From contig JANSXP010000015.1 of the NCBI GenBank assembly GCA_024742875.1, positions 1 through 64,000 on the forward strand: DNA of 64,000 bases, read 5' to 3'. Below, one piece after another: positions 1 to 64,000 of this stretch. The notes below the pieces were generated by a model, which made no database searches, was not told the origin of the DNA, and saw nothing but the letters and a program-made list of their open reading frames with translations. Every line of letters begins with the position of its first letter. Positions within the stretch are counted from its first letter, which is position 1. The stretch comes from Planctomycetaceae bacterium (GTDB lineage: Bacteria > Planctomycetota > Planctomycetia > Planctomycetales > Planctomycetaceae). Both the position numbers and the translations under genes were made by a program.

Positions 1-2
1 AA

Positions 3-1430
3 CTGGCCACAGCCGGTGACGCGGTGCATGTGAAAGAACTGCTGCGTTACGATGTACGGCACGAAGACATTTCCGAAGTTCGGCTGGATACCGCCGGCAT
101 CAATGCGACCGTCCGACTGCGCGACACGGCCGAGTCCCTCATTGCAGTGGCAGAAGATGGCGACGTCATCACCTACAGCCTGCCGTCCGCGCGCCGCGGT
201 CCATTTGAAATTCTGGTCGACTATTTTCGTCCCCCCAGCGACGATTCGGCGGGTGGTGCGGGTGTCACGCTGCCACTGGTTCGACCGGCGCACTCCAATC
301 AGATTCCCGGTCGGCTGACGGTCGCCACCAGCCACCCCGAAGCCATTCAGGTGCGGGCGGGCACGATTTGGGACCGGGTTTACAGTGATGAGTTTGAAGC
401 AGCCTGGCAGTGCAGTGACTGGGAGTCGCTGGAAAGTGTTGATTTGAGAATGGTTCGCTCTCTGGGGGGCAGCCAGCGTTCGTCACCCACGTTTGCCATC
501 ATGGACAGCGCTGTCTGGGGGACACGCCTGCTGACGACCATCACGTATGTGTTTGAGGAGCCGGACGACAGCCTGCTGTTTTCTTTTGATTCCGTGGCAT
601 CTGTGGAACGGGCGACCGTGAATGGTGCGGCCGTGACCATCACAGAGCTGTCGGATGACAACACGGGGCGCCGCATTTTTCAGGTTCCGGCAACAGCTTC
701 TTCCGGCATGGCAGTTGTGGAACTTTCGGTGTTTCAGCCGTTTCATCGTCAGCACGAACTGTTTTCACTGGTGCACCCGGAGCTGCCGGAACCGGTGGGA
801 ATGGATCGGTCGTGCACCGTCCTGTGGGTGCTGGCTCAGCGACGCGAACAGACGATTTTTGAATCCGGCGGACACGGTCTGACCAACATCGGAGGAGCGT
901 CAGACTCACGATTTTTCCTGCAGTCGAACGTTTCGCTGCCCGACACTCTCAATTCCCTGCTGCTCACGTGGCCGGAAGATGTCCGCCAGGAGGTTCGGCA
1001 GCGGCTGAATCGCATCGAGCAGGCGCTGCCGGCTTATGACGTGCTCGCCGGGACACCGGCGGCCGACCGTCTGCAGGTGATTGTTGTGTCCCGTCGCCTG
1101 CTGTATCTGGCAATGGCCGTGCTGTCTGTTCTCGCCTACGTTGTCACCCTGCGCGTCAGCGGATCACCGCTGGTGGTGGTGGTGGCGACCACTGTGATTC
1201 TCTCCGTGTTCTGCTGGGCCATTGTCCCGCCAGCCGTGCAGTTGATGATGCTGCAGATGCTTCCCGGGATGATGATTGCCGGTGTGGCGGCCGCCATTCA
1301 GCGACGTATTGCTGCGTCTGTCAGATCTCCGTTCCGCAACCTTGGTGAGACCGACGGCAACACCGTCTTCGCCGTAGAGCAGCCGGCAAAGACGGTCGCG
1401 TACAGCACGCCGTCGACCAGCGCTGGCTGA
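3..1430 (+). CDS. Hypothetical membrane-anchored protein, 5'-partial
   Basis: The reading frame is open to the left edge of the window, so the GTG at 24 is probably internal and the gene starts upstream. What is visible is about 470 residues. The first 330 or so are beta-rich with no family motif I recognise. They are followed by two or three hydrophobic segments (about residues 350-430 counted from the GTG) and a short polar tail, so the bulk probably lies outside the cytoplasm with a C-terminal membrane anchor. It ends 17 bases before the next gene, whose Shine-Dalgarno lies in the gap, so the two are almost certainly co-transcribed. The visible part resembles the ends of the downstream giant protein in style (beta-rich then hydrophobic), so it may be the C-terminal part of a similar long protein; this is inference. 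Confidence 0.7.
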   Translation: MATAGDAVHVKELLRYDVRHEDISEVRLDTAGINATVRLRDTAESLIAVAEDGDVITYSLPSARRGPFEILVDYFRPPSDDSAGGAGVTLPLVRPAHSNQIPGRLTVATSHPEAIQVRAGTIWDRVYSDEFEAAWQCSDWESLESVDLRMVRSLGGSQRSSPTFAIMDSAVWGTRLLTTITYVFEEPDDSLLFSFDSVASVERATVNGAAVTITELSDDNTGRRIFQVPATASSGMAVVELSVFQPFHRQHELFSLVHPELPEPVGMDRSCTVLWVLAQRREQTIFESGGHGLTNIGGASDSRFFLQSNVSLPDTLNSLLLTWPEDVRQEVRQRLNRIEQALPAYDVLAGTPAADRLQVIVVSRRLLYLAMAVLSVLAYVVTLRVSGSPLVVVVATTVILSVFCWAIVPPAVQLMMLQMLPGMMIAGVAAAIQRRIAASVRSPFRNLGETDGNTVFAVEQPAKTVAYSTPSTSAG

Positions 1431-1447
1431 GATCGACGGAGACCATC

Positions 1448-4400
1448 ATGACTCGCAAGCTCTTATTCGCCGCTGTGCTGACGATCCTTCCGGTCGTCCT
1501 GTCTCGCTGCCTGTCGGCCGATGAACGCATTGTGCCCGACGATCTGCCACAGCAGCGCGGCGACGTTCCCGTGATTGCCGCTGAAGTTCTGACGCCGGCC
1601 GAGTGGCAGCAGTTCGCGCCGGTGTCTCCCGAGCAGCTCGACACACTGTTGAAGGCGTTTCGGCAGCGCAGTGCCCGCCGTGACAGTTCGGTATCCCGGG
1701 CCGACTATTTTGCCCGACTGCAGGGACGATCCCTGGTGAACGGTCGGCTGACATTTCGTTTTCCCGCTGCCACACGTTTTTCGGAACTGGCTCTGGGACG
1801 TACCAGTCTGCAGCGCCTGACTCTGTTCGCAGATGACAGCATTGTGCCACTGGCTTTGAAAAATCGTGCGGGGCTGGTTCCACTGCTGAACAGTGCGCCC
1901 GAGGCAATGACGGGCACGTGGCAGGCAGAGGGCGTCCGCCGCGGACGATCCACTTCGTTCGAGCTGACGCTGCCAGTGGCTGAGTTCGCGGTGTTTGAAC
2001 TGGTCACGGAAGGTTGCGTACGTGTACGCAGTCCCAACGCTTTGGTGCGACTGCTCGACCAGTCGGCCGGTCTGCTGACGTGGCAGTTGATTCCCAATGA
2101 CCCGCTGTCGGTGACGATCGACTGTTCCGCCGCTGCGGATGCCGGCAGTGACGCCGCCTATGTCAACCTCGAATCCGAAGTGCGGCTGTACGAAAACGAT
2201 GCCGATATTTCCTGGAGTGTGGTAGCGCCGGAGGTGCTCGCCGGATCCACACTGACCATGGAACTGCACGGGGACGTGGAACTGTCATCGGTGCGTATGG
2301 CGGAGACCGACCTGCCTTATCGGGTCGCCAGCGAGAAGGATCAGGTTCGGCTGGAAGTGACTGTCCCGCAGACGCTGACGGCCGCCATTCTGGTGGAGGG
2401 GGCGTTCTCCTCTTCGGCTGCGGGGACCTTTGATGTCCCGTTTCTGAAACCGACATCGTTTCAGTCTGCCGACCGCTTTCAGGGAGCCCTGATTTCCCGC
2501 ATGCCCGCCATTCGCGTTGCGATAGGTCCCGAAGACGCCATTGAGAACTTGAGCCTTCAGGGGATCTATGAGCAGGACGTGACGTTTCCGTCTGACGGAA
2601 GTCAGCTGCTTGAACTGCAACAGTATCTCGCGGACGCAGATCTGCGAATTGTCGTGTCCGACACCAGTCCACTCATTGAGGAAGATGTGCTCGTCCGAGT
2701 GGACACCCAGCGAAATGTCGTCACCGCAGATGCATTCGTTCGCGTGGCTGCCCGCTCAGGAACCATCAGTCGTCTGTCCTGGGAAGTACCGGCCAACTGG
2801 CGCGTGACGGACGTCCGGGAATCGGAGGTCAATGGCCCTCCGCTGCTGTTTCGTGTGTCGTCTGAAAACCCACGTCAGCCGACACGGCTGGACGTCGTCC
2901 TCAGAGAGCCTGTCTCAGCGGATGACGTGGCCCGTTTTCTGGTTGTTCGCATGCAGTCCGTTCAGGGGGCCATGGCCAGCCAGCCTCGTCCCCCCGGGCT
3001 GACGTCCGCGCGGCATGATCGTCTGGTGGATCTGGTCGCGCTGCCGCCGGGAGCCAGTGCGTCGCTGGTGGACTCCTGGACAACTGGTCCTCTGACTCCC
3101 GTGCAGATTCAGGAGCAGTTGCCCTGGATTGATGACTCACTGCTGTCCGGTTCCGAAGTCTTTAACCGGGGAGAACTCTCGCTCGAGGATCTGTCACAAT
3201 CCCGGGAATCGCAGGTGCGTGCCCGCGTTGATTATTCTGTGGAGCGGGTCGGCCGAACGCTGCGGCAGGTTGCGCAGGTGCGAATTCAAAGTGAAGACGA
3301 TCTGCCGGCAGAGATTCTTTTCAATGTTGGCGGTGACGTGATCCCACAACTGGAAGGGGCGACCGACAGCCTGTCCCTGCGTCAGGTGGCGTCAGCCGAG
3401 GTGTCCAGCTGGGTCCTTTCGATGAACCCGGAAATTGCCTCGTCACGGCTGGCCGAGTTTTCGCTGGTGGTTGAGTCCGAAGCGGCTGCTGCCACACCAG
3501 GACTCGTTGTCACCTTCCCGGACTGTATTCCGTCCGGTCGTATACAGCCAGCTGCCGACGAAAGTGTGAAGCTGCTGATGACCGCGGACGGACGGACGGA
3601 AACTGTGACTTCTGCCGTTGAGTATCCGACGTCCGATTTTCAGCTGTCTCTGGAAAGTCGGCTGCCGCGTGCCGAGGCCACGTTTGTGTCCGGCCGCGGG
3701 TTCCTGACGGTCACGCGAGAACTGTCGCGCGTTCGTGCCCATGTGATGTGTCGCTGCCTGGTCCAGCCAGGGGGCCGCTCCCGGCTTCAGTTTCGTGCCC
3801 TGTGTGAGAAAGTGGAAGTGGAGGTGGATGGTCGACACCTGTTTGTTGATCGCGTCGACGACACGTTTGTCGTTCCGCTGAACCCTGCAGCCGAGACAGT
3901 GGCGGTCGACATCTTTCTGACCCGTGTGTTTGTTCAGCGCTCCCGAATTCCCATGCCCGTGCTCCGATTTGATGATGCGGAAACCCAGATCGACTGGTTT
4001 CTGCTGGCCAGTGGCGACGATGCCGTCATTCAGACGGAATCCGGAGCGGCCGTTGCTCCCACCCGGCTGTCGGCCGGCCAGGCAGGGCGTTTGATGTTCG
4101 ATCAGGATGTCCGGCAGCGAACTTCCAACACCGTGCGCGCTTTCGCTGGTCGCTGGCAGGTGTTGTCGGTGGCTGATGATGCGTGCCTGCTGCTCAATGG
4201 TGATGCCAGTCGAACGTCGAGCCAGGTTGTGCTCAAAGCGCCCGTGTCGTCGTGGATCCGGGTGTCTGTGGCAGCCGTGCTGGTTTTCGTTGGCTGGCAG
4301 CTGTCCGGCTGGTTTTCCAGCGTTCGCTGTGCTTGTGTCCTGATCACTCTGGCTGCCCTGCGTGTCGTGCTTTCGTCTGTCCTGCTGGATGGTCTCATTG

Positions 4401-7400
4401 CCGGCACGTGTCTGTTTGTGGTCTATCGGGCGGCGCGTTTTCTGCTGACCCGGTGGGTCCAGCAGGCGCGGCGCAGCATTCGATTGCTGCCGCAGTCTGC
4501 GTCGCTGCTGATGTGGCTGGTCCTGCTGCCAACTGCCGAAGCTCAGGTGCTCACGGATCCTCCGGACGTGTTTTCTGTGGATCGCACAGGCAATTCGCCC
4601 GTGGTTTACGTGCGTAAGGGGCTCCTTGATCGGCTGACAAAGACGACCCAAACTGATGACCGTTCTGTGCTGGTGCTGGAAACGTGGGCAGACATTACGC
4701 TCGACGAATCTACGTCCGGCTCGGCCCGAATCAGGGCTCTGATTGCCGGCCGGCGAGACCAAAGCGGCACTCTGCCTTTGCCGCTGGAAAACGTCACGCT
4801 GGTCAGCTGTCGTGTGGACGGTGATCTGGCGTTTCCGCGAAACGACGGGGCCGGAAATGTGTCGGTGGAAACGGGCGTCGACTCTGAACTGCCGGTTCGA
4901 AGTCTGTCAGACGATCCCGTGGTCGCATCTGCGGGGCCTCGGACCATCGGCAGATATCTGCTGCGTCAAATCGAATACGAAGTGCGATTTTCCGTTAAGC
5001 GCGAAGCCGGCGAGATTCGACTCGTGCTGCCAGTGCCCGAGTCTCCCGTGACACACGTCACGCTGCGTGATCAGGCGGATCAGATTCCTTCTGCCCAGCT
5101 CATCGGCGCTGGTGCGGCCCTGCCGGGTGATACTCAGCAGCCGGACGGAACCCTGGTGTTTCCGGAACTGTCCAATGCGGCCCGAGTTGAACTTCGTTGC
5201 CGTGTTTCTGCGGCCTCATCGGAGCCGCTGCCCGCCCGGGAGGATGCGGACGTGACAGCCACCGTTGATGTCCTGGCTGACCGCATGACCATCACCACAG
5301 AGTATCGCCTGGCCACCGCTGCAGCCGCCGGTGAACGGCTGCAGCTGAACCACTCCCCGGAGCAGGTGCTGAGTGTTCGAGCTGGCGGCAATCCGGTTGC
5401 GTGGACAGCGCTGGGTGACGGGATTTCGCTGGCCGGCGACGCCGTGCGCGACGGCGAGCCAATCGTTGTGGTCCGTCAGGAGATCGCCACACCGCTGTCA
5501 CTGCGCAAGCAACTGGACCTCGATCAGTTTCGCACAATCAACGGCCGGCCTGTGCGACGACTCACGCTCGTGCTGCGAACAGGAGAGCAGTTTATCTGGC
5601 GGGAAGTGCTGGGGGACGGCAAACCACTTCCGACTGCCCCCATCCCCGTCGACCCGGAGCTGGTTCGGCCAATGGAACGGCGTGTGATTGCGGCCCGCAG
5701 CGTGAAGCAGGTCAGCCTTGAGATTACGGAAAGAATTTCCACTCAGCTGGCCAGCGTTTCTCAGCAGGCTGTTGTCGCCGACGACGAGATTCGCTGGCGG
5801 TGCGAATGCGAATCAGAAATCAGCGGGCAGCCCGCGTTTCGACAGGTGATTCTGCTGGATTCGGCGGTACGTGTGGAGTCTGTTTCCGCCACTTTGTCAG
5901 GATCGGATCGGCTGCAGACATGGACGCGCACAAATCAGGGAGTTGTGGTGTCACTGCGAGAGGCTACGCGCGGCAATCTGCAGATTACCATGCAGGGCAC
6001 GATCCCCCGATCGCTTTCGCGCGACACTCGGCTGCCCATCGTCGAATTTCCCCGCGAAGTGGAAGTGCTGCAGGCCGTGCTCGACCTGTCCAGCGCGGCC
6101 AGCAGCGGTGCCTTTGTGGCGTCCTTTGGGGGGACACGGCCGGACGTGCCGTTCAACCTGACCGATCAGATTCCCAGAGAGCCACTGCGGCTGTCCATTA
6201 TTGACGATCGCGAACCACTTGTGGTGCGACGGGCGGTTCCCCAGCAACTGAATCTGGAGGTCGTCGCCATGATTTATGAGGCGGCCGGACAGCTGCGTGT
6301 CGGCACGGCCGTGTCGGTTCGCGCGGCGGATGTGATGGCACCACTGCGTTTTCGTATTCGCGGTGCCGACCTCGAGTCGCAGCAGCCGATCGTTGTTCGG
6401 GGCCAGCAGCGAGCACAGACCTCACTTGCGGACGAGGCCGTTTTGATCGCCCCGGCCGCATCAGCCGATGCAGACCAGCGGACGATCGTCCTTTTGCCCA
6501 ATGCCATTCCTGTCAGTCGCGATGGTGCTGTCCTGATCCAAACGCCCGAATTTGATGCACCATCGGTGGTTACTTCCGTCCGCTGCTACGATCTCCGCAA
6601 TCGCTCACCACGACGACAGAACCCAATTCCCCGCTGGGTGCAGGAGAGATCGTCGGAGCTGAACATTACGACGCCATCTGCCGGCGTGCAAAGGCTGGCA
6701 GATTTCGATGATCAGTCGCGTCGTATTCAGGTCAGGCTGCCACGGCAGACGTCAGGTACGTCGGCTTCGTCCGCAGCCGCCGATGTGCTGTATGTCGACT
6801 GCGAGCACCGCATTGACGCCACAGAGACCGGATTTCGTGGCGCTTCTGGTTTTCTTGTGTTCTCATCACAGTCGCGTTCACGCTTTATGCTGCCGGCTGT
6901 CTCCGGGCTGAATATGGTTCGCGTGCAGGCCAACGGTCAGTCGTGCGTCACACAGATCAGGGAGGGGCAGCTTGAAGTCAGGCTGCCCACGGCCGTGTGT
7001 CACCTGGTGGTTGACTGGATTTTTACACCTGCGCAGACCGCCGGTCTGCAGTCGTATGATGTGCCGTTTCCCGATGTGCCCTATCAGCGAGGGCAGCATC
7101 GCATCGTCATTTCCCCCTCAGCTCAGGCGCGGGGAGTGAGGGTGAAGTCTCCCGCGCTGCTGCCCGAACTGTTTCTGGAACGCCGATCCACGTCAATCGT
7201 GGAAGGACTGCAGGGGCTGTCGACGGACGTGCCGGCCGATACGGCACCACCGCAGCAGGAGAACTCGTCGCTGCCGGACACTCTGTGGAGCCAGTTGAGT
7301 GTTCGGGCGCCGGACGCCGCCCGGTCGCTGGATGAGTTTCTGGGGGCAGCAGAAGCAGACGGCAGTGTCCTGCTGTCCGTCAGTGATTCGCGCGTTGGCG

Positions 7401-7603
7401 TGTCTTTGTTTCATACTCCGCCGCTGTCGGCCATGCTGGCCTTTGGCAGTGGAGTGCTGCTGCTGGTCGCTTTTCGTTTCCGCAGCAAGGCACAGCAGCC
7501 GGTGTCAGCTTCTGAGCAGGAAACCGTCATTCGCGATCGCCAGGCAGAGACATCCGAGAATTCGACACAGCTCACGAATTCCCCAGACTCAGCTGCCAGA
7601 TGA
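1448..7603 (+). CDS. Giant exported protein of unknown function (2051 aa)
   Basis: Starts at ATG 1448 with GGAGA about 6 bases upstream. The N-terminus is a clear signal peptide (hydrophobic core LLFAAVLTILPVVL, then a C/A-rich cleavage region). Residues about 30-930 are beta-rich and acidic, with no family I can name. Residues about 933-1032 hold several hydrophobic segments, ending in a second signal-peptide-like stretch (LLMWLVLLPTAEAQ). A second beta-rich half follows, then a C-terminal transmembrane segment near 1992-2012 and a short polar tail. The layout suggests two exported halves joined by a membrane-crossing centre, possibly an old fusion. It is the second gene of an operon with the partial gene upstream. 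Its last 32 bases overlap the convergent uppP gene. Function unknown; an envelope structural or surface role is only a guess. Confidence 0.8.
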   Translation: MTRKLLFAAVLTILPVVLSRCLSADERIVPDDLPQQRGDVPVIAAEVLTPAEWQQFAPVSPEQLDTLLKAFRQRSARRDSSVSRADYFARLQGRSLVNGRLTFRFPAATRFSELALGRTSLQRLTLFADDSIVPLALKNRAGLVPLLNSAPEAMTGTWQAEGVRRGRSTSFELTLPVAEFAVFELVTEGCVRVRSPNALVRLLDQSAGLLTWQLIPNDPLSVTIDCSAAADAGSDAAYVNLESEVRLYENDADISWSVVAPEVLAGSTLTMELHGDVELSSVRMAETDLPYRVASEKDQVRLEVTVPQTLTAAILVEGAFSSSAAGTFDVPFLKPTSFQSADRFQGALISRMPAIRVAIGPEDAIENLSLQGIYEQDVTFPSDGSQLLELQQYLADADLRIVVSDTSPLIEEDVLVRVDTQRNVVTADAFVRVAARSGTISRLSWEVPANWRVTDVRESEVNGPPLLFRVSSENPRQPTRLDVVLREPVSADDVARFLVVRMQSVQGAMASQPRPPGLTSARHDRLVDLVALPPGASASLVDSWTTGPLTPVQIQEQLPWIDDSLLSGSEVFNRGELSLEDLSQSRESQVRARVDYSVERVGRTLRQVAQVRIQSEDDLPAEILFNVGGDVIPQLEGATDSLSLRQVASAEVSSWVLSMNPEIASSRLAEFSLVVESEAAAATPGLVVTFPDCIPSGRIQPAADESVKLLMTADGRTETVTSAVEYPTSDFQLSLESRLPRAEATFVSGRGFLTVTRELSRVRAHVMCRCLVQPGGRSRLQFRALCEKVEVEVDGRHLFVDRVDDTFVVPLNPAAETVAVDIFLTRVFVQRSRIPMPVLRFDDAETQIDWFLLASGDDAVIQTESGAAVAPTRLSAGQAGRLMFDQDVRQRTSNTVRAFAGRWQVLSVADDACLLLNGDASRTSSQVVLKAPVSSWIRVSVAAVLVFVGWQLSGWFSSVRCACVLITLAALRVVLSSVLLDGLIAGTCLFVVYRAARFLLTRWVQQARRSIRLLPQSASLLMWLVLLPTAEAQVLTDPPDVFSVDRTGNSPVVYVRKGLLDRLTKTTQTDDRSVLVLETWADITLDESTSGSARIRALIAGRRDQSGTLPLPLENVTLVSCRVDGDLAFPRNDGAGNVSVETGVDSELPVRSLSDDPVVASAGPRTIGRYLLRQIEYEVRFSVKREAGEIRLVLPVPESPVTHVTLRDQADQIPSAQLIGAGAALPGDTQQPDGTLVFPELSNAARVELRCRVSAASSEPLPAREDADVTATVDVLADRMTITTEYRLATAAAAGERLQLNHSPEQVLSVRAGGNPVAWTALGDGISLAGDAVRDGEPIVVVRQEIATPLSLRKQLDLDQFRTINGRPVRRLTLVLRTGEQFIWREVLGDGKPLPTAPIPVDPELVRPMERRVIAARSVKQVSLEITERISTQLASVSQQAVVADDEIRWRCECESEISGQPAFRQVILLDSAVRVESVSATLSGSDRLQTWTRTNQGVVVSLREATRGNLQITMQGTIPRSLSRDTRLPIVEFPREVEVLQAVLDLSSAASSGAFVASFGGTRPDVPFNLTDQIPREPLRLSIIDDREPLVVRRAVPQQLNLEVVAMIYEAAGQLRVGTAVSVRAADVMAPLRFRIRGADLESQQPIVVRGQQRAQTSLADEAVLIAPAASADADQRTIVLLPNAIPVSRDGAVLIQTPEFDAPSVVTSVRCYDLRNRSPRRQNPIPRWVQERSSELNITTPSAGVQRLADFDDQSRRIQVRLPRQTSGTSASSAAADVLYVDCEHRIDATETGFRGASGFLVFSSQSRSRFMLPAVSGLNMVRVQANGQSCVTQIREGQLEVRLPTAVCHLVVDWIFTPAQTAGLQSYDVPFPDVPYQRGQHRIVISPSAQARGVRVKSPALLPELFLERRSTSIVEGLQGLSTDVPADTAPPQQENSSLPDTLWSQLSVRAPDAARSLDEFLGAAEADGSVLLSVSDSRVGVSLFHTPPLSAMLAFGSGVLLLVAFRFRSKAQQPVSASEQETVIRDRQAETSENSTQLTNSPDSAAR

Positions 7604-8429
7604 TGGTCGCCAGACCGGCCGCCAGACAATAAAAAGCGAACAGATGCAGCCGGTCCGCCACCACCATCCGGATCAGCCATCGCAACGCCAGCACGCCAAC
7701 GACAAACGACACAAGCATGCCGATCAGCACTGGCAGCGGACTGCCGGAAAATGAGGCTTCGCCTGTAACGAAATCCCTGAGCTCCAGAACTGAGGCTCCG
7801 CCGATTGCTGGAATGGCGATCAAAAATGAGAAGCGGGCGGCGTCTTCACGTTTCATGCCACACGCCATGCCGGCTGCGATGGTGCTGCCTGAACGGGAAA
7901 TGCCGGGGACAATGGCAATGGCCTGGAACAGCCCGACCGCGATTGCCGTTCCCATTCCGATTGCTGGCTGCGATGCTGCAGTTCCCGACATGTCGGAAAC
8001 GCTTGCCTCATTGGGGCCTTTGACCTGACCCTGGTTCTGCAACCAGCGACCGGTGAGCAGGAACACTGCGGTCGCCAGCAGAGCACATCCCGCAATCAGC
8101 GGACTGTGAAAGGCTTCGTCCACATAGTCCTTCAGCAACAGGCCCACGACTCCCACCGGAATTGTGGCAATGACGATCATCGCCAGAGTGTGGACATCCT
8201 TCAGGACCGTGATCAGCTCTTTGCGATAGACGACCAGGATGGACAGCAGTGTTCCGAAGTGCAGTGCGATGCCCATCGTGGCATTGTCCGTCACGCTCGC
8301 AGGCAGCGACGAGCCCAGGAACTGCTGCAGCAGTGCATTGGAAATGACCAGATGACCAGACGAACTGATCGGCAGGAACTCGGCGATGCCCTGCACCACG
8401 GCCAGGATGATAGCGTGTACGTAATCCAT
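7572..8429 (-). CDS. uppP: Undecaprenyl-diphosphatase UppP (BacA)
   Basis: Integral membrane phosphatase that converts undecaprenyl diphosphate to undecaprenyl phosphate, recycling the lipid carrier of peptidoglycan and glycan synthesis. The two family signatures are present: EFLPISSSGHL at residues 17-27 and PGISRSGST near residues 172-182. The rest is a series of hydrophobic helices, and the 285-residue length is normal. I start it at ATG 8429 (MDYVHAIILAVVQGIAEF). The frame stays open upstream to 8681, but that extension lies inside the preceding gene, is polar, and matches nothing in the family. It is the last gene of a minus-strand operon with a pseudoprotease, a methyltransferase and a glycosyltransferase. 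Its 3' end overlaps the convergent giant gene by 32 bases. Confidence 0.95.
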   Translation of the reverse strand: MDYVHAIILAVVQGIAEFLPISSSGHLVISNALLQQFLGSSLPASVTDNATMGIALHFGTLLSILVVYRKELITVLKDVHTLAMIVIATIPVGVVGLLLKDYVDEAFHSPLIAGCALLATAVFLLTGRWLQNQGQVKGPNEASVSDMSGTAASQPAIGMGTAIAVGLFQAIAIVPGISRSGSTIAAGMACGMKREDAARFSFLIAIPAIGGASVLELRDFVTGEASFSGSPLPVLIGMLVSFVVGVLALRWLIRMVVADRLHLFAFYCLAAGLATIIWQLSLGNS

Positions 8430-8455
8430 TACTGATTGCTCTGCAGTTTGAGCCG

Positions 8456-10435
8456 CTAGCGGGCCTTTAGCGTCAGGCACCACAGGGCGATTGATTCCTG
8501 GATGGTCGGGCCTCCTTCGGCGGCAGACTGTACCACAGTTCCTCCGCCCTCTGATACTCGACTTATTGCCTGTGCCCGCAGAGCCTGAGCCGTTCGTGAC
8601 TGCACGATTCCATTGAGAATCAGCAGGCTGGGCGGTTTCTCCGAAATGACCTGAGCGGGTATTCCTGTAGTTCTTGGCCAAGTGCGAATGTACGCCGCGG
8701 AGGTGAATATTCGCGATTCAGGATTCAGCAGGATTTCGGTGGCCAGTTCTGCAGACTGCTGGTCGGCCACCAGACAGATTCGTCGCGAATCCAGGGCCCG
8801 GCCAAACACGGCTTTGCGAAACGCTTCTGTCACCAGGGCCCGATCTTCTCGGCTCAGAGGAGTTTTTTCGTCATTGACCGGCACAACAATCATCAGATTG
8901 TGCAGTCGACAAACATCCTGCCACTGGTTGCGCACGGCTTCCCGCGGCGTGGTTGCGTCGCCCAGCAGAACGACGACGCCGGTCGCTGGCGTTTTTACGT
9001 CGGTGGGCGCGTAACCCCAGACCAGACTCCCGTCTTCGCCGATGTCTTCGACAAAGGTGTTCCATTCGGTTTCTGAGTCTGTTCCCAGTGCCGTCCGCAC
9101 AAACTCCTGATCAACGTTTGGCAATTGCGACGATCGACCGTCGGGAATCGCGTCAATGGTCAATGTCTGCTCACTGCCTTCTGGCTGATGCCGGATCTGC
9201 ACGGTCTTGTCTTTCAGCAGGCCTCGGAGCATTCGGTCCAGCCGCAAAGCTGATGTCACGTCTGTTTCGTTCCACCGCAGAATGTTCAGCTTCTGCAGGT
9301 CCGTCTGCCGGGCCAGCGGGGCGCCGGGCAGCAGGTGGGCCCGCACACTCTTTTGATCCCCATCAGTCACGGCATCTCCAACAATGACACCCAGGTAGCC
9401 GGCAGCGGGGGCCACCAGCTTGTCAGCCAGCGTGATTTCCGTTTCCACCTGTTTGCCGCCACGTTTCAACTGGAACGTTAGTCGATCGCCGGCGTACGCC
9501 CGTTTGACGATCGACTGGAACTCGCCATACCGCGTGATGGGGATGTCGTTGATCGCCACGATGCGATCGTCCGTTTTCAGGCCGCCGGTTTCCGCTGGAG
9601 AATCCGGCAGAACAGTCGTGATCCGCACATCAGATGAGAGCGGGTTCTCTGTGGCCGGTCGAATTCCCAGAAAGCCGCGGGTTCGGTCTCGACCGGTCTT
9701 CAAAGTGCGCACGATCTCCGGCAGGTCGGCCGCCGGAACGGCAAAACCAATTCCTGAGTCATACCACTCAACGCCCGCATTGATACCTGGTCCTGATTCC
9801 CGTGGAGACAGTGGAACCAGAATACCCGTCACTTCTCCGTCAAGATTCATGACCGGGCCACCATAGTTTACGGGGCTGATCTTTGCGTCCGTTTGAAATG
9901 CGAGTTCATGGATACGCTTGACCGCGCTGATGATGCCCACAGAAACCGACGGCAGCTTTCCGGGATACAGGCGTCCCGCAGCAATCGCGTATTCGCCGAC
10001 AACCGGCCAGCGCCGCTGCGAGAATCGGGCCGGCTGAAACGTTCCGGATTCTGCCTGGAGCAGCACGAGTTTTCGCACATAGTCGGTGGCAAGGCGTCTG
10101 GCGGCCACACGTTCGCCATCTGCGTCTTCCACCAGAACGGCGGTTGGCTTACTGCCAAATCCGAAAGCGCTGGAAATGATCAGACCTGATTTCGTGAGCA
10201 CAACGCCCGTTGTCGTCTGAGAGGTGACCGCCTGACTGCTGTCCTCTGAACTGCCCACAATGCGAATGCGGACCGTTGAGGCCGCGGCCTGGGCAATGAC
10301 ACGCTGAACGTCAGTATCCAGTTGTTTGTCGCCGCGTGCGGACGAGAAACCCAGCGGGACGACCACCAGAGTCAGAGAAATCAACGAAGTCAAAGACCAG
10401 GTGTACCTGGCAGGGCGTAGGAAGCGTTGCATCAT
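8456..10435 (-). CDS. HtrA/DegP-like pseudoprotease with two PDZ domains
   Basis: 659 residues with an N-terminal signal peptide or anchor (about 11-33), a trypsin-like domain of the HtrA type (about 40-245), a clear PDZ domain (about 254-340, starting RGFLGIRPA), a second weaker PDZ-like domain (about 345-440), and a C-terminal alpha/beta region (about 450-659). The chymotrypsin-like fold is recognisable, but each catalytic position appears replaced: the His position reads SSAFG (Ala90), the Asp position Lys122, and the serine motif NSGGP reads NYGGP (Tyr191). It should therefore be inactive as a serine protease and may act as a chaperone, scaffold or peptide sensor in the periplasm. It lies 4 bases downstream of the isoaspartyl methyltransferase gene, whose product is also predicted to be secreted. 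The C-terminal region could be a degenerate hydrolase-like domain; I cannot place it firmly. Confidence 0.85.
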   Translation of the reverse strand: MMQRFLRPARYTWSLTSLISLTLVVVPLGFSSARGDKQLDTDVQRVIAQAAASTVRIRIVGSSEDSSQAVTSQTTTGVVLTKSGLIISSAFGFGSKPTAVLVEDADGERVAARRLATDYVRKLVLLQAESGTFQPARFSQRRWPVVGEYAIAAGRLYPGKLPSVSVGIISAVKRIHELAFQTDAKISPVNYGGPVMNLDGEVTGILVPLSPRESGPGINAGVEWYDSGIGFAVPAADLPEIVRTLKTGRDRTRGFLGIRPATENPLSSDVRITTVLPDSPAETGGLKTDDRIVAINDIPITRYGEFQSIVKRAYAGDRLTFQLKRGGKQVETEITLADKLVAPAAGYLGVIVGDAVTDGDQKSVRAHLLPGAPLARQTDLQKLNILRWNETDVTSALRLDRMLRGLLKDKTVQIRHQPEGSEQTLTIDAIPDGRSSQLPNVDQEFVRTALGTDSETEWNTFVEDIGEDGSLVWGYAPTDVKTPATGVVVLLGDATTPREAVRNQWQDVCRLHNLMIVVPVNDEKTPLSREDRALVTEAFRKAVFGRALDSRRICLVADQQSAELATEILLNPESRIFTSAAYIRTWPRTTGIPAQVISEKPPSLLILNGIVQSRTAQALRAQAISRVSEGGGTVVQSAAEGGPTIQESIALWCLTLKAR

Positions 10436-10439
10436 GATG

Positions 10440-11648
10440 TCAGCGTGCCAGCGGAATCATTTGAAGATCGTCAAGATCCAGAACCCCGATCGCACCATTC
10501 AGACCAATTCTGACAATCATTTCCCGAGCGGTCGGGGGCACCGGAATTGTACGCTTGTACTGCTGCCAGTTGGAAGTACCCATCCACTGCTGAACGATAA
10601 CCGTGCCAACTTCCCGACGCACAGCATCGTAGAAATGAACGACCAGCGCCGCTTTGTCAGTCGCCCCCGCCCCGGAGACGATACTGTTTGTACGCGCCCA
10701 CACAGCTGTCCGCAGCCCGCCAATTTTCCTGCCGTTGATCGCCACGCCCTGCAGCGCCTGCGAGAGTTCTCCGGGTGTCTCATTGGAGAAGCGAATCAGA
10801 TGGCTGCCCTTCATCGGCGTGTCTGTGCTGTGCTCCGTCTGCCGCTGGTAATGCCAGCCGTCAACCTTCTCGTCCTCGTTGGTGTCCAGCTCAAAATCGG
10901 CGTTGGCGATCTGTGGATTGTTGGGATTCGGCTGCACGCGGCGAAGGTTCTCTGATTCGCCTGTCATGGGAACAAACAGCGTGGACACCAGTCGCTCCTG
11001 AACCAGTTTGCCGTCTTTCTTTTCCAGCAGGTAAAATGACTGCTGATAACGCTCACCGAGGGGAATGATCATCTGGCCGCCCTCGCGCAGCTGATCAATC
11101 AGCGGTTCCGGAACGTTCTCCGGCGAGCAGGTCACGATGATTTTGTCGAACGGTGCATGCTCAGGCCAGCCCAGATAGCCATCGCCCGCCTTCGTGTGAA
11201 TGTTGCGGTACCCCAGTTTTTCCAGCCGGCGTTTGGCGGATTTGGCCAGCGCATCCACAATTTCAATGGAGTACACGTCTTTCACAATGTGCGACAGCAC
11301 GGCCGCTTGGTAGCCGCTGCCAGTTCCGATCTCCAGCACCCGGTCCGTTTTTTGAGGGGCCAGCGTCTCGGTCATATAAGCCACGATGTACGGTGGTGAG
11401 ATCGTCTGCTTTGAGCCAATCGGCAATGCCAGGTCTTCGTACGCGCGGCTGCGATGTGTGCCTGATACGAATTCGTGGCGGGGCACCATTTTCATCGCCG
11501 CAAGCACGGCGGGATCTTTGATTCCTTCCGCCTCAATGACCGTTGCCACCATTCTGTGCCGCACCGCTTCAAAGCGATCCTGAGCGGAAGTGGGGGGCGC
11601 CGAAAGACAGCACGCGGTGAGCACAAGCAGGGGACGAACGCTGTTCAT
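10440..11648 (-). CDS. pcm: Secreted protein-L-isoaspartate O-methyltransferase with C-terminal beta domain
   Basis: Transfers methyl from S-adenosylmethionine to abnormal isoaspartyl residues to start their repair. The catalytic domain (about 25-225) has the SAM-binding motif VLEIGTGSGYQ at 104-114 and the family stretch ALPIGSKQTISPPYIVAYM just before it. Two additions are unusual: a signal peptide (LLVLTACCLSAPPTSAQ, residues 7-23), which places it outside the cytoplasm, and a roughly 155-residue C-terminal domain (about 248-402). That domain has the NADFELD...GW start typical of carbohydrate-binding-like jelly rolls. The start ATG overlaps the stop of the upstream glycosyltransferase (ATGA), which indicates translational coupling. 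How a periplasmic enzyme would get SAM is unclear. Confidence 0.9.
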   Translation of the reverse strand: MNSVRPLLVLTACCLSAPPTSAQDRFEAVRHRMVATVIEAEGIKDPAVLAAMKMVPRHEFVSGTHRSRAYEDLALPIGSKQTISPPYIVAYMTETLAPQKTDRVLEIGTGSGYQAAVLSHIVKDVYSIEIVDALAKSAKRRLEKLGYRNIHTKAGDGYLGWPEHAPFDKIIVTCSPENVPEPLIDQLREGGQMIIPLGERYQQSFYLLEKKDGKLVQERLVSTLFVPMTGESENLRRVQPNPNNPQIANADFELDTNEDEKVDGWHYQRQTEHSTDTPMKGSHLIRFSNETPGELSQALQGVAINGRKIGGLRTAVWARTNSIVSGAGATDKAALVVHFYDAVRREVGTVIVQQWMGTSNWQQYKRTIPVPPTAREMIVRIGLNGAIGVLDLDDLQMIPLAR

Positions 11649-12883
11649 GATGCGGTCCTGGAAGTGATGTGGTCAAAAATGTTCTGAAGGCGTTCCGTCG
11701 CCGACGCAATTGTAAACAGTTCGAGGACCCGCTGGTGGGCTGCCTCGACACGTTTTTTGTGGTCATCGACCAGCAATTGCTGCTGGTACTGCTGCCACAA
11801 CGCTGCTGTGAGCGCAGGGACGTCATCTACGGGAACCAGCTGTCCGAATCGACCATTGTCAAGGATTTCTGCTGGTCCGGAGGGGCAGTTGCTGGAGATG
11901 ACGCTTGTTCTGACCGCCATGGCCTCCAGCAGGACATTGGGCATACCTTCCAGAAACGAGGCCAGCACAAAGACGTCCGCCGATTTGTACCAGGCGGGGG
12001 CGTTTTGCTGAAATCCCGCCAGCTGAATCTGCTGGCTCAGCTGATGGCCGTCAATCTGGTCCCGCAGTGCGGCGCGAGCGTCGCCCTCTCCGAGTATTGC
12101 CAGACGACATTCGATCTGTGGCTGCTGACGCTGCAGTTGTGCCACCGCGTCGACCAGCAGATGGAATCCTTTCTCGCGATTCAAACGGCCTGCCGTGACG
12201 ATTCGAAAAACGGGGCGATCGGCTTCCGCCGTCCACCAGTCAACAGAGAGTGGCTGACTGGATTTTTCCGCGATGGCCGCCAGATCCAGCCCGTTGTAAT
12301 GCACGTCGACCAGACCGGCGGGAAGGTTGTAGAACTGCTCGGCCGATCGGGCGGCCCCCTCTGAGTTTGCCAGAACCTGAGTGGACCGGGAGTACAAGCG
12401 ATGCAGCAGCTGTCGCTTGGTTCGCTGAAAACGACCAGCCACTGGTGCGAATCCCAGTTGCGGGTCCGTCACGACCGTAGACACGTTGGCAACTTCCGCA
12501 CGCTGCGCTGCGTCAGCAGCGATAAGCGTCATCAGAAACGTGCGGTCGTAGGAAATGTGGGCGCGCGACTCCTTAAGATAGCTGGCCAGGTCGTGCACAC
12601 GTCGACGATGATTCAGTCCGGGCAGATACAGACGGCTTCCCGCGGCCCGTTCTTCAAAGCTGACCACGGGGATGTCCTCAGGGACTTCTGACAGCAATGG
12701 TCCCGCGCGATAGATCAGGTACAGGTGCGGCTCAAATCGGTCACGATCGAGATTCCTCAGCAATGAGATCATCTGCCGCTCGGAACCACCGCCGTGCATC
12801 GCTCCAATCGAAAAAACGACACGAGTTTTTGCCACAGTCGCAGGCCAGATCAAAGTCAAAGAGCCGGAGATTATTGATGACAC
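11645..12883 (-). CDS. Glycosyltransferase family 4 (GT-B fold)
   Basis: Cytoplasmic sugar transferase of the GT4 type, using a nucleotide-sugar donor; the acceptor is unknown. The N-terminal half has the glycine-rich GAMHGGGSERQ motif near residues 28-38. The C-terminal half has RLNREKGFHLLVDAV, the AILGEGDAR strand-turn, and the family signature ASFLEGMPNVLLEAMA, whose Glu residues bind the donor. Length (412 aa) is normal. The annotated ATG gives a 16-residue leader; a GTG 48 bases inside (VAKTRVVFSIGAM) is an equally good start. It is the first gene of the operon that ends with uppP, so synthesis of an undecaprenyl-linked glycan is a reasonable guess but not shown. Confidence 0.9.
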   Translation of the reverse strand: MSSIISGSLTLIWPATVAKTRVVFSIGAMHGGGSERQMISLLRNLDRDRFEPHLYLIYRAGPLLSEVPEDIPVVSFEERAAGSRLYLPGLNHRRRVHDLASYLKESRAHISYDRTFLMTLIAADAAQRAEVANVSTVVTDPQLGFAPVAGRFQRTKRQLLHRLYSRSTQVLANSEGAARSAEQFYNLPAGLVDVHYNGLDLAAIAEKSSQPLSVDWWTAEADRPVFRIVTAGRLNREKGFHLLVDAVAQLQRQQPQIECRLAILGEGDARAALRDQIDGHQLSQQIQLAGFQQNAPAWYKSADVFVLASFLEGMPNVLLEAMAVRTSVISSNCPSGPAEILDNGRFGQLVPVDDVPALTAALWQQYQQQLLVDDHKKRVEAAHQRVLELFTIASATERLQNIFDHITSRTAS

Positions 12884-13080
12884 AAACGTTCATCGGCCAG
12901 GCCGCTCTCGCTGCTGAAGTCTCCCTGGTGACTTCGATGGGAACGCCGCAGTGGCTGTGACACCTGACCGTATAGACACCTTAAATGCCAGCCGCTAGAT
13001 TAACCACAGGGAAACTGACCGAAGCCTGCGGTTCATGATTTGTCGGGTGGGTCATCCGGGCACAGTCACCGGAGACGCGC

Positions 13081-13130
13081 TTCCAAATCCTGCCAAGCGA
13101 CGCCAAACGCTGCCAAACGCTGCGAATCCG
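13081..13130. repeat. Five imperfect 10-bp direct repeats upstream of the hybrid kinase
   Basis: Read in steps of ten from 13081 the sequence is TTCCAAATCC, TGCCAAGCGA, CGCCAAACGC, TGCCAAACGC, TGCGAATCCG. The consensus is roughly YGCCAAACGC, repeated at one helical turn, 42 bases before the kinase ATG and inside a divergent intergenic region. It could be an array of protein-binding sites or simple replication slippage. Confidence 0.4.
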
Positions 13131-13171
13131 GGGGCGGTCTCTGACCAGCAACGGCACCGGAGGCGGGCGGG

Positions 13172-16100
13172 ATGATAACTCCAAATGGGCTGAACACACT
13201 GTTGTGTCTGTTGTTGTGTGGCAGCCTGGCACACGCACAGCAGGCTTCGCCCCAGTTGCGCTATTTTGCGCCGGAAGACTATCAGGGCGGCTGGCAGGTC
13301 TTTGGTATGGCTCAGGACCATGAGGGTCGCATCTACGCGGCCGTTCCCGATGACGGTGCGGTGTACTGCTTTGACGGAGCCAACTGGGATCGGATTGACA
13401 TGCCGTCGGCGCCGCTGACCATTCAGGCCGACGCCAGTGGGCGGATCTATGTCGGTCATGATTCGGGAATCTCACGCCTGCAGAGGGATGCGGCCGGGCG
13501 AACACTGATCAAACCGCTGGAGATTTCGTTTGACGATCAGGATCCCCGTCACGTGGGGATACCTCTGCGCGGCGCCGCCCTGCCGGGCTATGATCTTACG
13601 TTTGCCAATTCGCGGATGGTGTTTGACGTGCGTCCGGATAAGGTGCGCGTCTGGAAGGCGGAAGGCGACGACCGGTTTGTGGGGCGTGTGGCGGACGTTA
13701 ACTATGTGAGGCACCGCTGTGAGCCAGGCGTCTTTCGGCTTCAGGGGGAAGAGCGAACTGCTGTGCCCGGACTGGAGTCCGTTTCCGTTAACTGGATTCT
13801 GTCCACAAATCGGCACGTGCTCGTGCTGACGACCAGTGAGGTGCTCATTCTGCAGGACGGCCAGACACGCCCTTTCTCAGAAGAACTGGCCGATGCCATG
13901 CCGCCGGAAAGCAGCATCTACTGGTGCTGGCCCAATCGCGATGGAACGGTTTCTGTCGGCACGACCACAGGCTTTTACTGCTGCGACGCAGACGGCCGAC
14001 TGCTTTACCATATCGATCGATCGAACGGCCTGGAGACAGACGTCATCGTATCTGTCTTTCAGGACTGGTCTGGTGACCTTTGGCTGTCAACGGAAGTGGG
14101 TTTGGCTCATGTGTCTCACTCCTCCCGAGACTCGGTCTATACGATCCGCAATTCGGAACGCCGGCTGACGGATTTGCTTTACACCATGGAATCCTCAGTT
14201 CTGGTAGGGCGCCGGGGCGATCCTTATATTGTTGATATCCCGTCCATGAGGACGACTCCGATTCCGCAGCTGAAGGAACAGGTGCTGGTCGAGGCAGCAG
14301 AATGCCGCGGGCAGCTGTTTGCCGCTGCTTCTGACATGATCTGTCAGATTGAAGGCAGTTCCGTGACGCCTGTTCTCGAACGCCGAGCCACCGCCATGTC
14401 GTTCAGTGTCAGCGAAGACTTTGCCGCGCTGGCGCTCATGGAAGACGTTGTGGAAATTCTCGCAATCGCTCCCGATGGAAAGTGGTCTCCCATTCAGACG
14501 GTGCCCATCCAGCATCGCTTCGCATCCATGAAAGTGGCCGACAACGGAGACATTCTGGGAATCAGTTTCGACGGAACGTCGATTGCCCGCATTCGATTTG
14601 ATGGCGACTGGAACTCCAAAGCGACCGTGGACTATTTTGAGACCCCCCCAGCCCAGTTGCTGATGAGCGAGACATTCGTACTGATTGTGTCCTCGGCAGG
14701 CTGGCTGGATTATGACCCCACGGTTTCCGACGGATTTCCATTTGTACCAGCCGGGTGCCTGCAGAGTATTGATTACCGCAATGCGGGAATGGCGACATTT
14801 ACGCGTGAAGCAGATCTGCTGGTCGCTGGAAACCGGCAGATTCAACGTTACCCGCTGGATCGAAAAACGGAGAAATACAGCGAGCAGTGGAATCGAAAAG
14901 TGCTGGCGGCAGCGGACATCGCCTGTGAACCGGTAGAAGTGGACGGCTGGCTTTGCGTGGCTCACGCCGACGGCCTGAGTGTCTACCGTGATGGCACAGC
15001 TGCGACTTCACTGCCCGCATCCGTCCGCCCGGTCATCTCTCTGGCAGGAGGCGCTGTGAACGCCAGCGATCATCAAGTGACGGCCACGCCAGGCAGCAGC
15101 GTACGATTTCATTTTGCTACGCCCGTTTTTCCGGCCGATTGTTTGATGGAGTATCAGGTCCGCCTGCTGCCATCGCAGACGGAATGGTCTGAATGGTCGG
15201 AAGAATCGAGCGTGGAATACGCCGATCTGGCGCCGGGGATGCGCACGTTTCAGGTGCGATCAAGAGTGCGTGGCCAGACCGACCTGACGGGCAATCAGAC
15301 GGCCATCCGAGTTGTTCCGTTCTGGTATCAGACGGCCACCGCACGCCTGTCAGCTGTGGCGGGCCTGATTCTTCTTCTCGGTGGTATGATTCACCTGCGC
15401 GAGCGAAAGGTGACAGCCGGCAAACAGCGGCTGGAGGCCGAGGTTAGAAGCCGTACGGCTTTGCTGGCGGATGCTAACGCACAGTTGCAGGACAAAATCC
15501 GAGTGGCGGCGGAATCTGAGAAGGCCCGCGAAGAACTGGCGGTCCGCTACCAGGAATCGGAGCGTCTGGAAAGTCTGGGCGCGATGGCGGGCGGCATCGC
15601 TCATGATTTCAACAACCTGCTGGCCGTTATCGTTATGCAGACTGAATTGTTGAAACTGACGGTCAGGGACTCAGAGTCGGACGCTTTAAATTCGATCAGC
15701 GTGATTGAAGCCACCACAGACACCGCCGCTCAGATGTGCCGGCAGATTCTGGCCGCTTCCTGCAGTTCTCCGCTGGAGAACAGGCTGATCTCCCTGCATG
15801 ATCTGGTGCGGGAACTTCATCCGCTGCTCAGAACGTCGGTCACCCCTCATCCATTGAAACTGGAGCTGGAACTGCATGCGGACCGGTTTTGTGGTGATGC
15901 CTCCCAGATCAAACAGGTCATTCTGAATCTCGTCGTTAATGCGCGGGAAGCCCAGACGGAAGATCGGGCCACTCTGACGGTGCGCACCGGGCAGTCCACC
16001 CTGACATGGCGTGTCGTGGAAACTCTGCGGTGTGTTGGCGAACGGCCCATGCCTGGTGAATATGTCTGGGTCTGTGTGTCTGACCCGGGACCTGGTCTGG

Positions 16101-16699
16101 ATGAGCAGACGCAGCGTCGGATGTTCGACCCTTTTTACTCCACAAAGGCGCCGGGGCGAGGACTGGGAATGGCGACAGTCCTGCAGACCAGCAGTCGTCA
16201 TGGAGGCGGTGTGGCGGTGTCAAGGGTGAATGGCCAGACCCAGATTTACGTCTATCTTCCCGTGAGTCATCAGGTGACAGCTCTGCCTGTTGACCAAACA
16301 CTGCTGCCGTCTTCAGCGGATGAAAGCATGAAGGTTCTGCTGGTCGATGACGAACCGTCGGTGCGGGAGTCGGCGTCGCTGCTGCTGCAGGAGCGAGACT
16401 TTGAAGTTGTGGCCGCGGCCAGCGGAGAAGAAGGACTGCGAATCTTCCGGGAGAATCCGGACCAGATCAATCTTGCCATCCTCGACATTTCCCTGCCCGG
16501 AATGAATGGGCATGAGGTGGCCACAAAACTGCTAAGTGAAATGCCCGAACTGCCCATAGTGATGATGAGCGGTTTCAGTGAGGAGACCGTCGCCGAGGAG
16601 ATCGTGGCGCGGCCGACAGTCACATTTTTGAAGAAACCATTTCGCAGTCAGGGCCTGTATTCGGCCTGTACGACTGTCACCGGTCGTCGCACGGGATAG
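13172..16699 (+). CDS. Hybrid sensor histidine kinase/response regulator with periplasmic propeller sensor
   Basis: 1175 residues. Order: signal peptide (1-22); a long periplasmic region of two-component-regulator propeller type (about 30-620); a Y_Y_Y-like immunoglobulin-type domain (about 635-715, ending in GMRTFQVRSRVRG); one TM helix (about 722-742); a coiled coil; a HisKA-type box GGIAHDFNNLLAV with the phosphoacceptor His near 811; an ATPase domain with N box (ILNLVVNAREA) and G boxes (DPGPGLD, GRGLGMA); and a C-terminal receiver domain (about 1052-1166) with LLVDDE and the phosphoacceptor Asp in AILDISLPGMNG. There is no DNA-binding domain, so output must pass to another protein or feed back on the kinase. 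It stands alone, divergent from the glycosyltransferase operon. The sensed ligand is unknown; relatives in Bacteroidetes sense oligosaccharides. Confidence 0.93.
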   Translation: MITPNGLNTLLCLLLCGSLAHAQQASPQLRYFAPEDYQGGWQVFGMAQDHEGRIYAAVPDDGAVYCFDGANWDRIDMPSAPLTIQADASGRIYVGHDSGISRLQRDAAGRTLIKPLEISFDDQDPRHVGIPLRGAALPGYDLTFANSRMVFDVRPDKVRVWKAEGDDRFVGRVADVNYVRHRCEPGVFRLQGEERTAVPGLESVSVNWILSTNRHVLVLTTSEVLILQDGQTRPFSEELADAMPPESSIYWCWPNRDGTVSVGTTTGFYCCDADGRLLYHIDRSNGLETDVIVSVFQDWSGDLWLSTEVGLAHVSHSSRDSVYTIRNSERRLTDLLYTMESSVLVGRRGDPYIVDIPSMRTTPIPQLKEQVLVEAAECRGQLFAAASDMICQIEGSSVTPVLERRATAMSFSVSEDFAALALMEDVVEILAIAPDGKWSPIQTVPIQHRFASMKVADNGDILGISFDGTSIARIRFDGDWNSKATVDYFETPPAQLLMSETFVLIVSSAGWLDYDPTVSDGFPFVPAGCLQSIDYRNAGMATFTREADLLVAGNRQIQRYPLDRKTEKYSEQWNRKVLAAADIACEPVEVDGWLCVAHADGLSVYRDGTAATSLPASVRPVISLAGGAVNASDHQVTATPGSSVRFHFATPVFPADCLMEYQVRLLPSQTEWSEWSEESSVEYADLAPGMRTFQVRSRVRGQTDLTGNQTAIRVVPFWYQTATARLSAVAGLILLLGGMIHLRERKVTAGKQRLEAEVRSRTALLADANAQLQDKIRVAAESEKAREELAVRYQESERLESLGAMAGGIAHDFNNLLAVIVMQTELLKLTVRDSESDALNSISVIEATTDTAAQMCRQILAASCSSPLENRLISLHDLVRELHPLLRTSVTPHPLKLELELHADRFCGDASQIKQVILNLVVNAREAQTEDRATLTVRTGQSTLTWRVVETLRCVGERPMPGEYVWVCVSDPGPGLDEQTQRRMFDPFYSTKAPGRGLGMATVLQTSSRHGGGVAVSRVNGQTQIYVYLPVSHQVTALPVDQTLLPSSADESMKVLLVDDEPSVRESASLLLQERDFEVVAAASGEEGLRIFRENPDQINLAILDISLPGMNGHEVATKLLSEMPELPIVMMSGFSEETVAEEIVARPTVTFLKKPFRSQGLYSACTTVTGRRTG

Positions 16700-17078
16700 C
16701 GGCGGTTTGTCGTTGGTGCGGAAATTGACTGCGAGCGGAAAGAAGAACGGGGGAGCCGGCCGTCCGCCTGGCGGCTGAGCGAATGTGCACATCGACTTTC
16801 GGCAGCGTGCACGCATCAGTCAAAACGCCCGGTGCAGTCGACGCACTGCAGTCTGCCGCAGTGGCAGACCTGCGGGCAGAGGCATTCCAGGCCGTGATCG
16901 CCATTACTCTGCGATCAGTTGTCGTCCGATCTGCCCGGTCTGGATTTTGTTTTGCCGGCTGTGGCCAATCTGGTGTCCGTTTGCCAACCGGCAGCACGAG
17001 TCTGACATCGCGGCATGAAAACTGCATCTGGCAGTGGCCCAGTGCCTTTGTTCTCCTGAAGTTCCCCGGAGTGTGCTC
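16700..17078. other. 379-bp intergenic region, no gene supported
   Basis: Lies between the hybrid kinase and the next + strand gene. Frames are open on both strands, as expected in GC-rich DNA, but none has a recognisable family, a good ribosome site and a sensible start together. It probably carries the promoter of the downstream gene; I see no convincing hexamer pair. Confidence 0.4.
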
Positions 17079-19643
17079 ATGAAATCTTTCGTCGTGTCTC
17101 TCGGTTGCTTTCTGCTGTTGTGTCCCGCACTGATCGCAGATTCCCTGGAAGCGTACCATGGTCAGCCCTTTGGTGTGGCACGACTGACCCTCTCGCAGCC
17201 GGCCAATGGAGCTCGGCGTTCCGGATTGTCGACCAGTCGGCTTGCGGAGCGATTGATGCGAGACCCACGCTCGGCGATGCGGTTTCCCGTTCTGGAACGC
17301 AGTGGTCTGGTTACCGAGGGGGAAGCGGACGGGACACTGCACTCGATTTACTTTCTGTTTGATGATGCAGATGCCCTTGCCTTCGAGCTGAAGCTCGGGC
17401 AAAAGCTGAAAGCCACAGTGGAAACCGACCCGCAGATCGCGACCAAATTTCGTGATCGCTGGTGGAAGCTGTACGTTGCTCAGGCTCGCACCAACAGTCA
17501 AAGCGGCAGGTCGCCACATGATCTTGAGCAGTACCTGGTTTCCATGCTGGCTCGCCGTCATCAGAAAGCAACGCCTCGTCTGCCCCGTCCGAATGACTTT
17601 CGGGCCGACAATGTGGATGATGTGATCGCCATCCTGACGGGGGCTGAGTCGCTCCAGCTGGCCATGCAGGAAGACAGCCTGCTGGATTCCGGAGGCAGCG
17701 TGGTGAAGGCCACTTTGCCTGTGCCTTCAGGCGTCGCCCCTCCCCCTGTTGAGATTCCCGAAGTCGAAGGCGCTGTGGAAATCGAATCGCTGGCCAGTGT
17801 CGTTCCACAGGAATGTTACTACGCCCGCTTTAACTCGTTTGATGACTTTCAGTGGTTTCGAAACCGCATGGGGGACTGGGGGACCGATCTGCGCGGCCTG
17901 GTTGCGGCCAGTTCAATGGACTATGGGATTGCCGATCGTCTGCAGCGTCAATTGCAGCTGTTCGACGAAGACGTTGCGACTCTGCTGGAGGATCATCCGC
18001 TTGATGATCTGGCCGTTATTGGCACCGACACCCTGTTTGATCAGGGGGCAGGCATTGGTTTCGTATTTCAGCCAGCGGCATCTGGCGCCTTTCAGGACCA
18101 AATGCTTTCCCTGCGAAAGCAGAAAGCTGCATTGAGTCCGGCTGTTTCGCTGGAGAGTTTTCGACTGGCCGGATACGACTCCAACATCAGTCTGCTGTCA
18201 ACGACCGACAGTTCGGTTCGCTCTTACTACACAGTGGTGGGTGAGCATCATCTGGTGACCACATCGCAGTACATTCTGCAGCGATTTCTGGAAGTCGCGA
18301 CCAATGGTGTCGGGTCGCTGGGGGGCACAAAGGAGTTTCGATTTGCACGTTCTCTGCATCCTGCATCACAGCCACAGGCCGTTTTTCTGCACCTGTCCGA
18401 TCCGTTTTTCCGCAATCTTGTGGATCCCGCGTTTCGCATCGAAATGACCAGACGAGCTCGTTTTCAGACGGAAGCCAGGCAGTATTTTCTTGCCGCCATG
18501 GCGGCAAGGGCGGAAGGCGTGACGTTTGATTCCCTGGACGATCTGCGTGATGCCGGCTTCCTGACGCCGTCATTTGGAATCTATCCGGATGGAAGCACCA
18601 TGAAACTCGTGGATGGTCAACCGGTCAACACTGTTCGTGGTGCGGCAGGGACAATGGTTCCCGTCGCCGATGTGAGTGTGCGGACGGCTACGCCGCGAGA
18701 AGTGGAGGGCTACGAGACGTTTTCGGTGAAGTATCGACGGATCTGGGCGCGGATGGACCCGGCGACCATCGGAATTGCCCGCGAGGAAACCGATGGGGTC
18801 GAGCATATTTCTATGGATCTGCATGTCTTCCCCGTCCCCGCGCAGGAGTATGGCATGATCAATATGGTGCTGGCTCCGCCGACTGCAAAACGACTGTCAC
18901 TGCCACCGTCCTGCCTGCTGATGCTGGAAGGCGACATTCGATTTCTCATGGAAGGACGTGCCTTCGCCGGAGTGCTTGATCAGGACATTCCGTTTCAGGT
19001 CACCAAAGACAAAGTCGAACCCGTGACGTCTGCCATCGACCAGCATCCCGGTTTTGTGGGGGGCAGCGCGGGGATCCTGCAACTGGTGGGTTCTCGTGTG
19101 GCCGACGTCGATGTCGGCGAGTACTTTCGCTCTGACAACATCTTCCGCAATGCCTGGGGATACCGCAGTGAGGAGTACGTCGTCGAGGCTGCCACCAAAG
19201 ACAACATCCATCTGGTGCTGCCGCATCTGCACGTCCAGGAAGCTGCCCGCGCTTCACAGCTGCGGCTGCATGTGGGAGACCTCAGTTCCGCCCGCCTGCT
19301 GAAGTTCGTCAACGCGATGGCATGGCAGCGGACAAAGCAGGTTGCGGATGCCAATGAGTACCTGCCGGATCGTCTGGCGGAGCAACTGCACGTCCATCCG
19401 ACGCAAGCGTGGGACGTCACGCGTCAGGTTCTGGGTGGGACGCCCGTGTGTCCGTTTGGTGGAGAGTATCGACTCATTCAGCGCGCCGGTGGTGTCGAAG
19501 CAGACGCGTGGCGATCGACGGCAGCGCCCGACTGGAGTGAGTTCCGTCTGCCGATTTTTGATCAGGTGCGCGGAGCCGAAGTGGAGCTGAGCGTCAGTCG
19601 AACAGCACTGACGACACACGCAGAGATCTGGCTGGGTCACTGA
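17079..19643 (+). CDS. Large exported protein of unknown function (854 aa)
   Basis: I start it at ATG 17079, which has a purine-rich CCGGAG upstream and gives a clean signal peptide (SFVVSLGCFLLLCPALIADS). Starts further upstream put polar sequence in front. The mature protein has no membrane segment and no motif I recognise. It is rich in aromatic and acidic residues, with a Pro-rich linker near residue 225 (PSGVAPPPVEIPEVEG) separating a small N-terminal part from a large C-terminal part. Probably periplasmic. It may belong to a family found only in planctomycetes. It is monocistronic as far as can be seen and is followed by the dnaA upstream region. Confidence 0.75.
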   Translation: MKSFVVSLGCFLLLCPALIADSLEAYHGQPFGVARLTLSQPANGARRSGLSTSRLAERLMRDPRSAMRFPVLERSGLVTEGEADGTLHSIYFLFDDADALAFELKLGQKLKATVETDPQIATKFRDRWWKLYVAQARTNSQSGRSPHDLEQYLVSMLARRHQKATPRLPRPNDFRADNVDDVIAILTGAESLQLAMQEDSLLDSGGSVVKATLPVPSGVAPPPVEIPEVEGAVEIESLASVVPQECYYARFNSFDDFQWFRNRMGDWGTDLRGLVAASSMDYGIADRLQRQLQLFDEDVATLLEDHPLDDLAVIGTDTLFDQGAGIGFVFQPAASGAFQDQMLSLRKQKAALSPAVSLESFRLAGYDSNISLLSTTDSSVRSYYTVVGEHHLVTTSQYILQRFLEVATNGVGSLGGTKEFRFARSLHPASQPQAVFLHLSDPFFRNLVDPAFRIEMTRRARFQTEARQYFLAAMAARAEGVTFDSLDDLRDAGFLTPSFGIYPDGSTMKLVDGQPVNTVRGAAGTMVPVADVSVRTATPREVEGYETFSVKYRRIWARMDPATIGIAREETDGVEHISMDLHVFPVPAQEYGMINMVLAPPTAKRLSLPPSCLLMLEGDIRFLMEGRAFAGVLDQDIPFQVTKDKVEPVTSAIDQHPGFVGGSAGILQLVGSRVADVDVGEYFRSDNIFRNAWGYRSEEYVVEAATKDNIHLVLPHLHVQEAARASQLRLHVGDLSSARLLKFVNAMAWQRTKQVADANEYLPDRLAEQLHVHPTQAWDVTRQVLGGTPVCPFGGEYRLIQRAGGVEADAWRSTAAPDWSEFRLPIFDQVRGAEVELSVSRTALTTHAEIWLGH

Positions 19644-20055
19644 GCGACGTCTGCGGAAAACGAAAAATTGAACTGGATTTTTTGCGAATCAGCGTCCTGA
19701 AGATGTCACCTGCAACGCACTCTCTTTTCGCGTTTTTTGAGAGATGCATGCCGCGTTTCGTCAAGGGCGACCGTGCCACAAAAAAGCGAAAAGATGGCAC
19801 CGGCAAGCTGTTTTGCATGGTCTGAATCTGCTCCACATGTTGTTACCAGAATTGTGATCACATGAATTGACAGTTGGTCCGGCCGAGTTAATATCGCCTT
19901 CGTTGAGTTGAGTAAGTCATTCATCGCGGATTCTGCACCCGCTGATGATGTTCCAGACATAATCGCTTCCGAAGGTTAGCTCAGGCGACGGAGTGTCGGT
20001 TCCCCACTGCACCTGCCCCTGTTCGATGCTGCGCGAAGCTCTGACGGAGGGGCGC
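19644..20055. other. 412-bp region upstream of dnaA
   Basis: Contains some T-rich patches and a perfect 10-bp palindrome, TGTGATCACA, at 19853-19862. By eye I found no TTATNCACA-type DnaA boxes, so it does not look like a classic oriC. A promoter for dnaA must lie here, but I could not pick one with confidence. Confidence 0.35.
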
Positions 20056-21648
20056 ATGACGCAGCCCGTGACACACGGACAGTCACCTGAGGCGCGGTCG
20101 GATGACCGCGGCCTTCCCATCGCTGAGCATGTGCGCAACGCGATTGAGCACAAGAACTTCGTGTACTGGCTGGAAGGCAAAAGCCGTTTTGAAGTTCAGG
20201 GCGACAAGCTGGTCATTTACGTTCCCAATCCGTTCACCAGCAACTGGCTGTTGAAACGATTTCGCACGGCCTTTACGCGGGCCGCTGTGGCGGCCCTGGG
20301 CGCCTCTGCCACCTTTGAAATCCTTGTGGACCGGAGTCTGCGCTCCGGTGATCCGCGCACCCAGGGACCGCAGTCTCCGGCCACGGAGGCTTTGACGCAC
20401 TCTCTGTCATCGCAGACGCAAAAGTCTGACAGCGAGGTTCAGGGGGCTGCTCCGGATCCCAGCGCCGCTCCGTCACAAAACTCCGCAGCCAGGGATGCCC
20501 CGACGGCTGGTGACTCTGCTGGTCCGGCATCGACGGGCAAAAATGCGGGCTCCCTGCCGGGGGATGTGGGGCGACTTGCCGTGCGACCGTCACATAAACG
20601 TCGGATGCGTCGATTTGGCACGCTGATCACCGGCAGCTGTAACGAACTGGCAGTGATGGCCGCCCATCAGGTGGCCGATTATCCGGGCGAACGGTTCAAT
20701 CCACTGTACGTTTACGGTCCAACGGGGGTCGGAAAGACACACCTGCTGGAAGCCATCTACTGCGATCTGCGAAAGAATCATCCGGGGCTGAACGTGGTGC
20801 TCATCACCAGCGAAGCGTTCACCAACTATTTCACTCAGGCGCTGGCGTCGAAGACTGTGCCCTCATTCCGTCAGAAATTCCGCAATGTGGACGTTCTGAT
20901 GATCGACAACGTGGAGTTTTTGGACAACAAGAAGGCCACTCAGGAAGAGTTTCTGCACACAATCGCGCAGCTGATTGAACAGGGAGGACAGCTCGTTATT
21001 TCCGGGGACCGACATCCCCGTCTGCTGAGTCGTCATCGTGAAGAGGTGACCACCCGGCTGCAAAGCGGAATGGTTTGCCGCATTGAATCGCCGTCTGAAC
21101 AAACGCGACGTCAGGTGGCCGCTTCCCTCGCGCTGCCGTACCAGGAAGCCTTTACTGCTGAAGCGTTGAATTATGTGGCCCGCCGCTGTCAGCGAAACAT
21201 CCGTGAGATTCAGGGTGCGCTGAACTGCCTGCACGGTCATTACACGCTGTCAAAGCAGAAGATTACCGTCGCCCGGGCGCGGGAGATCCTCGGAGAGCTC
21301 GAGCAGGAATGTCGTCGTTTGGTTCGTATCAGCGATGTGGAAAAAGTCATCTGCGATGCTTTCGGTTTGAAGGCGGCCGACCTGCGATCTCGCTCCAGAC
21401 GCAAAGCCATCAGTCAGCCGCGGTCTCTGGCAATGTTTGTTGCCCGTAAACTGACACGAACGGCGTACCGGGAAATCGGCATGTACTTCGGTGGTCGGGA
21501 TCACAGCACGGTCGTGGCGGCCGAAAAACGTGTTAACGACTGGCTGCATCAGGATAAGCCACTGGATCTGCCGACGTCCTGCCGTGGGCAATCTGTGGCG
21601 GAGGTGCTGCAGGAACTGGAAGAACGGCTGATGAGCCTTTCCGCCTGA
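20056..21648 (+). CDS. dnaA: Chromosomal replication initiator protein DnaA
   Basis: AAA+ ATPase that binds DnaA boxes and opens the origin. I start it at ATG 20056 because GGAGGGG lies 5 bases upstream; the frame is open to 19993. Domain I is at about 1-85. Domain II is a long, low-complexity Ser/Ala/Pro linker (about 95-185). Domain III has Walker A GPTGVGKTH (about 220-229), Walker B VLMIDNVEFLD (about 278-288), a sensor-1 strand LVISGDRHPR, a conserved Arg in TTRLQSGM and the sensor-2 region RNIREIQGALN. Domain IV has the DnaA signature FGGRDHSTVVAAEKRV near residue 480. One oddity: the Walker B second acid, normally Asp (DD), is Asn here. No dnaN, recF or gyrB is nearby, so this may be a second DnaA or a relocated one. 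Confidence 0.95.
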   Translation: MTQPVTHGQSPEARSDDRGLPIAEHVRNAIEHKNFVYWLEGKSRFEVQGDKLVIYVPNPFTSNWLLKRFRTAFTRAAVAALGASATFEILVDRSLRSGDPRTQGPQSPATEALTHSLSSQTQKSDSEVQGAAPDPSAAPSQNSAARDAPTAGDSAGPASTGKNAGSLPGDVGRLAVRPSHKRRMRRFGTLITGSCNELAVMAAHQVADYPGERFNPLYVYGPTGVGKTHLLEAIYCDLRKNHPGLNVVLITSEAFTNYFTQALASKTVPSFRQKFRNVDVLMIDNVEFLDNKKATQEEFLHTIAQLIEQGGQLVISGDRHPRLLSRHREEVTTRLQSGMVCRIESPSEQTRRQVAASLALPYQEAFTAEALNYVARRCQRNIREIQGALNCLHGHYTLSKQKITVARAREILGELEQECRRLVRISDVEKVICDAFGLKAADLRSRSRRKAISQPRSLAMFVARKLTRTAYREIGMYFGGRDHSTVVAAEKRVNDWLHQDKPLDLPTSCRGQSVAEVLQELEERLMSLSA

Positions 21649-21771
21649 TCGGCGCTTTCCCCAGTTTTCTCTGTTTTGCTTGATCCGCAGTTCCGCCCGA
21701 TGAGTCCAGCCGCGATGGCGGCTGCTTCCTGATTGCATCAGACGATCACACGGTCGATCTAATCGCTCGGC

Positions 21772-23448
21772 TTAGTATTGGGCGGGAACCGGCTGAACGC
21801 CGTGCTGGCCACCGAGTTGACGCACTGCCTGGTTGTATTGACTGTCCAGGCTCTGCAGCTGCCGTTCGTAGGCTTCCAGTGGATCCACGGTTTGTCCGCC
21901 GGGCTGCGGTGCGCCGTACGGTGCGGAGGGTGGTGTTCCGGTAGCGGGCCCCCCGTTTGGCAATCGCTGCTGCGGGTAGGTGCCGATAGCAGGGCTGCCA
22001 AATGCTGGAGCATTTCCAGGCGGCATTGTGCCTGGCAGTGCGACATTGGGCTGGCCTGTGATGGGCTGTCCGTAATTTGCCTGAGCGGCCGGCATGGTCG
22101 TCGGATTTGTGGTTCCCGCGGCAGGATACATTTGAGTGGCTGGCTGGGGGGAGCGCTGCATGGAGGCCACCGGGAACAGGGCACCCGGGCCGGCGTTGAG
22201 CCCGGCGACCGGTGCGGATCGCAGACTCACGCTGCTTGCGGGCAGCGGCTGCTGGTAGTTGTGAGCCGACGGGTATGGCTGAGCCACGGGCAGGTTCGCC
22301 ATGGCCTGACCGTGGACGTCCTGCACGCTCTGAATCAGCGGCTGTGCTGCGGCTGGGTAGCCGGTGTCTGGTGAACTGCCTGCCATACCGGGCATCGCCT
22401 GAGCCGTCATGGGGGGAGACATCATCCCGGCGGGCGCTGCTCCAAACGGCGGCGTTTCAATCTGAAACTGCTGTCCTCCAGGCACGGAGATCAGATCGGC
22501 GGGAGTCACAGCCGACGCGTTGACGCCCGGCGGAAAGACGTGGATGGGCTGATCACTGGCCGCCATCTGCGGTTGAACCTGAGCCCGTTCACGCTCCTGC
22601 TGCACGCGCTGCAGGACATCCGCGGCCGCGAGCCCCGGATCAGACTGTGCGGGCACTGAGTTTTCTGCAACAAACGTCGCCGATGGCACACCAGTCGGCT
22701 GCGCGACGGGTTGGATTCGAGCCTCCAGTTCGGACATGGTCGCAGCGATGGCGTCTGCGGGGTAGATCTGTGACAGGACTCGTTGAGCCTCAGCACGATC
22801 TCCCTTTTTCAGTGCCAGCAGGGCGAGGTTCACCTTTGGCTGCCTGTTTTCGGGAGCGATCTGCGCTGCTCGATTCAGAAAACTGGCGGCGTCCGCGAAA
22901 CGATGCTGCAGGATGTAACTGTAGCCCAGATCATTCAGCAGATTGGCATCGTTGGGGTTGCCGACGAGTGCCTGCTTATAGTGCATCTCGGCCGTGGGGT
23001 AATCGTGGGTCAGATCGGCCACGATCGCCATCCCGTGATGTGCGGCTGAATGATTCTGATCCAGAGCCAGCGCCTGCTCAAAATACGACCGAGCGGTCTG
23101 CAGGGCGACAGGGTCCGACTGGCTTTGTGCGACAACCGACTGCCCGGACTGCACGAGCTGGTCAATGCGCCCCGCGGCCGCCGGCGGCTGTGTTGTTCCG
23201 TAAGATGCCTGTACGATCTCGCCACCGGGCCGAATCGGTGCAGGCCCTCCAGTCATCAGATCGGACGTTGTGGTCGAGCCGCCGTTGGTGGCCAAAGGCT
23301 CGATGGGCTGAGCATCCAGGGCGGCCAGCTCTTCGGCGGTGAACCGCGCATCGGCTGATTTTCGCCAGGGAGTCAGAGAATCAAAAGCCTGGCAACCGCA
23401 CAGGAACAGAACGCTGGTCAGCGCAATCCATTGGGGGCGACTCGTCAT
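21772..23448 (-). CDS. TPR-repeat lipoprotein with Pro/Gln-rich tail
   Basis: I start it at ATG 23448, which gives a lipoprotein signal (WIALTSVLFLCGC, lipid-modified Cys19). The frame continues upstream to 23868 but that stretch is unlike protein. After a spacer, residues about 110-230 form three or more tetratricopeptide repeats (ARSYFEQALALDQNHSAAHH and AEMHYKQALVGNPNDANLLN are typical). The last 300 residues are low complexity, rich in Pro, Gln, Ala and Gly. The TPR part probably mediates protein contacts at the periplasmic side of a membrane; partners are unknown. It is divergent from the PQQ/LamG gene. Confidence 0.85.
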   Translation of the reverse strand: MTSRPQWIALTSVLFLCGCQAFDSLTPWRKSADARFTAEELAALDAQPIEPLATNGGSTTTSDLMTGGPAPIRPGGEIVQASYGTTQPPAAAGRIDQLVQSGQSVVAQSQSDPVALQTARSYFEQALALDQNHSAAHHGMAIVADLTHDYPTAEMHYKQALVGNPNDANLLNDLGYSYILQHRFADAASFLNRAAQIAPENRQPKVNLALLALKKGDRAEAQRVLSQIYPADAIAATMSELEARIQPVAQPTGVPSATFVAENSVPAQSDPGLAAADVLQRVQQERERAQVQPQMAASDQPIHVFPPGVNASAVTPADLISVPGGQQFQIETPPFGAAPAGMMSPPMTAQAMPGMAGSSPDTGYPAAAQPLIQSVQDVHGQAMANLPVAQPYPSAHNYQQPLPASSVSLRSAPVAGLNAGPGALFPVASMQRSPQPATQMYPAAGTTNPTTMPAAQANYGQPITGQPNVALPGTMPPGNAPAFGSPAIGTYPQQRLPNGGPATGTPPSAPYGAPQPGGQTVDPLEAYERQLQSLDSQYNQAVRQLGGQHGVQPVPAQY

Positions 23449-23779
23449 TGCAACGCGTCCGAACTGAGGAGAGTTTTGAGAGAGGAGATGTGCTGCCGGT
23501 AGAGAGGTGAGAATTGGCAGCGGCCGGAGTTTAGATCTGTTCGGCTTTTTGTGTCGAGACGAATTCCCCGCTGCCCGAGAAACGGCAGAATCTGCCGAAG
23601 TGCGGTGCACAGCAGCACCGCAAATCTGTTCGTTTGGCTCTGAGGGAGCCGGAATCCCATGAATCTGCCACGGCGTGGAGCATTGTTTCTTCGCGGCGAC
23701 TGCCATCGGGCTGCCGGGGACCGTACACTCGGAATCCGTGCGGTGGCTGACTTTTGGGTTTGTCCAGGGAGACGATGGC
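23449..23779. other. 331-bp divergent intergenic region
   Basis: Separates the TPR lipoprotein (minus) from the PQQ/LamG protein (plus) and must hold both promoters. A Shine-Dalgarno AGGGAGA lies at about 23766-23772 for the + strand gene. I see no RNA gene, repeat or convincing promoter pair. Confidence 0.4.
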
Positions 23780-26700
23780 GTGCTTCGACTGACAGTATGG
23801 GTTGCGTGTTTCTTCTCAGTGGTGGTCGCGGATGACTGGCCCACATGGCAGCATGACAATCGACGCACCGGAAGCAGTTCGGAACGTGTGGAGGTCGACT
23901 CTCTTGTTCCGCAGTGGACCTGGCGTTCCGCCGTGCCTCCGGTGACCGCCTGGCATGGTCCGGCGAAGTGGGACGCCTACGCGTATCATCGTAACCTGCC
24001 TTCGATGCGCAGCTATGACAACGCACTGCATGTCATCGCCGTGGGTGATCGGGTTTGGTTTGGCTCGTCGGTGGACGATTCGCTTTACTGTCTGGATGCG
24101 AATACCGGTGACGTTCGCTGGTCGTTTACCGCCGACGCTCCCATCCGGCTTGCGCCCACCTGGGATTCCGACCGCGTGTTTTTTGGCAGCGATGATGGCT
24201 ATGCCCGCTGTCTCGACGCGCAGACCGGGGAGCTCATCTGGCGGAGTACGCCCACCGGGTCGCAGCGACACATATGGAATAATGGACGATTGATCTCACC
24301 TCAGCCGTGTCGTACGGGGGTCGTCGTGGCGGATGGCAAAGCCTGGTACGCCAATGCCATGCTGCCCTGGCAGACCGCCTGGCTGTCGTGCGTGGATGCG
24401 GCCACCGGTACCGCTGATTCTGATGAGCACTTCGTTCAGGAGCTGCCCGGCCGCACCATGGAAGGGCCCCCTGCTCTGTCACGGGAATACCTTGTGCTGC
24501 CACAGGGGCGGGTGGCTCCGCGGCTGTTTGACCGGGACACCGGCGAAGATGCGGGCGAGATGGTGAAAAGCGGAGGAGGGTCAGTCGTCGTTGTCTCACT
24601 CGACGAGGACATTCTTCACGGTCCGGCGACCGACAGTCGCAAAGGAGGATTTCGCCGTTCGTCTGGTGAATCCCGTGAGGTCATTGCCGGGCTGGGCCGC
24701 GGCAATGCGCTGGTTGTCGATGGCACGCTTTCCTGGATGCTTACGGACACGGAGCTGGTGTGTTCTTCTCTAACGACCGGACAGATTCAGTGGAAAGTAA
24801 AAACAGACTGCCCCTGCAGTCTCGTGCGTGCCGGCGACACGATGTTTGCTGGAGGCATTGATCAGATTCGAGCATACAGCGCTGCCGATGGCAGCGAGTT
24901 ATGGACGGCTCCCGCCGAGGGCCGGGTCTTCAGTATGGCCGTGGCCCGCGGCCGTGTGTTTGCCAGCACTGATCTTGGCGCTGTTCACTGCTTCGCTGCC
25001 GGCCGTCCGGAACAGGTGCAGGCGCTGGCGGAATCGACGAAGCGTCAACCGCGCAGTACTGAGCCGGCAAAAGTCTTGACTGCGCCCGATGACCAGCGCC
25101 TGATCGGTCACTGGGCCTTTCAGCAGGCATCGACCCGCAACCGCACCATCAACTCGGCCCGCGGGCCGAATGCGACGACTGCCACGGCTCCCGTCTATTC
25201 CAGAACGGGAGACTATGAATCGTTGGAACTGGATGGCAGGCAACAGTCGGTGATGGTGGCTGCTGAGTTTCAGGCGGCTCCCCTGCCCCAGCAGAATTTC
25301 TCCTGCGCTGCCTGGGTTCGGGTCGATCAGCCTCAGGAGTGGGGCGGGATAGTGGGCGTCATTCAGGACGACGGTGCGGTGGAGCGTGGCTGGCTGCTGG
25401 GCTATCGCAAAGACCGATTCAGTATCGCGCTGGCGACCGAAGACGGTCCGCAGCGGCTGACCTACGTTATCAGTCCGCAGCCATTTGAGTCCGGGCAGTG
25501 GTCTCATGTGGCGGCCACCTATGACGGTCAGGTCGTTCAGCTTTTTGTCAACGGCCAGCTGGCCGGCAGCAGCAAACTTCCTTCCGGTCCGATCAGGTAT
25601 CCGGAGCGTGCCTGGTATGAAATTGGCGCCTACCATGACAGCGATGAGTATTTTCGTATGCGGGGCGGCATTCAGGAGATCAGCGTCTACCAGGACGCAC
25701 TGGCTGCAGGAGAGATCACCGCTTTGTACGACTCCGGGCGGCGGCGATTTCCCGCAGCTTCGCCCGTCGCAGAACCTGTGGCCGGTCCGCTGCTGACGTT
25801 TGATTCACCAGACTCGGCGATCATCCGCTGGACGACCCGGCTGGCCCAGCCATCACTCGTGGAACTGGCTGGTCCCGATGGCACACAGCGATTTGAATCA
25901 AACTCGCCCACGAAGGACCATCGTGTCACCGTCAGCGGCCTGAAGCACAACCGCATCTATCACTATCGCGTGGCGTTGAGTCAAAAGGGAGGTTCCGTCT
26001 GGTCGAAGCCTCGTGAATGCGACACGTTTTTTAATTTCACTCAGCCAGCGGTGCCGGATGCCTGGCATGAACTGGCTGACCAGACTCTGGTCTCCGATCC
26101 TGAACTGCTGCCCGACGGCCCTGGACTGGGGCTGCTGGCAGGGCAGTTTACCGCTGAGCAGATTGCCGGGCTGGTGGCCGGATCACAGTTGCGGCTGGTT
26201 GTGGTTTCTAATGACGATCGCCAGACCCGACGTTTGCGAGAACAGCTCAAAACGCTGCAGATGTATGGTCACCGTGTCACAGTGCAGACCGTCCAGACAG
26301 GAGACCCGCTGCCCTTCGTGGGGGCGTGGGCGTCTGTGGTGATTGCCCAGGCCGCACCGGACGGCGCGAACGCAGAACTGCGACGCATGATGCGACCTGC
26401 CGGAGGTGTTCTGCTGTCGGTCGACAGGTCGACAGGACGTCTGGTGAAGCGTGATTGTCGCGACAGCCTGCCTGGCGCGGCTGACTGGACGCACCTGTAC
26501 GGTTCGGCGGATAACTCAGCGTTCGCCGGAGAAAAACTGGGAGGCGCCACCCGTTCCGACCAGCTGAACGTACAGTGGGTTGGGCGCCCAGGCCCCCGTT
26601 ATCAGTCAGATCGCAGCGGCCGAAAACCATCACCACTGGTGGCGGGCGGTCGTATGTTTTTGCAGGGGCTGGATCGCATCGTGGCCGTGGATGTCTTCAA

Positions 26701-27784
26701 CGGTACCATCCTTTGGTCACAGGAACTGACAGGGTTCGGTCGGTTTAACGTCCCTCGCGACTGCAGCAACTGGTGCGCGACAGACGAAGCGGTCTACCTC
26801 ATCGTTGAGGGAGAGTGCTGGAAGTTTTCCGCTGATCAGGGCGAACTGATCAGTCGATTTGCCGCGGCAGACGCCGCCGCCCCGGGAACAGCCTGGGGGT
26901 ATGTCTCAGTGGTCGACGGCGCTCTGTACGGAACACAACTGCCAGCGGGTACGTCATGGGACGATTTCTGGGGCGACGCCAATGCCGGCTGGTACGATGC
27001 CCGCAGTGGCGAAGTTACCTACCCTGTCTGCAGCGATCGTGTTTTTCGACGAGATGCGAACACGGGAGAGCTGGCCTGGGAGTATCAGCGCGGTGTCGTT
27101 CTCAACGCCACGATCACCGTTGCCGGAGACACGATGTATTTTGTTGAGTCACGCAGCGAGTCCGTCCTGCAGTCCGACATTCGCCGGGTGGGCGATCCAA
27201 AGCTGTGGGAGGATCTGCACCTTGTCGCCATTGACGCCCAAACGGGTTCCCCCAGGTGGGAACAGCGTCTTGATGTCACCGGGCCGCAGGTCGTCTGTCA
27301 TCTGGCTCACGCCCAGAATCAGTTGACTCTTGTCACCTCCGCGGAGGCCGAATTTCAGGTGCGCAGTTTCTCCGAGGCAGACGGCGCGCATCGCTGGACG
27401 TCGCGCGCCCCGTGGGCCGGAGGCAAAGGAGATCATGGTAAGGCGATGATGAGACCGGCGATTTCCGGAGATCGCATTTATCTGCGTCCTCATGTGCTGT
27501 CACTGACGGACGGCAGAGTGCGAAAAGAGAAGATGCCGGATGGCCATGGTTGCGGCACATATGCCTGCACTGCGGATTCCGTCCTGTATCGGGCTAAGAC
27601 AGTGACGATGTGGTCTCCCGACAATCAGCAGACGTCTACATGGGATCGGCTGCGGCCGGACTGCTGGCTGAGTACGATTCCCGCCTGCGGGATGCTGTTG
27701 TCTCCGGAAGGCGGCGGGGGGTGCAGTTGCGGCTCATGGATGGAAACATCCATTGGCTTCCTGCCGGCGGCCTTCGATCCCTGA
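23780..27784 (+). CDS. Large exported PQQ-type beta-propeller/LamG protein
   Basis: Start chosen at GTG 23780: AGGGAGA lies 8 bases upstream and the protein then begins with a signal peptide (LRLTVWVACFFSVVVADDWP). Order: a first PQQ-like beta-propeller (about 25-420, with blade motifs such as YCLDANTGDVRWSF and CLDAQTGELIWRS); a concanavalin/LamG-type domain (about 440-660, from LIGHWAFQQ); a fibronectin-like segment (about 680-745, IIRWTTRLAQPSLVEL); an alpha/beta spacer; and a second propeller (about 900-1330). The C-terminus has the Cys-containing SPEGGGGCSCGSWMETSIGF stretch that I recall from planctomycete homologues, so the end is intact. Blades of this kind often serve as binding scaffolds without PQQ. 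Function unknown; a surface or periplasmic carbohydrate-related role is plausible. Confidence 0.85.
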   Translation: MLRLTVWVACFFSVVVADDWPTWQHDNRRTGSSSERVEVDSLVPQWTWRSAVPPVTAWHGPAKWDAYAYHRNLPSMRSYDNALHVIAVGDRVWFGSSVDDSLYCLDANTGDVRWSFTADAPIRLAPTWDSDRVFFGSDDGYARCLDAQTGELIWRSTPTGSQRHIWNNGRLISPQPCRTGVVVADGKAWYANAMLPWQTAWLSCVDAATGTADSDEHFVQELPGRTMEGPPALSREYLVLPQGRVAPRLFDRDTGEDAGEMVKSGGGSVVVVSLDEDILHGPATDSRKGGFRRSSGESREVIAGLGRGNALVVDGTLSWMLTDTELVCSSLTTGQIQWKVKTDCPCSLVRAGDTMFAGGIDQIRAYSAADGSELWTAPAEGRVFSMAVARGRVFASTDLGAVHCFAAGRPEQVQALAESTKRQPRSTEPAKVLTAPDDQRLIGHWAFQQASTRNRTINSARGPNATTATAPVYSRTGDYESLELDGRQQSVMVAAEFQAAPLPQQNFSCAAWVRVDQPQEWGGIVGVIQDDGAVERGWLLGYRKDRFSIALATEDGPQRLTYVISPQPFESGQWSHVAATYDGQVVQLFVNGQLAGSSKLPSGPIRYPERAWYEIGAYHDSDEYFRMRGGIQEISVYQDALAAGEITALYDSGRRRFPAASPVAEPVAGPLLTFDSPDSAIIRWTTRLAQPSLVELAGPDGTQRFESNSPTKDHRVTVSGLKHNRIYHYRVALSQKGGSVWSKPRECDTFFNFTQPAVPDAWHELADQTLVSDPELLPDGPGLGLLAGQFTAEQIAGLVAGSQLRLVVVSNDDRQTRRLREQLKTLQMYGHRVTVQTVQTGDPLPFVGAWASVVIAQAAPDGANAELRRMMRPAGGVLLSVDRSTGRLVKRDCRDSLPGAADWTHLYGSADNSAFAGEKLGGATRSDQLNVQWVGRPGPRYQSDRSGRKPSPLVAGGRMFLQGLDRIVAVDVFNGTILWSQELTGFGRFNVPRDCSNWCATDEAVYLIVEGECWKFSADQGELISRFAAADAAAPGTAWGYVSVVDGALYGTQLPAGTSWDDFWGDANAGWYDARSGEVTYPVCSDRVFRRDANTGELAWEYQRGVVLNATITVAGDTMYFVESRSESVLQSDIRRVGDPKLWEDLHLVAIDAQTGSPRWEQRLDVTGPQVVCHLAHAQNQLTLVTSAEAEFQVRSFSEADGAHRWTSRAPWAGGKGDHGKAMMRPAISGDRIYLRPHVLSLTDGRVRKEKMPDGHGCGTYACTADSVLYRAKTVTMWSPDNQQTSTWDRLRPDCWLSTIPACGMLLSPEGGGGCSCGSWMETSIGFLPAAFDP

Positions 27785-27964
27785 GCCAGCTTCAAACTGA
27801 CCGGCTGCCGTCAGCATACGGAATGTGCAGCGGCTCACAGTATTCCAGTCCTGCGATGTCAGAGATAATCCGCTGCGCTTTGTTCGGAACGTGGCGAATT
27901 TCCGTCGGCGCCGGTACGCTGACGCGGACCCTCCCTCACCCTTGTTGCAACCGGATCCCCAAAC

Positions 27965-29470
27965 ATGTCGCGTTCGAGTTTTCTTCCCCCACTGCGAACT
28001 CTGCTGGTCGCTTTTGTTTCCTGCTGTGGCACCGCGAGTGCTCAATACGAAGGGGCTGTGCCACCACCGGAAAAATTTGCGGTCGGTTTTCAGAGTATTA
28101 CCGAAGCCGACTCCGAGGAACTGCTGAAGGTCATCGCCGGTGAGGAATTTGCCGGTCGTGGGACCGGACAGGAAGGGTATTTGAAGGCGACCCGATTCGT
28201 GGCAGAACAGCTGGAGGCCTCTGGCTTTCAGCCGGGTGGTCCTGACGGCTCCTGGTTCCAGCCGCTGGCTTTTATTCGGGCGGATGTCAAGACAGACAAA
28301 TCCGGCTTTCAGTCCGACGGTGACAGCCTTGTAAACGGCGACGAACTGGGAGTCTCCAGTTACTTCGGCGATTTTGAGGGGACACTGCCACTCACCTTTG
28401 TTAAAGCAACCAGTCGTCCGCCGCAGATTGAACAGGGGCAGATGGAAGGCAGGATTCTCGTGATCCAGTCGCTGTCGCGAATTCGGCCCGGCAATCAGTT
28501 TGTGGAGAAATCCGGAGCGGATGTTGTCGTCGTGGTGACGCGTGCTTCACGCGTGCGAACGCAGACTGTGTTTCAGCAGGAAACGACCGCTGGCAGCACA
28601 CCGATGATCACGATGAGTCCGGCGACCGCCAACAAGCTGGCGACTGCCTGCGGACTGAACGAATCCTTCTTTGCGGACACGGCGCCGAAGAAGAATCTGA
28701 TTGTCTCATCGTCGGCGGAGCTGTCGTGCCAGTTGTCTGTCAGCCGAGAGTCCGTTGATGTGCCGAATGTGGTTGGCTGGTACCCCGGCTCTGACGAATC
28801 ACTGCGTCATGAGCATGTCTGTATTGGCGCTCATCTGGACCATCTGGGTGTGCAGCAGGACAAAGTGTACCCCGGGGCTGATGACAACGGTTCGGGTTCC
28901 ACCAGTATCCTGCAGATCGCGCGGGCGATTCACGCGAATCCTGTGAAGCCCAAACGCAGCATTCTGCTGATTGCTTTTTGTGCGGAAGAACGCGGGTTGC
29001 TCGGGTCGCGGTTTTATGCAGCCAATCCCACTCATCCGATTAGTGATATGGTCTGCATGCTGAACATCGACATGATCGGTCGCAATGAAGAAGGCCCCAA
29101 CGAAACGGCTGAAGACAACATCAACACCATTCATCTGGTGGGCAGTAAGCGAATCTCCATGGACCTTCATGACCTGACGATGGAAGCAAATAAATGTGTC
29201 AATTTCGTCTTTGAATACGATCAGGAAGGGGTCTACACCCGCAGCGATCATGCCAACTTTGCCCGCCAGGGGGTCCCGATCACGTTCCTGTTCGGGGGCT
29301 TTACGCCACGCTATCACCAACCATCCGATACACTCGAAGGTATCAATTTTGCAAAGATTGCCAACTGCGCCCGGCTCAACTATCTGACGCTGATGATGGC
29401 CGCAGAGCACGGTCACTTCGAGAAGAATGGAGAGGATGAACTGCGCAAGCGATCCGGGGATGCTCAGTAG
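27965..29470 (+). CDS. M28-family zinc aminopeptidase, secreted
   Basis: Removes N-terminal residues from peptides using two zinc ions. A signal peptide precedes AQYEG (residues about 8-27). A PA-like insert occupies about 100-240. The M28 metal ligands are all visible: His in GAHLDHLG (near 287), Asp in GADDNGSGS (near 303), the Glu pair in CAEERGLLGS (near 340), Asp in NIDMIG (near 367), and His in RSDHANFARQGVP (near 428). Length (501 aa) is normal for the PA-containing branch. It is followed by a strong intrinsic terminator, so it is probably a separate unit from the selenoprotein gene downstream. Confidence 0.93.
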   Translation: MSRSSFLPPLRTLLVAFVSCCGTASAQYEGAVPPPEKFAVGFQSITEADSEELLKVIAGEEFAGRGTGQEGYLKATRFVAEQLEASGFQPGGPDGSWFQPLAFIRADVKTDKSGFQSDGDSLVNGDELGVSSYFGDFEGTLPLTFVKATSRPPQIEQGQMEGRILVIQSLSRIRPGNQFVEKSGADVVVVVTRASRVRTQTVFQQETTAGSTPMITMSPATANKLATACGLNESFFADTAPKKNLIVSSSAELSCQLSVSRESVDVPNVVGWYPGSDESLRHEHVCIGAHLDHLGVQQDKVYPGADDNGSGSTSILQIARAIHANPVKPKRSILLIAFCAEERGLLGSRFYAANPTHPISDMVCMLNIDMIGRNEEGPNETAEDNINTIHLVGSKRISMDLHDLTMEANKCVNFVFEYDQEGVYTRSDHANFARQGVPITFLFGGFTPRYHQPSDTLEGINFAKIANCARLNYLTLMMAAEHGHFEKNGEDELRKRSGDAQ

Positions 29471-29507
29471 CGATCGGGCATCCTGGCTTCTGGAAAGTTG
29501 TTTGATC

Positions 29508-29538
29508 CCTCCGGCCTGTCGTGGTCGGAGGTTTTTTT
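29508..29538 (+). terminator. Rho-independent terminator after the M28 peptidase
   Basis: A 9-bp stem CCTCCGGCC/GGTCGGAGG (one G-U pair) with a 6-base loop, followed by seven T. It sits 37 bases after the peptidase stop and ahead of the selenoprotein gene. Confidence 0.85.
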
Positions 29539-29612
29539 GTGGCTAAAATCACCAGCAGAGTCTGGCGGTTGGCCAGGCGTCGCCCCATGATCATCAACAC
29601 AAGGAGACAGAT

Positions 29613-29963
29613 ATGGCGAGCAAAGTGGACTGGAGCTATCACCGCAAGGGCTGAACGTCCTGCACCCGCGCGCAGGAGTTTCTTGCGACTGAAAGTGTGG
29701 AAACCAAAGAAACGATCGATGCCAAAAAACAGCGGTACGGCGCTGAAGAGGCGGTCGCCCTGCTGAAGGGCATGAGCAAAATGGTGGTCGCCAAGGGGAA
29801 GAAGGTTACCGAGGTCGATCTGAAGAAAGACCGTCCTGCGGATGAAGAGCTGGCTAAGCTGATGCTTGGTCCCACAGGTAATCTGCGAGCCCCCACAATG
29901 AAGATTGGCAGGACGGTCCTGATTGGCTTCAACGCCGATGCCTACTCTGAGATCTTTGGATGA
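29613..29963 (+). CDS. ArsC-family selenoprotein (UGA codon 14 read as Sec)
   Basis: ATG 29613 has AGGAG about 6 bases upstream. The frame reads 13 codons, an in-frame TGA at 29652-29654, then 102 more sense codons to a TGA at 29961. Read as selenocysteine the N-terminus is VDWSYHRKG-U-TSC, a U-x-x-C redox motif placed right after the first strand, as in ArsC/Spx-like thioredoxin folds. Downstream parts (RAQEFL; VVAKGKKVTEVDLKKDRP; GPTGNLRAPTMKIG with the likely cis-Pro) fit that fold. The product is 116 residues, normal for the family. Databases contain an 'ArsC family (seleno)protein' group in planctomycetes, which this matches from memory. Standard gene calling would truncate it to an 88-residue ORF from 29697. 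Likely a cytoplasmic thiol/selenol oxidoreductase; substrate unknown. Confidence 0.85.
29655..29687 (+). promoter_or_regulatory. Candidate bacterial SECIS element
   Basis: Immediately after the UGA there are two overlapping hairpins. Hairpin B, CGCAGGA-GTT-TCTTGCG at 29671-29687, has a 7-bp stem with one G-U pair and a small loop starting with G, centred about 25 bases after the UGA; spacing and loop match bacterial SECIS rules. Hairpin A, TCCTGC/GCAGGA at 29658-29677, has an 8-base loop and a possible AAC/GTT extension across a bulged G, but sits closer to the UGA. The two exclude each other. I favour B. Confidence 0.6.
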
Positions 29964-30170
29964 TCGCTGGCCGAACGCTCGCTCATCGGAGCCTCTTGCA
30001 GGGCTGTTGGCAGGATGGTGATCGCCTCTCTGGGCTGGACCCTGCCAGGTCCGTTAATCTCTGGAGTCGTCGGCTACTACCGGGAAGCCAAAGAGTTCGG
30101 ACTCGATTGTCTAACCGTTGCAGCGTGGTGAAACTCACAGCGGCCGTCTGAGGTCTCAGTGGCAATCAAT

Positions 30171-30209
30171 AAAAAAAGGGGCACTGGTCTTTCGACCAGC
30201 GCCCCTTTT
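30171..30209 (-). terminator. Intrinsic terminator after the HU gene
   Basis: Stem of GGGGCACTGGTC against GACCAGCGCCCC (one mismatch) with a TTTC-type loop. It is flanked on the left by seven A, which read as seven T on the minus strand, so it terminates the HU transcript 31 bases after its stop. The run of four T on the right could also serve the + strand selenoprotein unit. Confidence 0.85.
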
Positions 30210-30239
30210 GTTTCGTCAGCTTTCGCTGCACCACACGCC

Positions 30240-30566
30240 TTAGACCATGTCTTTCAGGCCCTTCAGTGGCGTAATTTTCACAACGTTGCGAGCAGGCTTG
30301 GCTGCGAAAACCGTTGGCTCTTTGGTGAAAGGGTTGATGCCGGGACGCTCTTTGGTAGCAGGCTTGCGAACCACTTTGATCTTCATCAGACCAGGAATGT
30401 TGACCACGCCTGGACCCTTCTTGCTCAGGTTCTTGCCGATCAGTTCGCCCAGAGAGTCAAGGAAATCGCTGACTTCTTTGCGAGACATGTCGTTGGCTTC
30501 CGCCAGCGAGTTGAGCATCTCAGATTTGGTCATCGGCTTGCCAGCGGCAGCTGCTTTCTTTGCCAT
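30240..30566 (-). CDS. HU/IHF-family DNA-binding protein
   Basis: Small basic nucleoid protein, 108 residues. After an Ala/Lys-rich start (AKKAAAAGKP) comes the usual helical dimerisation part (TKSEMLNSLAEANDMSRKEV) and the DNA-bending arm region (RKPATKERPGINPFTKEPTV), which contains the intercalating Pro in RPGINPFT. The C-terminal FAAKPARNVVKITPLKGLK is typical of planctomycete HU-like proteins. The start has a Shine-Dalgarno AAAGGAAG. A strong promoter precedes it and a terminator follows, so it is an independent, highly expressed unit. HU and IHF subunits cannot be told apart here. Confidence 0.95.
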   Translation of the reverse strand: MAKKAAAAGKPMTKSEMLNSLAEANDMSRKEVSDFLDSLGELIGKNLSKKGPGVVNIPGLMKIKVVRKPATKERPGINPFTKEPTVFAAKPARNVVKITPLKGLKDMV

Positions 30567-30607
30567 GATGGCTTCCTTTCAGGATGTATATGTTGAATTG
30601 GCGGCGA

Positions 30608-30636
30608 AAATTACTGTGCGCCATTGCTTGTGTCAA
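30608..30636 (-). promoter_or_regulatory. Sigma-70-type promoter of the HU gene
   Basis: On the minus strand TTGACA (30636-30631) is followed after exactly 17 bases by TAATTT (30613-30608). The -35 is a perfect match and the -10 is weak. Transcription would begin near 30601, giving a leader of about 35 bases with AAAGGAAG before the ATG. Confidence 0.6.
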
Positions 30637-30794
30637 CGACGGTGATGTGCTTTTCGTCCTTGTTTTGTAGTGTTTTCTGACGTCTGCGACCACGCACCGC
30701 CGACTTTGTTTCGGAATTGAACAAATCCTTTTGATTCTGAAACTTCTGTCCATCCGGCAGCGCGATCGAACTTGACGGATGCATGGCAACCCCA

Positions 30795-31541
30795 CTACTG
30801 ACTGGCGGCAGCCCCGTGCGGGGCATCACCAAGATTCACCAGCCAGACGTCCTGCAGCGTGTTGACAACAGCGTTCGCGAGCGGCCACCAGCGAACACTG
30901 TTTTCCATCACTACACGGTCGGCACTGATGATGATGGCGTCCTGCGTGTCGATTAGCTGCCGATCAGGATTCAGGTGCAGGTCGGCTGTCCAGTTCCACT
31001 GCTGGTCGGCGGCCACCTTTCGAATCAGAGTGGCCAGTCGTCCGCTGTTGGAGACCGGACGGTCCAGCCACCAGTGGGCACTCGCCACACGATACTCTGT
31101 CAGCAGACGCCCGATAAGGATCAGGGCCGGCTCTGTTTCTTCCACGGTACGGTAAGTACCGTGCATGCTGGCCATATCTCGAATGACGCCATCCCGGCAG
31201 CTCAGCAGAACGCCGCCGGAAAGTGCGGCCTCAATCGTGGTCAGGAGATTGAAGCCATCAATGGCAACGGCGGCGCCGGTCAGTTCCCTGAGTTCTGCCC
31301 TGCGGTCCAGACGCAGCTGTCGCGCTTCGTCGGAGCAGGCGGCACGCATCACGGCGGTCCGCTGACGTTCCGCCAGTTGGTAACGATCGCCCACCAGTTT
31401 CAAAGCGGACGGCAGAACGTATCCACGTCCAAACAGCCACGAGAGATCGGAGACCGCCTCACGCAGCGGCCGATGTTGCGGTGATGAGAACAAATCGCCG
31501 TCCGCCGGATGAGGGCCGCGATGACGTCGACGATCTGCCAT
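30795..31541 (-). CDS. DUF434 domain-containing protein
   Basis: 248 residues, soluble, no signal. The N-terminal part has the DUF434 hallmark RGYVLPSALKLVGDRYQL (about 39-56) followed by RQR. The middle and C-terminal part (GAAVAIDGFNLLTTIEAALSGG; IISADRVVMENSVRW) looks like a nucleotide-binding or nuclease-like alpha/beta fold, but no activity is established for the family. It starts 23 bases after bamA and is likely co-transcribed with it. Family recognition is from memory of the motif. Confidence 0.8.
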   Translation of the reverse strand: MADRRRHRGPHPADGDLFSSPQHRPLREAVSDLSWLFGRGYVLPSALKLVGDRYQLAERQRTAVMRAACSDEARQLRLDRRAELRELTGAAVAIDGFNLLTTIEAALSGGVLLSCRDGVIRDMASMHGTYRTVEETEPALILIGRLLTEYRVASAHWWLDRPVSNSGRLATLIRKVAADQQWNWTADLHLNPDRQLIDTQDAIIISADRVVMENSVRWWPLANAVVNTLQDVWLVNLGDAPHGAAASQ

Positions 31542-31564
31542 GTTTTACCCAGCAACCGAATCAA

Positions 31565-34438
31565 TCAGCGGTTGATGCCCACGTAGAAACTGAAGACGCG
31601 TTCGTCGTCGAATTCTTCGCTGGCGATTGGGAAGCCGAAGTCGAAGGCCAGTGGCACCGGTCCCATCGCGGGAACCACAACACGCAGACCGACACCGACA
31701 GTTACGCGGAAGCTGTCCAGGCTCACGTCGCTCTCCACCGTACCGAAATCGGTGAACGCCACCATGTTGATCATGTCGTCAGCCGTCAGAGGAATGCGGT
31801 ATTCGGCAGTGCCCAGCACCTGCCAGGTACCACCAACCGAAATGTTGTCCGCTCCACGGGGTGTCACACCACGGAAAGCGAATCCGCGGAATGATTGAAA
31901 TCCGCCCGCAAAGTACCGTTCGAAGACGGGCGTGTCGTCTCCGCTCCAGCCGATGTTTCCAGCCAGCGTGAGGATATGACGTCCACTGCCGTCCGGTCGG
32001 CTGTGCATCGTGAAGTACTGTCGGGCCTCTCCTTCCCAGCGGGGATAGTTGAAGTCGCCAAACGCTTGTTCATAGGCGAGGTCCAGATAGTGGCCGCTGC
32101 TGGGCAGCATGGCCGAGTCTCGTGTGTCGTGAGAAATGGACGCCCGGAAAGTGGACAGGAAGCTGGATCCCCGTACAGCTTCCAGTTCAGGATCAGAAGT
32201 CAGCAGGCCGGTGATGGGCCGGGGATTGTCAATCTCCACGTCTTCCAGACGGATGGCACCGTTGATAGACCATTCAGGTGTCAGCTGTCGGCCCACACTC
32301 ACCCGCCCACCCAGACGCGTTTCATCCCAGTCCGGATAGAAGCGGTTGAAGTAAAAGCCGCTGATTCCCAGGCTGTAATCGCTGTTGAGAAAGAATGGAT
32401 CTGTCCAGCTGAGTGCGTAGCGACTGACTTCATCACCGGGGGCCGCTTCCAGGCGGAAGCGCTGACCACCTCCACGCCAGGCACGGCCTTCAATGATGTC
32501 GGCGAATGTCCGCGGCGGATTGAACAGGTTGAAGTTGCGTTCGTCCCACATGAAGTTGCCCGTGATACCCGCGTCACTGTTGACACCGGCACCAAACATC
32601 AGCCGTCCTGTGCGTCCTTCTGTGGCCGCCACGTTGACGTCCACCCAGCCTGGCTGCAGTGTCTGGAATTCGTCGTTGTAAGGGCTGCCCTGGTACAGCG
32701 AGTTGCCCCGTGGGGGCGGCTGATTGGGCTGGAATGGTCCGGGACCCTGGGCGCGAATCACCACGTCTTCTGTCAGCATCCCAGCCGTCAGTTCCGGCTT
32801 GAGGCCACGATTGAAGAACGTTGAAGGATCAACAGGACGATGTTTGACGTCGGCAATCTTTTTGTCTGTCTTTGACTTCAAATGTCCGCCAGCCCCCATG
32901 CTGTGGGCCGCGATGGCAGATTCCACAGTGGACTGTGCCTGAGCCGGGTCGACCTGGCCGAAACTGTGGCCGACAGGCAGGGCTCTGCTGCGACCGCGGG
33001 GAGCGGCAAAGGACTGATCCCACCGCTGCGGCTGCTGTCGCGGTTGAGTCTGATCCTGTCCGCGAACATTGCGGGAGTGTGAGACCGGGCGAATCTCGTT
33101 GGGATCCACAGGGACGACTTCCAGCTGAATGTTTGGTTCAAACAGCCCACTGCCCGCCAGCCGTGACCGACCGCGCTGCACGTATTTGGGATTGGCCAGA
33201 TCGCCCGGCTCAATCTGCATGTTATTCAGCAGAACGGTCTCCATGGTGTGTGGATGATCGCCCAGCAACTGGCCTTTGAAGTACCGAATGTAACGCGGGC
33301 GGTCCTCATCGATCTGAAATTCGATGTCCACGATGCCCGGTTTCTCCGTGAACTTAGGAACCGGAACCACAGAGGCAAAATAGTGGCCCCGATCTCCATA
33401 AAGCTCGAGCATGTGACGCACGTCTTTGCTCAGCTTCAGTGCGTTGAAGTACTGCCCGCTTTGCAGTTCGGGCTGGTTACGCAGACGCTTCGTGGGAATG
33501 ACGTGATTGCCGTTCACGAGGACGCGTCGGATTTTGTAGGGCACACCTTCGTTGATGGTGTAGACCATTTTGACGCTGGAGCGGTCACTGGAAAACAGTG
33601 GCTTGGCATCGATGTTGATGTCGAAAAAACCCAGGCTGCGATAGTACTGCTTCAGGGCGTCCACATCCTGCTCGATCGTGTCCGGCTTGTAGATGCCGCC
33701 GAACACTCCAAACCATGATTCCTTGGTCACCAGTTTCGTTTTTACGCGTGAGGCTGAGGGGGACACACCGAAAGACCCATCCTGGGACTGCCGCTGAATC
33801 ATCCACGACAGTTTGTTGGCGGTGGTTTGCTTGTTGCCGACGTAAACGATGTCACGCTCGTTGACGCGCACCACGGGTCCCGCATTGATGCGAAAGACGA
33901 CCTCGCGGTCTTTGGGGTCGCCCCCTTTTTCCAGTTTCACCTGAACAAAGAAGTGCCCCTTTTCCTTGTACTCCTGCTCGATGCGATAGACGGCTTCTCT
34001 GTTGGCAATATGGTCGAACGGACTGCCTACTTTCAGGCCCGTCCAGGAGGCCAGTTCTTTCAGCCGGCGTTCCGATTTCACACCCAGAAAGCGAACACGT
34101 CGGACAATGGGACGCTCCCGCACCTGGAACACGAGGACCGTTCCCGGGCCGCGCTGTTCAAAACGCTCACTGACGCTGTAGAACCAGCGCGTATTCATCA
34201 GCTGCCGCTTGTCTTCCCGAATCTGCCGACTGCTGAGCTGACGATTGGGCTGCGTCTGAATTTTGTTCAGAATGACGGAAGCCGGGATTGTCTCGTTGCC
34301 CTCAATCACGACTCCCGTAATGCGTTCAGGAAGCTGCTGAGCGCGCAGTTCTGTGCAGCGACCGAAGATTGCGCACAATCCGAAAACAATCAGGATCGTT
34401 CTGCGAGTCTCTGGCGGGACTAATCGATTCAACGACAT
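31565..34438 (-). CDS. bamA: Outer-membrane assembly factor BamA (Omp85) with a long insertion
   Basis: Central component of the machine that folds beta-barrel proteins into the outer membrane. A signal peptide (about 13-34) is followed by POTRA repeats (about 37-440; first POTRA starts ITGVVIEGNETIPASVILNKI) and a 16-strand-type barrel in the last 360 residues with the lid-loop motif FQSFRGFAFRGV. Between the last POTRA strand-helix part and the strand WVDVNVAATEGRTG lies an insertion of about 150 residues (about 445-595) rich in Gln, Pro, Arg and Ser, ending with a PPPRG stretch. Total length 957 aa is longer than the roughly 800 usual. The last residue is Arg, not the common Phe. The DUF434 gene follows. 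Confidence 0.93.
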   Translation of the reverse strand: MSLNRLVPPETRRTILIVFGLCAIFGRCTELRAQQLPERITGVVIEGNETIPASVILNKIQTQPNRQLSSRQIREDKRQLMNTRWFYSVSERFEQRGPGTVLVFQVRERPIVRRVRFLGVKSERRLKELASWTGLKVGSPFDHIANREAVYRIEQEYKEKGHFFVQVKLEKGGDPKDREVVFRINAGPVVRVNERDIVYVGNKQTTANKLSWMIQRQSQDGSFGVSPSASRVKTKLVTKESWFGVFGGIYKPDTIEQDVDALKQYYRSLGFFDINIDAKPLFSSDRSSVKMVYTINEGVPYKIRRVLVNGNHVIPTKRLRNQPELQSGQYFNALKLSKDVRHMLELYGDRGHYFASVVPVPKFTEKPGIVDIEFQIDEDRPRYIRYFKGQLLGDHPHTMETVLLNNMQIEPGDLANPKYVQRGRSRLAGSGLFEPNIQLEVVPVDPNEIRPVSHSRNVRGQDQTQPRQQPQRWDQSFAAPRGRSRALPVGHSFGQVDPAQAQSTVESAIAAHSMGAGGHLKSKTDKKIADVKHRPVDPSTFFNRGLKPELTAGMLTEDVVIRAQGPGPFQPNQPPPRGNSLYQGSPYNDEFQTLQPGWVDVNVAATEGRTGRLMFGAGVNSDAGITGNFMWDERNFNLFNPPRTFADIIEGRAWRGGGQRFRLEAAPGDEVSRYALSWTDPFFLNSDYSLGISGFYFNRFYPDWDETRLGGRVSVGRQLTPEWSINGAIRLEDVEIDNPRPITGLLTSDPELEAVRGSSFLSTFRASISHDTRDSAMLPSSGHYLDLAYEQAFGDFNYPRWEGEARQYFTMHSRPDGSGRHILTLAGNIGWSGDDTPVFERYFAGGFQSFRGFAFRGVTPRGADNISVGGTWQVLGTAEYRIPLTADDMINMVAFTDFGTVESDVSLDSFRVTVGVGLRVVVPAMGPVPLAFDFGFPIASEEFDDERVFSFYVGINR

Positions 34439-34680
34439 GCGACTTCTCGCTTTGGAACACCAGTGCTGGAAATATCCACAATGATCGTGGGACCGAACTG
34501 GCGGAGAGAGAGGAGAGATGAGAAGTGATAATACGGACGGGATCGGTAGAATAGCCGCAAATCCTGAAACGCCTCAATACGAGTCGTCCGCCGATCAGAG
34601 GTCCGCTGACCAGACCGGCAGAATCCGCCGGTGGGGAGGAATGGTGAGTAAATTTGCTGCTTTTTCAGCTCGCTGAGCTG

Positions 34681-35472
34681 TCAGTTTTGGTGGTCCTGCT
34701 CATAACGTCGCAGCAGTGGCGTCAGCTTGGAGCCAAGGCTATTGCGCACCCACTCATCCAGTATTTCGTCGTGCGCCTGTTCGCTCAATTGCCAGCTGAC
34801 CTGAGTCTGCCGCAGCCGGGTTGTCAGATGCTGCAGACACAGAGCGGCGGAAACAGAAATGTTGAAGCTTTCGGTGAAGCCATACATCGGGATATGGACC
34901 AGCTGATCGGCCAGTGCGATGGCTTCGTCGCTAACACCCACCTGCTCTGCCCCGAAAATCAGCGCTGTGGGACGCGTCACGTCGATTTCCTGAAGCGGTA
35001 CGCTGTGTTGTCGAGGTGATGTCGCCAGCACGTGGTAGCCCTGCTGCTGCAGCGTCTGGATGCAGCAGCGCGTGGCGGAAGGTGAGGCGGAAGTATGCGG
35101 GCGACTCGCGGCAGCTGCAGGCATTGTGTCGGCGTCCACAGCGGCATCGGCATCAGGCAGACTTTCCGTCGCCTCCACCTGTTGATACCGGTGAATTGTT
35201 AGCCACTGGCTGGCTCCCAGGGCAATGTCCTTGTTCGGCTCGAATCGGTTTCGATCCTCCACAATGTGGACATCCTGAATGCCAAAGCAGTCACACGTGC
35301 GCAGGCAGGCGCTGGCATTGTGGGCGTGAAAAATGTTCTCCAGCACAATCGTCAGATGCCGGGTTCGCTGCCGGGCGACCTCTTCAAATCGCTGCAGCCG
35401 ATCTTCCAGCAAAAACTGTTTCAGAAATTCAGAAAGAGGCACAGGCATGGGAGGGCTGGACGTACCGGGCAC
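34681..35472 (-). CDS. SpoU/TrmH-family RNA 2'-O-ribose methyltransferase
   Basis: Methylates a ribose 2'-OH in tRNA or rRNA using SAM bound in a knotted fold. The three SpoU motifs are present: IVLENIFHAHNASACLRTCD (about 42-61), ALIFGAEQVGVSDEAI (about 170-185), and ESFNISVSAALCLQHL (about 200-215). The TrmH-like N-terminal FLLEDRLQRFEEVARQRTRHL suggests the tRNA Gm18 enzyme. A low-complexity Ala/Asp/Ser insertion (about 104-130) is unusual. ATG 35472 is the longest start; MPVPLSEFL, 24 bases inside, is also possible. It follows mscS by 23 bases on the same strand. Confidence 0.88.
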   Translation of the reverse strand: MPGTSSPPMPVPLSEFLKQFLLEDRLQRFEEVARQRTRHLTIVLENIFHAHNASACLRTCDCFGIQDVHIVEDRNRFEPNKDIALGASQWLTIHRYQQVEATESLPDADAAVDADTMPAAAASRPHTSASPSATRCCIQTLQQQGYHVLATSPRQHSVPLQEIDVTRPTALIFGAEQVGVSDEAIALADQLVHIPMYGFTESFNISVSAALCLQHLTTRLRQTQVSWQLSEQAHDEILDEWVRNSLGSKLTPLLRRYEQDHQN

Positions 35473-35495
35473 TCGGCGGATGGCCAGAGCGTCCG

Positions 35496-36497
35496 TCAGG
35501 CGGCTTTGGGGAAGGCGGTCTGCTGCTCAGAACCAGCGGGCGTGTGCAGAAACAGATCGCGTGAGGGAAAGGGAATCGTATAGCCATTCTCATCAAACGC
35601 AATTTTGATCTGCTCGGTCAGATCAAAGCGAACGTCCCAGTAGTCATTGCTCAGGACCCAGGGACGAACAACAAAATCGACACTGCTGGCTCCCAGCTCT
35701 GAGACAGCTACGACCGGCTCCGGCGATGGAAGAACGCCTGGGTGAGCGTCCACAATCTCCTGCAGTGTGGCTTTGACGGCTCGCAGGTCGTCGTTGTAGC
35801 CGCAGCCAATCACCAGATCGATGCGACGTTCGCGTTCGGCCGACAGATTTTCGATCGCATCACTGGTGATATTGGCGTTGGGGATGATGATCCGCACGTT
35901 GTCCAGCGTCAGGATGATGGTGTTGAAAATCTGGATTTCGACGACCGATCCCAGATTACTGCCGATACGCACGACGTCTCCCACACGAAACGGCTTGAAG
36001 CAGACGAGCATCACGCCGGCGGCCAGATTGCCCAGTGATCCCTGCAGCGCCATGCCGATGGCAAACCCGGCGGCAGCCAGCACAGCGGTCAGTGATGTGG
36101 GTTCAATGCCCAGTTTCGACAGAGACGAAATACAGACCACCACCAGCAGCAGCATGTAGATCAGATTGTTCAGAAAACTCAGCAGCGTTTCATCAACGCG
36201 CGCTTTACGGGCGGCGCGCACAATCATTCGCGTGGTCACTCCGGCCAGCCACCTGCCAATCACGAAAATGGCGACCGCCTTGAGCAGATTTGGCCCGTAA
36301 GTGTTCACCTGCTCCAGCAGCCACGGCACCGAGATGTGTTCTGTCAGCCAGCCGGAGGGATCTGCCAGCAGCCCGGTGGATGTGGTCTCGGCGGCTGCGT
36401 CGCTGCCAGGGGATTCTGCAGCAATCGGGGTTTGAGTGAACGCCTGGGCCAGCGTCGGCAATTGGGGCAGTGACATGAGCTTCCGTTCTCCGGACAT
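35496..36497 (-). CDS. Small-conductance mechanosensitive channel (MscS family)
   Basis: Inner-membrane channel that opens under membrane tension and protects against hypo-osmotic shock. After a polar N-terminus there are three TM helices: about 68-88, about 110-130, and the pore helix about 137-168, whose Gly/Ala pattern (VLAAAGFAIGMALQGSLGNLAAG) is diagnostic. The beta domain (FRVGDVVRIGSNLGSVVEIQIFNTIILT, PNANITSDAI) and the C-terminal alpha/beta part follow. At 333 residues it is close to E. coli MscS. It lies in the minus-strand run between queG and the SpoU methyltransferase. Confidence 0.95.
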   Translation of the reverse strand: MSGERKLMSLPQLPTLAQAFTQTPIAAESPGSDAAAETTSTGLLADPSGWLTEHISVPWLLEQVNTYGPNLLKAVAIFVIGRWLAGVTTRMIVRAARKARVDETLLSFLNNLIYMLLLVVVCISSLSKLGIEPTSLTAVLAAAGFAIGMALQGSLGNLAAGVMLVCFKPFRVGDVVRIGSNLGSVVEIQIFNTIILTLDNVRIIIPNANITSDAIENLSAERERRIDLVIGCGYNDDLRAVKATLQEIVDAHPGVLPSPEPVVAVSELGASSVDFVVRPWVLSNDYWDVRFDLTEQIKIAFDENGYTIPFPSRDLFLHTPAGSEQQTAFPKAA

Positions 36498-36585
36498 CAG
36501 GTGGCGGTCCGCGACAGAAATCTAGGGGAATCACGTTTTTCGGTAAACAGGATTCCGCGGCTGGCCGTGCGCGAGCCACGCTGCC

Positions 36586-37623
36586 TCACATTTGCTGCAA
36601 AGCCTGCGAGGCGGCTTCACGGATCAGCGGGGAGGCGTCCTCGGTCAGTCGCTGCAGTGCCGCCCGGCATTCGGAGGCCTGCTGGTTTCCTGCCACGATG
36701 GCCGCGTTTCGCACAATAGCCTCTCGCCCAGTGCGAAACAGCGGCGTGCCGGCAAACAAATCTTCGAATTCTGCCTCGCCCAGTGTGAGCAGGTCGAGCA
36801 GTCGCGTGGTTCGCAGATCAGGGCGCGGGTGGAATTCGGGCAGGCTGTCTGGCGGGGCAAATCGATTCCAGGGACAGACTTCCTGACAGATGTCGCAGCC
36901 GAAAATCCAGTCCTGCATACCGGAACGCAATGTTGCAGAAATCGGCTTGTCTGTGCGTTCAATTGTCAGGTAGCTGATGCAGCGATTCGCGTCCAGAACA
37001 CCCGGCTCTGGAAAGGCGTCTGTCGGGCAGGCATCCAGGCAGGCCGTACAGGTGCCGCAGTAGTCCTCTTCGAACGACGTATCGTAATCCAGTGTGAGTT
37101 CTGTCAACACGGCTCCCAGGAAGAACCAGCTGCCAATCTCTCGACTGATGAGCATCGTGTTCTTGCCGAACCAGCCGATTCCGGCGATCCGGGCAAAGTC
37201 CCGTTCCAGCAGAGGCGCCGTATCCACCACCGCACGGCTGTGTGCTTCAGGTCGTTGCTCCCTGAGAAAGCGGCAAAGCGATTTGAGTCGCTTGCGGATG
37301 ATGGTGTGGTAGTCGCTTGTTCCCCAGGCGTAGCGAGAAATGCGAAACTCGGCCGTTGGGTCTGGCGATTCGTTGCTGTAGTTCAGCGCCACCACGATCA
37401 CACTGTGCGTGCCCGGCATCACTCCGTCCGGATGGCGATACGCCTCTCGGCGACGATCCATCCAGTCCATGTCGGCTGCGTAGCCGTTGTCGAGCCATTT
37501 CAGCAGTGGGTGGAATCCGGTCGGCGAGACGGCCGGAGCGATACGGACCAGGTCAAAATCAAGCGATGTCGCCTGCTCACGGATGGCCGCCGACAACTGA
37601 TCATCTGACATCCGCTCAGGCAT
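36586..37623 (-). CDS. queG: Epoxyqueuosine reductase QueG
   Basis: Last enzyme of queuosine biosynthesis: reduces epoxyqueuosine in tRNA using cobalamin and two [4Fe-4S] clusters. The N-terminal cobalamin-binding region includes the MDWMDRRREAYRHP signature near 53-66. The cluster ligands are CGTCTACLDACPTDAF (CxxCxxCxxxCP) and CDICQEVCPWN plus the Cys in CISYL. A HEAT-like C-terminus (REAIVRNAAIVAGN...) matches full-length QueG. The start overlaps the end of the PhyH gene by 8 bases, so translation is probably coupled. ATG 12 bases inside is an alternative. Confidence 0.95.
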   Translation of the reverse strand: MPERMSDDQLSAAIREQATSLDFDLVRIAPAVSPTGFHPLLKWLDNGYAADMDWMDRRREAYRHPDGVMPGTHSVIVVALNYSNESPDPTAEFRISRYAWGTSDYHTIIRKRLKSLCRFLREQRPEAHSRAVVDTAPLLERDFARIAGIGWFGKNTMLISREIGSWFFLGAVLTELTLDYDTSFEEDYCGTCTACLDACPTDAFPEPGVLDANRCISYLTIERTDKPISATLRSGMQDWIFGCDICQEVCPWNRFAPPDSLPEFHPRPDLRTTRLLDLLTLGEAEFEDLFAGTPLFRTGREAIVRNAAIVAGNQQASECRAALQRLTEDASPLIREAASQALQQM

Positions 37624-38416
37624 GGCCGTCAGCCGACTGCATCTGAGCGAGTTGCGCGTGGCCCACTTCGCTCACTCGGGAGGCCGGCCAGCGTTCCAGT
37701 GGCGAATAGCGCGGGTGTCGGGATTCTTTCCACGGATTGTTATGCCGCGTGTTGTAGCAGCAGATGAAGGCCCACCTGGGATCTTCGCTGACGTTCTGAT
37801 CTGATCGATGCAGCGTGTTGCCATGAAAAATGACGGCCGAGCCAGGCTCCATCTCGACATGCACCAGTTCCAGTCGCTCTTGTGCGGCCGCGATGCGTTC
37901 TTCGTCGGCACCCGTCTGTTCGCCGCGTTTGACGTGATCAACGCGTCCCATCAGGTGCGAGCCTCGCAGTACCTGCAGGCAGCCGTTCTGACGGGTGGCC
38001 CGATCGACGGCGAACATACAGCTGGCCATATCAGGAAACAGGCAGCCATTGTTGTACCAATAACCGTAATCCTGATGCCAAGTCCACGCGCCACCCACGC
38101 GGGGTTCCTTCAGGATCATCTTGTGATGGTAATGGTAGACTTCGTCCCCCAGCAGCAATTCCATCAGCGTCACCAGCGGCTCCATGCGGACGATGGCTCC
38201 GTAGATGGAATCTTCCGGCAGGTCGTTGCTAACCACCAGGTCGACCGAGCCCCCTTCTCCGTCCTGCCGTGACGTGCGGGCAGATTCCAGATCCTGATCC
38301 AGACGGGCGATGGTTCGCAGCAATCCACTGTCCTCTTCTGACAGTAGCTCAGGCACGATCACAAATCCGTCCTGCTGAAACGACGTGATGCGTTCTTTGG
38401 TTGCCAACTGCGACAT
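37616..38416 (-). CDS. Phytanoyl-CoA dioxygenase (PhyH) family oxygenase
   Basis: Fe(II)/2-oxoglutarate-dependent oxygenase of the PhyH/ectoine-hydroxylase superfamily. The facial triad is visible: HxD in TWHQDYGYWYNNG (near 113-125) and the distal His in HGNTLHRSDQNVS. The Arg for 2-oxoglutarate is likely in the following DPRWAFICCYNTRHN. At 266 residues it is full length, cytoplasmic, with no signal. The substrate cannot be told from sequence. It sits between hisA and queG and overlaps queG by 8 bases, but no biochemical link with either is evident. Confidence 0.9.
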   Translation of the reverse strand: MSQLATKERITSFQQDGFVIVPELLSEEDSGLLRTIARLDQDLESARTSRQDGEGGSVDLVVSNDLPEDSIYGAIVRMEPLVTLMELLLGDEVYHYHHKMILKEPRVGGAWTWHQDYGYWYNNGCLFPDMASCMFAVDRATRQNGCLQVLRGSHLMGRVDHVKRGEQTGADEERIAAAQERLELVHVEMEPGSAVIFHGNTLHRSDQNVSEDPRWAFICCYNTRHNNPWKESRHPRYSPLERWPASRVSEVGHAQLAQMQSADGHA

Positions 38417-38434
38417 GATGTCTGTCCGATCAGG

Positions 38435-39175
<741 letters not shown>

Positions 39176-39220
39176 AAAAGTACCTGCGCGGTCTGTCATG
39201 TGACGAGTACCGATCGCGAT

Positions 39221-39835
39221 TTAAAGGGCCACAAAGTTGCTCAGAATCTTCAGACCGGCCGCCTGACTTTTCTCCGGGTGAAACTGCGTGGCGAAGACAT
39301 TGTCACGCGCCACCATGGCCGTAAACCGCTCTCCATATTCACACTCAGCGGCCGTCCAGGAAGGATCGGAGGGAGCCACGTAATAGCTGTGGACAAAATA
39401 GAACCAGTCATCCGCGCTGACACCGTTCAGCAGAGGGTTTGCAGGCTGTCTGTGCTGCAGCTGATTCCAGCCCATGTGGGGGACCTTCAGGTCACCGGGC
39501 ACTTCAAAATGCCGCACAGATCCCGGAATCACTCCCAGTCCGTCGTACTCGCCGTACTCAAACGACTTTTCGAACAACAGCTGCAATCCCAGGCAGATGC
39601 CGAGAAACGGCCGACCGGATTCTATTGCCGCATGAATGGTGGGAACGAGTTGCTGGCTGTTCAGGGCCGCGATGGCGTCGCGAAATGCGCCCACGCCTGG
39701 CAGGATCACTTTTCCGGCTGTCGCGATGACGGCTGGATCCGAAGTGATGGCTGCTGTGGAACCCACTTTCTCGACAGCTTTTTGAACACTACGGAGGTTG
39801 CCCATTCCGTAGTCGATGATTGCGATGTCTGACAT
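39221..39835 (-). CDS. hisH: Imidazole glycerol phosphate synthase subunit HisH
   Basis: Glutamine amidotransferase subunit that feeds ammonia to HisF in histidine synthesis. Class I triad: nucleophile Cys in [10 protein letters not shown] (near 80) and the His-x-Glu in TQFHPEKSQ near the C-terminus. [11 protein letters not shown] at the start and [10 protein letters not shown] in the middle are HisH-specific. Length 204 aa is normal. It precedes hisA; hisF is not in this window. Confidence 0.96.
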
Positions 39836-39891
39836 GCCGGGATTCTAACGTCTCAACGTTGACTCACGAGTCTGACACCGTCTGTTCACCG

Positions 39892-40866
39892 CTAAAGGGT
39901 GAAGTTGATTTCCGGGCTGGCACCATCCTCGACGACCTGCGTCGACTGATCGGGCGGAATATTAAAGCCGATGCCGTCGATGGACGTGATTTTGATGCGA
40001 TGCTTGCCGACCACTGCTCCGGAAATCCCCTGCTCGGCGTCGAACATGATTTCATAGTAGCCGTTCTGATCGGTGTAGCCGCTGGAGACGGTGTTGACTG
40101 CCTTGCCGTCGAGTTGACTGGTTGATTCGATGGGAATGAACTCTACCAGAACGTTTGCCATGGGCTGTCCGTTCTGAGTGACCACTCCACTGGGATACCC
40201 CAGATCCGGCAGAGGTTCGCTCATCAGGTAGCTGAACAGAAAGTAAGCGCCAACCAGGACCCCCAGCGCCACCGGCCACATCTTCAGCACAAAGGCCCGC
40301 AGAGCCTCTTTTTGTTCCGCCGCGCGACGTTCTTCTCGCGTCATCGGTGCCGGTTCGGCTGCCTGTCCGCGTTTTTGGTCGTAGTTGCGCGTCAGCACAT
40401 CGGCCGCCGAACCGCTGGTCACCATGGCTGCCAGGCTTGAGGATGAGGCCGCGTCGGATTTCTCTTTGGGGGAACTGCCACCCTTCTTTTTCTTTCTCGT
40501 CGCTTCGTGTTCCCGCATCAGTTCCGCGATGGAGGGCTTGGGAGCTTCCGCCGCACGGGTGGCCGCCGTGGCGGCATCGGCAGCCGCTGCGCGGGCGATT
40601 TCCAACAGGTCTGTGTCCGCAGGGTCGACTTTCGGTGTGACCTCTGTGGGCATGTCCACCATCGGCATTTTGGGAAGAGCGCCGGCTGGCATCAGTTCCT
40701 CTTTGGGAGACTTGAGAGCGGCCTTTGACACCTTTTTTCCAGGCTTGCCGGCCGACGGAATGAGGAATTCCGCTTTGCACTTGGGGCACTTCGCGCTAGT
40801 GCCTGCCAGTTCGTCACGAATCTTCAGCACCGCGGAGCACTGGGCACACTCGTACCGAATTGTCAT
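39892..40866 (-). CDS. Zinc-ribbon, single-TM protein with transthyretin-like domain
   Basis: Start taken at ATG 40866 (GTGGGAG about 8 bases upstream; begins MTIRYECAQC). A zinc ribbon with CAQC and CPKC (residues 8-27) is followed by a charged, low-complexity cytoplasmic part (Lys/Ala/Pro rich, about 35-210), one TM helix (MWPVALGVLVGAYFLFSYLM, about 217-236), and an external beta domain of carboxypeptidase-regulatory/transthyretin type (about 245-324, GVVTQNGQPMANVLVEFIP ... TDQNGYYEI). This layout is common in planctomycetes, and a second example lies at 56762-57961. Role unknown. It precedes hisH by 56 bases. Confidence 0.8.
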   Translation of the reverse strand: MTIRYECAQCSAVLKIRDELAGTSAKCPKCKAEFLIPSAGKPGKKVSKAALKSPKEELMPAGALPKMPMVDMPTEVTPKVDPADTDLLEIARAAAADAATAATRAAEAPKPSIAELMREHEATRKKKKGGSSPKEKSDAASSSSLAAMVTSGSAADVLTRNYDQKRGQAAEPAPMTREERRAAEQKEALRAFVLKMWPVALGVLVGAYFLFSYLMSEPLPDLGYPSGVVTQNGQPMANVLVEFIPIESTSQLDGKAVNTVSSGYTDQNGYYEIMFDAEQGISGAVVGKHRIKITSIDGIGFNIPPDQSTQVVEDGASPEINFTL

Positions 40867-41013
40867 TTGGGAGTCTCCCACAGATTCAGCCATCGTGGAT
40901 GACCGAATTCCTGAAACAGCAGAACCGCAGCCGAAACGACTGCGGTTCTGATCATTTCTTACAACCGCCCCTGCTGTCAAATGCAGAAGCGGACTTCACT
41001 GTCAGGTTTGCCC

Positions 41014-42135
41014 TTAGAAGCCACCTGCGACGGGAATGCCTTCTGACATGCTGCCCAGACGCTGCCACACTTCCAGGCTGACGCTTTGGCCAATACCACG
41101 GGCCGAGCCATCTGCCAGTGCCACCAGGACAGTTGTGCCGTGAGGTCCGCCGGCTGCTTCAAAGTGGTCCTTTTTGTTGGGCGCTCGGAAGGTGGAGAAC
41201 AGCGTAGCGGCTCCCCCCCAGGCCCAGCCATCGCTCGGACGTCGCTGCGTATTGTTGAATGCATTGCGCCAGTCGGCGGTCGTGCCTTCGAAACGCTCGG
41301 CTTCGGAAACCATGATCGTCTGAGAGGTGCCGTCGGTAATAGAAGAAATGGCGGTGGAGCTGTTCACTCCAAAGATGCCGACGCGCTGGGACAGCTGGTA
41401 CACCTGCCACACGTTGTTGTTGACCTGCGTGGCATTGTTCAGAGCGGTCAGCTGGGCGCCCGTCAGGTTCCAGGTGGCGCGGGTTTGCGTGTCAAACAGA
41501 ATGCCGGATCCGGCACACGCGGCGTAGTCGTTGCCGCCAGCTGTCTGGTTGACGTCCACTTTGAAGGAGTGAGCAGAGGCCGCCCAGTTCATTTTCGTAC
41601 GCCGAGAGGGGCAGTAGAACTGCTTGATTTCCGTCGCTCCGGGAGCGTTTGTGATTTGATTGACGATGGGGTTGCCGGTGCCGAGGTTGGTCCGCCAGCG
41701 GGCGAAATTCACGTTGCCCCAGACGTTCAGTTCGCTGCGCCACAGGTCGTAGGTCGTTTTTTGTTCAATCTGCGGCAGGATGTGCAGCATCCAGCTTTCG
41801 CCGTGGGCAGGCAGATTGTTGGCGGAGAACATCACCTGGCTTTCCGGCTCGGTGACATCGACTGTGCTGTAAGTACCGGCCAGGTTGGGCACCGTCTGGT
41901 TGACGCGGTTCCATTGGTTGATGGAACCAGGCGGAAAGACCAGATGCTGGTCGTGGTAGTTGTGCAGTGCCAGGCCGATCTGCTTCAGATTGTTCAGGCA
42001 CTCGGTTCGCTTGGCGGCTTCACGCGCCTTCTGGATGGCCGGCAGAATCAAAGCAATGAGGATTGCGATGATCGCAATCACGACGAGAAGTTCAATCAGC
42101 GTGAAGCCTCTTGAACGCAGCGATTGTTTTCGCAT
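41014..42135 (-). CDS. DUF1559-type pseudopilin-like exported protein
   Basis: Starts at ATG 42135 with GGAAGGAAG upstream. The N-terminus is a type IV prepilin/pseudopilin signal: [25 protein letters not shown], with the prepilin peptidase site after Gly and Glu at +5. The family stretch [25 protein letters not shown] follows. The rest (to 373) is the DUF1559 C-terminal domain, seen in very many copies in planctomycete genomes. The C-terminal [16 protein letters not shown] resembles the family's usual H-x-G-G-x-N-x-x-x-x-D-G-S-V region in degenerate form. Probably exported by a type II/IV pilus-like machine; function unknown. Confidence 0.93.
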
Positions 42136-42499
42136 GTCAGCTTCCTTCCAAAGAAGAGAATGAAAACGATATGGCCCCAGCACTGATATCGAATGTCGGC
42201 ACCCTGTGATGACGTTACTGGTACGTTGTCGGCAGGTTGGCATTGGTCTTTAAAACATTGATAGACCGACGACCGTGCTTCTCCAGTGTGACCGAACTTT
42301 CGCCCTGGTTTGTGGGATTTTTGGGGAAAATCCCGCTAAATCGATGAATTATCGACGAATCTGCCTCAAATCGGCTCGACGTGTTTCACTCTGCACCACT
42401 CGTGCAGAATTCGGCCACAACATCAGTTTGTACTCAAGAATTCTGACCGACGTCCAGACCATTGCAAATCTCAAACCACAGGTCGCGGTTTACAGAACG
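42136..42499. other. 364-bp intergenic region
   Basis: Between the aminotransferase and the DUF1559 gene, both on the minus strand. It holds a small hairpin GGGATTTT/AAAATCCC at 42314-42334, with no T-run. The promoter for the DUF1559 run should be here. I see no gene. Confidence 0.4.
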
Positions 42500-43612
42500 T
42501 CAGGCTTGCCTGGCCAGAGTGCGCAGCACCTCGGCACCTTTGAGGAGCGTTTCGTCTTCAGCCGCAAACGACAGTCGGAAGTGTGTGTCGGATGGGCTAA
42601 ACACCGAACCGGGGATAATCAGCAGATTGTTCTGTATCGCTTTTGTAACGAATTCTGTTCCCGTCCCCCAGGGGGCTTTGAGAAACAGATAGAAGGCGCC
42701 CTCGCCTCCGTGGATTTCAAAATCGTCTTTCAGCTCTGACACCATCAAATCGCGCTTCGCTGCGTATTCTGCGGAGCGTCCTGAAAGATCCACGTTGAGT
42801 GCGGACAGTCCGGCCCACTGCACGGGATGAGGAGCACACACGAAAGTAAACTGCTGCAGTTTCATCATCTGCTGAATGATGGCGGCCGGGCCATGGGCAA
42901 AGCCGAGTCGCAGGCCGGTCATCGAATGGGACTTACTGAAGCCGTCGATCACGATCGTGTCTGCATTCCACGAAGCCGGGCTGACAAAGGGGCGGTCGTA
43001 ACAGAAGGACCGGTAGATTTCGTCGCTGATCAGGGCAATGTCATGTTTGGCGGCAATCTCTGCGAGCGCTTTGGCTTCTTCTTCTGTGGCCACAGCGCCG
43101 GTGGGATTGGCGGGGCTGTTGAAAATGATGACCTTGGTGCGATCAGTAATGGCGGCCTCCACGGCTTCGGGCCGAATGCGAAAGTCCGGATACGTGGAGA
43201 CTTCCACACACTTGCCACCCGCCAGCGTGGTCAGATGCTTGTACATCACAAACCACGGATCAAACACAATCACTTCATCGCCGGGGTTGATCAGCGTACA
43301 CAGCGTCAGCATCAGCGCTCCGCTGGTTCCCGATGTGAGAAAGGCTTCACGGTCAGAGTGGCCGTACTCGGCGTCTACCTGCTTTTGTATGGCGCTGACC
43401 AGGGGACGGATTCCCTGAGTCTGACTGTAGGCGTTATGCCCGTCCTGGACGGCCTTACAGAGCGCGTCCTTGACACTTTGCGGAGTGTCAAAATGCGGCT
43501 GACCGATGCTGAGGTTGATCGGATTCTCCATCGACGCGGCAAGGTCAAACACCTTGCGAATGCCGGAGGCGTCGATGTTGCGCATGCGGTCTGAGATCCA
43601 CTGTTCGCTCAT
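42500..43612 (-). CDS. PLP-dependent aminotransferase class I/II (AspC-like)
   Basis: Fold type I aminotransferase, about 370 residues. The PLP lysine is in DGFSKSHSMTGLRLGF; NSPANPTGAV, the NPxG motif, and the Asp/Tyr pair in LISDEIYRSF are present; the C-terminal carboxylate-binding Arg is in DTHFRLSFA. This fits the aspartate/aromatic/methionine branch; exact substrate uncertain. I use ATG 43612 (MSEQWISDRM); the longer frame would need a TTG start at 43645. Cytoplasmic. It is downstream of the repeat protein gene, separated by its terminator. Confidence 0.92.
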   Translation of the reverse strand: MSEQWISDRMRNIDASGIRKVFDLAASMENPINLSIGQPHFDTPQSVKDALCKAVQDGHNAYSQTQGIRPLVSAIQKQVDAEYGHSDREAFLTSGTSGALMLTLCTLINPGDEVIVFDPWFVMYKHLTTLAGGKCVEVSTYPDFRIRPEAVEAAITDRTKVIIFNSPANPTGAVATEEEAKALAEIAAKHDIALISDEIYRSFCYDRPFVSPASWNADTIVIDGFSKSHSMTGLRLGFAHGPAAIIQQMMKLQQFTFVCAPHPVQWAGLSALNVDLSGRSAEYAAKRDLMVSELKDDFEIHGGEGAFYLFLKAPWGTGTEFVTKAIQNNLLIIPGSVFSPSDTHFRLSFAAEDETLLKGAEVLRTLARQA

Positions 43613-43690
43613 TCTGGTGTCGTCCCGATGGATGATCGAAGTCAAAGCCGAAGTCTACCAATCGGCATCTGCGACGTCGCTGCGCGCAGA

Positions 43691-43731
43691 AAAAAACCTC
43701 GCCGAACAATATTCGGCGAGGCTGGGTTTGC
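43691..43731 (-). terminator. Intrinsic terminator after the Ser/Asp-repeat gene
   Basis: A perfect 10-bp stem CCTCGCCGAA/TTCGGCGAGG with a 5-base loop, flanked on the left by six A, which read as T on the minus strand. It ends the minus-strand transcript of the repeat protein. Confidence 0.85.
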
Positions 43732-43754
43732 TGGGGGAACTCGGTTGACGCTGG

Positions 43755-45428
43755 TCAAGTGGCTTCATTCGCCTGCTGTTTGCGGCGACGGCGACGCGCC
43801 ATCACGCCGCCAAAGACGCCACCAACGGCCAGCAGCATCAGGCTGCCAGGTTCCGGAACCACGGGAGTGTCACCATTGCCACCGTCAATCAGACCCGGAT
43901 CATCGGGGTTACTGGCTGGTGGCGAATCATCAGAGGGATCCGAAGGTTCTGTGACGGGAACATCGTTGCCGGGTTCTTCCGGGTTGGCGAAGCCGTCATC
44001 CGGTGGGCAATAGTTGGGGTCATCCGGATTGTCAGAGCCGCCGTCCGAGTTGCCACCCGAGTTGGAATCGCTGTTGGAGCTGGAATCTGAATTGCTGCTG
44101 GAGTCCGAATTGGAATTGCTGGTGGAGTCCGAATTGGAATTGCTGGTGGAGTCCGAGTTGGAGTTGCTGTTGGAGCTGGAATCCGAACCGCTGCTGGAGT
44201 CCGAATTGGAGTTGCTGCTGGAGCTGGAATCCGAACCGCTGCTGGAGTCTGAATTGGAGTTGCTGTTGGAGTTGGAATCCGAACCGCTGCTGGAGTCTGA
44301 ATTGGAGTTGCTGTTGGAGTTGGAATCCGAACCGCTGCTGGAGTCCGTGTTGGAGTTGCTGCTGGAGCTGGAATCCGAACCGCTGCTGGAGTCTGAATTG
44401 GAGTTGCTGTTGGAGCTGGAATCCGAACCGCTGGTGGAGTCCGAGTTGGAGTTGCTGTCCCCAAAACCATCGGCTCCAGAGTTCGAGTCACTGCCGGAGT
44501 TTGATCCACTGTTCGAGTTTGATCCGCTGTCGCCGAAACCGCTGGACCCGGAGTTACTGCCCGAGTTGGAGTTGCTGCCGGAGTCGGAATTGCTGTTGCT
44601 GCCGGAATTGGAGCCCGAATCACTGCTGCCACCGTTGGTCGGTGAACCGCTGCCGCTGACCAGAGTGCCGCCTCCAAAGCCGTCACTGCTGGAGTCCGAA
44701 CTGGAACTGGAATCGCTTTCGCTGGATCCGTTACCAAACCCGGTTGACGTTTCTGTCGCGGTGGTCGTGGTACCCGTGTTGTCTGTGGCGGTGGATGTGT
44801 CGTTGGAGGCAACGGTCGTCGGCGTTGTGCCGCCTCCGCCTGTTCCGCCACCAAGACCCGAACCGCCCCCAAGGCCACCGCCGTTTCCAAAGCCGTTCCC
44901 CTGCCCTCCCGAGTCAGACTGTCCGCTGCCACTGCCGTTGCCCAGCCCCGTTCCGCCGCTGCTCACGCGGGTGCCCGTGCTGCCATCCACACGACCGCCG
45001 TTGGTCGAAGCAATGGTGCCTCCCAGGCCGTTTTCCACGTCCTGTGGCAGGACAGACCACGCCGGTCCATCGTCTTCACGATCGGCCGAGACTCCCGCTA
45101 CGCGTGTGTCATTCTCCGCATCACCGTTCGCCGCTGCGCTTTGTACGCCTCCAACTGCTGCATTGCCCAGTGTGCCTACTCGCTGAGCGGGAAACGTATT
45201 GCCATAAGTCAGCTGAGGCTGAGCGACGCTCATCGCCATCGGATAGCCAGGCAGTACACCACAGGCCTGCATGCTCACAACCTGACCGCAGTTGCACCCG
45301 CAGCCGTTATTGGTGATGACGCCACTTTTGGAGTAACGCTGCTGGGCGTGGGCCGAGGCAGAAATCGCGACGCAGATGCCAGCGGCCAGAGCTGTACGCA
45401 GATTACGTGCGGCAGGGGGGGTGAACAT
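43755..45428 (-). CDS. Ser/Asp/Asn-repeat exported protein with PEP-CTERM sorting signal
   Basis: Start taken at ATG 45428, which opens a signal peptide (LRTALAAGICVAISASAHAQQ); the frame runs on upstream without signal-like sequence. A short Gly/Cys part (NNGCGCNCGQ), a Gly-rich linker and then a long Ser/Asp/Asn/Gly repeat (about residues 275-470) follow. The C-terminus is a textbook PEP-CTERM tail: VPEPGSLMLLAVGGVFGGVMA then RRRRRKQ, recognised by an exosortase. Length is about 557 aa. SD-type repeats are common in surface and matrix proteins, where they act as flexible, acidic, often glycosylated stalks. The repeat is coded by near-identical 24- and 48-bp units. Confidence 0.88.
   Translation of the reverse strand: MFTPPAARNLRTALAAGICVAISASAHAQQRYSKSGVITNNGCGCNCGQVVSMQACGVLPGYPMAMSVAQPQLTYGNTFPAQRVGTLGNAAVGGVQSAAANGDAENDTRVAGVSADREDDGPAWSVLPQDVENGLGGTIASTNGGRVDGSTGTRVSSGGTGLGNGSGSGQSDSGGQGNGFGNGGGLGGGSGLGGGTGGGGTTPTTVASNDTSTATDNTGTTTTATETSTGFGNGSSESDSSSSSDSSSDGFGGGTLVSGSGSPTNGGSSDSGSNSGSNSNSDSGSNSNSGSNSGSSGFGDSGSNSNSGSNSGSDSNSGADGFGDSNSNSDSTSGSDSSSNSNSNSDSSSGSDSSSSSNSNTDSSSGSDSNSNSNSNSDSSSGSDSNSNSNSNSDSSSGSDSSSSSNSNSDSSSGSDSSSNSNSNSDSTSNSNSDSTSNSNSDSSSNSDSSSNSDSNSGGNSDGGSDNPDDPNYCPPDDGFANPEEPGNDVPVTEPSDPSDDSPPASNPDDPGLIDGGNGDTPVVPEPGSLMLLAVGGVFGGVMARRRRRKQQANEAT
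44086..44468. repeat. Tandem 24/48-bp coding repeats
   Basis: The string ATCCGAACCG recurs at 44181, 44229, 44277, 44325, 44373 and 44421, an exact 48-bp period. To its left, 24-bp units of GCTGGTGGAGTCCGAATTGG type occupy about 44094-44165. Copies differ mostly by silent changes. Each 48-bp unit encodes a 16-residue Ser/Asp/Asn block of the protein on the minus strand. Confidence 0.9.
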
Positions 45429-45760
45429 AGACGGGCTCCGGGGAACGATGTTCGAGAATAATTTTGGGCAGATATCAGGCTGAGACCCATGTCCAGCTTG
45501 TCGGAAACATAAGACATGCAGTTCGGTGTGCTGCCCGACGAAAGGAAATTGCCGCACGCGTCCCTGAATAACATCGGACGCCATGGAGTTCTTAAGATTG
45601 TTCCGAATCAACAGGAATGATGCCCCAGCGCAACATGTTGCCTTTGGGCAACACGCGAACGGCCGCTCCCTGATTCAGAGAGCGGCCGTTCGTTTTTTAA
45701 TTGGGGGCTTTCACAAGCGTTGGGTTTTCTGCTCCGGCAACCCGTCCGGTTCGCTGTCAC
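45429..45760. other. 332-bp region with orphan + strand terminator
   Basis: Lies between two minus-strand genes. At its left is the promoter region of the Ser/Asp-repeat gene. Around 45637-45698 are two successive hairpins and a T-run oriented for the + strand, listed separately. No protein gene is supported. Confidence 0.45.
45656..45698 (+). terminator. Intrinsic terminator with no + strand gene upstream
   Basis: A 13-bp stem CGAACGGCCGCTC/GAGCGGCCGTTCG with an 11-base loop, followed by six T on the + strand. A smaller perfect hairpin, GTTGCC-TTTG-GGCAAC (45637-45652), precedes it. On the minus strand there is no T-run after the stem, so it does not fit as the end of the gene at 45761-46495. 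Confidence 0.65.
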
Positions 45761-46495
45761 CTATGACTCGAGCGACTCTTCTGCAGTTCTGCGGCGTCGC
45801 AGCCACGCGGAGCCACTCAGACCGGCCAGCCCCAGTGCAACTGCGGGAGGCACAGGGGCCGCATGGCCTTTGGCATCGGGGTTGGCCGATGTGGCATTGA
45901 AGTTGTCGAAGGCGAAGCCACGCAGGTTGGAGCTGCCGACAAATTCCACGTTAATCTGGCTGATGACGTCGGCACCCACATCAAACGACCAGCTCCAGGG
46001 TTCCGCGTTCAGACCTCCTGTTGGACTCGTCAGCGAAGCCAGCTCGGCCCCATTGGCGTCCAGAGCGGTCACCTTGTACTGCTCTGGCCCGTCGATGTCC
46101 CAGACCTCACCGGATGCGGCCGCTGTTGCCTGATCATACTGGATCTGCATGTTGAAGTATTTGGCGTTGTTGTAACTCAGATCGCCGGTACCGGCCTTCA
46201 GAAAGTAGTTCCCCAGATCGCCGGAAAACGCCTCATCCCGACCGGAATTGCTGCTCCAGAAAGCGTCTGTCCCGTCTCGACCGGATTGCTCGAATGCCAG
46301 GACGGCCTCCGTAGCTGTTGCTGCAGTCGAGCCCGCATATGCGGTCACCTGCAGACCATAGGTAGCAAAATAATCAGCCGTGACGACTGCATCATCCCCG
46401 CCGTAATCGGCCGCGTTTTCGAAGTCGACCAGGTCACCGCTGGCCGGACGAATCAAGCAGACTGCCGTCAGGCATACGCCTAATCCATATTTCAT
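45761..46495 (-). CDS. Exported protein with PEP-CTERM-like C-terminus
   Basis: Start taken at ATG 46495 with AAAGGGG upstream, opening a signal peptide (MKYGLGVCLTAVCLIRPASG). About 244 residues. The mature part looks like a single beta-sandwich of the kind in PEP-CTERM proteins (DLVDFENAADYGG near the start; FVGSSNLRGFAFDNFNA near the end). The tail APVPPAVALGLAGLSGSAWLRRRR has the hydrophobic helix and Arg cluster of a sorting signal but reads VPPA in place of VPEP, so it is a variant or belongs to a related sorting class. Probably surface-exposed; function unknown. Confidence 0.75.
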   Translation of the reverse strand: MKYGLGVCLTAVCLIRPASGDLVDFENAADYGGDDAVVTADYFATYGLQVTAYAGSTAATATEAVLAFEQSGRDGTDAFWSSNSGRDEAFSGDLGNYFLKAGTGDLSYNNAKYFNMQIQYDQATAAASGEVWDIDGPEQYKVTALDANGAELASLTSPTGGLNAEPWSWSFDVGADVISQINVEFVGSSNLRGFAFDNFNATSANPDAKGHAAPVPPAVALGLAGLSGSAWLRRRRTAEESLES

Positions 46496-46825
46496 CACAA
46501 ACCCCTTTGTATCCTGAAAAAAAGTTGTTGTTACAAGACGCGTGGGGGGAGGTCGCGGCTCGTTGGTGGTCCTCAATTCGCTTGAAACCTAGATCACTAC
46601 TTGATGCCAGCAAGGGCAATGATGCCAACTGGGTGAAAGTACCCAGCAACTTTCCACTAAGACCGTCGATGTCCTCAACGCGACGATCCTAAGTACGGAT
46701 CAGCGTCCCATTTTCTGGAGAGAACCACAGCTGGGGAAATGTCGAGCGGGCAAACGAGTGTCCGTCATTCCGCTCCGTTTTCACGCGGCAGGTGGACGCA
46801 TTTCCTCCGCAAAAGTGAGTACAGC
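46496..46825. other. 330-bp divergent intergenic region
   Basis: Separates the PEP-CTERM-like gene (minus) from the TPR gene (plus) and must contain both promoters. No gene, repeat or confident promoter seen. Confidence 0.35.
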
Positions 46826-49800
46826 ATGACGATCATCCATGATGAAGAAAACAACCAGTTCTCCGCGAAACTCCCCGTGGTACTGGGCCTTTGCATTTTT
46901 CTGCTTATTGGCGGAGGCCTGACCGTGTTTCTTGTGCTGCGCGCCGGCCAGCCCGACGAGGGACAAGTCGCCGAAGACGTGACGACGGAAGCGCAGCGGT
47001 TGTTCGAGCAGGAACGTTACGCCGAAGTGATCGAGACGTTGAAGACGCATTTGACGGGAATGGTTGAACGCGAGGACGTTACCGGACTGCGGTTGTTTGC
47101 GGATTCCTGTCTGAAGCAGCCGATGGACAACAACCGTCACCTCGCAGCGGCGTCTGAGATCTACCGCCGCATCGTGGGGTTCGCGCCCGATGATGTCGAG
47201 TCAGCACGTCGGCTGTCGGAAATCTACGCTTCCGCCGGCAAGACGACAGACGCCATCAAGTACGCTGAACTTTCGCTGAAGCAGCAGCCTGATCATGTTG
47301 AGTGGCGACTGCGGCTGGCCAAACTGTTTGCCGCCGCTTCCCGCTATGGCCAGTCTCTCGAAATCGTGGATGCCGTGCTCAAAGAGCAACCCACACTGCG
47401 ATCCGCTCTGCAGCAGCGGGTGCATACGATGGTCCTCTCTGCCGAACCACACGAAGCGGTGAATGCCTACATCGAAGAGAGTGCCATTCGACTTGGTTCC
47501 GACACCGTCCGCGATGAAATGCGGCTGATGCACGCTCAGATTGTCGGCGATACAGAAGTCGCCGGCATCCTCAACAATGTGGTGGCCGATATCGAACCGG
47601 AAAATGAAGACCACGCCCGGTGGCTTGTGTCCGCCGTATCGGCCGGGGCTGACGTTCGCCGTGCGGCCGAAGTTCAGGCGCGGCTGGGAGCCGCCGGTGC
47701 TGACCCCAAGCCTACCATTTATCGTTATCTGCAGCAGAACGACTTCGCCAAAGTGGAAGAACTTCTGCAGCAGCAGAATCCGGACTCAGACTCCGAATTG
47801 CTCGTGGTGCTGATTCTATCTCGCTGGTTGTCCGGCGATGGGGATCTGTCGGATCCGATCAGCAAACTGCAGCAGCACGAGACGCAGATTGCCCGGGTCT
47901 GGCTGCCAGTTGTCCGTGGATTGCAGGAAGCTCAGCCGGACACAGCGCTGCTCGAGGCCTGCGATCAGGCGCTCAAAGCTTACCCGGGCAGCCCGTGGCT
48001 GTATCTGATTCGTGGTCAGGCCCTGATCTCCATGGGAGAGTACGATCTGGCAGCCCAATCTTATCGAATTGCGACGCGTGCTAACCCGCAGTGGTTTCAG
48101 GTTCGCATTGAGCTATCGCGTCTGCGGCTGAGGCAGGCGGATTTTGCCAGTGCTTTCTGGGAAGCGGCCGCCGCCATCCGCACACAGCCGGCATCGCCGG
48201 TGGGGTATGAACTGGCCATTGTCAGCGCCCTGCGCGCCGACGAAGCCGGACGGCCACTCTCCGAGCAGGCTCGCACGTCTTTGACCACTGCGCTGACCGA
48301 ACTGCAGGAAGCAACCAGCGACTCATTCAGTCAGACCGTTTTGCCGGCTGTGTTGGCCCGTGTCTCCGGGCAGCCGTCACAAAGCGGAACGGCCGTGCAG
48401 ACAGCGTTGCAGCAGGCAGATCTGTCGACGGAACAGCTCGAAATCCTGAGGCTGCTGTCACGCGATGAGCGGACGCTGGCAGTGATCGACGGACGCCTTT
48501 CTGAACTGCAGGGCATCTCGGTCTCGACGATTCTGAGACAGGCACTGGAAGTTGCGGATCGCGACGGTCTGCCGGCCGTCAAAGAATTCCTCAACCGTCT
48601 GACCACCGGGGGTGAACGACTGCCGGAAATTTCCCAACGACTGCTGTACGCTCAGACGGCCTCTCAGACGGAGCCGGAAACGGGTGCTGCGGAATGGCTG
48701 GCACTGGCCGAGGCCTATCCGGACCGGGCACGTGTTCTGGCCGCGGCCGTCAGAAGTCCGGCGGTCCGCAGTAATGCAGAGGTCTGTCGCAAAGTGACCG
48801 ACATGCTCAAGGCGGCAACGTCAGACGATGGCGTGCTCTGGCAGCTGGCCGATATTCGTCTGCAGATGAACGAAGACAGCAGTGAGAAAAGGTCGTCGGC
48901 CGTCGCGCTGCGTCTGGTTGACTTGATTCAGTCGGCTCCGGACTGCAGCGACGCGTACGAGCTGATGGCCATTGCCATGGAACGGCTTGGGCGGCAGGAC
49001 AAAGTTCTCACGACACTGAAGACGGCTGTGGATGCCGGTATCAGGCGACCCGAATTCTGCGTGCGGATCGCCGAAATCGCCGTTGATAACGGCAGCCCTG
49101 ATCTGGCTGTCGAATACGCACAGATGGCGGCAAGTGCGGCCAATCCCAATCTCTGTCGACGAGCGGCCGGTGTTCTGCTGGCCTGCCAGGCCTACCCGGC
49201 GGCGGCCGCTGCCCTGGAATCTGTCAGTGCCGAACAGGCGGCAGATACGGACAGTGATTTTGCCACAATGACCGGTTTGGCGGTGGCGTATACCCAACAG
49301 GGGCGGTTTGTCGAAGTGGCCCCACGTCTGCAGGCACTCGCCCAATCGTCCGATCGCTGGTTTCAATTGTGGGTGGACATGAGCGTGCTGGAAGCTGTGC
49401 CAACCGCGCAGTCGGCCACCTTCCTTGAACAGGCGTCTGCCTGGGCCGCCAATACCATTCGCCAGCGACGGCTCGCAGGAGCCTGGCGCAAGCTGGCAGA
49501 CCGCTCTGGCAATCTGAAGTACTGGGAATGTGCTCGCGATGCCATTATCGCTGTGCCAGTCGAAGAACGCACGGTTGGCGATCAGCTCGTTCTGAGTGGT
49601 CTGTGTGAACGCCTGGGGCAGGAAGCGGAGGCTGAGAAAATCTACAAACGGGTGATCGCTGCCAATGAACGCAAAGAGCTGACGGCCATCGCCCTGAACA
49701 ATCTGGCACTGATCGACTCGCGTACCGGTAGATTTGAGCAGGCCGAAGAACGCGCCCGCCAGGCGATCTCGATCAGTCCGCGACCAGAGTTTGCGGATTC

Positions 49801-49930
49801 TCTGGCCTCGATCTTCGTTGATCAGCGTCAGATCCGCAAAGCCGTGGACGTGTTGCAGAAGTCTCGCAGGCAGTGGCCGGACTCGGAACAGCTGAAAGAT
49901 CGGCTGCTCGAACTTCAGTCACAGTTATAG
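46826..49930 (+). CDS. Membrane-anchored TPR-repeat protein (1034 aa)
   Basis: I start it at ATG 46826 (MTIIHDEENNQFSAKLP), just before a single TM helix (about 17-38, VVLGLCIFLLIGGGLTVFLVL); the upstream in-frame stretch is polar and poorly supported. The rest is almost entirely helical tetratricopeptide-like repeats, e.g. AQRLFEQERYAEVIETLKTHL near 55, DDVESARRLSEIYASAGKTTDAIKYAELS near 120-150, and LNNLALIDSRTGRFEQAEERARQAI at the C-terminus. Most of the protein is therefore a periplasmic superhelical scaffold held by an N-terminal anchor. Partner unknown. Its stop is 14 bases from the convergent sulfatase. Confidence 0.85.
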   Translation: MTIIHDEENNQFSAKLPVVLGLCIFLLIGGGLTVFLVLRAGQPDEGQVAEDVTTEAQRLFEQERYAEVIETLKTHLTGMVEREDVTGLRLFADSCLKQPMDNNRHLAAASEIYRRIVGFAPDDVESARRLSEIYASAGKTTDAIKYAELSLKQQPDHVEWRLRLAKLFAAASRYGQSLEIVDAVLKEQPTLRSALQQRVHTMVLSAEPHEAVNAYIEESAIRLGSDTVRDEMRLMHAQIVGDTEVAGILNNVVADIEPENEDHARWLVSAVSAGADVRRAAEVQARLGAAGADPKPTIYRYLQQNDFAKVEELLQQQNPDSDSELLVVLILSRWLSGDGDLSDPISKLQQHETQIARVWLPVVRGLQEAQPDTALLEACDQALKAYPGSPWLYLIRGQALISMGEYDLAAQSYRIATRANPQWFQVRIELSRLRLRQADFASAFWEAAAAIRTQPASPVGYELAIVSALRADEAGRPLSEQARTSLTTALTELQEATSDSFSQTVLPAVLARVSGQPSQSGTAVQTALQQADLSTEQLEILRLLSRDERTLAVIDGRLSELQGISVSTILRQALEVADRDGLPAVKEFLNRLTTGGERLPEISQRLLYAQTASQTEPETGAAEWLALAEAYPDRARVLAAAVRSPAVRSNAEVCRKVTDMLKAATSDDGVLWQLADIRLQMNEDSSEKRSSAVALRLVDLIQSAPDCSDAYELMAIAMERLGRQDKVLTTLKTAVDAGIRRPEFCVRIAEIAVDNGSPDLAVEYAQMAASAANPNLCRRAAGVLLACQAYPAAAAALESVSAEQAADTDSDFATMTGLAVAYTQQGRFVEVAPRLQALAQSSDRWFQLWVDMSVLEAVPTAQSATFLEQASAWAANTIRQRRLAGAWRKLADRSGNLKYWECARDAIIAVPVEERTVGDQLVLSGLCERLGQEAEAEKIYKRVIAANERKELTAIALNNLALIDSRTGRFEQAEERARQAISISPRPEFADSLASIFVDQRQIRKAVDVLQKSRRQWPDSEQLKDRLLELQSQL

Positions 49931-49944
49931 CGCGGCCAGATCGG

Positions 49945-51354
49945 TCAATCGCCGCCCAGCAGATTTTTCACGTCCGGATAGAGCGGGCGATCCGTCGCGT
50001 TTTTGCCCTGCGCGCCCGGCGGGACAGGTGGGCACTGCAGCAGCAGTTGCTGGAGCTGTCGTCTTACCGTGTCTGCTTCGTCCGAGATATCCGCGGCGAG
50101 ATTTTGCTGCTCGTCCAGATCAACGGGTACTTCATAGTAGCGGCCATCGCGGTACAGCTTGTAGCGGGCGGTGCGGGCAAACTGACCGGGTTTCTTGTTC
50201 CAGTAGCACTGATAGTGACAAAGGACCCAGTCACGTTTGTGGCCAGGCTGCCCTTTCAGTTGCGGGAGAAAACTGCGGCCATCGATCGGATCGTCGTCGG
50301 TCTTGTCCGCCCCTGCGGCCTCGGCCAGTGTGGTGTAAAAGTCCGTGAAGTCGATCAGGTCCGGCAGGACGGTTCCAGCCGGCGTGTGGCCTTTCCACCG
50401 GGCCACAAACGGAACGTGGGTTCCGTTATCCTTCATCCCCGCTTTGCCGCCGCGAATGGTCTGCCCGTTCCACCGTGATCGGAGCTTGGTGTTGGTGCCG
50501 TTGTCTGCCGTGAACAGAATGATGGTGTCTTCGCCCAGACCCAGTGAATCAACGTGAGCGGTGATGCGGCCGACCAGTTTGTCCATGTACTGCACCATGG
50601 CCACAAAGTTCTTCTTCTTCTCTGCATAGTCTTTGGGCTCTTTGTTGAGCCTGTCTGTGATGGGCTGCTTGCCGACTGTATCCGGAGTGGGGACAAACGG
50701 ATCGTGGACAAGGACCATCGGATAGTAGACAAAAAACGGTTGCTCCTGATTGCGGGTGATGAAATCACAGACGAAGTCGGTGAACAGATCGGGCCCGTAT
50801 TTGCCCGCGTTTTCCTCTTTGGTAATCATCCGTCCGTTATGTTCCAGGCCGGGGTTCCAGAATCGCTCTCCTCCGCCCTGCTTTGTTTTCGTCACCTGCC
50901 ACAGCAGCGATTCATGGAAGCCGGTTTCCTGAGGGCGTTTGGCGTTCTGACTGCCCGGCAGACCGTTGTACAGGCCGTTGAGCTGCCATTTACCGGCGAC
51001 CGCCGTCTGGTAGCCGGCGTCCTGCATCATGTGCCCAAACGTGCGTTCCTCGGGATTCAGATAGCCAAAGTGCGTGTAGTTTCGAAACCCATATTTGCCC
51101 GTCATGATCTTCACGCGGGAGGTCGTGCAGATTGGTGTGGAGTAGCATTGCTCAAAACGAATGCCCTCGCTTGCCAGTCGATCGATATGGGGAGTTTGAT
51201 AATCCTCAGCGCCGTAGCAGCGGAAACATTCCCAGCTGACGTCATCTGCCATCATCAGAATCACGTTCGGGCGACGAGACTGAGCCCAGGTGGTTTGCGG
51301 TTCCGCCACGCCGAGAAGCAGCACAAAAGACAGAAGTGCGAGAGATCGAAGCAT
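49945..51354 (-). CDS. Secreted sulfatase
   Basis: Type I sulfatase, hydrolysing sulfate esters; planctomycetes use many on algal polysaccharides. A signal peptide (about 3-24) is followed by the metal-binding RPNVILMMADD (Asp37, Asp38). The formylglycine motif is CTTSR (Cys76-Arg80), with Thr in place of the usual Pro of CxPSR. Downstream are GKYGFRNY, AVAGKWQLNG (Lys, family site), and FTADNGTN with the second metal-ligand pair. Length 469 aa is normal. The substrate cannot be inferred. It is the last gene of the M3 peptidase-PQQ propeller-sulfatase run, 23 bases after the propeller gene. Confidence 0.93.
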   Translation of the reverse strand: MLRSLALLSFVLLLGVAEPQTTWAQSRRPNVILMMADDVSWECFRCYGAEDYQTPHIDRLASEGIRFEQCYSTPICTTSRVKIMTGKYGFRNYTHFGYLNPEERTFGHMMQDAGYQTAVAGKWQLNGLYNGLPGSQNAKRPQETGFHESLLWQVTKTKQGGGERFWNPGLEHNGRMITKEENAGKYGPDLFTDFVCDFITRNQEQPFFVYYPMVLVHDPFVPTPDTVGKQPITDRLNKEPKDYAEKKKNFVAMVQYMDKLVGRITAHVDSLGLGEDTIILFTADNGTNTKLRSRWNGQTIRGGKAGMKDNGTHVPFVARWKGHTPAGTVLPDLIDFTDFYTTLAEAAGADKTDDDPIDGRSFLPQLKGQPGHKRDWVLCHYQCYWNKKPGQFARTARYKLYRDGRYYEVPVDLDEQQNLAADISDEADTVRRQLQQLLLQCPPVPPGAQGKNATDRPLYPDVKNLLGGD

Positions 51355-51377
51355 GAGTGTGGTTTCCGGACAGAGAA

Positions 51378-52742
51378 TTAGTGTTCGTCGGCAGCCAGAG
51401 AGTAGCAGCGAATCTCTTTGTCGTTGCGCAGATAGATCCGACGGTTGGCAAACGCCGGATGGGACCAGACCAGTGTGCGACTGCCAATATTGTGAGTGGG
51501 CTCGATGAGTTTCGCTTTGCTGGCCAGGGTAAACCCCTGCGGGGTCAGTCTGGCGATGATGAGTTCCCCTTTGTCGTTCGACAGGAAAAAACGATCGGCG
51601 TTACGGACGGTGAACACGTTTCCCCAGGGAATGGGACGCGCCGCAGACACAGCCTCAAAGGTGAACCACAAACGCCGGCCCGTCAGCAGGTCGGCACAGA
51701 TGTAGCGGCCGCCGTTGCCGCAGCCATACACATGTCCGTCGACAATTTGCGGCGTGTTGTGGACACCGTCAATTCCAGATGTCCTCCGGCCGGACCAGAC
51801 GAGTTTCGCGGACTGTCCATCTTTTGCCACTTCCACCATCGCTGATTTGCCATTAAAGCACATGACAAACACGCGTTGTCCTTCCACCTGTGGTGTGGCC
51901 ACCGACATGGCAAACGTCGATTCAAACGGCACCTGCCAGATTACCTCTCCGGATTCGGGCGACAGGGCCGACAGGTTGGAGCTGTCCCAGCACAGCAGCT
52001 GACGATGACGCCCGATGTTGCGAATGACGGGCGCGCTGTAGCCAGGCTCTTTGGCCGACATCGCCTGCCACAACTGCCTGCCCGTTTTGCGGTCGAAGGC
52101 CACGCAGGTGGAATCCTGTCCGCCCACTGTGCAGATCAGCCGATTGCCATCGACCAGTGGAGGCGACGCAATGCCCCACACAGGAACGCTCACGCCGTAA
52201 TCTTCCACATAGTTCTTCGACCAGACGACCGCGCCGTCAGACAGACGCAGACAGTGCAGGTCACCCTCCGCGCCGACGGTATAGACCAGTTCGTCAGCAA
52301 TGGTGGCGGTGGCTCGCGGGCCGATGGCATAGGTGGTGGCTGTCGAATAAGGGCAGTCGTACTCATGAATCCACAGGACGCGGCCGTCAGCCTCATTCAG
52401 ACAGACCACACGCTCGCGTCCCGGCAGTCGACGCCGCACAAAGTTCGAATTTTGCGGCACGTCTCCTTCGTGCAGGTATTCCTCTGCGCCAGTTTGCGGT
52501 GCGGCGATGCGATCGAGCACGATCACGCGGCCATGAGCGACGGCCGGCCCGCTGTAGCCACTGCCAATCGCCGCCGTCCACACCAGAGGAGGTCCGGCGG
52601 CCGGAAGCGACTCGACGATGCCGTCTTCAGCCCATACGCCATCACGGCTCGGGCCCAGCCACTGCGGCCAGTCGTCTGCTGCCGCCGGGCGGGCCGGCAG
52701 CAGGATGAGCAAAACACACAGTCGTAAACAGCGGTGACGCAT
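51378..52742 (-). CDS. Exported PQQ-like beta-propeller protein
   Basis: 454 residues: signal peptide (about 5-22, CLRLCVLLILLPARPAAA) then a full single propeller. Blade signatures include DDWPQWLGPSRDGVW at the start, VCLNEADGRVLWIHEYDC, HCLRLSDGAVVWSKNY, VAFDRKTGRQLWQAM, and ICADLLTGRRLWFTFE. No catalytic residues of PQQ dehydrogenases are evident, so it is probably a binding or scaffold protein, as is common in planctomycetes. It lies 9 bases after the M3 peptidase and 23 bases before the sulfatase, in one operon. Confidence 0.9.
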   Translation of the reverse strand: MRHRCLRLCVLLILLPARPAAADDWPQWLGPSRDGVWAEDGIVESLPAAGPPLVWTAAIGSGYSGPAVAHGRVIVLDRIAAPQTGAEEYLHEGDVPQNSNFVRRRLPGRERVVCLNEADGRVLWIHEYDCPYSTATTYAIGPRATATIADELVYTVGAEGDLHCLRLSDGAVVWSKNYVEDYGVSVPVWGIASPPLVDGNRLICTVGGQDSTCVAFDRKTGRQLWQAMSAKEPGYSAPVIRNIGRHRQLLCWDSSNLSALSPESGEVIWQVPFESTFAMSVATPQVEGQRVFVMCFNGKSAMVEVAKDGQSAKLVWSGRRTSGIDGVHNTPQIVDGHVYGCGNGGRYICADLLTGRRLWFTFEAVSAARPIPWGNVFTVRNADRFFLSNDKGELIIARLTPQGFTLASKAKLIEPTHNIGSRTLVWSHPAFANRRIYLRNDKEIRCYSLAADEH

Positions 52743-52751
52743 CGTGTTCTC

Positions 52752-54941
52752 CTATTTCAGTCCTCGACGAATCAGCAGCGCATCAACGGTTGGCTCGGCA
52801 CCGCGGAACGCCTTGTACGACTTCATCGGATCCCGACTGCTGCCCCGCGACAGGACTTCGCGGCGAAACAAGTCGCCGTTTTCGCGGGTGGCCCCGCCGT
52901 TGTTCATCATGTGGGCGAAGCCGTCCGCCGCCAGAACTTCACTCCAGATGTACGCGTAGTAGCTGGCCGAATAACCACCGCCCCAGATGTGAGCAAAATA
53001 GGCTGTGCGATAGCGGGGTGGCACGGCCGCGATATCCACGCCGTATTTTTTCAGCGTGGTCGCTTCAAAGGCCTCGATGTCCGTGGGAATGTTGTCAGGA
53101 GACAGTGAATGCCACTCCAGATCAAGAATCGCGGCGGACAGATATTCCAGTGTGTCGAATCCCTGATTGAATCGACTGGCAGCAATGACGCGTTCCAGCA
53201 GCGCGACGGGGATGGGGGCTCCGGTTTGATGGTGGCGGGCATAGTTACTGAGGATCTCAGGGTCGATGGCCCAGTCCTCTTCAAATGTGGACGGAAACTC
53301 CACAAAGTCTCGTGGCGTTTCAGTGCCCGATACAGACGGATAGGTCACATCAGAGAACAGGCCGTGGACCGCATGCCCCATTTCATGAAACATGGTGGAC
53401 ACGTTGTCAAAGCTGATTAAGCCAGGCTCTCCATCAGCCGGTCGCGCATTGTTAAGCACGTTGATAATGACGGGTTTCTGATCGAGCAGATCCGACTGAT
53501 CCACGTACGAACTCATCCACGCTCCACCCCGTTTGGAATCGCGGCTGAAAAAGTCCACGTAGAACAGCCCGATGGCTGAGCCGTCGGCATCGATCACGTC
53601 AAACACCCGCACTTCCGGATGGTAGACGGGGATGTCTTTTCGTTCCTGAAACGAGATGCCGAACAGTCGGTTCATGGTGAAGAACACACCGTTTTCGAGC
53701 ACGCTGTTGACTTCAAAGTACGGTTTGACAATCGCCTCATCCACCTGGAATTTTTCCTGCCGCACCTTCTCGGCGTAGTATTCCCAGTCCCAGGGAGCCA
53801 GATCGTGTGATGCGCCCAGTGACTGCATCATCTGTTTCAGGTCGGCCGCTTCCTGCCGCACTTTGGCCACGACACCAGGGACAAGATCCGTCAGCATTTT
53901 TCGGGCCGCCTCCGGCGATCTGGCCATCTGGTCGCCCAGTTTAAAGGCCGCGTGGCTGTCGAATCCGAGCAGGGTGGCCCGCTCGGCCCTCAGCTGGGCG
54001 ATGTCCAGCACAAGCGCCCGATTGTCGATGCCGCCGTCTTCTCCGAGCGCCCGGTTGGCCGATGCTTTCCACACGCGTTCCCGCAGTGCTCTATTGTTCA
54101 GCGAGGCCAGAATGGGGACACGCGTCGTGTTGGTGATTTCCAGGACGTAACGTTCGTCCAGTCCCCGTTCGGCAGCCGTCTCTGCAGCGGCCGCAATTTC
54201 TGCGGCCGACAGGCCATCCAGTTCCTCAACAGTGTCCACCACAACGGATCGTTCTTTGGTGACGGCCAGCAGGTTGTCTTCAAACTGGGTCTGCAGGGTC
54301 GATAGTTGTTCGTTGATCGCTCTCACGCGATCCTGCTGTTCGCGCGACAAACGTGCGCCCGCGCGGACGGCATCTTCGTAGTGACCGGTGAGCACCTCCG
54401 TTTGCTCTTCGGACAGTTCCAGTTCGTCGCGACGACGGTAGAGTTCTTCGATGCGGTCAAACAGACCTCGATGCAGCAGAATGTTGTCGGCGTGGGCAGC
54501 CAGCAGCGGGGCAATCTCTTTCTGGATGTTCTGCAGATCAGGATTGGTGTGTGCGGACGTCATGTTGAAAAACACGCTCTGCACGCGGCTGAGCACGCCG
54601 CCCGATTTTTCCAGCGCGGCAATTGTGTTTTCGAATGTCGCCGCCTCCGACTGCCCGGCGATGGCCTCCACTTCCTGCAGCTGAGCTTTCATTCCCGCAG
54701 AGAATGCGGGCTGATAGTCGGCGATCGTGATGGTTGAAAAATCGGGCGCTTCAAACGCCAGTGGGCTGGGCTGAGCGAACGGATTGTCAGCGGAGAGGAC
54801 GTCGGTGCTGGTCACAGGAGTCACGCCATTACTTGAGGGGACAGTCTGAGCCGACGATCCTGGTGTCCACAGAACACAGGCAATCAATGCCAGCAGGCCC
54901 GGCGCACAGCGCACGGCAGACTCAGGAAAGAACAGTCTCAT
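52752..54941 (-). CDS. M3-family zinc peptidase (oligopeptidase A/Dcp-like), exported
   Basis: Zinc oligopeptidase of the thimet/Dcp family. The active site is FHEMGHAVHGLF (near 512-524), with the third ligand Glu in FVEFPSTFEEDWA about 25 residues on. The N-terminal helical part (about 50-480) has family features such as PLLAAHADNILLHRGLFDRI. A signal peptide (about 10-33) precedes AQTVPSS, so this copy acts in the periplasm, unlike cytosolic OpdA. I start it at ATG 54941; a GTG 21 bases upstream is open but weaker. Length 729 aa is normal. First gene of the run that ends with the sulfatase. Confidence 0.92.
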   Translation of the reverse strand: MRLFFPESAVRCAPGLLALIACVLWTPGSSAQTVPSSNGVTPVTSTDVLSADNPFAQPSPLAFEAPDFSTITIADYQPAFSAGMKAQLQEVEAIAGQSEAATFENTIAALEKSGGVLSRVQSVFFNMTSAHTNPDLQNIQKEIAPLLAAHADNILLHRGLFDRIEELYRRRDELELSEEQTEVLTGHYEDAVRAGARLSREQQDRVRAINEQLSTLQTQFEDNLLAVTKERSVVVDTVEELDGLSAAEIAAAAETAAERGLDERYVLEITNTTRVPILASLNNRALRERVWKASANRALGEDGGIDNRALVLDIAQLRAERATLLGFDSHAAFKLGDQMARSPEAARKMLTDLVPGVVAKVRQEAADLKQMMQSLGASHDLAPWDWEYYAEKVRQEKFQVDEAIVKPYFEVNSVLENGVFFTMNRLFGISFQERKDIPVYHPEVRVFDVIDADGSAIGLFYVDFFSRDSKRGGAWMSSYVDQSDLLDQKPVIINVLNNARPADGEPGLISFDNVSTMFHEMGHAVHGLFSDVTYPSVSGTETPRDFVEFPSTFEEDWAIDPEILSNYARHHQTGAPIPVALLERVIAASRFNQGFDTLEYLSAAILDLEWHSLSPDNIPTDIEAFEATTLKKYGVDIAAVPPRYRTAYFAHIWGGGYSASYYAYIWSEVLAADGFAHMMNNGGATRENGDLFRREVLSRGSSRDPMKSYKAFRGAEPTVDALLIRRGLK

Positions 54942-55099
54942 GTCCGACAGCGTAGTCGCCACTGTCGCGTTTGCGAAGCCACCGCAGGTCGGCTTCCCGG
55001 CGATCGTCGTTTTCGGGTTCTGAGCGGCAGCAAAATGCCGTGCCTTGGCCTGAGACCGTGCGTCGCGAGGGGTGTTTTCTGGCTGCCGTCTGGCAGGCT

Positions 55100-56170
55100 T
55101 TAACGTCGCTCGTGATGTTCCAGAATGGCCAGATAACGCTCGGCCGCCGCGATATCCAGCACGCGAACCCGTCCGAGTCCCTCGATGTCTGCCTTCCGCT
55201 GCGAGTTTTCCCTAAAAAAACGCGTCAGCTTCTGGTGGTCACGAATCTGATTGCGAGTCACAAAATCATCGGGTCGGCCATCAGTCAGCAGGGCGAACGC
55301 CTCGTCTCGATGGTCACGAACCCACTCCACCAGCGCGGCCAGCCTTTTCGGAGGGCGATGGAATCCGTTGCTCCAGGTCGCGTACACAGGCAAAGTGACG
55401 CGTGTGAGAGGCCGAGTGGTGACCGACACGCCGCCCAGCCCTGGGTTGTTGTCATAGTTGAGATAGCGGACGTGCACGGCGTGGTCGTCCGGCAGCCCGA
55501 AGATCGTCTGGCGTCCGCCCCGCAGATGGACGGCAGACACAATAGAACTCAGGAATTCGTCGGACCACAGAGCGGGCCCGAGAATCGGATCCGCCTGGCA
55601 GGGTTTCAGGCCAACAAAGACGAACGCGTTGCCTTCCAGTGGTTCACACGTGATCTGCAGCGCCGCTGAACCCAATGCTCGGATGGCGGCCGTTGTTGTT
55701 TCACCTGATTGCACGCGGACGTTGCTGGCGGTGCCGTGCAGCATAATTGGACTGTCGGCCGACTTCATGGACGGAACACGAGCCAGTCCTGGCCAGCTTT
55801 GAGCGACGAGGCGATAAGTCCCAGGACGCAGCTGGTCAAAACGAAACTGTCCTTCTGCATCGGTGCGGGCATGTTTCCAGCCGTCGATTCCCCGAAAACC
55901 GGTCGCCCGACTTACCGGACGACCTGAGTCGGCGTCGATCGGCCAGCCTGATTTTTGGTCCACCAAAAACACAAATGCGTTGGCATGGTGGTCTGGTTCT
56001 CCCTGTGACGTCAGCAGTTGCCCCGTCAGGACGCCGTCCTCTGCCGGCGGCTGGTCGGTGGCGGCCACAGGCGATGACAGCGCGCCCGAAGGCAGCGTTG
56101 CCGGCCACGTCGCAGCTGGCAACACGCCGTATGTCAGCCAGATCGGCAGAATCGCTCGCAGGACCTTCAA
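55100..56170 (-). CDS. Exported protein with carboxypeptidase-regulatory-like domain
   Basis: I take TTG 56170 as start: it overlaps the stop of the upstream gene (TTGA), gives a signal peptide (LRAILPIWLTYGVLPAATWP), and avoids a 120-base overlap that any ATG/GTG start further upstream would need. About 356 residues. Residues about 45-125 form a transthyretin-like beta domain (GQLLTSQGEPDHHANAFVFLVD ... TDAEGQFRFDQLRPGTYRLVAQ). A second part has no family I recognise. Function unknown; likely periplasmic. It follows the small DUF6265-like gene and is probably translated together with it. Confidence 0.65.
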   Translation of the reverse strand: MKVLRAILPIWLTYGVLPAATWPATLPSGALSSPVAATDQPPAEDGVLTGQLLTSQGEPDHHANAFVFLVDQKSGWPIDADSGRPVSRATGFRGIDGWKHARTDAEGQFRFDQLRPGTYRLVAQSWPGLARVPSMKSADSPIMLHGTASNVRVQSGETTTAAIRALGSAALQITCEPLEGNAFVFVGLKPCQADPILGPALWSDEFLSSIVSAVHLRGGRQTIFGLPDDHAVHVRYLNYDNNPGLGGVSVTTRPLTRVTLPVYATWSNGFHRPPKRLAALVEWVRDHRDEAFALLTDGRPDDFVTRNQIRDHQKLTRFFRENSQRKADIEGLGRVRVLDIAAAERYLAILEHHERR

Positions 56171-56688
56171 GGCGTCACCCGGCGAAAGTGAAACTGTCCC
56201 TCGTTGTAGCTTCCGTCTTTGCGCTTCATTGCAACAAAGACTTTCATTGAGCCATCCGCCTGGGTGGCGTACGTCAGACCCTGGAACCATGCCGTTTTGC
56301 CTTCAACTTTCACCAGGGGGAAGTCCACGGATTTGTCTTTTTCTTCCCAACCGGTGAAGTCCGGGTTGAAGTGCTTCACCCGCAGGACCGTCCCCTGCTC
56401 TGTCTGGATCAGATAGAAGAATTCTGAAAACCTGAGTTCGTCATCTTCCACCATGCGGAAGGTCCCCACCATGCAGCCGCCGGCAGGAGCGCTCCATGTT
56501 TCATGGCATTCAGCTCCCAGACCAGGCCCCTTCCATTCCCCGCGCAGCCATTGAAATTCAGACAGGTCTGCTGTTGCCGCTGCGGTGCCTTCTTTCAGGC
56601 GAACCGTGTGCTCGGTCAGTTTCTCATCGGCGGCCGCCGCACTCACACAACAGGAGACAAGCAGGGCAGGCAGCAGGACGCACTTCAT
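56167..56688 (-). CDS. Exported DUF6265-like protein
   Basis: Start at ATG 56688 (AGAGG upstream), giving a signal peptide (CVLLPALLVSCCVSAAAA). About 173 residues. The core FQWLRGEWKGPG ... ETWSAPAGGCMVGTFRMV matches the small beta-barrel DUF6265 family, as far as I can recall its motif. Function unknown, soluble, periplasmic. The stop codon overlaps the TTG start of the next gene. Confidence 0.7.
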   Translation of the reverse strand: MKCVLLPALLVSCCVSAAAADEKLTEHTVRLKEGTAAATADLSEFQWLRGEWKGPGLGAECHETWSAPAGGCMVGTFRMVEDDELRFSEFFYLIQTEQGTVLRVKHFNPDFTGWEEKDKSVDFPLVKVEGKTAWFQGLTYATQADGSMKVFVAMKRKDGSYNEGQFHFRRVTP

Positions 56689-56761
56689 GGGGCCTCTTTC
56701 CAACAGAATGAGTAACAGGACTGCTGATCCGGCTGTCAGCAATCAAAGACGGTTTGTTCAG

Positions 56762-57961
56762 TTACGGACCGACCCCGAGCTGAAAATCCAGCACACCGGA
56801 TTCGGGGGCAACTTCGGATCCGACCATCAGCTTCCCGGTTACATGCGTGGGGGACTCAAACCAGTTCAGTAGTGTGTTTTGAATGTCTGCTGGCACCGGG
56901 CTGTCGACCGCACGCGGCAGGTGCTGAGAGACGACAATCACGCTGGCATCGCCGCTTCTTTCGTGATGCAGGGTGTAGTTGCCGTTTTCGTCGGTTTTGG
57001 TCGCCGCCGCTCCCAGCACGTTCATTGCAGCCACCGTGGCTCGAAAGTCGGGGGCGTCTGTGGACAGACGCAGATTGCCGCCGTCGAGCAGCGACGTTCC
57101 CTGTCGCGCCTGCGGCAGCAAAAGTACCAGCGCGCCTTCATCAGGCAGCAAATGACCGGCTTCCGACACATATTCAATCCGACCACGAATGACACGGCCC
57201 GCATAATCGTCTGTGGCTTCGCGCGGTTGTGAGGCGGCTGTGTGCGTGAGTTCTTCGCGGGAAGGAAGATTGGGGTCGATGTCCTTACTGCGATCATCGT
57301 CGTCCGCGGGCTGCTGTGCGTCGTCTGCCTCGGCGATGGCTGTCGGGAGGAAACCTGTCCGTGTCAGCCACCAGCCGCCCGCCGTCCCACCGGCCAGGCC
57401 CAGCAGCAGAAACAGCACGGTGGTTACTGACCGCCACGCGTCATCCCGACGCGAATGACGCATGTCACGCAGTAGCTCGTCAGACACGGATGGCGCAGAT
57501 GTCTCAAAGGCGGCAATCTCTGAAAGTGATTTGCTTAGCTCATCGGCCGTCGGTAACTGCGATGTTGTCGCCGCCGGCATTTCGCCATGCTCCCAGTCCT
57601 GTTCACGGCTAATGATTTCCACTTCCGGCGAAGTCGCCGCTGCCGCTGTGTCATGCGCTGCTAAGGCATTCGCGTGCAGCGCCGGTTCTACAGCGGTAAC
57701 AGGGACTTCCTCGGCCGGCAGAGGTTCCGGCTGGATTTGCCCTGTGGGGTGTTCTGTCAAACTGGACAGTTCGGACAGAGCGGAAATGAGGGACTCGTCC
57801 CGTCCCGGCACGGGCTGAGCCGGCAGGCGGCGGGTCCGACCGTCCAGTTCGGGAACACGAATGCTGCGACCGCATTGCGGGCAGTCAACAATGGCACCGG
57901 CTCTTGAGCGGGAGATTCCGAGAAACTGTTGACAGAATCGGCAGCGAAATTTGATCGGCAT
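56762..57961 (-). CDS. Zinc-ribbon, single-TM protein with transthyretin-like domain
   Basis: Start at ATG 57961 (GAAGGGCAG upstream), beginning MPIKFRCRFC. A zinc ribbon with CRFC and CPQC (about 7-31) is followed by an acidic, low-complexity cytoplasmic part (about 40-200), one TM helix (TTVLFLLLGLAGGTAGGWWL, about 183-203 region), and an external beta domain of carboxypeptidase-regulatory type (about 260-399, with TDENGNYTLHHE). The long frame upstream of this ATG, to 58333, is antisense to the next gene and is not used. Same plan as the protein at 39892-40866. Role unknown. Confidence 0.78.
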   Translation of the reverse strand: MPIKFRCRFCQQFLGISRSRAGAIVDCPQCGRSIRVPELDGRTRRLPAQPVPGRDESLISALSELSSLTEHPTGQIQPEPLPAEEVPVTAVEPALHANALAAHDTAAAATSPEVEIISREQDWEHGEMPAATTSQLPTADELSKSLSEIAAFETSAPSVSDELLRDMRHSRRDDAWRSVTTVLFLLLGLAGGTAGGWWLTRTGFLPTAIAEADDAQQPADDDDRSKDIDPNLPSREELTHTAASQPREATDDYAGRVIRGRIEYVSEAGHLLPDEGALVLLLPQARQGTSLLDGGNLRLSTDAPDFRATVAAMNVLGAAATKTDENGNYTLHHERSGDASVIVVSQHLPRAVDSPVPADIQNTLLNWFESPTHVTGKLMVGSEVAPESGVLDFQLGVGP

Positions 57962-58241
57962 GTTCAGTCTGCCCTTCAGCGAATGCGGATTCCCCGTCAG
58001 AGTAACGTTCTGTCCTGTGACCTTGAACTGTCGCAGGCCGGAATCAACCTTGAAGAGGGAGAAATCATTTTTCGACCGCCCACAGCGATTGTCGACCGCC
58101 AAATCGGTGGGGACGACGCAAATTCCCCCGTCAACCAACAGTCCGATTTGTTGTCGCTGCGCTCGGCGATTATCATGCGGGTCCTGTCGACCGGGGATTC
58201 GTTCTGAATCCGACACTGTAATGGAAAAAGAAAGGCGTGAG

Positions 58242-58823
58242 ATGTCCGACGATGAAGATCTGGCAATGGAAGCGTTGTTGGACGACTCGGACGCTGGCTC
58301 CGGGACAGATGCGGGGGACGTTGCTGATCCCAACCACCCTCAGGACGAATTGCCGCAGATCCAGCCGCGAAAAAAAGTGCCGGATGCGCAGAAGAAAGAG
58401 CTGGCCAAAGAGCTGTGGGATCGTCTGGCCAAAAGCCGGCCCGGCCCAGACAACAAAGATCTCATGTTTTTGGCGCGATTCGTTCCGCTGCTGTCCAGCG
58501 CGGCGGCCAAGACACTGCTCGGCAAGAAGCTTACACTGGACGAGCTGAAAGAACTCATTCAGCACGTGCCCAAAGCCAAAGATGCGGCCGTGAAGCAGGC
58601 GCTGAAACTGGGCGCTGATCAACTGACCGAAGACGACGTGCGGTTTATCTTCACGCAGTCAAAATCGGCAGAGGTGGGCAAGTTTCTGATCAAGAAGTAC
58701 CCCAACGATGCCAACCTTGGGCTGGTCGAGCGCACGATTGACGACCTGACTGACTTCATCGCGGAAGTGCGTAATCGCGAGTCGACGAAATCCATCCTGC
58801 GGGAAATTGATCGCAGACTGTAG
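58242..58823 (+). CDS. Acidic helical protein of unknown function
   Basis: I start it at ATG 58242 (MSDDEDLAMEALLDD), preceded by AAAGGCGTGAG; ATG 58221 is possible but lacks a ribosome site. About 193 residues: a strongly acidic N-terminal 45 residues, then Lys/Leu/Ala-rich helices (LAKELWDRLAKSRPGPDNKD; LDELKELIQHVPKAKDAAVKQ). No signal or TM, no family recognised. Probably a cytoplasmic interaction protein. Divergent from the zinc-ribbon gene. Confidence 0.7.
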   Translation: MSDDEDLAMEALLDDSDAGSGTDAGDVADPNHPQDELPQIQPRKKVPDAQKKELAKELWDRLAKSRPGPDNKDLMFLARFVPLLSSAAAKTLLGKKLTLDELKELIQHVPKAKDAAVKQALKLGADQLTEDDVRFIFTQSKSAEVGKFLIKKYPNDANLGLVERTIDDLTDFIAEVRNRESTKSILREIDRRL

Positions 58824-59153
58824 CGACCCGGGCTGCAGAAGAATCGTAGTGCCGGTCGTTGGAGCAACTGATCTTTGGCAGATGATGAGTGCTGTTCGGC
58901 GTTTACATTCCGTGCCCTGATGCGGGAAGACACCAGCCGGGCACCAAATGTTGCCCGACAGTACGGAAACCTCGCGCTTTCGCACCCCACTTGTTGCCCT
59001 AATTCCCGAGCATTGCTGCCGCTGCACATCATTGCCTGAGCCAGGGGTGGGTGGTTTCCCGCTTCGGGGGACTGAGTATCACTGTTCGCCGATTGCGGGG
59101 GCTATGCTTCCTGCAGCAACCACGATTCGCGTACTCGTTCGCAGGGAGATCTT
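58824..59153. other. 330-bp intergenic region
   Basis: Between the acidic protein and the small zinc-ribbon ORF. Nothing supported beyond the likely promoter of the small ORF. Confidence 0.35.
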
Positions 59154-59366
59154 ATGTTGGGCCAAAAGCAGCACGGAAAGTTTTTCACCAGCACAACAGT
59201 GACGCTTCCGCTTTGTCCAAATTGTCGCCAGCGGCAAAAACAGGCTTCTGATCCGTCACGTTTTGTGGTCGGCTTTCTGGAAGACGGCTATTGCAATCGG
59301 TGCGGGCACAAAGAACGCAAGTCCGCAGCACAGTCAATCGGGGGGGCCTCACGAAGTTTGAGGTAG
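59154..59366 (+). CDS. Small putative zinc-ribbon protein
   Basis: 70 residues, ATG 59154 with GGGAG 5 bases upstream. Two cysteine pairs, CPNC (about 21-24) and CNRCG (about 47-51), are spaced like a zinc ribbon, with basic residues around them (RQRQKQ, HKERK). That, and the ribosome site, make it more than a random frame, but there is no family match I can name and the tail is unremarkable. Could bind zinc and nucleic acid; unproven. Confidence 0.45.
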   Translation: MLGQKQHGKFFTSTTVTLPLCPNCRQRQKQASDPSRFVVGFLEDGYCNRCGHKERKSAAQSIGGASRSLR

Positions 59367-59492
59367 GCCTCTCCTGTTTGCGAGTGTTCCAGGGGAGGGG
59401 CACAGCAAACGTATGGCCCGCACTGCCCGCATGCCGCACTGCCCGCTGTCACGGTAACTGCCAGACGATCGCGAAACGAGGCGGGAGTCCGC

Positions 59493-59530
59493 GCAGAAAA
59501 AAACCACCAGTGCTTGCTGGTGGTTGAAAA
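59493..59530 (-). terminator. Intrinsic terminator after tRNA-Cys
   Basis: Stem AACCACCAG/CTGGTGGTT with a small loop; seven A on the left read as a T-run on the minus strand. It lies just downstream of the tRNA. Confidence 0.85.
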
Positions 59531-59531
59531 A

Positions 59532-59604
59532 AGGGGCGAGCGGGATTCGAACCCGCGCGTGCTGGATTTGCAATCCAGTGCCTTAGCCACTTGGCCACCG
59601 CCCC
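59532..59604 (-). tRNA. tRNA-Cys (GCA)
   Basis: On the minus strand it starts GGGGCGG and folds as a standard cloverleaf: acceptor stem GGGGCGG against TCGCCCC (one G-U), anticodon stem CTGGA/TCCAG around loop TTGCAAA with anticodon GCA, and T arm with GGTTCGAATCC. The discriminator base is U73, a cysteine identity element. The 3' CCA is not encoded. A terminator follows. Confidence 0.97.
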
Positions 59605-60012
59605 GGTTTTTTTTTGCGTTCCGACGTCTGTGTCAAAGCGGCTAAGATAAGCGAACTTTGCCGGTCAGCCGGAACGCGAGGATTATAGGACAGCTATCGG
59701 CAATTCATCCAGCGTCCTGAAGTAAAAACCAAGCGAATTTGCGGCCAGGCCCGACGGCGTGACCTGTCCGGCCTGCAGAGCTGTGACACGCCCCGTTTTT
59801 TCAGGTTCGACCTGGCTTGAGTAGAACGCCTGAATTCACGCGGCTAGCATTGCTGCCCAGCGGGCCGACCGCCTCGCTCCTGTGCGCACAACCAACAGTT
59901 GAATGGTTTGTGCCTGTGGTGGGTGGACCTCTCACTTCGGCCCGCCAGGAAACGTCAATTCACCAGCTCACCGCTACGGACGGCGGATTGCCCCTCGTGT
60001 TCGGAGTCCAAA
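59605..60012. other. 408-bp intergenic region
   Basis: Between tRNA-Cys (minus) and the next + strand gene. The first 60 bases should hold the tRNA promoter (TTGACA on the minus strand near 59628-59633, but no good -10 at the right distance). No gene supported. Confidence 0.35.
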
Positions 60013-60804
60013 GTGGTTGCAGAAACTGAAGATCGTCTTATTTCCGTGGCGCGCGACGCCGTCAGTCAGTGCAACTGGGTGGTCGGTGAGTGTGCGGCCG
60101 CATGGACCCAGAAATATGCCCGTGGTCGTACGGACGCGGATTTCGGTCAGATGGTGGGCCTCAGCGGTGATCAGATTTACCAGCGGCGTCGCGTCTGGGA
60201 AGCCTTCGGCAAAAAGTACGAAGAGTATGGCAACCTGAAGTGGTCCTTCTTTTACGTGGCCCTGAACTGGGAAGACGCCATCAAGTGCCTGAACTGGGCC
60301 GACGAAAACGAGTCGACCGTGGCCGAAATGCGTGCCTGGCGACGGGCTCAAAATGGCGAAGATCTGTTTTCTGAGCCGGAGGAGGCTTACTCCGAGTGGG
60401 CCGCCCCGCTGATGATGGACACCAGCGACATGCCGCTGAGCACCGTCCAGGACCCGGCCGGATTTGTTCCCTCCGGCGAAGGCCCGCGAGCCGGAGCCGC
60501 CTACGAATCCAGCGAAGTGGAAACCATGGCTGGTGCGGCACGGGAGTCCGCCGAATATGCGCCCTTTAAGACGGGGGCCACCGCTCCGCCTCCCGGCGAG
60601 CAGGCGGCGGAAGTCGCCGTGCTCGAGCGTCCGGAAGTCACACCGGAACAGGTCTGGAAGCGAACGGTGGCTCTGCTGGAACGCCTCAACAAGAGCCTGG
60701 ATGCGAAAGTGCTGAAGTCGTTCGAAAAGCAGCCGGACAAAATTCAGCAGCGACTGGTGTCGGCATTTGCGGATGTGCAGGAAAAGCTGGGCGACTTCGT
60801 TTAG
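60013..60804 (+). CDS. Protein of unknown function with possible HTH-like N-terminus
   Basis: Start taken at GTG 60013, with GGAG 6 bases upstream; the frame is open to 59899 without a ribosome site. About 263 residues, no signal or TM. The N-terminal 110 residues are helical and aromatic (DFGQMVGLSGDQIYQRRRVW, LKWSFFYVALNWEDAIKCLN, ENESTVAEMRAW). The pattern is faintly like helical domains of ParB/DUF3102-type proteins, with a possible helix-turn-helix at about 45-65. A Pro/Ala/Glu-rich linker and a C-terminal helical part (TPEQVWKRTVALLERLNKSLD) follow. The DNA-binding idea is speculative. Confidence 0.7.
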   Translation: MVAETEDRLISVARDAVSQCNWVVGECAAAWTQKYARGRTDADFGQMVGLSGDQIYQRRRVWEAFGKKYEEYGNLKWSFFYVALNWEDAIKCLNWADENESTVAEMRAWRRAQNGEDLFSEPEEAYSEWAAPLMMDTSDMPLSTVQDPAGFVPSGEGPRAGAAYESSEVETMAGAARESAEYAPFKTGATAPPPGEQAAEVAVLERPEVTPEQVWKRTVALLERLNKSLDAKVLKSFEKQPDKIQQRLVSAFADVQEKLGDFV

Positions 60805-60846
60805 CCCACGCGTTGAGTGCCTGCCCGGGCAAAAACAGATTCAACC

Positions 60847-60883
60847 AACAGAGCCGCCGTGCACCCCGCATGGCGGCTCTGTT
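60847..60883. terminator. Bidirectional intrinsic terminator between convergent genes
   Basis: A perfect 12-bp stem AACAGAGCCGCC/GGCGGCTCTGTT with a 13-base loop, in the 98-bp gap between the + strand gene ending at 60804 and the minus-strand RND gene ending at 60903. The T-tract is broken (TTTCTGTTG) but the stem is strong. Confidence 0.7.
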
Positions 60884-60902
60884 TCTGTTGTAAGACCAGG
60901 GC

Positions 60903-63900
60903 TCAGACGCTCACGGATTGCTCTTCTTTTCTGACCTCAACCGGCGGTTGAGCAAACGTCTCCACGACGATGGCGTACAGAGCGGGAACAACCAGCAGCG
61001 TCAGCAGTGTGGCGACAAGCAGGCCGAAAATCATCAGCCACGACATCCCTTCCCAGAGCGGTCCTCCGCCCATCGCCAGCGGAATCAGTCCGCCGACCGT
61101 GGTTGCGGTGGTCAGAAAGATGGGCAGCAAACGCTGCTTGCCCGCGTCCACCAGGCAGTTGCGGAACTCGGCGGCACTCAGCCCCACAATGGGACCGTCT
61201 CCGTTGACCTGCTCAGACTTACGGCGAATCAGGATGTCGGCAAACTCGATAAAGATGATGCCGGTGTTCAGAACGATTCCAAACAGGGACAGTACGCCCA
61301 ACTGAGGCATAAAGCCCAGCGGATTATTGGTCAGTGCCAGTCCGCCCAGCGCACCGATCAGAGCCAGTGGCAGCGTGCCTATGATGATCATGGTCTTGCT
61401 GACGCTGTTAAACTGAATAATCAGCAGCAGGATAATCGCAACCAGCGACATGACGAACGACATCAGCATCATGCCGGCGGCTTCCTGACTCTCCTCCAGT
61501 GCACCGCCGATCTCCACTTTAAAGCCCGGTGGCAAAGAGGCCTCCAGCTGTTTCATTTCTGCGGAGTCCATGATTCGATTGACGACGTCGTTACCGGACA
61601 CACCCTCTTCGACGCGAGCTCTCACCTCAATCGTCCGATTCATATCGCGTCGCTCGATCACAGACGGTTTCCATTTGGGGCTGATGTCCGCAATGGAACC
61701 CAGCGGCACCTTTCCGGAACTGCCCTCGACCCACGCATTGTTGATGTCTGCCAGAGACCTGCGTCCATCCACTTTGAGTCGGAAGTAAACGGGCACCGTG
61801 TGATCGCCCTCGCGAAAGGTTGTCAGCAGGCGACCGGAAAAGTAGGCATTGAGCGTGGCGGCCACCTGAGAATTGGTGACGCCCGCCAGGTTGGCCCGAT
61901 CTTCGTCAATGTTGACATTCAGCTCGTAGCCGTCGATGCCCCATTTGTCGTGCACATTCCAGGTTTCCGGCTGGTCGCGGATGATGTCTTTGACGTCTTC
62001 GGCCGCCTGTCGCAGCTGCGCGATGTCTGCATTGCCGTTGCCGCTGACCCGCAGCGTGACTGGATCGGCGGGAGGTCCGAGCATCAGTTCGATGGGAACG
62101 ATCCGAACGCCGGAAATCGGCGCGATGCCCCGGTCTTTGTCTCCCCCGCTGGCCACGCGTCGAACGTCTGCCGCCAGAGAATGAGTGTGGCTGCCGTCAG
62201 TCGTGCGAATCAGAATCTCCGCGAAATTAGAGCGTCTTGGCTCCGGGGACCAGCTGAGGTACCAGCGAGAGCCGCCACCGCCAACGACTGTTCGAAGACA
62301 GTCCAGTCGTTCGACCGTCTGGCCATCCACTTCCGTCCTGCTGAGCTTTCGGATCAGATCTTCCACCTGCCTGGCGGCGGCGTCCGTCTGATCAATGTTG
62401 GCGGATTCCGGCAGCCAGACCTCCACGGCAAACTGGTCTCGCTCGTTTTGCGGAAAGAACTCGGTGCCAACAGGCAGTTTCAGTGTGGCGGCCAGCAGGC
62501 CGACAGCCACGGCCAGCGTCAGGAACTTGTGCTGAATGCAGGCCAGACTGAATCGTTCGTACAGACCCGGTGTGTTGGTTTCTTTGGTGCTGGCGGCCGC
62601 AGCCGGACGTTTGGAAAACCGAGCGAGCAGTGCCATCACGGGGGAAGACGGCTGCGCCGGATCGGCGGGCGGTCGAATGAAAGTGGCCGCCAGAATCACA
62701 CAGAATGTCATCGCCAGAATCCAGCTGACGGCCAGCATGGTGGAGAGCGTTACGGGCAGGCTGTAAATGAACTCACCACTGCCTCCCTCAATCGCAATCA
62801 CCATCGGCAAAAAGGCGGCAATGGTGGTCAGGGTGCCGTTGAGCATCGGAATGGCCAGCATTTTGGCCCCGGAAACCGTTGCTTCCACGGGAGGCATACC
62901 GTCGATCTGATTGGTGCGCGATTGGTCGCAAACCTGAACGGCGTTATCCACCAGCAGTCCCAGGGCGATGATCATCGAAGCCAGCGACATCTGTTCCAGC
63001 TGCACATCAAACAGCGTGATGATGCCGATCGACGCCAGCACGACAAAGGGAATATTGGCTGCCATCACGGCTGCCGTGCGAAAGCCCACCACCAGATAGA
63101 CGATGACAATCACGATCAAAATGGCCGAGACCACGTTCATGACGACGTCCTGAATTCTGGCATTCACTCCGATCGACTGATCAGAAACCGGGGTGACGAT
63201 CAGATCGGCGGGCAGCGATTTCTCCTGCTGCTGGAGGCGTTCCACACAGAGCCTGGCTTTATCGCAGATGTCGACGATGTTGGCTCCGGATTTCATTGTC
63301 ACCGACACCATGACGCATTTTTCGGACACTTCGGGATCCGCATAACGAGCCAGCAGCGAAGGCGGGTCGGTGTAACCACGGCGGACCGACATTCCCATGT
63401 CCTTCAGGTAAACCTGATTGGCCGTGTTGCCGGAATCCGCCACATTGGCCACGACCGACTCCAATTCATCCACCGCGTTCAGCTCTCCGCCGGGTCGCAC
63501 ATAAAAGCGGCCGTCAGATGTGTCCACGATTCCGCCCGGCGCGATGATGTTGCGCTGACTGATCAGCTGTTCGAGTGCCTCTGTCGTCAGGCCCAGTTTT
63601 CCCCAGTTCCCGGCGTCAGTTTCCACATAGATGGCTTCATCCTGTACGCCGATGCGGTCGACGCGCGCTACGCCGTCAATCAGCCGCAGCGCATCGCGGA
63701 GTCGGTCGGAGTAAATGTCCAGGTCGCGGTCTGTGTAGCGATAAGCGAATTCCTGGTCCGGATCATCGGCCGGCTGCTGATAAACGGCAAACAGGATCAC
63801 GGCCGTGTCCCCAAATTCATCGTTGACGATCGGCACGATGCCCTGCTCCGGCATCCGGACATTCTTCACGCGGGCCCGGACCTTGTCCCACACATTGGGA

Positions 63901-64000
63901 ACGTCAGATGGTGACATCGACTCGTCGAGATCCACGAAGATCGTGGAAAGCCCGTTGGTGGACGTGGACCGCAGTACGTCCACTTCTTCGATTCCGTCCA
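60903..64000 (-). CDS. RND-family efflux transporter (AcrB-like), 5'-partial
   Basis: Inner-membrane proton-driven exporter of the hydrophobe/metal RND superfamily. Reading continues past the right edge (codons upstream of the GTG at 63983 read DGIEEV), so roughly the first 60-80 residues, with TM1, are missing. About 1030 residues remain: two porter-domain blocks and two sets of TM helices. TM4 reads LASMIIALGLLVDNAVQVCDQ, the LVDN form of the proton-relay helix; the last TM bundle includes LFGIVLNTGIIFIEFADILI, and the tail ends PPVEVRKEEQSVSV. No membrane-fusion or outer-membrane partner is visible; these may lie outside the window. Substrate unknown. Confidence 0.95.
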   Translation of the reverse strand, partial: DGIEEVDVLRSTSTNGLSTIFVDLDESMSPSDVPNVWDKVRARVKNVRMPEQGIVPIVNDEFGDTAVILFAVYQQPADDPDQEFAYRYTDRDLDIYSDRLRDALRLIDGVARVDRIGVQDEAIYVETDAGNWGKLGLTTEALEQLISQRNIIAPGGIVDTSDGRFYVRPGGELNAVDELESVVANVADSGNTANQVYLKDMGMSVRRGYTDPPSLLARYADPEVSEKCVMVSVTMKSGANIVDICDKARLCVERLQQQEKSLPADLIVTPVSDQSIGVNARIQDVVMNVVSAILIVIVIVYLVVGFRTAAVMAANIPFVVLASIGIITLFDVQLEQMSLASMIIALGLLVDNAVQVCDQSRTNQIDGMPPVEATVSGAKMLAIPMLNGTLTTIAAFLPMVIAIEGGSGEFIYSLPVTLSTMLAVSWILAMTFCVILAATFIRPPADPAQPSSPVMALLARFSKRPAAAASTKETNTPGLYERFSLACIQHKFLTLAVAVGLLAATLKLPVGTEFFPQNERDQFAVEVWLPESANIDQTDAAARQVEDLIRKLSRTEVDGQTVERLDCLRTVVGGGGSRWYLSWSPEPRRSNFAEILIRTTDGSHTHSLAADVRRVASGGDKDRGIAPISGVRIVPIELMLGPPADPVTLRVSGNGNADIAQLRQAAEDVKDIIRDQPETWNVHDKWGIDGYELNVNIDEDRANLAGVTNSQVAATLNAYFSGRLLTTFREGDHTVPVYFRLKVDGRRSLADINNAWVEGSSGKVPLGSIADISPKWKPSVIERRDMNRTIEVRARVEEGVSGNDVVNRIMDSAEMKQLEASLPPGFKVEIGGALEESQEAAGMMLMSFVMSLVAIILLLIIQFNSVSKTMIIIGTLPLALIGALGGLALTNNPLGFMPQLGVLSLFGIVLNTGIIFIEFADILIRRKSEQVNGDGPIVGLSAAEFRNCLVDAGKQRLLPIFLTTATTVGGLIPLAMGGGPLWEGMSWLMIFGLLVATLLTLLVVPALYAIVVETFAQPPVEVRKEEQSVSV

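Follow-up and report, generated by a model that had tools for sequence, protein, structure and literature searches.

Is the TGA at positions 29652–29654 of this planctomycete DNA a genuine stop, leaving only a short open reading frame (ORF) behind it, or is it a selenocysteine (Sec) codon inside a longer gene, and what might the longer product do? The locus lies in a window of 64,000 nt (positions 1 to 64,000 of contig JANSXP010000015.1, assembly GCA_024742875.1, Planctomycetaceae bacterium), to which the coordinates below refer unless stated otherwise. A first-pass annotation had proposed a Sec-encoding gene at this place, an interpretation that is well supported by the comparisons reported here. 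Judged on sequence, TGA 29652 is almost certainly read as Sec in a gene that only appears to be cut short, and the product is most likely a selenol–thiol redoxin of the UxxC type.

Reading frame and conservation of the TGA

The gene occupies positions 29613–29963 on the plus strand. From ATG 29613, the frame passes through 13 codons, reaches TGA 29652 as codon 14, continues without interruption through codons 15–116 (102 sense codons) and closes at a second TGA (29961–29963), as first described. We took this second TGA as the true stop; homology ends there, and the best hairpin 3′ of it has only 4 bp. Directly 5′ of the ATG, a Shine–Dalgarno-like AAGGAG can be read from the sequence, with its GGAG (29603–29606, plus strand) lying 6 bases from the start codon. 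In the same frame, the ORF list contains only an 88-residue ORF from GTG 29697, from which the UxxC motif is missing, in agreement with the earlier statement that ordinary calling would lose the active site.

Upstream of the locus, an M28 peptidase gene (27965–29470) is followed by a terminator-like hairpin with a T-run (29508–29531, plus strand), and the selenoprotein gene is therefore probably carried on its own transcript; a promoter scan of the gene’s region found no sigma-70-like site. Downstream, an HU-type DNA-binding gene (30240–30566) is encoded on the opposite strand. Between these two convergent genes lies a strong terminator-like hairpin (30174–30209) that may serve both. Beyond the HU gene, a DUF434/DUF5616 protein is encoded on the minus strand (30798–31541), followed by an Omp85/POTRA gene.

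Translated with Sec at position 14, the 116-residue product matched the NCBIfam profile NF041106, ‘ArsC family (seleno)protein’, at 147.1 bits (cut-off 85), with residues 5–111 covering positions 1–107 of the 107-position profile. Its motif, U14-T-S-C17, has the U/CxxC form of that family. A search of 392 sampled genomes of the phylum with NF041106 gave matches of E 0.001 or better in 112 genomes and matches above the cut-off in 80. We aligned 83 homologous rows, 81 above the cut-off and two just under it. Identity between the window protein and the other 82 rows ranged from 35% to 73%. In the comparison with homologues that the first-pass annotation had suggested, the column of the first TGA holds TGA in 72 rows, Cys in ten and Asp in one, so that 82 of the 83 rows have U or C at position 14, and the partner Cys17 (codon 29661–29663) is present in all 83. 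Arg11, Gly86, Gly89, Leu91, Pro94 and Gly105 are likewise invariant, and Arg92 is found in 82 rows. The same TGA stands in the Sec column of a congener (G307) and in contigs from an uncultured member of the Planctomycetaceae (L050) and from the Planctomycetota (L051). An SD-like tetramer was found no more than 20 nt from the assigned start in 54 of the 83 rows. The single Asp row (L093, codon GAC) is a second copy in genome G045, which also has a TGA copy; Cys17 is kept in the Asp row.

These data bear on the view that TGA 29652 is a real stop and that the locus is either an ordinary 88-aa gene starting at 29697 or a pseudogene. The mechanical ORF list does return that ORF, but strand 1 and the two redox residues fall outside it, the SD-like site precedes the upstream ATG 29613 and the part 5′ of the TGA is conserved across the phylum sample together with the TGA itself. 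We find this view scarcely credible. The TGA maintained in most rows and in L050 and L051, together with a family match over the whole length, goes well past what chance would yield and is not the pattern expected of a sequencing error or a lone pseudogene.

Selenocysteine machinery and a hairpin downstream of the UGA

The first-pass annotation had proposed a genome search for selA, selB, selC and selD, with a lack of selB/selC as grounds for refutation; all four are present in the source genome (8.18 Mb in 168 contigs, 98% complete), and the Sec reading was not refuted. SelA (406 bits), selB (335 bits) and selD (256 bits) all scored above their cut-offs, and selC was found as a tRNA-Sec with anticodon TCA at 77.8 bits (cut-off 47). 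Two further genes in this genome carry TGA at known Sec sites. One is a SelW-like gene with the TGA in a CxxU motif (G000:C61:53429-53635, locus L143, minus strand); the other is a formylmethanofuran dehydrogenase subunit B-like (FmdB-like) gene with the TGA before HGP, giving U-HGP (G000:C125:13039-14139, loci L144 and L145, minus strand). Both motifs are tabulated as Sec sites in PMC13188914. A formate dehydrogenase search of the source genome gave 13 matches, none above the cut-off.

Bacterial SECIS elements are described as stem-loops just downstream of the UGA with a small apical loop containing G (PMC1088965). In the window, a SECIS-like hairpin of 7 bp with a GUU loop lies at 29671–29687 on the plus strand, with 23 nt from the UGA to the loop G, which is the common place for the family. 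Minimum free energy folding of the window’s RNA prefers another, overlapping hairpin (29658–29677) over this one, and the window’s own folding z-score of −1.1 is unremarkable. Across the family, the downstream stem-loop with a small apical loop containing G was found. Stems reaching 6 bp, with a G among the first two loop bases, were present in 47 of the 72 Sec rows versus 16.4 expected under synonymous recoding, compared with two of the 11 non-Sec rows (2.2 expected) and three of 49 sequences after terminal TGAs; by that definition, 25 of the 72 Sec rows have no stem. In 40 of the 47 stems, the loop is of AGUU or GUU type and lies no more than one base from the common place. Folding was also compared at 13 places along the gene, and the excess in Sec rows peaked at +9 after the UGA codon. 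Mean z-scores at this place were −2.2 in Sec rows versus −0.9 in non-Sec rows (Mann–Whitney p 0.0006); the latter have a weaker excess and also fold somewhat better than recoded sequences.

A sequence signature accompanies the extra pairing. Of 68 distinct Sec rows, 38 have AGUU or GGUU at a fixed distance from the UGA and four more have it one base nearer, mostly within a stem whose own sequence varies among lineages. When pairing was scored in a fixed register over the 38 rows with AGUU or GGUU at the main place, 54% of positions were paired, versus a mean of 47% and a maximum of 51% in 500 shuffles; a register with the loop one base shorter gave 68%, a value without its own shuffle control that we set aside. 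RNAalifold returned an empty structure for the 68 distinct Sec rows and for two subsets, for which we suspect the mixed loop sizes. The Rfam model SECIS_1 found no match in the source genome and was silent on the controls too, and an Rfam scan of the gene region gave four matches, all far under gathering scores. In the decoding scheme that we propose, SelB and charged tRNA-Sec(UCA) would decode UGA 29652 with the aid of the hairpin just downstream, inside the coding region, and UGA 29961 would terminate translation.

Fold, kinship and probable activity of the product

We consider it highly probable that the locus encodes a 116-residue selenoprotein made by way of SelB, tRNA-Sec and the hairpin, and that this protein is an ArsC/Spx/YffB-like redoxin with Sec14 and Cys17 as its redox pair. 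The ArsC/Spx-like thioredoxin fold anticipated in the first-pass annotation is backed by profiles and, less firmly, by a structural model of moderate confidence. Sequence profiles place the product near 2m46 and Spx. The AlphaFold2 model, built from three sequences (pLDDT 81, pTM 0.75), has the strand and helix order of a redoxin, with an N-terminal strand-helix-strand and residue 14 just before helix 1. Its nearest PDB structures were YffB, Spx, ArsC-related proteins, glutaredoxins and some glutathione transferases, at Z values of at most 7.4 and a best Foldseek E of 0.005, which are consistent with the fold, not decisive for it.

Disulfide oxidoreductases show this pattern, in which a nucleophilic Sec is followed at three residues' distance by an invariable Cys. 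In the corresponding cycle, Sec14, placed after the first strand, would attack an oxidised substrate such as a disulfide, Cys17 would resolve the Sec14 adduct to give a selenenylsulfide and thioredoxin or a low-molecular thiol would reduce the latter. Gene neighbourhoods, surveyed at the 83 loci over 6 kb per side where the contig allowed and for ORFs of at least 80 aa, yielded no clue to the substrate. Five neighbour clusters were common to at least three families; the widest, an ABC ATPase, reached only five families at mixed positions, and therefore no shared operon is seen around the gene across these loci.

The name given to the family suggests a different activity, namely that of a selenium-based arsenate reductase in which Sec14 attacks arsenate like the Cys of plasmid-type ArsC and is regenerated by Cys17 or a redoxin. 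Several observations point this way. The read-through product scores 28.8 with Pfam ArsC, slightly above the gathering score of 24, and its profile kinship to the true ArsC of relatives is distant but clear (hhalign probability 94.8%). The active-site His of ArsC, four residues before the nucleophile, aligns in the product together with the nucleophile itself; it corresponds to His10, which is His in 68 of the 83 rows. The source genome has no TIGR00014 ArsC, and reviews use the name arsenate reductase-like for the family. However, TIGR00014 is absent from the 13 family matches of the product at E up to 1, and the product carries a second Cys in its UxxC where the aligned ArsC have CxxS. Three arginines are reported to be needed by E. 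coli ArsC. In an alignment with five true ArsC of relatives, the residues that we take to correspond to these arginines land on Val59, Ala93 and Phe106 of the product; among the 83 rows, position 93 is Ala in 79 and Ser in four, and position 106 is Phe in 74, Tyr in eight and Trp in one. Lys or Arg stands at position 61, two residues from the first arginine place, in 77 of the 83 rows, with a gap there that makes the placement uncertain. A true TIGR00014 ArsC was found in five of 20 near relatives. G307 and G024 have one alongside their NF041106 protein, and none of the five shared neighbour clusters resembles an arsenic gene. The classical hallmarks of ArsC, a TIGR00014 match and the three active-site arginines, thus appear to be missing from the product. 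Since its arginine places hold Val, Ala and Phe although His and nucleophile align, arsenate reduction is not our first reading and we regard it as unlikely, and we argue that the name arsenate reductase-like reflects fold, not function. YffB is also without the ArsC arginine set and has been proposed as a glutathione-dependent thiol reductase (PMC3169414).

Spx offers another comparison, together with YffB (TIGR01617; PDB 3gfk, 6ghb and 1rw1). The product is alike in fold type, in the place of the motif and in an IGFN-like C-terminal strand, and it could be a regulator of the Spx kind whose binding to RNA polymerase is controlled by a selenenylsulfide switch that replaces the CXXC disulfide. 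UxxC occupies the place of the Spx CXXC, Spx is among the PDB matches, TIGR01617 Spx/MgsR gives a weak match (E 8.6e-8) and a gene without fixed neighbours would be compatible with a regulator. We nevertheless consider this very unlikely. The TIGR01617 score of 32.5 bits is well under the cut-off of 75.05, the product, at 116 aa, compares with 131–132 aa for the Bacillus-type Spx chains examined, and Gly53, aligned with an Spx Gly that is presumably required for contact with polymerase alpha, is Gly in just 31 of the 83 rows. The product also differs from Spx in having Sec instead of Cys, and the Arg that precedes the conserved Pro in Spx is Ala or Ser in NF041106 rows. Fainter still is the prospect that planctomycetes use an Spx-like protein acting on transcription as a redox sensor, switched by a selenenylsulfide where a disulfide would be usual; if true, one residue of such a sensor would read both selenium status and oxidant stress.

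The UxxC selenol–thiol redoxin favored here is a further member of a family that is already in print, which bears out the earlier statement that an ArsC-family selenoprotein group is known. NF041106 (ArsC_rel_Se_1) is matched over its full length, has UxxC with Sec first and differs from the window protein in nothing of substance. Table 1 of PMC13188914 gives NF041106 as ‘arsenate reductase-like protein’ with UxxC, with a citation to the GOS paper of 2008 (PMC2398784), where ‘Arsenate reductase 2’ appears with cd03032, UxxC and 42 selenoprotein sequences; we equate the two through this table and its citation. The ArsC 1 selenoprotein of marine metagenomes is likewise ArsC-type with Sec but has UxxS, not UxxC, and forms a separate family. 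Selenoproteins have also been reported in planctomycetes of a red alga (PMC4807772). Among the matches listed in the open-licence literature, there was no functional study of the NF041106 family.

Exchange of selenocysteine and cysteine in relatives

The form of the gene was compared with the presence of SelA. Among the 72 genomes that carry a TGA form, 68 gave a SelA match, versus two of the ten with a non-TGA form only (Fisher p 5.7e-7 in a test that ignores kinship). The four TGA genomes in which no SelA match was found (G173, G264, G302 and G332) are 77–91% complete; their TGA copies (L097, L099, L077 and L070) may reflect incomplete assemblies or perhaps another form of SelA. The two Cys forms in genomes having SelA are L073 (G135) and L132 (G268), and the change to Cys is therefore not solely a matter of lost machinery. 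Within the window’s own family, the gene occurs in eight of 28 sampled genomes, with TGA in that of the window and its congener and Cys in the other six, which are without strong SelA.

In a tree of the 83 proteins, the Sec label changes at least seven times; the Sec/Cys column was left unmasked, with Sec rows carrying X, treated as a gap. Support is weak at the deep forks (the root split has 52% bootstrap), and the tree cannot tell a Sec-first from a Cys-first order. Sec and Cys appear to have been exchanged repeatedly in this family, tracking the presence of SelA.

What the present analysis adds to the published family is this further member, a tally of its forms across the sampled genomes of the phylum and a comparison of the hairpins. 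For this planctomycete, the comparison confirms a selenoprotein gene where plain calling truncates it; for the family, it adds evidence of a shared place for a SECIS-like hairpin and of repeated exchange of Sec and Cys together with SelA presence.
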